Below, piece by piece: positions 1 to 33,152 of a stretch of DNA of 33,152 nt; the stretch's first letter is position 1; each line of letters starts with the position of its first letter. The DNA comes from an uncultured bacterium (GTDB lineage: Bacteria > Cyanobacteriota > Vampirovibrionia > Gastranaerophilales > Gastranaerophilaceae): the NCBI GenBank assembly GCA_947073645.1, contig CAMTMK010000020.1:1-33152 (forward strand). The letters run 5' to 3'. A program made the translations under genes and the position numbers. The notes beneath the pieces are model-generated. The model was not told where the DNA came from and did no database searches. It was given only the letters and a program-made list of their open reading frames with translations.

Positions 1-4
1 TATG

Positions 5-30
5 AATTACCCACCCATTACCCACAGAAA
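5..30. repeat. Left copy of 26-bp direct repeat, putative attL
   Basis: The 26 bases match 13359-13384 at 25 of 26 positions; the only difference is C25 versus T13379. The core reads TTACCCACCCATTACCCA. The right copy lies next to the integrase gene, so the pair is best read as the duplicated attachment site of a roughly 13.35-kb element. Only four bases of flanking DNA are visible on the left, so the junction with the host cannot be checked here. The alternative is a pair of integrase-binding repeats with the true core further out. Confidence 0.65.
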
Positions 31-267
31 TTTTCATTATAATAAGATTTATTATAGTTAAACGAGAGGTCATTCAGATAATCAAGAAGTAACTTTAAAT
101 AATAATTTAATATAAATTTATTATTTAATCATCAAAATTCATCAGATGACTTCCGTGTATTTATCATTTTTTATTTTTTTTTTTTATGTGTTTTATTATT
201 ACAAAATTACAAAATGGTGTAAATGTATCATAAGAAAATATTAACAGGATAACTATAAGCACATTAA

Positions 268-294
268 TGTAATATTTCATTAAGAAATGTTACA
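268..294. promoter_or_regulatory. Inverted repeat, candidate operator upstream of the first cargo gene
   Basis: The arms TGTAATATTTC (268-278) and GAAATGTTACA (284-294) match at 10 of 11 positions around a 5-base centre. The repeat lies just upstream of the promoter at 311-338. The same half-site occurs upstream of the primase (8970-8980, exact, inverted), in the 6619-6636 palindrome and, with one change, in the higA promoter (4382-4392). An element repressor such as the XRE protein encoded at 6394-6603 is a plausible ligand, but this is inference. Confidence 0.5.
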
Positions 295-310
295 AGTTAA
301 CCCAGCAGAC

Positions 311-338
311 TTTACAAAACTCTCAAAAGTGGTAAGAT
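311..338 (+). promoter_or_regulatory. Promoter for the 387 gene cassette
   Basis: A -35-like TTTACA (311-316), a 16-base spacer and a -10-like TAAGAT (333-338) precede the start codon by about 50 bases. The same hexamers with the same spacing occur before the secreted-protein gene at 6741. Confidence 0.45.
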
Positions 339-386
339 TATTTCAAGAGTACTTTAATTTTAATTTAACTAAAGGAGATTTTTGGA

Positions 387-1061
387 ATGTTAAATACTGC
401 AACTATTTTATCACAAGAAACTCTTATGTTCAAGGGTATTGATGCTATTAACAAGTTAAAAGAAATGGGGCTTACTTACGAAATACTTGCGAATGCGACA
501 AGCAATGGATACAAAATGAAAAAAAAGAAATCAAAATATGCACCACCTATATGTAAATCTATTTCTTTTTGGGAGAACACTATAGTAATGCTTAGAGAAC
601 AGCTAATTAAAAATTTTGGCTGGAGTATTTGTGATGATTTTAATCTTAATAGAACAATTTCTCCTAAAAAAGATTTTGCTATAGTAATATCATCAGGTAA
701 TGCCAATGTTGGGAAAAATTCAAATCCATCTACATTAAATAAAAAAGGGCAACTTTCTGCTGCTGTTGTTGATGTAAATAATGTCGTGCAGTTATCATTA
801 TTTCCTATACAGTCAACTAAAACAAAAAAATACAACGTTGAACGTATTCCTCATTGGTTTTTGCTATATTATAATGACGGTAACAAAATTTGGATGGAAT
901 TATCATTACCTAGAGAAATTGGAAAAGATGGACGTATATCGTCTTGGTTTCAACGCATAATATTAGAGCCTATTGAAATAACATCTAACATTGATATTGA
1001 ACACAAAATAAAAGAAAGAAAATCAGAAGCTGATTTTGATATTGACATTTCCAAAAAGTGA
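387..1061 (+). CDS. Unknown 224-aa protein, partner of the XRE-ImmA gene
   Basis: I do not recognise a family. The protein is soluble-looking, with no signal peptide or membrane segment. It has a Lys-rich stretch around residues 44-49, a central part rich in Gly, Asn and Ser, and a charged C-terminal tail. The start has a good Shine-Dalgarno (AAAGGAG at 371-377). Its stop codon is 10 bases before the likely start of the XRE-ImmA gene, so the two are almost certainly one operon. A gene directly upstream of an HTH-ImmA regulator is a common layout for toxin-antitoxin or defence pairs such as RosmerTA, where the HTH-protease protein is the antitoxin. By position this protein would be the toxin or effector, but no toxin motif is visible and homology to a known RmrT-type toxin cannot be judged here. 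Confidence 0.75.
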   Translation: MLNTATILSQETLMFKGIDAINKLKEMGLTYEILANATSNGYKMKKKKSKYAPPICKSISFWENTIVMLREQLIKNFGWSICDDFNLNRTISPKKDFAIVISSGNANVGKNSNPSTLNKKGQLSAAVVDVNNVVQLSLFPIQSTKTKKYNVERIPHWFLLYYNDGNKIWMELSLPREIGKDGRISSWFQRIILEPIEITSNIDIEHKIKERKSEADFDIDISKK

Positions 1062-1071
1062 TAGAGGAACA

Positions 1072-2163
1072 ATGTTTAATAATAGTAGATTAAAACTTGC
1101 AAGAATAAGACGAAGTATTACAAAAAAAGAACTAGCTGAAAAATTAAATTTATCAATTCAAACATTATCAGATTGGGAGACTGGTAAAACAGTTCCAAAA
1201 TTTGATAATATTATAGATGTTGCAAAAATTTTAAATTTCCCTGTTGAATTTTTTGAGAAAGATGAACAAATTTCAATTTTAGAACCTCAAAAAGTTACAT
1301 TTAGAGCATTAACAAAAATGAAAGCTTGCGATAGGGATATGGCTTTAGCTTGTGGATCTCTGGCTATATACTTAAATTCTTGGATTGAAAATAAATTTAA
1401 TTTACCACAATGCAATATCCCTTTATATGAAGATTGCTCTCCTGAAGAAGCTGCTCAAAGATTAAAATTATATTGGAATATCACCGAAGATTATATTGAG
1501 AATACGATTTATCTTTTAGAAAAAAATGGAGTAAGAGTATATTCATTATCTGAAAATTGTAAAGATTTTGATGCTTTTTCTACTTGGGAAAATGATACGC
1601 CTTTTGTATTTCTAAATACGACAAAATCTTCTGAAAGAAGTCGTTTTGACGCAATGCATGAATTAGGACATCTAGTATTACATAAAAATTGTTTTATACG
1701 TGATAAAAAAATAGAAGAAGAAGCTAATTATTTTGCTTCTGAAATGCTTATGCCAAAAAGTTCTATAATGGAATATAGAACTGTTAGTCCTACTATAGGG
1801 AATCTTATTCAAATGAAACAAATTTGGAATGTATCTTTAAAAGCGTTAATTTATCGATTAAATAAACTAGATATAATTACAGAATGGACATACAGACTTT
1901 TAATGGTCGAATTAAATAAAAGGGGATATAATGTTATGGAACCTTTATCTATAGAAAGAGAAGTTTCAATCATTTTAAAAAAGGTTTTTGATGTTTTAAA
2001 GGAAGATAATATAACAATACATGATATAGCTCAAGATTTAAGATTATCAACTTATGAAGTGAACTCTATGATTTTTAATATGTTTGATATGTTTTCAACT
2101 GTAAATGGTAATAATAATTCTAATAACAAATTAAAAAGCAAAGCAGATTTAAAACTTCTTTAA
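1072..2163 (+). CDS. XRE-family HTH protein with ImmA/IrrE metallopeptidase domain
   Basis: The N-terminal ~60 residues form a Cro/CI-type helix-turn-helix (LTKKELAEKL-like helix, then 'SDWETGK'). The middle carries the ImmA/IrrE (COG2856) zinc-protease signature HELGH at residues 196-200, followed by 'EEEANYFASEMLMP', which supplies the third ligand and the conserved LMP turn. ImmA-type proteins cleave a repressor or antitoxin partner, and HTH-ImmA fusions regulate phages, ICEs and some toxin-antitoxin systems. I chose the ATG at 1072 over the in-frame upstream start at 1036 because AGAGGA (1064-1069) lies just before it and the earlier start would overlap the previous gene. The protein is 363 aa. 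Its 3' end overlaps the convergent membrane-protein gene by 44 bp. Confidence 0.88.
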   Translation: MFNNSRLKLARIRRSITKKELAEKLNLSIQTLSDWETGKTVPKFDNIIDVAKILNFPVEFFEKDEQISILEPQKVTFRALTKMKACDRDMALACGSLAIYLNSWIENKFNLPQCNIPLYEDCSPEEAAQRLKLYWNITEDYIENTIYLLEKNGVRVYSLSENCKDFDAFSTWENDTPFVFLNTTKSSERSRFDAMHELGHLVLHKNCFIRDKKIEEEANYFASEMLMPKSSIMEYRTVSPTIGNLIQMKQIWNVSLKALIYRLNKLDIITEWTYRLLMVELNKRGYNVMEPLSIEREVSIILKKVFDVLKEDNITIHDIAQDLRLSTYEVNSMIFNMFDMFSTVNGNNNSNNKLKSKADLKLL

Positions 2164-2818
2164 TATGTAATAAAAAGAAAGATAATATAATATTAGAAAG
2201 TAAAAAAAATATAAAATAAGACCATTTATATTTAGCTTTATTTTCCTCTATATAATATCCTTTAGCTAATGCATACATTCCCCAAGATGATAAAATAATT
2301 AAGACTAAAATTGTGAACAACAAATTTGAATTTAAATATGTTAAGATACCATTTATACAAATGCAAGGTACTGTAATATAGAAAAAATCTAATTTTTGAT
2401 CTGAATGCATCTCTAAGTTATGCCCAAATAAGTTCTTTAAAGGACTTGCTTCTTTAATCTTTTCCCCTAATGTTACATTAATGCCTAAATCCTTTAATTC
2501 TTTTTCTGTTTTAATACCAGCATTGACAGCTCCTATTAATAATTTATGGTACATAAATCTATCCATTAAGTAAAAACATAGCCAAGCTGCTGCTCCTACG
2601 AAAGACAATAATACTATAAATTCTTTTTGATAATGAATATTTTCTTTCAATAAATAACCTATAGCACCAGAAATAGCGGTTATAACTGTTACAGCCAAAC
2701 TTCTTATCTTCATTTCCATATCATTAAAGTGCATTTGAACATCAACACATTGTTTCCATGCTTCAAGTAATAATTTTTTATCAGTCTCTTTAGAATCTCT
2801 TTTTAACCAGTTAAACAT
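2120..2818 (-). CDS. Multi-pass membrane protein of unknown function, HAD partner
   Basis: This 232-aa protein begins with a ~40-residue charged cytoplasmic stretch ('EAWKQCVDVQMHFNDMEM'), followed by two hydrophobic helices (about residues 41-60 and 70-88). A soluble loop of ~55 residues comes next, then about three more helices ending near the C-terminus. I know no named domain for it. I prefer the ATG at 2818 over 2830 because AGGA sits five bases ahead of it, which also leaves an 8-bp overlap with the end of the upstream HAD gene and suggests translational coupling. A soluble enzyme plus a small multi-TM protein is a frequent layout of membrane-effector defence cassettes, but function here is inference. 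Confidence 0.75.
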   Translation of the reverse strand: MFNWLKRDSKETDKKLLLEAWKQCVDVQMHFNDMEMKIRSLAVTVITAISGAIGYLLKENIHYQKEFIVLLSFVGAAAWLCFYLMDRFMYHKLLIGAVNAGIKTEKELKDLGINVTLGEKIKEASPLKNLFGHNLEMHSDQKLDFFYITVPCICINGILTYLNSNLLFTILVLIILSSWGMYALAKGYYIEENKAKYKWSYFIFFLLSNIILSFFLLHIKEVLNLLCFLICY

Positions 2819-3656
2819 TATTATCCTCATTTATATTCAGAACTTCTAAAATTTCTTTGAATGAATTTTTTAATATGAATGTCGGTTTTATATCTTGCTC
2901 ATTGCTTTTTTCTTCTGCCTTAACAAGAGAATCTTTCCAAAAAGTTACATTTTTAAGTAATTCATATTCAGGTCTTTTTTTATAATTCTCACCGTACTTT
3001 GCATAAATATCTTTTATATTGGCATTCTGTGCCATTTTAATATCTTTAATTAAACTATCACCTATATAATAACAGTTTTCATGCTTTAAGTACAAATCAT
3101 TCAATATTTTTTCTAAGTTCTTTTTATTAGGTTTGTAGTGTGATTGTTTATCGAAAGAAATAAGTTTAGTGTATACTAAATCCGTATTTCCAAAATTTTT
3201 TGCAGGCGGTGCATAGATATAATCGACTATACCATCAAGATTTAAAGCCTTAATTCTTAAAGATGTACTATATGCTTCTGATTCTGTAAATAAAACTATT
3301 TTATAATTATTTTGTTTTAAATATTTAAACGTTTCCAAAACATTACAGAATAAATGTAAATGTTTAGTTTTTAATTCTTCCCTTAAGACAGTCGCATCGC
3401 TACAGACTTCGTGAAAGTTTAAAATAGTTTTATATTTTTGTAACTCTGATATCTCATAAAATACGTTTAAATATTCTGTGGTATTATGCTCTTCATGGAT
3501 ATTTTTTATATCGAGTAAAAATTCTTCTCTGTCTAAATTGGGATATTGTTCAAATATATAACATAAAGCACCATTAAATGCCTCATACCAGTTATCAAAC
3601 CAGTCAAATAATGTATTATCAAAATCCGTAATTAAACATTTTTCATCCGTCAGCAT
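2811..3656 (-). CDS. HAD-superfamily hydrolase
   Basis: The four HAD motifs are present in order: DFDNT with nucleophile D11 and acid/base D13 (motif I), T124 in 'VLFTES' (motif II), K175 in 'HYKPNKKN' (motif III), and GDSLIKD at residues 199-205 (motif IV). An insert of ~90 residues between motifs I and II is consistent with a C1-type cap. The family hydrolyses phosphate esters or phosphonates; the substrate cannot be told. About 75 residues follow motif IV, ending in a Lys/Glu-rich tail longer than a minimal HAD. The gene overlaps the membrane-protein gene downstream and is divergent from higB. It has no Shine-Dalgarno; instead TATAGT lies exactly six bases ahead of the ATG. Confidence 0.85.
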   Translation of the reverse strand: MLTDEKCLITDFDNTLFDWFDNWYEAFNGALCYIFEQYPNLDREEFLLDIKNIHEEHNTTEYLNVFYEISELQKYKTILNFHEVCSDATVLREELKTKHLHLFCNVLETFKYLKQNNYKIVLFTESEAYSTSLRIKALNLDGIVDYIYAPPAKNFGNTDLVYTKLISFDKQSHYKPNKKNLEKILNDLYLKHENCYYIGDSLIKDIKMAQNANIKDIYAKYGENYKKRPEYELLKNVTFWKDSLVKAEEKSNEQDIKPTFILKNSFKEILEVLNINEDNNV

Positions 3657-3662
3657 ATTGAT

Positions 3663-3704
3663 ACTATATCACAAATTTACTAAATTTGTAGCTTATACTA
3701 TAAT
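3663..3704. promoter_or_regulatory. Divergent HAD/higB promoter region with 19-bp palindrome
   Basis: The 54-base gap between the HAD and higB start codons contains a perfect palindrome at 3671-3689 (ACAAATTTA, C, TAAATTTGT). To its right, TTTACT (3676-3681), 17 bases and TATAAT (3699-3704) face higB, with the ATG six bases after the -10. To its left, TATAGT (3668-3663, minus strand) faces the HAD gene, again with six bases before the ATG. Neither gene has a Shine-Dalgarno. The palindrome overlaps the higB -35 and is well placed for a repressor acting on both genes. Confidence 0.55.
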
Positions 3705-3710
3705 TATTTC

Positions 3711-4067
3711 ATGACAGAACGCACGACGGCACTGGAAGTATATTTTTACGCAACAAGTTCGGGCAATGAACCTGTTAGAGAATGGTTAAAAAGCCTGCCA
3801 AAAGAAGATATGCGTACAATCGGATTTGATATTAAAACCGTTCAATATGGATATCCAATCGGAATGCCTTTAACTCGCATTTTGCATGGTACTGGCGGAC
3901 TTGAAGAAGTGCGTTGTAATATATCAAATGGGATTGCACGAGTTATCTTCTATGTAGAAGATAATACAATGGTGCTTTTACACGCATTTATCAAGAAAAC
4001 ACAGGAAACTCCTAAAAAAGAATTAGATGTTGCAATAAAAAGATATAAGGACTTATGCAAACGATAG
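3711..4067 (+). CDS. higB: RelE/HigB-type toxin (Gp49-like, DUF891)
   Basis: The 118-aa sequence has the Gp49-like/HigB pattern: an N-terminal strand 'LEVYFYATSSGNEPVREWL', a helix, the central 'YPIGMPLTRILHGTGGLEEVR', then 'RVIFYVEDNTMVLLHAFIKKTQETP' and a C-terminal helix. The family comprises RelE-fold mRNA interferases or their phage relatives, usually neutralised by a HigA-type XRE antitoxin. A matching antitoxin is next door but on the opposite strand, with the two 3' ends overlapping by 15 bp. No Shine-Dalgarno precedes the ATG; the TATAAT at 3699-3704 suggests a leaderless message. Confidence 0.85.
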   Translation: MTERTTALEVYFYATSSGNEPVREWLKSLPKEDMRTIGFDIKTVQYGYPIGMPLTRILHGTGGLEEVRCNISNGIARVIFYVEDNTMVLLHAFIKKTQETPKKELDVAIKRYKDLCKR

Positions 4068-4340
4068 TATAATTTTTTTGCCAAGATATTTAGCGACTTT
4101 TTCTATTGTGTTCAAAGTGATTGATGTGTTTTCAGGGTCTAAAATACGGCAAATTGCAGTTCTTGATGTTTCAAGTTCTTTTGCTAATCGTGCAACTGAA
4201 ATATTGTCAGCTTTCATTTTTTCTTCTAAAGCGTATGCAATAACTCGTTTCAGGGCAACAGCTTCTGATTCTTGAAGAATTTCTTCTTCTTCAAGAAAAC
4301 TGTCAAAACTTGTGCCTATATGTTTTTTATCAATCATCAT
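4053..4340 (-). CDS. higA: HigA-type XRE antitoxin
   Basis: This 95-aa protein has the pattern of antitoxins paired with DUF891 toxins: an acidic N-terminal segment ('SFDSFLEEEEILQE'), then 'ALKRVIAYALEEKM', then an HTH domain containing 'VARLAKELETSRTAICRILD' and 'TLNTIEKVAKYLGKKI'. It should bind HigB and repress its own promoter. AAGGAC lies just before the ATG at 4340 (4337 is a possible second start). It is transcribed from its own promoter (4366-4394), towards and into the toxin's 3' end, instead of sharing an operon with the toxin as is usual. Confidence 0.85.
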   Translation of the reverse strand: MMIDKKHIGTSFDSFLEEEEILQESEAVALKRVIAYALEEKMKADNISVARLAKELETSRTAICRILDPENTSITLNTIEKVAKYLGKKIILSFA

Positions 4341-4365
4341 TTTAGTCCTTTAATTCTATATTTAT

Positions 4366-4394
4366 ATTGTACCAAAATTGGTGCAATATTTCAA
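4366..4394 (-). promoter_or_regulatory. higA promoter with overlapping palindromic operator
   Basis: On the minus strand, TTGAAA (4394-4389), exactly 17 bases and TACAAT (4371-4366) make a good sigma-70 promoter. A 22-bp imperfect palindrome at 4366-4387 (halves ATTGTACCAA and TTGGTGCAAT) covers the -10 and most of the spacer, the classic place for an autoregulatory HigA operator. Binding by HigA is inferred from position. The segment 4382-4392 also matches the element motif TGTAATATTTC at 10 of 11 positions. Confidence 0.65.
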
Positions 4395-4630
4395 CCCCTC
4401 CGCACAATATTTGTTAATATTGGTTAAAACGCTGTTGTACAGTGTATTTTATCCAATTTATAATAATAAAAATAGCTAAAGCTCACTGTTTAGGCTGATT
4501 TGTGTTACATTTTCAGAATTGCTGAATTCAGAATGAATGAGATTAAACGGAAACAGTAGTTTAAATATAAATATATAAAAATCACCAAAAAGTTTAACGA
4601 GGGTCATTCTCGTATCAGTAGAGGTATTTT
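4395..4630. other. Intergenic region before the methylase gene
   Basis: No gene is seen here. At 4592-4609 is a sequence nearly matching 57-75, and within it ACGAG/CTCGT (4597-4613) can form a short hairpin in the methylase leader. The Shine-Dalgarno AGAGG is at 4620-4624. Confidence 0.45.
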
Positions 4631-5365
4631 ATGACAAAAATTGATTACTTAAAAGAATTTATGGCAAAATTGCAAAGCTTAGATAGGTCAAAGCGAATTT
4701 ATGAGGTGTTTAAAGACTTTTTGAAATTAAGCACTTGTGCAATTGCACAACCATTCTATCGAAGTGATAAGATTGAGCAAGAATACTTAGAAACAGTAAA
4801 CAAATACACAAAAAAGCAAGCAGAAGAATTTTCACAACTGCTTGCTTTTTTGATTGAGGCATTGACAGAAAAGCACCAAGACTTTTTAGGGCAGGTTTAT
4901 ATGCGTTTAAATCTCGGAAATACTGCTAATGGTCAGTTTTTTACGCCTTATAACGTAAGTCAGTTAATGTCAGAAATAAATTTTGGCGAAGTTGAAGAAA
5001 AGTTAAACAATAGCGAATTTATAACACTTTCCGACCCTTGTTGCGGTAGTTCGGGTATGATTATTGCGTTTGCTGAAACAATGAAGAATAAAGGTTATAA
5101 CTATCAGAATCAGTTGTTTGTTAAAGTCATAGACATAGATGAAATGTGCTTTATGATGTCATATATTCAACTTTCCTTATACGGAATTCTTGCAAGAGTA
5201 ATATTAGGTGATACTTTGGCTTATAAATTCTCAAAAGTACTTTATACACCGATTTATTTTATCAATGGTTTTGAATGGAAATTGAAACCACTTAATACTA
5301 CAAAACAATCTATACAAACGCAAACAATCAGGCGAGTTGAACCAATGCAATTAAATCTTTTTTAG
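4631..5365 (+). CDS. N6-adenine DNA methylase-like protein lacking motif IV
   Basis: The protein resembles the HsdM-type N6_Mtase family: 'GQFFTPY' (residues 101-107), the SAM-binding motif I 'DPCCGSSGM' (135-143), then 'VIDIDEMC' and 'YIQLSLYG', which correspond to the next strands of the Rossmann fold. At 244 aa it is short and ends in 'EPMQLNLF'. I see no NPPY/NPPF catalytic motif after motif I, which is needed for adenine transfer. It matches a group of short mobile-element methylase-like proteins with the same ending of the fold, so this may be the natural length and not a truncation. It may bind SAM or DNA without methylating, or act in anti-restriction. No specificity or nuclease subunit is nearby. 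Confidence 0.8.
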   Translation: MTKIDYLKEFMAKLQSLDRSKRIYEVFKDFLKLSTCAIAQPFYRSDKIEQEYLETVNKYTKKQAEEFSQLLAFLIEALTEKHQDFLGQVYMRLNLGNTANGQFFTPYNVSQLMSEINFGEVEEKLNNSEFITLSDPCCGSSGMIIAFAETMKNKGYNYQNQLFVKVIDIDEMCFMMSYIQLSLYGILARVILGDTLAYKFSKVLYTPIYFINGFEWKLKPLNTTKQSIQTQTIRRVEPMQLNLF

Positions 5366-5400
5366 CGATTTGATAAATTTTTAATATAAGGAGGCATATC

Positions 5401-5637
5401 ATGAAAACATACAAAGCAATAATAGTACCAACAGTAGCAGGTGGTAATATTGAAGTTAGAGTTTCAGCTAACAGTGTTACTCAAGCTGCAGGGTTTATAA
5501 AGACATTACCCTATTTTAGAACTTTTGCAAAACAGCCAACTCAAGAAGGCAACAAAGAGAATCACTTAACAGAATTGAGCGATTTGCTTAAAAGAGCAAA
5601 TGCTAAAAAGCAGGCTGATTTGGGTAGGATTGATTAA
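5401..5637 (+). CDS. Small hypothetical protein, 78 aa
   Basis: No family is recognised. The first ~40 residues look like a beta-beta-alpha unit ('YKAIIVPTVAGGNIEVRVSANSV', split here by a turn), followed by a basic helical tail. It has a strong Shine-Dalgarno (AAGGAGG, 5388-5394, six bases before ATG). It follows the methylase-like gene by 35 bases on the same strand and is probably cotranscribed with it. Its stop is one base from the stop of the convergent recombinase gene. Confidence 0.7.
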   Translation: MKTYKAIIVPTVAGGNIEVRVSANSVTQAAGFIKTLPYFRTFAKQPTQEGNKENHLTELSDLLKRANAKKQADLGRID

Positions 5638-5638
5638 G

Positions 5639-6202
5639 CTACAAATCTAAACTCAAATACACATCATCTAATTCATCTTGCGTAATGCCTATGTATCGCA
5701 GGGTTAGACTAGGTGATGAATGATTGAATAGTTTTTGAATGAGTGTTATATCGTAGCCGTTATTATATGCGTGGTAACCAAAAGTCTTTCGGAGAGTATG
5801 AGTACCGATTTTTTCTTTTATACCGACGGATTTCGCAACATTGTTGATAATCTTATATGCTTGTCCACGCAACAAAAAGCCGTTATTCTTTCTTGATATG
5901 AATAACGGCTCATTGTCTTTATAGTTGCGTGTTTTTAAATACTCTTTGATCGCTTGTTTTGTTTTATCTGATAACGGAAAATCTTTGAATTTATTTGTCT
6001 TTTTCTCCCTTAGTCGTATGCGGTCTTTTATTTTTCCGTTTTCAATAACATTTGATACTGTCAATTTTAGTAAATCGCTAATCCTTAAACCTGAATTGAT
6101 TCCAAGAACAAATAAGCAATAATCTCTTAAATTCTGCTGTCTCAAAAGCTTTTTAATTGTTTCTATCTGCTTTAAATCTCTAATCGGTTGTACAAATTCC
6201 AT
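5639..6202 (-). CDS. Short tyrosine recombinase (catalytic domain only)
   Basis: The full catalytic set of a tyrosine recombinase is visible: R40 ('GLRISDLL'), a lysine near 67-68 in the beta-hairpin, H135-x-x-R138 ('HTLRKT'), H161 ('NHSSPS') and nucleophile Y170 ('LRYIGI'). The 187-aa protein has only ~25 residues ahead of the catalytic domain, so it lacks the usual arm-binding and SAM-like core-binding domains. Short enzymes of this type include FimB/FimE-like invertases and element-borne resolvases. The element already has a full-length integrase, so this one may invert or resolve something else. AAAGG lies ahead of the ATG. No clear invertible segment was found around it. Confidence 0.85.
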   Translation of the reverse strand: MEFVQPIRDLKQIETIKKLLRQQNLRDYCLFVLGINSGLRISDLLKLTVSNVIENGKIKDRIRLREKKTNKFKDFPLSDKTKQAIKEYLKTRNYKDNEPLFISRKNNGFLLRGQAYKIINNVAKSVGIKEKIGTHTLRKTFGYHAYNNGYDITLIQKLFNHSSPSLTLRYIGITQDELDDVYLSLDL

Positions 6203-6393
6203 AGTTTTCGCCTTTCTTTATGGCTGAAATACATTCATAATCTATGACACATAATATATTTATATTATAAATTATGTATTATTCACTGTACATACATATA
6301 TTGACAGATATTTACAAAGTACCTCTGATTAAATTAGAGTAATAATAGAGGTAAATTAGTGAATGACACAAAATATAAAAGTGTTTCATTTGA

Positions 6394-6603
6394 TTAGAAA
6401 AATGTTTTAATATCAATCTCAAAATATTCTGCAAGTTTGTATAATGTTTCAATTGTTGGTAAATTTTTCCCTCTTTCAATGCAAGATATGTGCTCTCTTG
6501 ACATACCAACATATTCAGCAAGCTTTTCTTGCGAAATATCATTATCTAAACGAAGACTTTTAACTTTTCTTCCTATATCGTTTCTTAACTTACGAATACC
6601 CAT
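6394..6603 (-). CDS. Small XRE-family repressor, 69 aa
   Basis: Almost the whole protein is one Cro/CI-type HTH domain: 'GRKVKSLRLDNDISQEKLAEY', split as helix 1 and helix 2, then 'MSREHISCIERGKNLPTIETL' as the recognition helix and following helix. Small proteins of this type are phage or ICE repressors. The gene is divergent from the secreted-protein gene at 6741, and the gap between them holds an 18-bp palindrome at 6619-6636. No Shine-Dalgarno is evident; a weak CACAAT sits six bases before the ATG. It is the best candidate for the factor binding the repeated TGTAATATT motif. Confidence 0.85.
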   Translation of the reverse strand: MGIRKLRNDIGRKVKSLRLDNDISQEKLAEYVGMSREHISCIERGKNLPTIETLYKLAEYFEIDIKTFF

Positions 6604-6618
6604 ATAGGCATTGTGTCA

Positions 6619-6653
6619 TGTAATATAAATATTACAGTAAGATTGATATTACA
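6619..6653. promoter_or_regulatory. Palindromic operator upstream of the XRE repressor
   Basis: TGTAATAT and ATATTACA flank an AA centre (6619-6636), and the half-site ATATTACA is repeated at 6646-6653. The array lies between the divergent repressor and 6741 genes, close to the repressor start, as expected for an autoregulatory operator. Confidence 0.6.
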
Positions 6654-6684
6654 AAAATGTATTATACGCCAATAAACACATGGG

Positions 6685-6712
6685 TTTACAAGATTTATTT
6701 TTGTAATAAGAT
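6685..6712 (+). promoter_or_regulatory. Promoter for the secreted-protein gene
   Basis: TTTACA (6685-6690), a 16-base spacer and TAAGAT (6707-6712) precede the gene at 6741. The spacer carries a TGTAAT half-site (6702-6707), so the repressor could act here as well. Confidence 0.4.
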
Positions 6713-6740
6713 AAATTTGTAAATATAGGAGTAGAAAAAG

Positions 6741-7571
6741 ATGAAAAAACAATTATTTATTACCACTGTATTACTTTCAATTTTAGGTACAGTTAGCTAT
6801 GCTGCGATGCCGACAGAAAAAGATATTGGACCTTGTACAGCAAAAAATTCAAAGGGATTTTGCTCTCAATCCAAAACTCATTACTGTGCACAGTTTGGCG
6901 CTAATGGAAGATGTATGGTTTGGTATTCAAAATCAAAATCAACTTATGAAAATGCTGTAAATCAAATTAATTCATTTGATGAAGCTATAAATAAAGCTAT
7001 TGAAAAACAAAATCAAGCAGATAAATCCATCAATGAAAAAATAAAACAAGAATTTCCTATATTAGATGAAGTTACTAATACTCGTATCAAATATGAAGAT
7101 GAGTTATTTCAATTAAGTAAAAAACGTAATCTTGGCGTTACTGTTGATGAAAAAAGAATTCAGCTTCTTTATTATAAATATAATATCTTAAAGGAAATGG
7201 AAGGTTACAATGTTTATATGTCAGGATATGAAATTCCAGAGGGTGTGAAAAATTTAAGAGGTATCTTAGGTATAAAAGATGATTATAAAGCTATTGTAAA
7301 TAATTTAAACAATAAAACTCTCAACGAAAATGAATTTAATGAGGCAAAATCTAAAATCATAGAAGAATATAATTTATTTGTATCTTTATACAATAAGCTT
7401 ATAGAGCTGAACACTGTACCAGCAACACCTTTGCAGTCTTGGTTAGCAAAAACATATTCTGACACTTATTGCAAAACAGAATTAGTTTTACCTAAATTCC
7501 TAAAAGATAAAATTGATGCTACTTCAGATTCAAAGGGTGTAAAAGCAATACGAGGATTTTTAGGGTACTAA
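6741..7571 (+). CDS. Secreted coiled-coil protein of unknown function
   Basis: The N-terminus is a typical Sec signal peptide: MKK, a hydrophobic core to about residue 16, then 'SYA' with cleavage likely after A21. The mature protein starts with a ~40-residue segment holding four cysteines (C32, C41, C49, C58), which could form two disulfides, followed by a long Lys/Glu/Asn-rich, mostly helical region (about residues 65-215) that looks coiled-coil. There is no lipobox. The start is supported by AGGAG at about 6728. No family is recognised. Because it follows a repressor operator on a mobile element, it may be a lysogenic-conversion-type or exclusion factor, but that is speculation. Confidence 0.75.
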   Translation: MKKQLFITTVLLSILGTVSYAAMPTEKDIGPCTAKNSKGFCSQSKTHYCAQFGANGRCMVWYSKSKSTYENAVNQINSFDEAINKAIEKQNQADKSINEKIKQEFPILDEVTNTRIKYEDELFQLSKKRNLGVTVDEKRIQLLYYKYNILKEMEGYNVYMSGYEIPEGVKNLRGILGIKDDYKAIVNNLNNKTLNENEFNEAKSKIIEEYNLFVSLYNKLIELNTVPATPLQSWLAKTYSDTYCKTELVLPKFLKDKIDATSDSKGVKAIRGFLGY

Positions 7572-7617
7572 TAAGAAATGTATATTTGGTAAGTATTAAT
7601 AAATCAAGGAGAAGTAT

Positions 7618-8670
7618 ATGTCAGAAGAAACAAAAAAATGTCCATATTGTGGAGCAGATGTTCCATTAGAGGCAAAAAAATGTAGATATTGCGGAGAATG
7701 GTTAGTAACACAGGAAAAAGACAAACCCAAAGCCAGTTTTCACTGTAGTGCAATAATTGAGGGTATTATTGCTATTATTATTGTAATAATGATGTTTACT
7801 ACTTCATATTCAGATTCGTTAATTTTATTTGTAATTATTGCATATATTGTATTAAACTTATATTTTTTGCCAACATTAATTGCAGATAAGAAGAGAACAC
7901 AATACACCGGTGCTATTTTGGCTTTGAATTTACTATTAGGATTAACAGTAATTGTTTGGGTTGGGTGCTTAATTTGGGCTATAGTGTTACCTGATTTGAG
8001 CAAAAATACAACAGAAAATAAAGATAATAAAAAATCCAATTATTTAAATGTTATTGTAGATGATTTTCGTAATAACTTTAAACCTTCACAAAAAGTCAAA
8101 GAAGTCCCAACTGAAATTCAGGGTAGATTTAATTGGGGAGCTTTTTTATTAAACTGGATATGGGGGATTGGGAATAAAAGTTATCAAACTCTTTGGTGTT
8201 TAATCCCATTTGTTGGAATTATATGGGCATTTGTATGCGGATTAAAAGGTAATGAATGGGCATGGCAAAATAAAAAATGGACAAATGTAGAAGAATTTAA
8301 CCGTGTTCAACGGAAATGGACAATAGGCAGCAGTATTGTAATATCAACTTTTTTAATTTTAAGTACAGTTTTACTTATCGTCGCTATGAACGCTAGCCCT
8401 CAAAAGACAGTTAATATCTCCAATAAAACTCAAATCGAACAGATAGAAGATGAAACAAATAAAATTCAAAATGCTGAACCCGAATACTATATTGGTGATG
8501 ACGAAATTGTAGTAAAAACATATACCTACCAAGGAATTGACATTGAATATGATTCTAATAGTACGAGCGTTAGTAAAATTGCACCAGTTGCAAAACAATG
8601 CTATAATGAGGGCAATATAGATTCCGAAAGCCTTAATCAATGTGTTGGGATTAAACTCCATTGGTTCTAA
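7618..8670 (+). CDS. Zinc-ribbon membrane protein with superinfection-immunity-like domain
   Basis: Residues 8-25 form a zinc ribbon (C8-x2-C11 and C22-x2-C25). Two or three membrane helices follow (about 45-120); the second half, with 'FLPTLIAD' and 'LNLLLGLTVIVWVGCLIWAI', matches the pattern of the superinfection-immunity family (Imm_superinfect, the phage T4 Imm type that blocks DNA entry of related phages). A further unit from ~168 has 'RFNWGAFLLNWIWGIGN' and 'IPFVGIIWAFVCGLKGNEWA', a membrane module common in gut bacteria, then one more helix and an exported or cytoplasmic tail. It lies 46 bases downstream of the secreted-protein gene, with a GGAG Shine-Dalgarno, and is followed by a strong terminator, so the two probably form one operon. 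Confidence 0.75.
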   Translation: MSEETKKCPYCGADVPLEAKKCRYCGEWLVTQEKDKPKASFHCSAIIEGIIAIIIVIMMFTTSYSDSLILFVIIAYIVLNLYFLPTLIADKKRTQYTGAILALNLLLGLTVIVWVGCLIWAIVLPDLSKNTTENKDNKKSNYLNVIVDDFRNNFKPSQKVKEVPTEIQGRFNWGAFLLNWIWGIGNKSYQTLWCLIPFVGIIWAFVCGLKGNEWAWQNKKWTNVEEFNRVQRKWTIGSSIVISTFLILSTVLLIVAMNASPQKTVNISNKTQIEQIEDETNKIQNAEPEYYIGDDEIVVKTYTYQGIDIEYDSNSTSVSKIAPVAKQCYNEGNIDSESLNQCVGIKLHWF

Positions 8671-8687
8671 AATACAATATATTAAAG

Positions 8688-8728
8688 AAATTACTCAGAG
8701 ATTACCAGTTAACCTCTGAGTAATTTTT
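8688..8728 (+). terminator. Rho-independent terminator after the superinfection-immunity gene
   Basis: A 13-bp perfect stem (AAATTACTCAGAG with CTCTGAGTAATTT) closes a 13-base loop and ends in a T run. It lies 18 bases after the stop codon at 8670. Confidence 0.85.
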
Positions 8729-8823
8729 GTATGTTTTATATATAAAATTATTTAACCTACTAAAAAAGTTTCATCTCGTTAAATCTGAGATTCATTTTTT
8801 TCAAGTTTTGTAAAAAAACAAAA

Positions 8824-8869
8824 AAAATAAAACAAACTCCTTTACATTGAAAGGTTTTTGTTTTATTTT
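8824..8869. terminator. Long AT-rich hairpin, likely bidirectional terminator
   Basis: Two 20-base arms (8824-8843 and 8850-8869) pair at 18 positions around the loop ACATTG. The inner part is CCTTT/AAAGG and the outer part is A-rich on one side and T-rich on the other, so it can work from either strand. It separates the cargo from the replication module. A role in replication (single-strand origin) is an alternative. Confidence 0.55.
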
Positions 8870-8906
8870 AACAACAGGTAGCCACACACAAGGTGTAGTT
8901 AGACCT

Positions 8907-8952
8907 ATTATATAATTCATTTACAAATTCATTATATAATGCATTTATAAAT
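8907..8952. repeat. Two iteron-like direct repeats, candidate replication origin
   Basis: The 22-bp units 8907-8928 and 8931-8952 are identical at 20 positions and start 24 bp apart. Each begins with the palindrome ATTATATAAT. They lie in an AT-rich stretch some 140 bp ahead of the prim-pol/helicase operon, where origins of satellite-type replicons are usually found. No protein binding can be shown from sequence. Confidence 0.5.
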
Positions 8953-8999
8953 ATGTCAAGCTGTCAATTGAAATATTACAAAATGTGAACTAAACTTAT

Positions 9000-9080
9000 G
9001 ACTCTCCTTGTTGTAGCACCTAGCCTTTAATAAATTAAGTTGCTTGTTTTTATAGGCTAGAGTCAGAAAGCAACAAGGAG
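9000..9080 (+). promoter_or_regulatory. Structured leader that can cover the primase Shine-Dalgarno
   Basis: CTCCTTGTTG (9004-9013) is the exact complement of CAACAAGGAG (9071-9080), which contains the Shine-Dalgarno of the primase gene. A competing fold is available: GACTC (9000-9004) with GAGTC (9060-9064), and CTAGCCTTTA (9020-9029) with TATAGGCTAG (9051-9060, 9 of 10 pairs). A third possible pairing is GTTGCTT (9039-9045) with AAGCAAC (9068-9074). Mutually exclusive folds around a ribosome-binding site suggest translational control or control by a small RNA. Confidence 0.55.
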
Positions 9081-9087
9081 AAAAATA

Positions 9088-9978
9088 ATGACAAAGAGTA
9101 ATTTGTTATTGAACTGGCAGAATTATGCCACATTCCCTTGTAAGGGAAATTCAAAACAACCCGCAACTAGAAACGGATTCAAAGATGCTCAATTCGGGCA
9201 AGATGTAGAGGCTATAGTAAATCTTGGCTACAACATGGGTTTGGCTTGCGAAAAGTCCGGGATTGTTGTGATTGATGTTGATTATCACGATGAGAAATCA
9301 ACTGCTATGGACGATTTAAAACAGTTAGAAATAGAACTAGGAGCAAAATTACCTCGCACTTTAACACAATCGACAGCAAGTGGTAATGGCAGACATCTTA
9401 TTTATTCAGCAAAAGGAATTACTAACCCTAGAGGCAAGATAGGACAATTCTGTGATTTAAAATATAGAGGATATATTATGATTGCTCCTTCATCTATCAA
9501 TGGACGTCAGTATAAAATCATTGACGGAATTGATGAAAGTGGTAATTTTATTATTGCTGAATTACCACAAGCTTGGTTAGACTACATCAACAAAGATGTA
9601 CCAACTAATCCAAATAATAAGGCTCAAAAATCTACAGGCTTTTCCAAAGCTCGCAAGACTTATACCAATATTAATGTGGATAAGATGTTCAGCAACTGTG
9701 CGTTCTTGCGTTATTGCAGAGATAATGCCGATTGTCTTTCAGAGCCGGAGTGGTTTAGTATGATTAGCGTTTTAGCTCAAATAGAAGATTCTGATGAGCT
9801 AATACATGAGCTTTCTGAACCGTATCCAACTTATAGCTTTGACGAAACACAGAAAAAGATTGAATATGCACGAGCATTTGGGCTTCCGCAAAGCTGTGCG
9901 TATTTATCAGCTAACTATGCAGAAATCTGCAAAAATTGTACAAGGTTAAATTTTGAAAGAGAGGCAAATAATGACTAA
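9088..9978 (+). CDS. Prim-pol (AEP) primase of the element
   Basis: The N-terminal ~165 residues match the bifunctional primase-polymerase (PF09250-like) fold: the metal-binding D63-x-D65 in 'VVIDVDYH', the 'SGNGRHLIY' segment with H103, and 'GYIMIAPSS' near residue 130. A C-terminal helical region with 'EWFSMISVLAQ' and a cysteine cluster ('SCAYLSANYAEICKNC') resembles primase C-terminal modules seen in phage and satellite replicases. It should make primers for autonomous replication of the excised element. The Shine-Dalgarno AAGGAG at 9075-9080 sits in the inverted repeat described for the leader. The gene overlaps the helicase gene by 8 bp. Confidence 0.88.
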   Translation: MTKSNLLLNWQNYATFPCKGNSKQPATRNGFKDAQFGQDVEAIVNLGYNMGLACEKSGIVVIDVDYHDEKSTAMDDLKQLEIELGAKLPRTLTQSTASGNGRHLIYSAKGITNPRGKIGQFCDLKYRGYIMIAPSSINGRQYKIIDGIDESGNFIIAELPQAWLDYINKDVPTNPNNKAQKSTGFSKARKTYTNINVDKMFSNCAFLRYCRDNADCLSEPEWFSMISVLAQIEDSDELIHELSEPYPTYSFDETQKKIEYARAFGLPQSCAYLSANYAEICKNCTRLNFEREANND

Positions 9979-11899
9979 CGCACCTATGAATATAAACAAC
10001 CCGATTGATATGGGGAAAAAGACGATTGAAGATATTTTCAATCAGAATAAGAAATTATTGAACGCAGTAACATTTATTTCAAAAGCAACAATTAGTTGCA
10101 ACTTTGATGAATGCAACCTGCCAAATCAAAATAAATTTTTATTGCAAAAGTGGAATAAAACATTCTCTGTTGAAAAACAAAAGGGAAAATTGAAAGTGAA
10201 ATTATTAGCTAATTTTGTTGTCAAAGATGTTAGAGAATGCACACTTATACATAACGACAAAAGCAACAAAAAATCTCATAAATACTATGTAATCTCTCTG
10301 AAAAATGATAAAGGGACAATTGAAAGGGATGTAGAGGTTGCAAATAATTCCAAGTCAGATGTGAAGCAGTTTGAGACAACCGTAAATAACCTCTATACTG
10401 GCTTTCAAGTTTGTATGTCAGAAGCTGAATTCAAAACATTTGTTTGTGAATATGTATCGCCAAAGGTTGCAACGACTACTACTATTTACACAAATGCAGG
10501 TAAAATTGATGACACTTCTTTGTTATACGAAAACGCACTTGCTACAACAAACGGTATAAATTGGGCTGATAGTGATGGATATATCAAAACCGGAGAAAAC
10601 TCATATGTAAGACTTGCAGAGGCATCGCATTATTTACCGAAACTTGCAACAAGCGTAAGAACTCCACAAGTTATAGCAAATGAGCTTATGACAAACATTT
10701 TAGAATGTTGGGAAGATAACATTGTTTTACCTCTCATAACACTTGGGCATATGGTTATGGCTATATATTATGAGGAATTCATCAAACGATATGGCTGTCC
10801 GACACTAATTTTATATGGCGAAACAGGAACAGGAAAATCAACTCTTGTAACTGTCGGATTATCTATTTTTGGACTTGCAAGAGAAGCTCTTACCTCGGGT
10901 GGTTCTACAGCCAAAAGCAATGAGTATTTCTGCTCAAAATATAACGGTATGAATGTTTGCATAGATGATGTTAAGGGGGAAACCTTAGCCTCAAGTAACT
11001 TTACGGCTTTAATAAAAGGCATGTATAAAGGCGTTCCTCGTACTAAAATGTTACCTTATGGAAAAGGGGTTGAGTACATCAACACTTGTAGTCCATTAGC
11101 ATATTCAACAAATGAATCTTTACCAGATCTAAAAGAAGTGGTTAACAGAATGAATATTGTTGAAATCTTCGGCAAAGTGTTCAAAGCAGACAAATTTAAC
11201 TATCACGAAGTTGACAAAGATAACAATGCTCGTTTACAAGAATTGTCGTTAATCTTACCTCAATTCTTAAAATATTCAACGGAAGATGTTCTTAAGCTTT
11301 ATGAGGAGGTTTTTGAAATCTTAAAAGCAAATGTCAAAGACACACAAAATCGTGTCATAAATAATATTGCTTATGCTTATACAGGAGCTTTGATGTTGCT
11401 TGCGATTGCAGATATATCATTAGAAGACTTGCAGGTCAAAGTTATAGAATATGCACAAAAACAAATAACTATGTATGAAAGCATACAAACTCCAGTTGAA
11501 AAAGTGTTTGAAAGTATTATTGTTTTAACTAAACTGGGTATTTTCCAAGCTGGCACTCATTTTAGAATTATGGACGTAGCCTATGATGATGCTATTGAGA
11601 CACATCTGCGTTTTCATAAAGATGTAGTTTTAACTGCTATCAATAAATATTATGCACACGATAAGTCTAAACGCATCAATGAAAGTCAATTTCTAAACTA
11701 TGCTAAAAATCACAGTAGATTTCGTGATGATAATTGTAGTGTGCGTTATGATAACGATAAGAGTAAAGTTGTTGGCTCAATGTGTTTCAATATTACTGGA
11801 CTAGATGATTTTGTTAGCATTTCCAAAACTGGTGTAATAATGCCAACATCAGCTAATGAGCTTAGAACAACCCTAAAAAACGAGGGTAATAATATGTAA
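9971..11899 (+). CDS. DUF927-like AAA+ replicative helicase
   Basis: The 642-aa protein has a Walker A motif GETGTGKST at residues 283-291 and an acidic Walker B 'CIDD' at about 330-333, with the general layout of DUF927/superfamily-3-like helicases that accompany prim-pol proteins in phages, satellites and ICEs. The N-terminal ~250 residues are divergent; the C-terminal part is helical. It should unwind the origin together with the primase. I prefer the ATG at 9971 to 9953 because AGAGG (9960-9964) is six bases before it; the start then overlaps the primase stop, implying coupled translation. Confidence 0.85.
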   Translation: MTNAPMNINNPIDMGKKTIEDIFNQNKKLLNAVTFISKATISCNFDECNLPNQNKFLLQKWNKTFSVEKQKGKLKVKLLANFVVKDVRECTLIHNDKSNKKSHKYYVISLKNDKGTIERDVEVANNSKSDVKQFETTVNNLYTGFQVCMSEAEFKTFVCEYVSPKVATTTTIYTNAGKIDDTSLLYENALATTNGINWADSDGYIKTGENSYVRLAEASHYLPKLATSVRTPQVIANELMTNILECWEDNIVLPLITLGHMVMAIYYEEFIKRYGCPTLILYGETGTGKSTLVTVGLSIFGLAREALTSGGSTAKSNEYFCSKYNGMNVCIDDVKGETLASSNFTALIKGMYKGVPRTKMLPYGKGVEYINTCSPLAYSTNESLPDLKEVVNRMNIVEIFGKVFKADKFNYHEVDKDNNARLQELSLILPQFLKYSTEDVLKLYEEVFEILKANVKDTQNRVINNIAYAYTGALMLLAIADISLEDLQVKVIEYAQKQITMYESIQTPVEKVFESIIVLTKLGIFQAGTHFRIMDVAYDDAIETHLRFHKDVVLTAINKYYAHDKSKRINESQFLNYAKNHSRFRDDNCSVRYDNDKSKVVGSMCFNITGLDDFVSISKTGVIMPTSANELRTTLKNEGNNM

Positions 11900-11911
11900 T
11901 TACTGACTAAT

Positions 11912-11950
11912 TACACCCGAGAGGTAACAAAGAGTTACCTTTTGGGTGTA
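11912..11950 (+). promoter_or_regulatory. Strong hairpin between helicase and excisionase genes
   Basis: TACACCC/GGGTGTA (outer) and AGGTAAC/GTTACCT (inner) form a 14-bp interrupted stem with loop AAAGA and a symmetric 3-base internal loop. There is no T run directly after it, so it is not a standard terminator. It could be an RNA-stability or processing element, or an attenuator or operator setting excisionase/integrase output. Confidence 0.55.
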
Positions 11951-12008
11951 TTAGAGTAATTGTAATTTTGTAATTTAAAAATATATAAAAATAAAAAAGG
12001 AAAATATT

Positions 12009-12212
12009 ATGACAAATTTTATAACATTCAAAGAATTTTGCGAAGTCTTAAAAGCTAATCCGAACACAGTAAAGACATGGAAAAGACGAGGAGATTTACC
12101 TGCTAAAATCTTTTTCAAAATTGGCGGTACAGTTTATGTTCTAAAAGACAAATTTGAGCAATGGGTAACAGAACAACAAGCCTGGAAAGGTGAATACTAT
12201 GGCGACATATAA
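12009..12212 (+). CDS. AlpA/excisionase-like HTH protein, 67 aa
   Basis: The protein is one winged-HTH of the MerR/excisionase (HTH_17) kind: 'ITFKEFCEVLKANPNTVKTW' is the HTH, 'RRGDLPAKIFFKIGGTVYV' the wing, and 'LKDKFEQWV' the closing helix. Such proteins bend DNA at att sites or act as AlpA-type activators. It overlaps the integrase gene by 14 bp, and AAGGA lies just ahead of its ATG. The pairing xis-int is standard for integrative elements. Confidence 0.85.
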   Translation: MTNFITFKEFCEVLKANPNTVKTWKRRGDLPAKIFFKIGGTVYVLKDKFEQWVTEQQAWKGEYYGDI

Positions 12213-13272
12213 ACAGAAAAACAAATGGTATTACCAATTTATGCTCAATGGAGAAAGGAAGCACGGTCTTTGTACCGGAGCTTCCGATAAAAAAGAAGCT
12301 GACCAGTTTGAAAATGCTATTAAATTCAGATTAGCACAGCAACAGAATGGCGTTATACCTAGAGAAGAAAAGAGTGTACCTTTAAGCAAACTGATAAAAC
12401 TTTACGACAGTTATGCTAAAAATAACAAACGCAGTTACAGCAGGGATGTTTATACATTAAAGATTATAACTAAATTCTTTGGCGAAAACTGTACCGTTCA
12501 ACAGATTACACCTAAGAGAATAGAGGATTTTAAAGAACATCTGCTTAATCAAAGAAAGGTCAAAAATTCTACTATAAATAAGTACATTAGGGTTTTGAGT
12601 AAAATGTTTAATCTTGGTATCGACAATGAAATTTTGAGCAAAAATCCTGTAGCTAAAGTCGTTAAGTTAAAAGAAGATAACCATAAAATCAGATATCTTA
12701 CTAAAGCAGAAGAAAAACGATTATTTTTTGAAGTCGAAAAAGAATATGAAGTTTTAGACAGATACACAAGAAAAAAGAAGATAGTTCAACCTTATTTGTA
12801 TCTAAAACCTATCATAATAACAGCACTTCAAACTGGAATGAGAAAAGGTGAAATATTAAGCCTTGAGTGGGAGAATATCAATTTTGAATATGGCTATATC
12901 GATTTATTAAAAACAAAAACGAACAGACCAAGAAAAATACCATTATCGTCAGGATTAAAGGATATGTTTAAAGGCCTTGAAAGAGAGTCTAAGTATGTTT
13001 TTACTAATCCTAAAACAAATACTGCATATAAAAGCATAACTAAATCTTTCAAAGCAGTTTTGGAAAAGGCTAAGATTAAAGATTTCAGATTTCACGATTT
13101 GAGGCACACAGTTGCAACAAGACTTGTTGAGAAGAACATAGATTTATTTGTTGTTCAAGAAATACTAGGTCATTCAAAAATAACAACTACTCAAAGATAT
13201 GCTCATCCTGTGCCTCAAAGAAAACTTGATGCAGTAGAAATTCTTAATACCTATACCAATCAGCCCTCTTAA
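12199..13272 (+). CDS. int: Tyrosine integrase of the element
   Basis: This 357-aa integrase has an N-terminal arm-binding domain (about residues 1-55, 'KWYYQFMLNGERKHG'), a SAM-like core-binding domain (about 65-165) and a catalytic domain with R215 ('TGMRKGEI'), a lysine in 'KTKTNRPRKIPL', H299-DL-R302, H325 ('LGHSKITTT') and nucleophile Y334 ('RYAHP'). I prefer the ATG at 12199 over the GTG at 12190 because GGAAAGG (12184-12190) fits it. The gene is followed at once by a terminator, three 21-bp-spaced repeats and the right copy of the 26-bp repeat, the usual place for an integrase. Confidence 0.95.
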   Translation: MATYKQKNKWYYQFMLNGERKHGLCTGASDKKEADQFENAIKFRLAQQQNGVIPREEKSVPLSKLIKLYDSYAKNNKRSYSRDVYTLKIITKFFGENCTVQQITPKRIEDFKEHLLNQRKVKNSTINKYIRVLSKMFNLGIDNEILSKNPVAKVVKLKEDNHKIRYLTKAEEKRLFFEVEKEYEVLDRYTRKKKIVQPYLYLKPIIITALQTGMRKGEILSLEWENINFEYGYIDLLKTKTNRPRKIPLSSGLKDMFKGLERESKYVFTNPKTNTAYKSITKSFKAVLEKAKIKDFRFHDLRHTVATRLVEKNIDLFVVQEILGHSKITTTQRYAHPVPQRKLDAVEILNTYTNQPS

Positions 13273-13284
13273 TGAGGGCTTTTT
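13262..13284 (+). terminator. Rho-independent terminator of the integrase gene
   Basis: AGCCCTC (13262-13268) pairs perfectly with GAGGGCT (13274-13280) and is followed by T residues. The stem overlaps the integrase stop codon. Confidence 0.85.
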
Positions 13285-13302
13285 CATATCAATAAAAACT
13301 AA

Positions 13303-13353
13303 AGTTTCACTTGTCTGCGTTTTAGTTTCACTATCTTGTGCTTAAGTTTTGAA
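13303..13353. repeat. Integrase arm-type repeats at 21-bp spacing
   Basis: AGTTTCACT occurs at 13303-13311 and 13324-13332, and a weaker copy AGTTTTGAA at 13345-13353. The starts are exactly 21 bp apart, two helical turns, so all three face the same side of the DNA. Together with their position between int and the 26-bp repeat, this is what arm-binding sites of a tyrosine integrase look like. Confidence 0.6.
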
Positions 13354-13358
13354 AAACA

Positions 13359-13384
13359 AATTACCCACCCATTACCCATAGAAA
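13359..13384. repeat. Right copy of 26-bp direct repeat, putative attR
   Basis: It matches 5-30 at 25 of 26 positions. It lies 87 bp after the integrase stop codon and 41 bp from the 3' end of tRNA-Gly, outside the tRNA itself. This makes the element about 13,354 bp long between equivalent points of the repeats. Confidence 0.65.
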
Positions 13385-13393
13385 ATTAAGCAA

Positions 13394-13419
13394 TAAAAAA
13401 GAAGGTCCTAAAACCTTCT
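13394..13419 (-). terminator. Terminator of tRNA-Gly
   Basis: On the minus strand AGAAGGT, a 6-base loop and ACCTTCT are followed by a run of six T, seven bases after the tRNA 3' end. It works for the tRNA transcript. Confidence 0.8.
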
Positions 13420-13425
13420 TCTTTA

Positions 13426-13500
13426 TGGAGCGGGAGACGAGGCTCGAACTCGCGACATCCTCCTTGGCAAGGAGGCATTCTACCACTGAATTACCCCCGC
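13426..13500 (-). tRNA. tRNA-Gly (anticodon GCC)
   Basis: The 75-base minus-strand sequence folds as a cloverleaf: acceptor GCGGGGG with CTCCCGC (one G-T pair), D arm 'TTCAGTGGTAGAA', anticodon stem CCTCC/GGAGG around TTGCCAA (anticodon GCC at 13468-13466), T arm GCGAG/CTCGT around TTCGAGC, discriminator T and encoded CCA. It is intact and not disrupted by the neighbouring element. Confidence 0.97.
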
Positions 13501-13515
13501 ATCGGGTACTCTTTT

Positions 13516-13543
13516 ATTATACATGAAGAATTTTTTTTTGCAA
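13516..13543 (-). promoter_or_regulatory. tRNA-Gly promoter
   Basis: On the minus strand TTGCAA (13543-13538), 16 bases and TATAAT (13521-13516) precede the tRNA 5' end by 15 bases. Confidence 0.7.
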
Positions 13544-13582
13544 GTGTTTTTTTACTATTTGAAAATTTTTATATATTAATAT

Positions 13583-13816
13583 ACTATAAATTCAGCTCCT
13601 AATGTTGCGGGAAAAGATTATGTTGATTTTATGATAACAAAAAATGGAGTAATGCCTCCGGGAGTTAAAGACGGGTATTATACAAATTCTTTTGAAAAAG
13701 GGTGTTTAGAACTTTTTACTAAGTGTACTGCCTGGATAATTTATAACGATAACATGGATTATCTGCATTGTCCCGAAAAATTGGGCTGTAATAAGGCAAG
13801 TAGTTGTAAGAAATAA
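13583..13816 (+). pseudogene. 5'-truncated prepilin-like gene remnant
   Basis: The open frame from 13583 encodes the C-terminal third of a large prepilin: 'NVAGKDYVDFMITKNGVMPPG', split here after 20 residues, then 'EKGCLELFTKCTAWIIYNDN' and 'MDYLHCPEKLG' with a final 'SSCKK'. It aligns with the end of the intact prepilin at 27733-28488 ('CTAWVIQNKNMDYLHCPDKLG'). The signal, methylation site and hydrophobic helix are absent; a stop codon lies in frame at 13577-13579, and the first ATG (13631) lacks a Shine-Dalgarno. It is either a decayed copy left by a rearrangement next to the tRNA or a silent cassette that could donate sequence to an expressed prepilin. Confidence 0.75.
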
Positions 13817-13821
13817 CATGC

Positions 13822-16800
13822 TTAAATTATTGCAGGTTCTTCGACAGTATCCATTGAACGTATGTCTATTTCTACTTTCTCACCGAAATATTTCTTCAAA
13901 GAATTAACAAGTTCATTGGAACTTTCTACCCAGAACATGCTCGCTGAAAGTATTTTTACTTCATGGTTATTCAAATCTTTTACTTTAAAAGTTACAGGAT
14001 CGGAACCGCCATGCTGACACAAAATGTTTTTGAGGGCATGTAATTCTTCATATTTAAATTCGTCCAAAAATTTGATTGTAAAAATATTTGAATTATCAAC
14101 TGTTTTTACGGTTTCAACAATCAATGAAGGCGGTTCATCATCACTGCGTTTGCTTACTTTGCCTGAAACGATTACCCGTTGCTCATTTTGCAGGTAATTT
14201 CCGTATTCTGCAATCTTGTGATTAAATGCAATAACATCTATTTTTCCTGTCAAATCTTCTATAGTCACAAATCTTATGAATTTGGATGGGTCTTTTTTTG
14301 TTGGAATTTGTTTTGTTGCAGTGACAAGTCCGCAGATTGTAACAATCTTTTCATTAGGTAATTCGTTTATTTCTGTAATTTTATGCGTCATTAAGAATGG
14401 CAATTTATCCCTAATCGTTGATAACGGGTGACTTGTAATATAGAATCCTAAAAATTCTTTTTCAAGGTTTTGAAGTGTACGTGCATCATATTCTTCATCA
14501 GAACCTGAAAGCTGGAATTTTGCATCTTCAATTGCGGAAGTGTCTCCAAGCAGGTCAAATAAACTGCCTTGACCTGATTCTTTAGCTTTTGTTTCTTTTG
14601 AAGCTGTTGCGGTAATATATTCTATGTTATCAATAAGTTGTTTACGGCTTTTTTCGATATTTGCAAATGCGCCGGCTTTAATCAAGCCTTCAAGTGTCTT
14701 TTTGTTTGAACATTTGATATCAAGACGTTTGATGTAGTCATAAATTGATTTAAAATCGCCGTTTGCTTCACGTTCTTTAATAATTTCTTCAATAACCCCT
14801 TCACCGACCTGTTTGATAGATGCAAGCCCAAATCTGATATTTTCACCGTCAGGTGTAAATGTTGCTAATGAGTGGTTAATATCGGGCGGAAGAACTTTTA
14901 TACCTTTTTTCAAAGCTTCTTCAATATAAAGCTGGGTTTTTTCAGCATCACTTGAAACACTTGATAAAAGTGCAGATAAGTATTCAACAGGGTAGTGGCA
15001 TTTTAAATACGCAGTTTGATAAGCTACAAATGCGTATGCCGCCGAGTGCGACCTGTTGAAACAGTATGATGCGAATGCCAGAATTTGGTTAAACAAAGCT
15101 TCAGCGTCTTTGGATGACATGCCGTGTTGTGCCGAACGTTCGATGAATTTACCTTTTTGTTTTTCCATTTCATCGACTTTTTTCTTACCCATCATACGGC
15201 GAACCATGTCCGCTTGACCGAGTGAGTAGTCGGCAAGAACCTGGAATACCTGCATGATTTGCTCTTGATATACGATTGTACCGTATGTATCTTTTAATAC
15301 TGGCTCAAGAAGCGGATGTGCGTATGTAATTGCTTGGCGTCCATGTTTTCTTTCAACAAAGTCATCAACCATGCCAGAATCCAACGGACCCGGACGGAAT
15401 AAGGCAACTAACGCACCTAAATCTTCAAATACGTCAGGTTTAAGCTTTTTAACAAGGTTTTTCATCCCTTGTGATTCAAGCTGGAAAACTCCGTCAGTGT
15501 CACCTACCATAAGCATGTCATAGGTTGGTTTGTCATCAAGCGGAATATTGTTGATGTCAACTTCTATACCTTGGCGTCTTTTAATCATGTCGACGGTTTT
15601 ATAAATAGTTGTAAGGTTTCGTAAGCCCAAAAAGTCCATTTTTAATAGGCTTAAAACTTCCGTAACATCATGTGGCGGATAACCTGTCTGAATAATTCCG
15701 TCTTTTGAAGGCTGAACAGGCAGAATTTCATCTAACGGCTGAGGTGCAATAATAACCCCTGCAGCATGAGTACCGGTATTGTTTTTGATACCTTCAATAC
15801 CGATTGCAAGGTCGATAAGTTTTTTCATGCCGACTGTTTTACCCTCCATAGGGTCGCCGCATATAATCTGCTCATCTTTATCGTATAGGGCTTTTAATTC
15901 TGAACCGTCATATTCCATGGCTTTTTTCAAAGTCTTAGCTTTATCGTTGATACTCATGGCAAGTTCGATTGCAGGGTCAATAAGTCCTGCAAGACGGTTA
16001 CTTTCTGAAAACGGGATTTTTAAAATTCTTGCAATGCCTTTGAATGCGGCTTTTGCAGCGTATGTACCAAAAGTAATGATTTGGCAAACTTTATCTTCAC
16101 CGTACTTTTTAGTTACATAATCAATAACTTCCCCGCGTCGTTCAATACAAAAGTCGATATCAATATCGGGCATGGTGAAACGTTCAGGGTTCAAAAATCT
16201 TTCAAATAACAGCTTGTGCTGAATTGGGTCAAGGTCTGTAATTTCTAAAGCATAAGCAACAACTGAACCTGCAGCAGAGCCTCTGCCCGGACCTACAGGA
16301 ATTCCGTTTGTTTTGGCATAATGAATAAAGTCCCAGGTGATTACAAAGTAAGCAGAAAATCCCATTTGAGAAATTACGCCGATTTCATAATCAATACGTT
16401 CTTTGAGTTCGGGAGTAATTTTTCCGTAACGTTTTTTTGCACCTTCAAATACTAAATATTCAAGGTATGAGTTAATATCATGACCTTTTGGAACTTCGTA
16501 TTCAGGAAGCGGACTTTTTCCGAGTTCAAGGGTAAGGTGGCATTTTTCAGCAATTTCATTTGTGTTTTTAATACATTCCTCAAAAGTATCGCCATCCATC
16601 CATCTGAATGCTTCTCTAAGCTGGTCTGCGGTTTTTACATAAAATTCGTTATTTGCAAAATGGAAGCGATTAGGGTCATCCTTGTCGCTGTTAGTTTGCA
16701 TACATAACAATGTGTCATGCATATCGGCATCGTCACGTGTGAGGTAGTGTGAGTCGTTTGTGATAACCATTTTTATGCCGAGTTCTTTTGCTATTTGAAT

Positions 16801-17361
16801 TAACTGCGGATTAGTTCGTTTTTGTTCCTCCAAATTGTGGTCTTGAAGTTCTATATAATAATCTTCTCCAAATAAATCCTGATATTGTTTAGCAATTGAT
16901 TTTGCTGTTTCGGTATCGCCTTTTAATAAACTTTGTAAAACTTCACCGCCTAGACAGGCAGAAAGACAAATTAAACCCTCATGATGTTTTTGGATTAACT
17001 CCCAATTAATACGAGGTTTTACATATCTGCCTTTACACCAGGCTACTGATGTAAGTTTGATAAGGTTTGCGTAGCCGGCTTTATTTTTGGCAAGCAGGAC
17101 AAGGTGATAGCAAGGGTTGTTATTTTTGTCGTGTTCTTCAATATCTCCGTTGTGGACATAGAATTCACAGCCCAAAATAGGCTTTATACCGGCTTCTTTT
17201 GCTGTGGTATAAAGTTCCATATCACCATACATTACTCCGTGGTCTGTGATTGCAACGGCAGGCATGTTGTTTTCTTTTGCAAAATTAACTAAGTCGTCAA
17301 TTCTTATTGCACCGTCAAGCAATGAATATTCGGTGTGGACATGTAATGGAACTACTTGCAT
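13822..17361 (-). CDS. dnaE: DNA polymerase III alpha subunit
   Basis: The 1179-aa protein is a full-length DnaE1-type replicative polymerase. The PHP domain opens with 'LHVHTEYSLLDG' (H7, H9). The catalytic palm has the three acidic residues in PDIDIDF (D399, D401, D403), with 'GPGRGSAAGSVVAY' a little upstream, then fingers and the helix-hairpin-helix region. The C-terminal part has the OB fold ('VTICGLVTATKQI', 'DVIAFNHKIAEYG'). No intein or split is seen. There is no Shine-Dalgarno; TAAAAT lies six bases before the ATG, so the message may be leaderless. It is the last gene before the tRNA and the truncated prepilin. Confidence 0.97.
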   Translation of the reverse strand: MQVVPLHVHTEYSLLDGAIRIDDLVNFAKENNMPAVAITDHGVMYGDMELYTTAKEAGIKPILGCEFYVHNGDIEEHDKNNNPCYHLVLLAKNKAGYANLIKLTSVAWCKGRYVKPRINWELIQKHHEGLICLSACLGGEVLQSLLKGDTETAKSIAKQYQDLFGEDYYIELQDHNLEEQKRTNPQLIQIAKELGIKMVITNDSHYLTRDDADMHDTLLCMQTNSDKDDPNRFHFANNEFYVKTADQLREAFRWMDGDTFEECIKNTNEIAEKCHLTLELGKSPLPEYEVPKGHDINSYLEYLVFEGAKKRYGKITPELKERIDYEIGVISQMGFSAYFVITWDFIHYAKTNGIPVGPGRGSAAGSVVAYALEITDLDPIQHKLLFERFLNPERFTMPDIDIDFCIERRGEVIDYVTKKYGEDKVCQIITFGTYAAKAAFKGIARILKIPFSESNRLAGLIDPAIELAMSINDKAKTLKKAMEYDGSELKALYDKDEQIICGDPMEGKTVGMKKLIDLAIGIEGIKNNTGTHAAGVIIAPQPLDEILPVQPSKDGIIQTGYPPHDVTEVLSLLKMDFLGLRNLTTIYKTVDMIKRRQGIEVDINNIPLDDKPTYDMLMVGDTDGVFQLESQGMKNLVKKLKPDVFEDLGALVALFRPGPLDSGMVDDFVERKHGRQAITYAHPLLEPVLKDTYGTIVYQEQIMQVFQVLADYSLGQADMVRRMMGKKKVDEMEKQKGKFIERSAQHGMSSKDAEALFNQILAFASYCFNRSHSAAYAFVAYQTAYLKCHYPVEYLSALLSSVSSDAEKTQLYIEEALKKGIKVLPPDINHSLATFTPDGENIRFGLASIKQVGEGVIEEIIKEREANGDFKSIYDYIKRLDIKCSNKKTLEGLIKAGAFANIEKSRKQLIDNIEYITATASKETKAKESGQGSLFDLLGDTSAIEDAKFQLSGSDEEYDARTLQNLEKEFLGFYITSHPLSTIRDKLPFLMTHKITEINELPNEKIVTICGLVTATKQIPTKKDPSKFIRFVTIEDLTGKIDVIAFNHKIAEYGNYLQNEQRVIVSGKVSKRSDDEPPSLIVETVKTVDNSNIFTIKFLDEFKYEELHALKNILCQHGGSDPVTFKVKDLNNHEVKILSASMFWVESSNELVNSLKKYFGEKVEIDIRSMDTVEEPAII

Positions 17362-17367
17362 AATACA

Positions 17368-17373
17368 ATTTTA
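17368..17373 (-). promoter_or_regulatory. -10 element of dnaE, leaderless type
   Basis: TAAAAT on the minus strand is followed by six bases and then the dnaE ATG. No Shine-Dalgarno is present, and no good -35 could be assigned. Confidence 0.4.
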
Positions 17374-17387
17374 TCATGCATAGATGC

Positions 17388-18314
17388 TTATTGATAGTTA
17401 GATAAAGTTTTATTAATCAAGTCTATCATTTCATCTTTTATGAATTTAGGTGAGACAATTTCACATTCTGTTCCATATCTCATCAAGCGATTTAAAAGCA
17501 GATTAAAATCTTCGTCTTTATTGACAATTATGTGGCTTCCGTCAGAGTTTATTACTTCAAGTCTTTCCCAATCTCGTAATCTGTAATTTTTAGCAAGTCT
17601 GTTTTTTATTTTATACACAATCGTTGTCGGAACAGAATTGCCATTGACTGAACTTGGTAATTGTTTTACGGATTTTATATTATCGATGGGAATTTCATAT
17701 ACTCTGCTGCCGTTGTTGCCTATAACTTTCAAACACACTCTGCGTTTTTTATAGATAGTTTCTAATGGTGATGCCAGAAGATTTATTTCTTCACCTTTAT
17801 CGTCTGTGTAGATTAATTCCAGTTTAAATTGATCCTGACAATATTTTTCGCAAAGTTTTACTTGTTCTATCATTTCAGAATGATAAAATGAGAGATTTAA
17901 GCTCTGTGTGTTGTTTTCTATTTGAGACAGACTTTGCGCTGATTCATCATATCTTATTTCAAGTTCTTTGATAAATTCTTCGCAGCTTGTTTTGTTTTTG
18001 CCGTCAGGTAAAGCTTCACATGCTTTTTTTAAATTATTTATGCTTTTTAAGTCTTTTAATTCCCAGTCAATTTTGTAAAGCGGACTGAGCATGCGGTATT
18101 TGTTGTTTATTTTTTTTACTTTTATACCGAATATTTTCAGAGCGTTAAGGTATTTATTTAATGTAACGTGAGTATTAGAGGTTCCGTCGTATTTACCATC
18201 GGAGAAGTGCTCAAGTACCCATTGGAATTCTACTTCACCCATATACAATCTTCTTATAAATTCAAACATTTTTATGCAAGATTCATTACATTTTTCAGGT
18301 GTTTTTTTAGCCAC
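17388..18314 (-). CDS. WYL-domain transcriptional regulator (downstream of pair)
   Basis: The 308-aa protein has an N-terminal winged-HTH-like region ('RRLYMGEVEFQWVLEHF', then 'THVTLNKYLNALKIFGIKV'), a WYL-type SH3-like barrel (about residues 155-235, 'KLELIYTDDKGEEINLLASP') and a C-terminal WCX-like region. WYL regulators sense nucleic acid or nucleotide ligands and often control DNA-damage or defence genes. The WYL tripeptide itself is degenerate (VCL at the expected place). The start is GTG at 18314 with a GGGG Shine-Dalgarno, overlapping the stop of the other WYL gene by 8 bp, so the two are cotranslated and may form a heteromer, as PafB/PafC do. Confidence 0.8.
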   Translation of the reverse strand: MAKKTPEKCNESCIKMFEFIRRLYMGEVEFQWVLEHFSDGKYDGTSNTHVTLNKYLNALKIFGIKVKKINNKYRMLSPLYKIDWELKDLKSINNLKKACEALPDGKNKTSCEEFIKELEIRYDESAQSLSQIENNTQSLNLSFYHSEMIEQVKLCEKYCQDQFKLELIYTDDKGEEINLLASPLETIYKKRRVCLKVIGNNGSRVYEIPIDNIKSVKQLPSSVNGNSVPTTIVYKIKNRLAKNYRLRDWERLEVINSDGSHIIVNKDEDFNLLLNRLMRYGTECEIVSPKFIKDEMIDLINKTLSNYQ

Positions 18315-19248
18315 AGTAGTACCCCGCTTTCATATCTTTTAATAATGAAATAAATTCTTCTTTAAAATCATTTGGAGAAATTATTTTGCAATTTGCACCA
18401 AATGAGAGCAGTCTTTGTTTTAGTAAAAACGAATTTGAAGTCAGAGCTTTAATAACTAATTTGTCTTCAGTTTGTTCTATTACAGTTTCATAGCTTTCAA
18501 GTGCCGGGTTTTTGATATTATAGAGTTCATATATTGCTTCAATTTCTTGTAACCCTTCAGGCATGCATTTTTCAAATTTAATTTCATCAATTGCTTTTAT
18601 TCTATTTACCAAAAATGTTCCATATTGTTTATATTCAAAACCTATACCGCACAAATAAATTTTTGAGTTTTCGATTTTTATTTTATCTGTAATAAGTTCC
18701 ATTTTTTTTGTTCCGGAATTTGGAGATGTATAAGTGATGATAATTTGGTCTTTTCGTTTGCAGCAATCAACAAGAGATTTTAGTAATTCTCTATCAATAT
18801 CTTTAAGTAAAGATACCTTTTTTGCTTCATTTATAAAATCTTCATCGGCAATGTAAGCTCCGATTTTTTCAAAGAATTCTTCCATTGATATTAGTTCTTC
18901 TATATCCATGTTTTTTACAAGACTTTTAAAAACTTTTAAAGCGCTTTGTAATTGTTCTTTTGAATATTTAAGTTCAAACGGATGTGATGTAATAACGTAT
19001 CTGGATTCTTTATCTTCCCCTTTTACCCTATGTATTTCGCATCCAAATCGTTTCAGTGAATTAATATAAACTCTTAAAGTATCAATTGAGATTTGTTCGC
19101 GCAAATATGGGTGATTATAAAAAATATCGCAAATTTCTTTATAGGATTTAGGACTTTGGGATAGTTCCGAAAATAATACAAGAGCTTTAAATGCCGTAAA
19201 AGACATTAAATTGTAAGTTACTTTTTTAGTTTTAATAAATTCTTTCAT
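18307..19248 (-). CDS. WYL-domain transcriptional regulator (upstream of pair)
   Basis: The 313-aa protein begins with a helix-turn-helix segment ('YKEICDIFYNHPYLREQISI', then 'DTLRVYINSLKRFGCEI'). It continues with a WYL barrel ('DQIIITYTSPNSGTKKMELI', then 'KIYLCGIGFEYKQYGTFLVN', with IYLCGIG in place of WYLxG) and ends in a WCX-type domain with 'RLLSFGANCKIISP', a motif also present at the same place in the overlapping partner ('RLMRYGTECEIVSP'). The two are evidently ancient paralogues. A good Shine-Dalgarno (AGAGGGAG) precedes the ATG. Confidence 0.82.
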   Translation of the reverse strand: MKEFIKTKKVTYNLMSFTAFKALVLFSELSQSPKSYKEICDIFYNHPYLREQISIDTLRVYINSLKRFGCEIHRVKGEDKESRYVITSHPFELKYSKEQLQSALKVFKSLVKNMDIEELISMEEFFEKIGAYIADEDFINEAKKVSLLKDIDRELLKSLVDCCKRKDQIIITYTSPNSGTKKMELITDKIKIENSKIYLCGIGFEYKQYGTFLVNRIKAIDEIKFEKCMPEGLQEIEAIYELYNIKNPALESYETVIEQTEDKLVIKALTSNSFLLKQRLLSFGANCKIISPNDFKEEFISLLKDMKAGYYCG

Positions 19249-19621
19249 AGATACACTCCCTCTAAATCAATATATCATAAATTTAAAAATATGTACAGTT
19301 TTTAGTAATTCTGATAAGTCAATTAAAATTTTTTGTTTGTTTACGTAATTTCATTAAAATTTCTTCATTAAGATTTTATAACTTGAATTTTTGTTATGTA
19401 TTTCAAGGAGCATGGTCAATTGTAAATTTTATTTATCATTTTTTTACTTGTCAATTTTTTTACTTAGATTTACATTTAGAACTGTAGAGAGGAGATGAAA
19501 GGTAAGAGATCTGGAGGTGATGGCAAAAAGAATAGCTTAAGAAGTGTGTATTGATTAGGGATTTTTATTTTATATTAAGGGGATTTACATAAAGATTAAA
19601 AGATTTGAGAATAGTTGGAAA
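19249..19621. other. Intergenic region, possible tiny ORFs
   Basis: This AT-rich stretch separates the divergent WYL and anmK genes. On the plus strand a 28-codon frame (19412-19498), hydrophobic in the middle, overlaps by ATGA a 19-codon basic frame (19495-19554); GAGGAG lies immediately before the second ATG. Both are short enough to be chance. No structured RNA (SRP RNA, 6S, tmRNA) was recognised. Confidence 0.35.
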
Positions 19622-19628
19622 GGAAAGC

Positions 19629-19657
19629 TTGCTTTATAGCAGGCTTTCCTGTATTAT
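19629..19657 (+). promoter_or_regulatory. anmK promoter, leaderless type, overlapping a hairpin
   Basis: TTGCTT (19629-19634), 17 bases and TATTAT (19652-19657) are followed by six bases and the anmK ATG. An inverted repeat, GGAAAGC at 19622-19628 and GCTTTCC at 19643-19649, straddles the -35 and spacer, so it may be an operator and not only a terminator-like hairpin. Confidence 0.45.
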
Positions 19658-19663
19658 TTCCGT

Positions 19664-20791
19664 ATGGAAGAATTGGAAAGCAAATTAGTTATCGGTCTAA
19701 TGTCAGGCACTTCCTGTGATAGTATTGATGCAGGATTGTGTGAAGTTCATCCGGACTTATCTGTTAAGTTAATTTCAGGGATTAATTATAAATATCCTGA
19801 ACATATTAGAGCGAAAATTTTTCAGCTTTTTTCGGGTGAAGCAACTGTTAAAGATGTTTGCCAGATGAATTTTGCAATCGGACATTGTTTTGCTGATGCT
19901 TGTAAAATGCTTATTTCAGAACATGGAAAACCTGATTTTATTGCAAGTCATGGACAGACTGTTTATCACTATCCGTTTGAGGAAAAACTTGACGGAATTT
20001 CGTTAAAAAGTACATTGCAAATCGGGGAAAGCTCTATTATTGCCAAAGAAACAGGATGCATGACAATTTCTAATTTTAGAGAAACTGATATTGCATTCGG
20101 AGGAGAAGGTGCTCCTTTGGTATGTTTTGCGGATGAAAAGTGGTTTAAACCTTTAAAGAAAAACATGCTTATTCAAAATATAGGCGGAATTTCTAATGTT
20201 ACGGTTATTTCTCAGGATTTCCCGACATTTGGATTTGATACGGGGCTTGGAAATATCATGATTGATTATTGCATGAATAAATTTTTTAATAAGCCTTATG
20301 ATAAAGATGGTGAAACTGCTAATGCGGGTAAAGTTTCGGAAAGCTGGTTAGAGTGTTTAATGCAGGATGAATATTACTTTAAAGTGCCGCCAAAAACTAC
20401 GGGGCGTGAATATTTTTCACCTGAATATATCGAAAATGCTTTACGTTTCGGCCCCAAAGAGCCTGTTGATATTATTGCTACAGTCACTGCGCTTACGGCA
20501 AAAACTATTACTTCTGCTTATGAAAGATTTATTTATCCAGATATTGATGTAAAAGAAGTTATAATTGGCGGCGGAGGGGCATATAATAAAACCTTGATGA
20601 AATATCTGCGTCATTATCTGCCAAAACATGTGGATTTGAAAACTCATGAGTCTTATGGAATTTCAAATAATTTCAAAGAAGTTATGGCATTTGCGCTTTT
20701 GGGGTACTGTAATTATTACAATATACCGTCAAATCTGCCTTCATGTACAGGTGCATCTAAACGTGTAGTTTTAGGAAAAGTAAAATATTAA
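19664..20791 (+). CDS. anmK: Anhydro-N-acetylmuramic acid kinase
   Basis: AnmK cleaves and phosphorylates 1,6-anhydro-MurNAc, released from peptidoglycan by lytic transglycosylases, to MurNAc-6-phosphate for recycling. Family motifs are all present: GLMSGTSCDSID (residues 11-22, phosphate loop), 'SHGQTVYHYP', 'FRETDIAFGGEGAPLV', 'NIGGISNVT', 'FDTGLGNIMID' with the catalytic Asp, 'GREYFSPEY', 'IGGGGAYN' and 'TGASKRVVLGK'. At 375 aa it is the normal length. No Shine-Dalgarno precedes the ATG. No murQ is adjacent. It supports a Gram-negative type of wall with murein recycling. Confidence 0.96.
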   Translation: MEELESKLVIGLMSGTSCDSIDAGLCEVHPDLSVKLISGINYKYPEHIRAKIFQLFSGEATVKDVCQMNFAIGHCFADACKMLISEHGKPDFIASHGQTVYHYPFEEKLDGISLKSTLQIGESSIIAKETGCMTISNFRETDIAFGGEGAPLVCFADEKWFKPLKKNMLIQNIGGISNVTVISQDFPTFGFDTGLGNIMIDYCMNKFFNKPYDKDGETANAGKVSESWLECLMQDEYYFKVPPKTTGREYFSPEYIENALRFGPKEPVDIIATVTALTAKTITSAYERFIYPDIDVKEVIIGGGGAYNKTLMKYLRHYLPKHVDLKTHESYGISNNFKEVMAFALLGYCNYYNIPSNLPSCTGASKRVVLGKVKY

Positions 20792-20879
20792 TAATTGTAA
20801 AAATTACATTTTAAATAGAACAAAAATTTTTATGATGAGTTTTAATGTTTGTGTTACCCCATAACAAAAAGGAGAAATT

Positions 20880-21086
20880 ATGGTTAATAAAGTTGCTGAA
20901 AGATTTGTAAAACCTGTTGAACAACAAGTTGTAAAGGCATCAACTTATATTGAAGAAAAAGTCGCACCTAAAGTATCGCTTGACTCAATTTATTCAAGCC
21001 CATTTGCTTTAGTTAAAACATCTGTTCCTGCAGCTGAAGCTGCACGTCCTGCAGGTGTTGGTGAAATTTTAAACTTCTTTGGATAA
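20880..21086 (+). CDS. Small hypothetical protein, 68 aa
   Basis: No family is recognised. The sequence has an amphipathic helical N-terminal half ('RFVKPVEQQVVKASTYIEEK') and an Ala/Pro-rich C-terminal part ending 'EILNFFG'. The Shine-Dalgarno AAAGGAGA is strong and well placed. The gene stands alone after anmK and its 3' end overlaps nnrD, on the other strand, by 18 bp. Confidence 0.65.
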   Translation: MVNKVAERFVKPVEQQVVKASTYIEEKVAPKVSLDSIYSSPFALVKTSVPAAEAARPAGVGEILNFFG

Positions 21087-21854
21087 TAAATTTTTTATAG
21101 CATAAGGAATGTACCTGATTGTATCGGAAGCCAAAACTCCGTAAGCGGTCAGGTCATTTTTTGCCAAATCTCCTGCAAGCCCGTGTAAGTATACGCCAAG
21201 GCAAGCTGCTTCATAAGGTGATGAACCTTGAGCCAGAAGCCCCGCAATCATTCCTGCTAAAACATCTCCGCTCCCTGCTTTTGCAAGTGCTGAGTTGCCC
21301 GTTGTGTTATAATAAATTTTTTCACCGTCTGTCACAATTGTTCTGTGAGATTTTAAAACAGTAATACAATTGTATTTTTCACAAATTTGTTTTGCACTTA
21401 ATTCCATATTTTCAAGAATTTCATCAAGAGTGCAGTTTAATAATCTTGACGCTTCTTTGGGATGTGGGGTAAGGATTGTGTTTTTATCAAGCTTAAAATC
21501 AATTTCAGCAAGCATATTTAATCCGTCAGCATCAATGACTTTTGGAATATTACGCGAAATTGCCGATTTGAAAATTCCTTTTCGAAAAGTTGAAAGCCCG
21601 CATCCTATAAGCAAAACTGTTGCATCAAGCTCAGATATTTTTGATAATGGTGCAAGAACTATTTCCGGTATGTTAACTCGGCTTAAAACACTTTCATCAC
21701 TTGCCAAAACCACATATCCAGCTCCGATTTTTAAAGCTGATAGTGAGGAGAGTAAACCTGCTCCCCACATGTATTTTGAACCTGATATGTTCAAAATTTT
21801 GCCGAATGTACCTTTATTTGAATTTTCTTCTCTAATTGGAAGTTTAAAGTCCAT
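21069..21854 (-). CDS. nnrD: ADP/ATP-dependent NAD(P)H-hydrate dehydratase
   Basis: The enzyme repairs hydrated NAD(P)H. The ribokinase-like YjeF C-terminal fold is seen: 'KGTFGKILNISGSKYMWGA', 'DADGLNML', 'TPHPKEASRLL' and the nucleotide loop 'NSALAKAGSGDVLAGMIAG'. The epimerase half (NnrE) is missing, so it is a stand-alone dehydratase. I chose the ATG at 21854 (261 aa); an in-frame TTG at 21887 would lengthen the overlap with trmL. It overlaps trmL by 11 bp and is the last gene of the minus-strand run. Confidence 0.93.
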   Translation of the reverse strand: MDFKLPIREENSNKGTFGKILNISGSKYMWGAGLLSSLSALKIGAGYVVLASDESVLSRVNIPEIVLAPLSKISELDATVLLIGCGLSTFRKGIFKSAISRNIPKVIDADGLNMLAEIDFKLDKNTILTPHPKEASRLLNCTLDEILENMELSAKQICEKYNCITVLKSHRTIVTDGEKIYYNTTGNSALAKAGSGDVLAGMIAGLLAQGSSPYEAACLGVYLHGLAGDLAKNDLTAYGVLASDTIRYIPYAIKNLLSKEV

Positions 21855-22287
21855 TTTGTCTAATAGCCTCGTATGCAACAATTGCAACGGAATTTGAAAG
21901 ATTTAAGCTTCTTTGTCCTTCTTTCATAGGGATTGTTAAAGCATTTTCGTCTTTTACATATTTTTCAGGCAGTCCTCTTGTTTCAGGACCGAAAACTATG
22001 AAATCTCCGTCTTGAAATTTTATATCCGTATACAATTTTTTTGTTTTTGTTGTCAGATAATAAAAATTAGCATCTTTATGTGCTTCTAACAATTCATCCA
22101 TTGTGTCAATTTTGTGTAAATCAACACTCTCCCAATAGTCTAGTCCTGCTCGTTTTGTATATTTGTCAGACAGTGAAAATCCCAGTTTGCCGACAAGATA
22201 CAAAGCAGCTCCGGTACAAGCGCAAAGTCTTGCAATATTACCCGTATTTTGTGGAATTTCAGGCTCATATAAAACGATATTAATCAT
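21844..22287 (-). CDS. trmL: tRNA (cytidine/uridine-2'-O-)-methyltransferase TrmL
   Basis: A minimal SPOUT methyltransferase of 147 aa that 2'-O-methylates the wobble base of leucine tRNAs. Motifs include 'VLYEPEIPQNTGNIARLC' at the N-terminus, 'FGPETRGLPEKY' and the trefoil-knot SAM site 'IPMKEGQRSLNLSNSVAIV'. The ATG at 22287 lies within the end of pgsA (8-bp overlap) and fits the family start; a TTG at 22311 is in frame but would add eight unusual residues. Confidence 0.93.
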   Translation of the reverse strand: MINIVLYEPEIPQNTGNIARLCACTGAALYLVGKLGFSLSDKYTKRAGLDYWESVDLHKIDTMDELLEAHKDANFYYLTTKTKKLYTDIKFQDGDFIVFGPETRGLPEKYVKDENALTIPMKEGQRSLNLSNSVAIVAYEAIRQNGL

Positions 22288-22897
22288 TGAATAATTTACC
22301 GCTTTCTGCAACTACAGGAATTGCTCTAACTATACAGAAAATAATTGCAATCCACGCTAAAATCATTGTAATTGTATGCAATACAGGAGTTCCCTGCCAA
22401 ACTTCCATTCCCGGAGTGAATACAACGATTAAAAGCATAAAGGCAAGAACTTTTGCAACTGCATAGCTTATTCTCATAAATCTTGATGCGCATATGAATT
22501 TACCCCAAGCTGTAGACTGCATAGATTTGTCGCCGAATGCTGTCATACCTTTTGATAAAGCAACACTTCTTATTCCGTCTGTTGTGAATGCTCTTGCAAC
22601 ACAGATGAGTGGAAATATAATATTAATCCAACCTAAAACTGCGAAAACCGTCCAGTACGAAACTTCAACAATTCTGTCGCCTAAAATATCAAGAACAGAA
22701 CCCCATTCTGATGATTGGTTGAATTTTCTTGCGATATATCCGTCTAGACCGTCCATAGCAAATGCAATTGCGGTTAAGAAAAATGCAAGCACATAAGCCC
22801 AAGTTGTGTGTACAAACAAAAGTCCGATTGCAATATATGCTACAAAAATTCTTGTTACTGATACAATATTTGCTAAATTATCTTTAATGTTGATCAT
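22280..22897 (-). CDS. pgsA: CDP-alcohol phosphatidyltransferase, probably PgsA
   Basis: The CDP-alcohol phosphotransferase signature D-G-x2-A-R-x8-G-x3-D-x3-D is complete: D52, G53, A56, R57, G66, D70 and D74. About five or six membrane helices surround it. The 205-aa size suits phosphatidylglycerophosphate synthase; the exact alcohol cannot be read from sequence, and the region after the motif differs from typical PgsA. The start overlaps the stop of the oxidoreductase gene by 4 bp (ATGA), so the genes are translationally coupled. Confidence 0.85.
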   Translation of the reverse strand: MINIKDNLANIVSVTRIFVAYIAIGLLFVHTTWAYVLAFFLTAIAFAMDGLDGYIARKFNQSSEWGSVLDILGDRIVEVSYWTVFAVLGWINIIFPLICVARAFTTDGIRSVALSKGMTAFGDKSMQSTAWGKFICASRFMRISYAVAKVLAFMLLIVVFTPGMEVWQGTPVLHTITMILAWIAIIFCIVRAIPVVAESGKLFND

Positions 22898-23904
22898 TTG
22901 ATAACCTCTTTCTTTGTACGTGACAATGCAAAGTCAACTTTGTCCAACTCTTTTACTTTATCGCCGAGCATTAATTTTTCGGCTTCCTCTAAAATTTGTG
23001 TTACCATAAACCCGTTATCACCGTCTGAACGCGCTTTTGAACCTGTAGCACAACAGTTGATAAAATGCTGGCATTCAAGTTTTAAAGGCTCAATTTCAAG
23101 ATAATCCAGCGTGATGTTTTGTAATGTATCTTTTTTAAAGTTGTCATAAATTACAAGTTTATCTTCAGCAACAGTATCATCCAGAATTGCTGTAGCTTTA
23201 GTACCTCTGACAAGCAATTGAACATGTTTTCTTGGTGTAATCCAGCTGTCTGAAATCTGTCCTATCATTCCGTCTTCAAACTGAATTCCTATATGCGTAA
23301 TATCCATAATATCATTTTGTTCAGAAGAACAGCCGATTGCTGATATTACAGAAACAGGTTCTTTGCCTGTAACATAACTCATCATAGAAACATCGTGCGG
23401 AGCTAAATCCCACATAACGCTTCTATCATTTTTGAAGTAGTTAACATTTAATCTGTCGCTCTGCGCGTAAACAATGTCGCCTAAAACGCCTTCTTCAATT
23501 AACATTTTAAGTCTGTTAACTGCAGGATGATATAGTAAAAGGTGACCTACCATTAGCACTAAGCCTTTATTGTGTGCTAATTGTGATAAATCTCTTGCTT
23601 CATCAGCAACTGTTGAAATAGGTTTTTCAACATAAACATTTTTACCGGCTTCAAGCATTGCTTTAACCATTTTGTAATGTGTATGGCTTGGAGTTACTAC
23701 GCACACGCCTGTAATTTCTTTGTTGTTAATAATATCGTGAAAATCTCTTGTAACTTTAACGCCCGGATATTGTTCGGTAACCTTTTGAAGGTTGTTTTCA
23801 TCCAAATCGCAGACGATTTCAAGTACGTTAAGATTATAAAAATTGCGGACAATATTTCTTCCCCAAACTCCGCATCCTATTACTGCTACTTTTTGTTCTG
23901 TCAT
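22894..23904 (-). CDS. Gfo/Idh/MocA-family sugar oxidoreductase
   Basis: The Rossmann NAD(P) site is 'VAVIGCGVWGRN' (G10, G12, G15), followed by the conserved E93-K94-P95 and the 'WDLAPHD' segment (165-171), which holds the catalytic His. This pattern fits the branch that includes UDP-GlcNAc 3-dehydrogenase and WlbA-like enzymes of surface-glycan synthesis. The neighbouring glycosyltransferase and envelope genes agree, but the substrate is not certain. A Shine-Dalgarno (AAGGG) precedes the ATG. It is 52 bases from the glycosyltransferase gene. Confidence 0.85.
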   Translation of the reverse strand: MTEQKVAVIGCGVWGRNIVRNFYNLNVLEIVCDLDENNLQKVTEQYPGVKVTRDFHDIINNKEITGVCVVTPSHTHYKMVKAMLEAGKNVYVEKPISTVADEARDLSQLAHNKGLVLMVGHLLLYHPAVNRLKMLIEEGVLGDIVYAQSDRLNVNYFKNDRSVMWDLAPHDVSMMSYVTGKEPVSVISAIGCSSEQNDIMDITHIGIQFEDGMIGQISDSWITPRKHVQLLVRGTKATAILDDTVAEDKLVIYDNFKKDTLQNITLDYLEIEPLKLECQHFINCCATGSKARSDGDNGFMVTQILEEAEKLMLGDKVKELDKVDFALSRTKKEVIK

Positions 23905-23956
23905 ATCCCTTAATCCTTATTCCTTATTAATATCATGCTATAAAATTTTTTGCAAA

Positions 23957-24826
23957 TTATTGTTGTTGAGCTTGTGCATTGTTGTGCGCGGTTACTCTTA
24001 TTTGATGCATTTGCTCGCATCTTTCGTAAAACAATTCTCTGTCGTCTTCCGGAAAATATTTCGCAAGTCTGTCCAGCAGTTCTTTCGGGAATTCCGAAAA
24101 TTTTGTCATTCTGTCAAGAACGGTTTCGTTCAGCGGGTAAAGAGTTCTGTAATTTTTGTTATAAATTGCTTTAATCTCTTTTTCTGCTCTATCTTCGTTT
24201 TGGGCAACTTTTTCACCAAGCTTGTATGTTACGTAAGTTGTATCAAAATATGCAGGAGTGTATCCTTTCATAATTATTCTGATGATTAAATCAAAGTCAG
24301 CAAGAAGTTTAAATCTTTCATCGAAATAATTTTCCCTGTCGAGCATTGTTTTCTTGAAAAACATAGCCTGTCTGGCACATGGCATAACTTGAAATGCCGA
24401 ATGCATTGCCGGGGCAAATAAGAATACAAATCCTTGAGGATGTCTGCAGTAAGCCGGTGCAAACGTAAAATCCGCATTATTCGCTTCCATAAGGTTAACG
24501 ATATCATAAATTGAGGTTACGTCATGAATAAAGTCATCACAGCTTAAAAAAGTTATATATTTACCTTTAGCATGCATTATCCCTTTGTTGTAGGCGTTAA
24601 ATTTTCCGGTATCTTTTTCAGAGAAAAATGTTAAATATCCCTGATTTTTATAATCTTTTAAAAATTCAATGGTGCCATCAGTCGATCCGTTATCAATAAT
24701 AATATGTTCGATATTTGGATAAGTCTGCATATCCAATAGTTGTACAAGCAGGTTAAAAGCGTCTGCATTGTTATTTTGAAGCAGATTATCTGTTGGTGTA
24801 ATTACTGTTACTAATGGTTGTTCCAT
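23957..24826 (-). CDS. Family 2 glycosyltransferase
   Basis: A GT-A fold is evident from 'VTVITPT' (6-12), 'IIIDNGSTDGT' (42-52), 'EKDTGKFNAYNKG' (70-82) and the metal-binding acidic pair in 'LSCDD' (94-98); 'LADFDLIIRI' further on is the usual acceptor-side motif. There are no membrane helices, so it acts at the cytoplasmic face of the membrane. The C-terminal ~80 residues are helical and charged, ending in a Gln-rich tail. The acceptor is unknown, likely a surface polysaccharide or lipid. There is no Shine-Dalgarno; TATACT is six bases before the ATG. Confidence 0.9.
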   Translation of the reverse strand: MEQPLVTVITPTDNLLQNNNADAFNLLVQLLDMQTYPNIEHIIIDNGSTDGTIEFLKDYKNQGYLTFFSEKDTGKFNAYNKGIMHAKGKYITFLSCDDFIHDVTSIYDIVNLMEANNADFTFAPAYCRHPQGFVFLFAPAMHSAFQVMPCARQAMFFKKTMLDRENYFDERFKLLADFDLIIRIIMKGYTPAYFDTTYVTYKLGEKVAQNEDRAEKEIKAIYNKNYRTLYPLNETVLDRMTKFSEFPKELLDRLAKYFPEDDRELFYERCEQMHQIRVTAHNNAQAQQQ

Positions 24827-24832
24827 AATTCA

Positions 24833-24838
24833 AGTATA
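24833..24838 (-). promoter_or_regulatory. -10 element of the GT2 gene, leaderless type
   Basis: TATACT on the minus strand is followed by six bases and the start codon. It implies that the glycosyltransferase and genes below it have their own promoter separate from dacB. Confidence 0.45.
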
Positions 24839-24875
24839 GCACACTTTCCGGTCTTGTTCTAATTATTAAGACTTG

Positions 24876-26210
24876 TTAAAATTTTGTGTAAATATCTCTT
24901 ACGATATATTCTTCAAGAGATTTTTTTTCACCGTTTTTACTTTTTGGGTCATTAATCATAATGTCAAAAGCATATGTTTTTCCGCTTCTAGCTGTTATAT
25001 AGCCTGCGAGTGCACTTTCGGTGCAGTGAGTTCCCGTTTTTGCGCGAATATTGTCTTTAAAATAAAGCATCCTGTTATCTAAAGTGCCTTCCCCTGCTGT
25101 AGGGAGTGCATTTTTAAAGTTTTCTGAATTTGACATTTTTACAAGAAATTCTGTCATAAAATCTGCTGTAAGCATATTATTTTTTGAAACTCCGCTTCCG
25201 TCAACAATTCTTATCCCGCTGTAGTCAAGTCCTATTTTATCAAAATATGCGTTTATCATTTTTTGTGAATTTTCGAATGAACCTGTATTGTTTGCAAATT
25301 TTGCTCCTGCAAGTTTAAATACAGTTTCTGCAATCATGTTATTACTGTTTTTGAGGATTGCGGTAATTGCATCATTTATCGGATGAGTAATTTCGTCTAC
25401 AAGATAAATATTTGTTGCGGGAGTTTTTTTCTGAACAATATTATTATAATATTCTATTTTTGCATTTCTTATTGCATCTTCACATCTGAGAATAAAATAT
25501 CTTTTTAGATTATTTATCGGAACTTGTTTTGTAATTTGATTTTTTATTGTTCCTTCAACCGTAAGCATATCTGGTGAAATATTGTTATTTCTGCTTAAAG
25601 TAATGTTATTGAAGTTCCCTGTTGTGACAAGGTTCATAAATGTTGTCGGATAAAACTTTGTTGTATAAATATTTGCCGGAGCACCTTTAGTTGTCGGGGC
25701 AATAGTTATATTTAAAAGGTTTTTGTCAATGTTATATGAGCTGTATTTTGGCATTAACGGGTTTAAGTCGTCATCCCACTGCCAGCCTTCTCCCCATTCT
25801 GTACCGTCAAATATAAAATCATCAATGTATACATTTTTAGGTTCAATAATATTTTTGTTTTTTGCGGTATCAAACAGCTGATTTAGGTTTGAAGATGTTA
25901 AAAACGGGTCAGCGCCGAGTTTTAAATACAACTCATTGTTTGTATTTTTGTATAATTTTGTAGAAAATTTATAATCGTTGCCAAGGGTATCTAAAGATGC
26001 GCTTAGTGTAACCATTTTTAATGTAGATGCAGGTATTGACGGTTTAGTTTCGTTAAGGCTGTAAACTGTTTTACCTGTGCTTACATCTTTAACGGAAACC
26101 GCAACTGCCCCTTTATTAATCCCTGAATTTGATATTGTTCTATCAATTGAGTTTGCAAAAGCGTTTTGCGCAAACATTAACATTAAACTAAGCAAAAATA
26201 TTTTCTTCAT
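24876..26210 (-). CDS. dacB: D-alanyl-D-alanine carboxypeptidase/endopeptidase (PBP4, S13)
   Basis: A signal peptide ('MKKIFLLSLMLMFAQNAFA') precedes a peptidase S13 domain with the three penicillin-binding motifs: S62-x-x-K65 ('ASTLK'), SNN ('NSNNMIAE') and K391-T-G ('RAKTGTH'). The large insert typical of PBP4 lies between the first two. It trims or cuts peptidoglycan cross-links in the periplasm. GAGG lies six bases before the ATG, which is inside the end of the upstream hydrolase gene (23-bp overlap). Confidence 0.94.
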   Translation of the reverse strand: MKKIFLLSLMLMFAQNAFANSIDRTISNSGINKGAVAVSVKDVSTGKTVYSLNETKPSIPASTLKMVTLSASLDTLGNDYKFSTKLYKNTNNELYLKLGADPFLTSSNLNQLFDTAKNKNIIEPKNVYIDDFIFDGTEWGEGWQWDDDLNPLMPKYSSYNIDKNLLNITIAPTTKGAPANIYTTKFYPTTFMNLVTTGNFNNITLSRNNNISPDMLTVEGTIKNQITKQVPINNLKRYFILRCEDAIRNAKIEYYNNIVQKKTPATNIYLVDEITHPINDAITAILKNSNNMIAETVFKLAGAKFANNTGSFENSQKMINAYFDKIGLDYSGIRIVDGSGVSKNNMLTADFMTEFLVKMSNSENFKNALPTAGEGTLDNRMLYFKDNIRAKTGTHCTESALAGYITARSGKTYAFDIMINDPKSKNGEKKSLEEYIVRDIYTKF

Positions 26211-27012
26211 ATACTACCTCGTAGTTTTCTCTAATATCATCGATACACTTACATTTGTCCCTGAATTCATACATTGGAGCGAAATCTAAAACTGCACACA
26301 TTGCACCTTCGTTTTGGTCTTTAATTTCAGAAATTGTTTCGCCTTTATAATCAATTATTCTTGAATGACCTAAATTCCATTCATAATTTTCAATATAACC
26401 TGATTGCGTAAGTGCAATCATATAAGTTTGATTTTCAACAGCACGTGAACGTGTCATACATTCCCATGGAATTGGCTTTTTAAGCCCCCAGGCAGCGCAA
26501 TTTACAAGTAAATCTACGCCAGCTTTTCTATAAGCTCTGTAAATTTCCGGGAAACGTATATCATAGCAGATTGTCAAACCGGTTTTTATACCTTCAATAT
26601 TCACCATAACTGGCGATTTGCCTACTTCAACAAATTTCCCTTCTTCACATCCGTAGTATGAAAAGAGGTGGTTTTTTGAATATGTTGTAACAAGTTCGCC
26701 TTTTCTGTTTAATACCGGACAAGTATTGTAATAATGTCCGTTATTTTCGGTTATAATGCTTCCGCCTATAATCCAAGAATTTTGTTCTTGTGCAATATTT
26801 GATAAAAATTCAATCGTTTTACTGTTGTTTAAATTTTCTGCGCTTTCTCTAAAAATTTTAGGTGACCAACCGCAAGACCAAACTTCGGGAAGCACAATAA
26901 TATCTGCATTGTCGACATCTCTGTCAATAAGCATTTTAACTTTTTCAAAATTTGTTTTTTTATCCCCAATCTTTGCATTCATTTGAATACAAGTTATTTT
27001 TTTACTTTCCAT
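26188..27012 (-). CDS. Carbon-nitrogen hydrolase (nitrilase family)
   Basis: The Glu-Lys-Cys triad of the nitrilase superfamily is complete: E43 ('VLPEVW'), K114 ('YSKNHLF') and C150 ('LTICYDIRFPEIYR'). Length 274 aa and the 'CYDIRFPE' motif fit the NIT2/omega-amidase or amidase branch, which may detoxify alpha-ketoglutaramate or a similar amide. The gene overlaps the acyltransferase gene by 19 bp and dacB by 23 bp, so the three form a tight operon. Confidence 0.9.
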   Translation of the reverse strand: MESKKITCIQMNAKIGDKKTNFEKVKMLIDRDVDNADIIVLPEVWSCGWSPKIFRESAENLNNSKTIEFLSNIAQEQNSWIIGGSIITENNGHYYNTCPVLNRKGELVTTYSKNHLFSYYGCEEGKFVEVGKSPVMVNIEGIKTGLTICYDIRFPEIYRAYRKAGVDLLVNCAAWGLKKPIPWECMTRSRAVENQTYMIALTQSGYIENYEWNLGHSRIIDYKGETISEIKDQNEGAMCAVLDFAPMYEFRDKCKCIDDIRENYEVVYEENIFA

Positions 27013-27674
27013 AGTTTATTTTTCTTAGCCTCTTTATAAAGCTCAGGAGCTTTTGCCTCAAGTTCAAAAAGCTGATTTCTGATATTATCCCTGACTTGTG
27101 CAATTTCTTCGTCTGTAGCGTCTTCTTTTACATAAATCGGATTGCCGTAAACATTTAAGATATTACAATCTCCAAAAGGAGTTTTCATTTTATCCCATGA
27201 CGGAAGCGTAATAAAAGTTTTTTGCGGAGAATACCAATGAACGGGTATAATTGGTTTCCCTGTTTTTTGAGCAAGTTTAATTACTCCGTTTTTCACTTTG
27301 TGTAAAGGACCTCTAGGGCCATCCACCATAATTCCTACACTTTCGCCTTCATTAAGACGTGTAATCATTTGCATAGTTGAGGTAACAGCTCCGCGTCTTT
27401 CGGCAGAGCCTCTTACGACTTTAAATCCCATTTTTTCAATTACACTTGCAATGATTTCGCCATCAAGCGATGTGCTGACCTGAATACTTAAATGAGCTTT
27501 GTCTTCAATTCCGTAAACCAAAAATTGATTTTTATGCCACATTGCGTAAATACAAGACTTTTCCGCAGGTTCGTTATATCCCTTAATATGTGTAAAAAAC
27601 TCTTGCAAGTGCATAAGTCCATATGCCAAATTGGCAACATGATGAATATTTTTACCGTTAATTAATCTAACCAT
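26994..27674 (-). CDS. DUF374 lysophospholipid acyltransferase-like protein
   Basis: The family hallmarks are 'YAMWHKNQF' near residue 45, 'VSTSLDGEIIASVIEKMGF', 'RGSAERRG' and 'IMVDGPRGP'. DUF374 proteins are related to LpxL/PlsC acyltransferases and occur in bacteria with an outer membrane, often near Kdo or lipid A genes. The protein has 226 aa and is first in the minus-strand operon. There is no Shine-Dalgarno; TATAAT lies six bases ahead of the ATG, suggesting a leaderless mRNA. Confidence 0.9.
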   Translation of the reverse strand: MVRLINGKNIHHVANLAYGLMHLQEFFTHIKGYNEPAEKSCIYAMWHKNQFLVYGIEDKAHLSIQVSTSLDGEIIASVIEKMGFKVVRGSAERRGAVTSTMQMITRLNEGESVGIMVDGPRGPLHKVKNGVIKLAQKTGKPIIPVHWYSPQKTFITLPSWDKMKTPFGDCNILNVYGNPIYVKEDATDEEIAQVRDNIRNQLFELEAKAPELYKEAKKNKLWKVKK

Positions 27675-27680
27675 GCTTCA

Positions 27681-27686
27681 ATTATA
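27681..27686 (-). promoter_or_regulatory. -10 element of the DUF374 operon, leaderless type
   Basis: A perfect TATAAT on the minus strand, six bases before the ATG at 27674. It shares the 58-base gap with the divergent prepilin gene. Confidence 0.5.
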
Positions 27687-27732
27687 GCATAAATTCATAC
27701 TTTATGATATAGTTAATCAAAAGGAGGTTTGC

Positions 27733-28488
27733 ATGAAAATATTACGTCTTATCGGGGGGGGCAATTCTACAGCCTTCACCTTAGCTGAAGTGTTAATTAC
27801 TTTGGGAGTAGTCGGTGTTGTGTCGGCGTTAACTATACCAACGCTGGTGTCTAATTATAGAGAAAAGGTAATCGTAACAAGGCTGAATGCAGTGTATAAT
27901 CAGCTTCAGCAGGCTACAGCAAGAATGGTTCAAGATGAAAATGGAGGGTTCGATAATATTTGGGGAGAATATCCTATAAAAACTTATTATGAACTATTGC
28001 CGAAATATATTAAGGTTACAGAAGTTAAAAGAACTAAAACTAAAACATGCTGTAAAAATAGAGCAGGAACTATATTGGGTGAAAATTATGGCACCGGTAA
28101 AATGTATACATTACCAAATGGTGCCGAAATTATTCTTTATCCCGGCACAAAAGCAGGTGGTACTTATGTGAAATGTAATATGACGACACAATATAATGGT
28201 ACACTTTATTTCAATGCCTGCGGAGAAATAGTTATTGATGTCGATGGATTTAATAACGGACGTAATATTATAGGTTATGATGTTTTTAAAGTCGCTCTGG
28301 TTAAGGACGGCTTGCTTCCTGTAGGTATGCCGAGAGAAAGTGTATGGACGCATAAGTTTGATGAATGTTTAAAAGATGGCAGCGGGTATCCTTATGGCTG
28401 TACGGCTTGGGTTATTCAAAATAAAAATATGGATTATCTGCACTGCCCTGATAAATTGGGGTGGAATAAACAGTCCTCTTGTAAATAA
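27733..28488 (+). CDS. Type IV prepilin-like protein, Cys-rich
   Basis: A 14-residue basic leader is followed by the methylated-helix motif 'FTLAEVLITLGVVGVVSALT', with E at +5 and a long hydrophobic helix. The residue before the cleavage site is Ala instead of the usual Gly ('STA' before F15), though the rest is canonical. The 251-aa protein is larger than ordinary minor pilins and has several Cys, including CC near 108 and a C-terminal group in 'ECLKDGSGYPYGCTAW' and 'SSCK'. It would be processed by a prepilin peptidase and assembled into a pilus or secretion pseudopilus. The Shine-Dalgarno is AAAGGAGG. The truncated gene at 13583-13816 is a paralogue of its C-terminus. No pilus assembly genes are in the window. 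Confidence 0.9.
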   Translation: MKILRLIGGGNSTAFTLAEVLITLGVVGVVSALTIPTLVSNYREKVIVTRLNAVYNQLQQATARMVQDENGGFDNIWGEYPIKTYYELLPKYIKVTEVKRTKTKTCCKNRAGTILGENYGTGKMYTLPNGAEIILYPGTKAGGTYVKCNMTTQYNGTLYFNACGEIVIDVDGFNNGRNIIGYDVFKVALVKDGLLPVGMPRESVWTHKFDECLKDGSGYPYGCTAWVIQNKNMDYLHCPDKLGWNKQSSCK

Positions 28489-28489
28489 C

Positions 28490-28517
28490 TTGCGCAAATT
28501 ATTTTTTGCGGTATTAT
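28490..28517 (+). promoter_or_regulatory. Possible tig promoter
   Basis: TTGCGC (28490-28495), a 16-base spacer and TATTAT (28512-28517) lie ahead of tig. TATAGT at 28525-28530 is an alternative -10. Confidence 0.35.
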
Positions 28518-28553
28518 TGTGGCATATAGTATTAGTAATATAAGGATAAAAAG

Positions 28554-29846
28554 ATGAAAGTAACTTTAGAAAAAGAACAAGAAAATGTAGTTAAATTGGA
28601 TATTACAATTCCAGCAAAAGATGCAGTTGATGCTTACAACAATGCTGTAAGACGAATTTCTCAATATGTAAATATTGACGGATTTAGAAAAGGTAAAGCG
28701 CCTCGTGCTGTTGTTGAAAGACATGTCGGTACTGAAAGAATTAAACAGGAAGCTATCGAAAACTTGATGCCTAGAGCTATTAATCAAGCTGTTGCTGATA
28801 ATAAACTCGATATTATTGCACAGCCGTATGTTACAAATTATAACTTCAATATCGGAGAAGATTTGACAGTTACTGCTAAAGCTGAATTAAGACCTGAAGT
28901 TACTTTAGGACAATATAAAGATTTAACAGTTGAAATTAAAGATACTCCGGTTGAAGCTGATGCTTTACAAAAACAATTAGACAGATTGTTAGACCAGCAT
29001 TCTACTATGGAAACTGTTATCGACAGAGCGACTAAAGATACTGACGTTGCTGTAATTGATTTTGACGGTTATGCTAACGGTGAAAAAATTCAAGGCGGAG
29101 AAGCTAAAAATTATCCGCTAAATTTGGGTAACTCAAACTTTATTCCCGGATTTGCAGAACAAATCGTAGGTAAAAACCTTAATGATGAATTTGAAATTAA
29201 AGTAACTTTCCCTGAACAATATCATGATGAAAAATTACAGGGACAACCTGCAACTTTCAAAATTAAAATCAATGAAATTAAAGAAAAGAAATTACCGGAA
29301 TTGAATGATGAATTTGCTCAAAAAGTAGGTAATTTCAAAACAGTTGATGAATTAAAAGCTGATATTCAAAAATATTTGGATGAACAGCACGAAAGAACAA
29401 ATAAACAAAATTCTGAAAACGAAGTTTTCAAAACTGTAATCGATAGTGCTAAAGTTGATATTCCTCAATCAATGATCGACAGAGAAGCTGCTTCATTAAG
29501 AGCTGAATACAAACAAAGACTTGCAGCTCAAGGTATTGACTGGGAAAATATCGTAAAAGCACAAGGTGAAGATGAATTGTTGAAAAATTTGACAGAAGAT
29601 GCACTTGTTAGAATTAAAAATTCTCTTGTAATTGATAAAATTGCAAAAGAAGAAAATCTAAAACTTGAGCAAAAAGATTTAGAACAAAAATTCGGTCAAT
29701 TGGGTATGGCTTACGGTTTGAAACCGCAAGAACTTGTTAAACAGTTAGGTCAAAATCCTGAAATTATTGCATCAATTTCTCAACAAGCAATGAACGATAA
29801 AGTTCGTGATTTCTTGATGCAAAACAACAAAGTTGTTGTAAAATAA
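28554..29846 (+). CDS. tig: Trigger factor chaperone
   Basis: Trigger factor binds the ribosome exit tunnel and helps nascent chains fold. The ribosome-binding signature GFRKGKAP is at residues 43-50. A FKBP-like prolyl isomerase domain follows (about 150-245, 'DVAVIDFDGYANGEKIQGGE', then 'LGNSNFIPGFAEQIVGKN'), then the long helical SurA-like C-terminal arms. At 430 aa the length is normal. It has AAGGA ahead of the ATG. It precedes clpP and clpX, the usual order in many bacteria. Confidence 0.97.
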   Translation: MKVTLEKEQENVVKLDITIPAKDAVDAYNNAVRRISQYVNIDGFRKGKAPRAVVERHVGTERIKQEAIENLMPRAINQAVADNKLDIIAQPYVTNYNFNIGEDLTVTAKAELRPEVTLGQYKDLTVEIKDTPVEADALQKQLDRLLDQHSTMETVIDRATKDTDVAVIDFDGYANGEKIQGGEAKNYPLNLGNSNFIPGFAEQIVGKNLNDEFEIKVTFPEQYHDEKLQGQPATFKIKINEIKEKKLPELNDEFAQKVGNFKTVDELKADIQKYLDEQHERTNKQNSENEVFKTVIDSAKVDIPQSMIDREAASLRAEYKQRLAAQGIDWENIVKAQGEDELLKNLTEDALVRIKNSLVIDKIAKEENLKLEQKDLEQKFGQLGMAYGLKPQELVKQLGQNPEIIASISQQAMNDKVRDFLMQNNKVVVK

Positions 29847-29862
29847 AAATGTTAAATCTAAT

Positions 29863-29891
29863 ATATGTGCCGTATTTACAACGGCACATAT
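29863..29891 (+). terminator. Hairpin between tig and clpP
   Basis: ATATGTGCCGT (29863-29873) and ACGGCACATAT (29881-29891) form an 11-bp perfect stem with a 7-base loop. Only a short TTTG-type tail follows, so it may be a weak terminator or a processing/stability element between tig and clpPX. Confidence 0.6.
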
Positions 29892-29919
29892 TTGAATAAA
29901 ATAGTATAAGTATTATAAT
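29892..29919 (+). promoter_or_regulatory. clpP promoter
   Basis: TTGAAT (29892-29897), a 16-base spacer and a perfect TATAAT (29914-29919) lie just after the hairpin and ahead of the clpP Shine-Dalgarno, so clpPX can be expressed apart from tig. Confidence 0.55.
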
Positions 29920-29939
29920 AAAATAAGAGAGGTAAAAAT

Positions 29940-30530
29940 ATGAGCTTTGTACCGGTAGTAGTAGAACAATCAAGCAGAGGCGAACGTTCTTTTGATATTT
30001 TTTCAAGATTGTTGAGAGAAAGAATTATTTTCTTAGGAACTCCTATTGATGATATGGTTGCTAACCTTGTTGTTGCACAGTTGTTATTGTTAGATAGTGA
30101 AAACCCGGAAAAAGATATCATGTTATATATTAACAGTCCTGGCGGTTCTGTTACTGCAGGTTTTGCAATCTATGATACAATGCAGCATATTAGAGCTGAT
30201 GTTTCTACAATTTGTTTAGGACAGGCAGCTTCAATGGGCGCATTCTTGTTATCATCAGGTACTAAAGGCAAAAGATTGGCATTGCCTCATTCAAGAGTTT
30301 TAATCCACCAACCTTTAGGCGGAGCTCAAGGGCAGGCTACTGATATTGAAATTCAGGCAGCTGAAATTATCAGAATTAAAAAGTCATTGAATGAAATTTT
30401 GGCTTCTAATACAGGTCAATCTATCAAAAAAATCGAAAAAGATACAGACCGCGACTATATCATGACTCCGCAAGAAGCTTTAGAGTATGGTATGATTGAT
30501 AAAGTTGTTTCTAGAGATATTATTAAGTAG
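29940..30530 (+). CDS. clpP: ATP-dependent Clp protease proteolytic subunit
   Basis: The serine protease triad is S98 ('[11 protein letters not shown]'), H123 ('LIHQPLGG') and D172 ('DRDYIMTP'), each one position beyond the mature E. coli numbering. Length 196 aa, with a short N-terminal segment and no long propeptide. It forms the 14-mer degradation chamber with ClpX. GAGAGGT precedes the ATG. It is 11 bases upstream of clpX. Confidence 0.98.
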
Positions 30531-30541
30531 TAGGAAATAAA

Positions 30542-31843
30542 ATGGCAAAACACGATGATAACAGATTAAAATGTTCATTTTGCGGTAAATCGCAGGATCA
30601 GGTAAAAAAACTTATTGCAGGGCCTGAGGTTTATATTTGCGATGAATGTGTTGATCTTTGTAATCAGATATTAGACGAAGAATTCTTCGAAAATAAAGAT
30701 AAAGAAGGTGAAGACGGCGAAGTTGCAGTAGAAGAAAAAGCAATTCCGAAACCTCATGAAATCAAGGCTTATCTTGATGAATATATTGTTGGTCAAGATG
30801 ATGCGAAGAAAGTTCTTTCAGTAGCTGTTTACAATCACTATAAACGTCTTAAACATAACCAAACTGCAGATTTGAAGAATGCTGTAGAAATTCAAAAATC
30901 AAACATCTTGCTTGTAGGACCTACAGGTTCAGGTAAAACTTTACTTGCTCAAACTCTGGCAAAAATGCTTGATGTTCCGTTTGCAGTTGCTGATGCTACA
31001 ACATTGACTGAAGCCGGTTATGTCGGAGATGATGTCGAAAATATCTTGTTAAGATTATACCAAAATGCTGAATTTGATGCTAAAAAAGCTGAACGTGGTA
31101 TTATCTATATCGATGAGATTGATAAAATTTCAAGAAAATCCGAAAATACATCAATTACACGTGATGTATCAGGAGAAGGTGTTCAACAGGCATTATTGAA
31201 ATTAATTGAGGGTACTGTTGCGCATGTTCCGCCTCAAGGCGGGCGTAAGCATCCGCATCAGGAAATGATTGATATTGATACAAGCAATATCTTGTTTATT
31301 GTCGGCGGTGCGTTTGTTGGTTTGGATAAAATCGTTGAGCGCAGAGCTGATGAAGGAACTTCAGTTGGTTTTGGTGCCAAAGCTCCTTTGACTCAAATTG
31401 AAAAAGAGGCTGCTGCAGCCAGAATGCTTAAGAAATTACAGCCGGAAGATTTGTTGAAATTTGGTTTAATTCCTGAATTTATTGGTCGTGTTCCTGTTTA
31501 TGCGGTTCTTGACCAGTTAAATGAAAAAACGTTGAAAATGATTTTAACAGAGCCTAAAAATGCTGTTGTTAAACAGTATAAATGTCTGTTGGAAATGGAC
31601 GGTGTTGATTTGGAATTTGAACCTGATGCGATTGATTTGATAGCACAAGAAGCTATTAAACGTAAGACAGGTGCCAGGGCATTGCGTTCTATTGTAGAGG
31701 AAATCATGCTTGATATTATGTATGATGTTCCAACTAAGGGCGATATTGATAAATTTGTCATTACTGCCGATATGGTTAAAAATCGTAAGAATGCAGAAGT
31801 TGTTCAACTTCCGACTCAAAAAGACAAAGGTATTACAGCTTAA
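30542..31843 (+). CDS. clpX: ATP-dependent Clp protease ATPase subunit ClpX
   Basis: The N-terminal zinc domain has C11, C14, C33 and C36. The AAA+ domain has Walker A GPTGSGKT at residues 126-133 and Walker B '[10 protein letters not shown]'; '[10 protein letters not shown]' and '[11 protein letters not shown]' (sensor 2) follow. The ClpP-docking loop reads VGFGA, close to the IGF motif. Length 433 aa. It unfolds tagged substrates, including phage repressors and ssrA-tagged proteins. It is cotranscribed with clpP and ends in a strong terminator. Confidence 0.98.
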
Positions 31844-31845
31844 TT

Positions 31846-31871
31846 AAAACTCCCCAAATTGGGGAGTTTTT
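31846..31871 (+). terminator. Rho-independent terminator of clpPX
   Basis: A 12-bp perfect inverted repeat (AAAACTCCCCAA with TTGGGGAGTTTT) around a single A, with a T run, lies three bases after the clpX stop. The polA start is 16 bases further on. Confidence 0.92.
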
Positions 31872-31886
31872 ACGGGAAATGTGTTT

Positions 31887-33152
31887 ATGGGAAAGACTTT
31901 AATATTAATTGACGGGCACGCATTGGCTTTTCGCCAGTTTTACGCGTTAGAAAGAACTAATATGAGAACATCTGATGGTGTTCCGACTTGGGCTGTTTAT
32001 GGATTTTTTAAGGCAATTTTTGATTTGTTAAAAAACAGTGAATTAAAAGCTGATGCAATTGCAGTTGCTTTTGATGTAAGTCATAAGACTTTTCGTACGG
32101 AAACTTACACTGAGTATAAATCAAATCGTTCAGCTATGCCTGACACTATGCGTGAACAAATGGGATTAATTTATGAAGGTTTACGAGCATTTAATATTCC
32201 GATTTATACAAAAGAGGGGTTTGAGGCGGATGATGTTATCGGAACAATTTCTCGTGAAGCATGCGAGTTGGGACATAAAGTCTTAATTTTGACTGGAGAT
32301 CAGGATGCTTTCCAGCTTGTAGATAAGGAGGGATGTGTTAAGGTTATTTTACCTTTCAAAGGAGAACTTATTGAGTATAATTGGGATAGAATTTTTGAGA
32401 AATTGGGGGTTTATCCAAATCAGGTAATTGATTATAAAGGTTTACGCGGTGATCTTTCTGATTGTATCCCAGGGGTTAAGGGAATTGGTGAAAAAACTGC
32501 TCAAAAGCTGTTGGCACGTTATGGTAGTCTTGATGCTATTCTTGAAGATTGTGAAAATATTCAGGAAAAAGCTGTGAAACAGCGTATTTGTGATGGCAAA
32601 GAACAGGCAAAAATGAGTCAATATCTTGCAACAATTGTTAGAAATCTTGATATTGATTTTGATTTTGATAAAACAAAGGTGGAATTGCCTGATGTTGCGG
32701 TAGTTACAGAATATCTCAAAAAAATGCAGTTTTATACTTTTATTAAGAATATAAATGATATTTTATATTCGTTTGATAAAGTTGAGCGAGCAGTAATTAA
32801 GACGGATTCACCTCAGCAGCTGGGGTTTTTTGCAGAAGTTGTAAATGAAGAATTGAATAAAGATTGTGAAATTAAATGTGATAATAAACTTATTGTTGAC
32901 AGTGTTGATTTGGAAAATTTATTAACTGAATTGGAAAAACAATCTGAATTTGCATTTAAAGTTTATGCAGAAGGTAACAATATAATTGGATTTGCATTTG
33001 CATATGATTCAAGAAGTTTTTATATACCTCTTGCTCATTCAAACATTGATAATCAGTTGATAAAAGATGATGTATTATCGATATTGAAACCATTATTGGA
33101 AAATAAAAATATTATAAAAACTGTTTTTGATGCAAAAAATCAATATAATATT
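31887..33152 (+). CDS. polA: DNA polymerase I, N-terminal part (cut by window end)
   Basis: The frame is open from the ATG at 31887 to the last base, 422 codons. The 5'-3' exonuclease domain (about residues 1-290) has 'LIDGHALAFR', 'YKSNR', 'EADDVIGT', 'TGDQDAFQLV' and 'RGDLSDCIPGVKGIGEKTA'. A 3'-5' exonuclease-fold domain begins near residue 350, but the place where a catalytic DxE is expected reads 'AFKVYAEGN', so proofreading is probably lost, as in many bacterial Pol I. The polymerase domain lies outside the window. No Shine-Dalgarno is obvious, and a GTG at 31881 is an in-frame alternative start. Confidence 0.95.
   Translation, partial: MGKTLILIDGHALAFRQFYALERTNMRTSDGVPTWAVYGFFKAIFDLLKNSELKADAIAVAFDVSHKTFRTETYTEYKSNRSAMPDTMREQMGLIYEGLRAFNIPIYTKEGFEADDVIGTISREACELGHKVLILTGDQDAFQLVDKEGCVKVILPFKGELIEYNWDRIFEKLGVYPNQVIDYKGLRGDLSDCIPGVKGIGEKTAQKLLARYGSLDAILEDCENIQEKAVKQRICDGKEQAKMSQYLATIVRNLDIDFDFDKTKVELPDVAVVTEYLKKMQFYTFIKNINDILYSFDKVERAVIKTDSPQQLGFFAEVVNEELNKDCEIKCDNKLIVDSVDLENLLTELEKQSEFAFKVYAEGNNIIGFAFAYDSRSFYIPLAHSNIDNQLIKDDVLSILKPLLENKNIIKTVFDAKNQYNI

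Follow-up and report, generated by a model that had tools for sequence, protein, structure and literature searches.

How does an integrated genetic element hold its own replication gene in check? The question is raised by the leader of a Prim-Pol (AEP) primase gene in the window analyzed here, a stretch of 33,152 nucleotides that is one whole contig of a genome of 1.7 Mb in 37 contigs. The first 13.4 kb of the window look, from their sequence, like an integrative element integrated in the chromosome, with putative attachment repeats, a tyrosine integrase, the primase gene, and an overlapping downstream gene that encodes a putative helicase (Table 1). Domain and phrog profile searches returned no family match for this second gene. 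Several other features were observed in and beside the element. Directly 5' of the primase leader, positions 7618-8667 (+) encode a protein in which a zinc ribbon is combined with a superinfection-immunity domain (PF14373). An integrase-like ORF of 187 aa at 5639-6202 (-) matched phage integrases in their catalytic part alone and is possibly an integrase remnant alongside the full integrase at 12190. A Gp49-like protein (PF05973; HigB/RelE-type toxin family) is encoded at 3711-4067 (+), where a toxin-antitoxin pair may be present. We also observed a 71-nt repeat with 77% identity between 13724-13794 and 28399-28469, and the copy adjoining the right end of the element is apparently a gene fragment resembling the end of the ORF at 27733-28488.

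Table 1. Features of the window that bear on primase control and on the element, followed by anti-SD/SD pairs in leaders of related primase genes
Feature	Position	Strand	Basis or remark
Putative attL, left direct repeat	5..33	+	29 nt, 93% identity to 13359-13387
Predicted counter-transcribed RNA, ~100 nt	8824..8924	-	Promoter, terminator and fold predictions
Predicted intrinsic terminator of antisense RNA	8824..8869	-	-13.6 kcal/mol hairpin, then T run
Candidate promoter of primase mRNA, TTTACA-17-TATTTT	8841..8869	+	9/12 consensus match; start ~8876 at 5' arm
5' arm, SD mimic (AGGTAGCCACACACAAGGTGTAGTTA), competes with SD for 3' arm	8876..8901	+	Pairs with 8998-9021
Predicted sigma-70 promoter of antisense RNA, TTGACA-17-TATAAT	8931..8959	-	12/12 consensus match
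Alternative candidate mRNA promoter, TTGAAA-17-TAAACT	8968..8996	+	9/12 consensus match; start ~9003, 5' arm left out
3' arm, holds anti-SD CTCCTTGTTG (9004-9013)	8998..9021	+	Pairs with SD and with 8875-8902
Inner hairpin CTAGCCT/AGGCTAG	9020..9060	+	In MFE folds with SD closed and with SD open
Primase Shine-Dalgarno (SD) region CAACAAGGAG	9071..9080	+	Exact complement of 9004-9013
Prim-Pol (AEP) primase, 296 aa	9088..9978	+	PF09250, E 9.2e-19; phrog_1156 DNA primase, E 1.3e-18
Putative helicase, overlaps primase gene	9953..11899	+	GETGTGKS Walker A; ATPase-like
Tyrosine integrase of element	12190..13272	+	PF00589, E 1.2e-33
Putative attR, right direct repeat	13359..13387	+	Between integrase and tRNA
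tRNA	13429-13500	-	
L014 anti-SD/SD			TAAACCTC/GAGGTTTA
L008 anti-SD/SD			AGTCTGT/ACAGACT
L019 anti-SD/SD			CCTTTCTC/GAGAAAGG
L035 anti-SD/SD			TGTCTCC/GGAGACA
L016 anti-SD/SD			TTTCTCC/GGAGAAA

An earlier note on this DNA had pointed to a 10-base sequence in the leader as an exact complement of the region holding the primase SD. We confirmed this anti-SD at the positions claimed, and the two sequences are the sole exact complementary pair of their kind in the window. The fold of 8996-9100 reached -30.2 kcal/mol (z -4.57; none of 200 shuffles equaled it), pairing of the SD region with the upstream leader reached -20.6 kcal/mol, compared with -9.7 on average for shuffled sequences (sd 2.0; 0 of 500 shuffles equal), and the 3' arm alone paired with the SD at -20.3 kcal/mol (0/400 shuffles equal). 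No gene among 186 with an SD in the same genome had SD:leader pairing at z of -5.4 or below, the best value being -5.2. Opening the primase SD would cost about 11-13 kcal/mol, and an RNA starting at 9014 would leave the SD free (0.2 kcal/mol), in agreement with the earlier note; no predicted promoter places the start of the primase mRNA downstream of 9013. These findings indicate that the leader very probably sequesters the primase SD. At gathering score, Rfam 15 matched only the tRNA in the window and no described RNA family in the leader. From 8996 to the start codon, the + strand showed neither an intrinsic terminator nor, at the SD, a terminator-like stem followed by a U tract. Searches for the leader DNA returned no homologue beyond AT-rich noise in 383 genomes of the family and no match in 72,556 plasmids, and the 28-base SD pattern had no exact match in viral contigs.

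What might open such a leader had been proposed as well: the pairing that closes the SD was thought to compete with GACTC/GAGTC plus CTAGCCT/AGGCTAG and with GTTGCTT/AAGCAAC. All of these elements are present (GACTC at 9000-9004, GAGTC at 9060-9064, CTAGCCT at 9020-9026, AGGCTAG at 9054-9060, GTTGCTT at 9039-9045, and AAGCAAC at 9068-9074), but a balanced rivalry with the SD-closed fold was not confirmed. CTAGCCT/AGGCTAG is nested within the SD-closed fold and compatible with it, and we rejected it as a rival. We likewise rejected GACT/AGTC and GTTGCTT/AAGCAAC as switches, as folds forced to contain them reached -14.7 and -17.3 kcal/mol, respectively, versus -29.9 kcal/mol, and are thus weaker than the SD-closed fold by 12-15 kcal/mol. 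Control of the replication gene by RNA folding is itself well supported, both by the folding energies and by the fact that anti-SD leaders recur in related elements with differing sequences; the particular alternative folds named earlier do not form the switch. A better competitor at 8876-8901, along with a promoter and a terminator on the minus strand, lies beyond the coordinates considered at that time and was missed. The earlier mechanism is right in kind, but the parts it names are the wrong ones.

The upstream competitor, here termed the 5' arm, can pair with the same anti-SD that closes the SD. Pairing of 8875-8902 with the anti-SD region reached -21.9 kcal/mol with p 0.004, or p 0.10-0.17 when wider targets were used, and only 0.12% of the 35-nt + strand windows of the 33 kb paired as well with the anti-SD as 8876-8901 did. 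When the SD was held open, the MFE of the long leader used exactly the pairing of 8876-8901 with the 3' arm. Stability favors the SD-closed fold over the SD-open fold by about 10 kcal/mol, so the SD-open state would have to be kinetic and form during transcription.

Between the two arms lies the minus-strand promoter, which is the sole 12/12 sigma-70 site in the window (8959-8931; 400 kb of the same genome contain two such sites) and points away from the primase into a gene-free stretch, with no ORF between it and the convergent upstream gene. The RNA predicted from it has a computed fold with a short 5' tail, a hairpin over 8876-8916, and the terminator hairpin. Action of this RNA in trans on 9000-9095 was considered and rejected; its complementarity to that region is ordinary, with 27% of windows being as good. 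For the primase mRNA, 9/12 promoter sites are common by chance, and one such site lies on each side of the antisense target. In fold computations, an mRNA from 9003 was dominated by the SD-closed fold.

Searches for the primase across one genome family found about 30 relatives, whose leaders do not align with that of the window; a layout common to many of them emerged nonetheless. Many relatives carry a minus-strand intrinsic terminator 100-200 nt 5' of the primase gene, preceded in L004 and L024 by the minus promoter TTGATT-17-TATAAT and in L005 and L025 by TTGAAA-17-TATAAT, with scores of 10-11/12 for these four. The + strand of the terminator hairpin forms a 5' arm that pairs with a downstream 3' arm, which is pyrimidine-rich and often complementary to the SD of its own gene. 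An automatic test that required a minus-strand terminator and 5':3' arm pairing at z <= -3 was passed by 11 of 25 primase leaders (L002, L004, L005, L008, L014, L019, L020, L022, L024, L025, and L043) versus 0 of 186 control genes. Pairing of the 3' arm or leader with the SD had p <= 0.04 in L002, L008, L014, L019, L020, and L035 and was not significant in several relatives (L005, L024, and L025). We excluded L015, in which the layout was seen by eye at p 0.05 and 0.38, from our count, and L017, which has a bidirectional hairpin without arm pairing, was also rejected as a member.

In all, 13 leaders that precede related Prim-Pol operons showed the same layout order, with differing sequences. 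Arm pairing was kept through two-sided changes in 3 of 14 pairs in the six leaders of type B and in 2 of 30 pairs in the three of type A. Both alignments are small and give modest counts; a stronger argument is that each leader, though divergent, preserves its complementarity. Antisense control in the relatives is very likely from these patterns. We also observed a second hairpin between the 3' arm and the SD, GGATAGAG...CTCTA(T) in L019, L020, L022, L024, and L043 and a long one, GAAACTT...AAGTTTC, in L005 and L025, and these latter two leaders may therefore have an extra step. In genomes G320 (L016) and G303 (L015), a small gene (149 and 187 aa, respectively) precedes the primase; the two appeared unrelated by eye, and the leader structure lies ahead of the small gene.

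A covariance model built from the six type B leaders and run over 315 genomes at E < 1e-4 recovered its own six members and two new leaders, L035 (E 1.4e-6) and L016 (E 6.8e-5). The L035 match lies 191 nt upstream of the primase match, and its antisense strand reads TTGATT-17-TATAAT, then a hairpin, then eight T. The L016 match lies 585 nt upstream of the primase, which is the second gene of its operon, and the leader precedes the first gene. Both new leaders have 5':3' arm pairing that none of 1,000 shuffles equaled and a 7- to 8-base SD complement. Weaker matches were L087, L088, and L092.

This layout guided a renewed inspection of 8960-8815 in the window. The window is not a typical member of the group: it resembles these leaders in having the three switch parts in the same order, with longer spacing (a span of about 200 nt versus 101-111 nt in the type A and type B relatives). 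When its terminator hairpin was taken as the 5' arm, the automatic layout test gave z -0.4 against the threshold of -3; the 5' arm of the window is the hairpin adjoining the terminator, whereas in the relatives it is the terminator hairpin itself. Antisense control of the primase in the window appears slightly better than an even prospect.

On balance, we favor, with some reserve, a reading in which the primase leader is a translational attenuator under a counter-transcribed antisense RNA. In this model, the 5' arm would emerge first in transcription and hold the anti-SD, leaving the SD free. Alternatively, the anti-SD in the 3' arm would take the SD and shut Prim-Pol translation. The minus RNA would start at about 8924 from its perfect promoter, end at about 8824, and be an exact complement of the 5' arm. 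Its amount would be proportional to copy number, so that it would be abundant when there are many copies or a resident related element; by occupying the 5' arm, it would promote the SD-closed fold and primase synthesis would fall. The output of control is best read as translational. We infer that both RNAs are produced, that transcription of the mRNA begins 5' of the upstream arm, that control runs in the direction described, and that it serves copy number, incompatibility, or immunity.

Our results also bear on other explanations. The leader might sequester the SD on its own, with an mRNA from about 9003 (the 8968-8996 promoter) whose hairpin keeps primase translation low until it is opened by a protein, translation coupling, an RNase, or a helicase, and with the minus RNA a separate divergent small RNA. 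The 9/12 promoter and the dominance of the SD-closed fold from 9003 fit this account. It leaves unexplained the complementarity of 8876-8901 and the layout of 13 relatives, and the lack of notable complementarity between the minus RNA and 9000-9095 also counts against it; we regard it as rather unlikely, if the most serious competitor. Chance complementarity without function is harder still to uphold. The window leader has no homologue in the 383 family genomes, so its own conservation cannot test this explanation; however, z values of -4.6 and -5.4 were absent from the 186 control genes, and the arrangement recurs in relatives with differing sequences, making chance highly improbable.

Primases of other replicons recognize hairpin sites, such as the ssi sites of RSF1010, and the inverted repeats here adjoin a primase gene. 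They could accordingly be DNA features, a replication origin hairpin or a primase recognition site, with no part in RNA control. This explanation does not say why 3' arms of differing sequence match the SD of their own gene or why promoters and U-tract terminators lie on the minus strand between the arms, and we consider it improbable. An immunity of the P4 type, in which a processed sense RNA terminates primase transcription, would suit an integrated element with RNA control ahead of its replication genes. The candidate small RNA would instead be an antisense transcript with a separate promoter and terminator, and the + strand from 8996 to the start codon lacks a terminator-like site, leaving this possibility very slight.

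Relatives that keep the gene without the complementary arms had been named as evidence against control by folding. Such relatives exist (L007 and L040), but they are not the rule among near relatives, most of which, such as L002, L008, and L014, retain the layout in other sequences. The nearest relative, L007, has a primase that is 79% identical and a different leader, without the antisense layout; L040, with a primase that is 54% identical, also lacks the layout. The two have in common another upstream region, AAGTGTACATAGGTATTTGAGG...AAAGGAG (L007:2714-3340 and L040:1100-1490), and in L007 a divergent ORF upstream of the primase encodes a CxxC zinc-ribbon motif, which suggests a protein-controlled alternative cassette. 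That this region differs despite a related primase indicates that the control region changes faster than the gene, as would be expected if it set compatibility between elements.

Antisense RNAs that set plasmid copy number are known, but how integrated elements with primases restrain their replication and exclude relatives is largely an open question. Our findings point to a plasmid-like antisense logic in front of primase genes that integrative elements carry in a little-studied gut lineage, in leaders whose sequences diverge yet retain both competing pairings. More tentatively, a single gut bacterial family could harbor widespread and fast-diverging antisense-RNA translational switches that control the AEP primases of its integrated elements, with the antisense loop as a specificity tag for superinfection immunity or incompatibility and with whole cassettes exchanged. 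The model predicts small RNAs that could be found in existing transcriptomes, as well as element-specific immunity. Our partial coverage of the literature turned up no paper that describes an integrated element controlling a Prim-Pol by antisense RNA.

Known systems offer several comparisons. The earlier note drew a parallel with satellite P4, which is apt in its logic, the control by RNA of replication genes that an integrated element carries, and fails in mechanism. The P4 CI RNA (seqA/seqC) is processed from a same-strand transcript and causes transcription termination (PMC4825925), in contrast to the candidate RNA of the window, which would be read from the minus strand under a promoter of its own and act through SD sequestration. 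ArrA of Bacillus subtilis is an antisense RNA in the dnaA 5' UTR that lowers expression (PMC12112137). It likewise overlaps the leader of a replication gene, but its target is the chromosomal dnaA, and the abstract describes no attenuator with an SD mimic and an anti-SD. In the pT181 RNAI/repC system, the counter-transcribed leader RNA measures 87 nt, and the ribosome-binding site lies within the structure that is induced (PMC5703833). The window would share both traits. pT181 acts mainly by transcription termination, whereas we found no terminator-like stem and U tract at the SD on the + strand of the window.

The closest known mechanism is that of the staphylococcal RepA_N plasmid pSK41, in which SD sequestration is proposed to be induced by an antisense RNA. 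This RNA, RNAI, is about 83 nt long and has a 5' tail followed by two stem-loops. It is complementary to a part of the rep leader lying roughly 100 nt before the initiation region, and its binding is proposed to bring about a stem-loop in which the ribosome-binding site is sequestered (PMC5703833). The RNA predicted for the window is about 100 nt in length, with two hairpins and a 5' tail, and an SD-sequestering stem is predicted as well. An antisense promoter and terminator opposite the leader and an alternative SD-sequestering structure are both found in the sequence, and the pairing of the free antisense target with the anti-SD is strong in relatives and moderate in the window. The window differs from pSK41 in its target, which is a Prim-Pol primase and not RepA_N, in belonging to an integrated element of a different bacterial lineage, in showing no sequence relation, and in placing the antisense promoter between the two arms of the leader. 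On the preferred reading, this would be a known plasmid mechanism in a new form, ahead of the primase of an integrated element.
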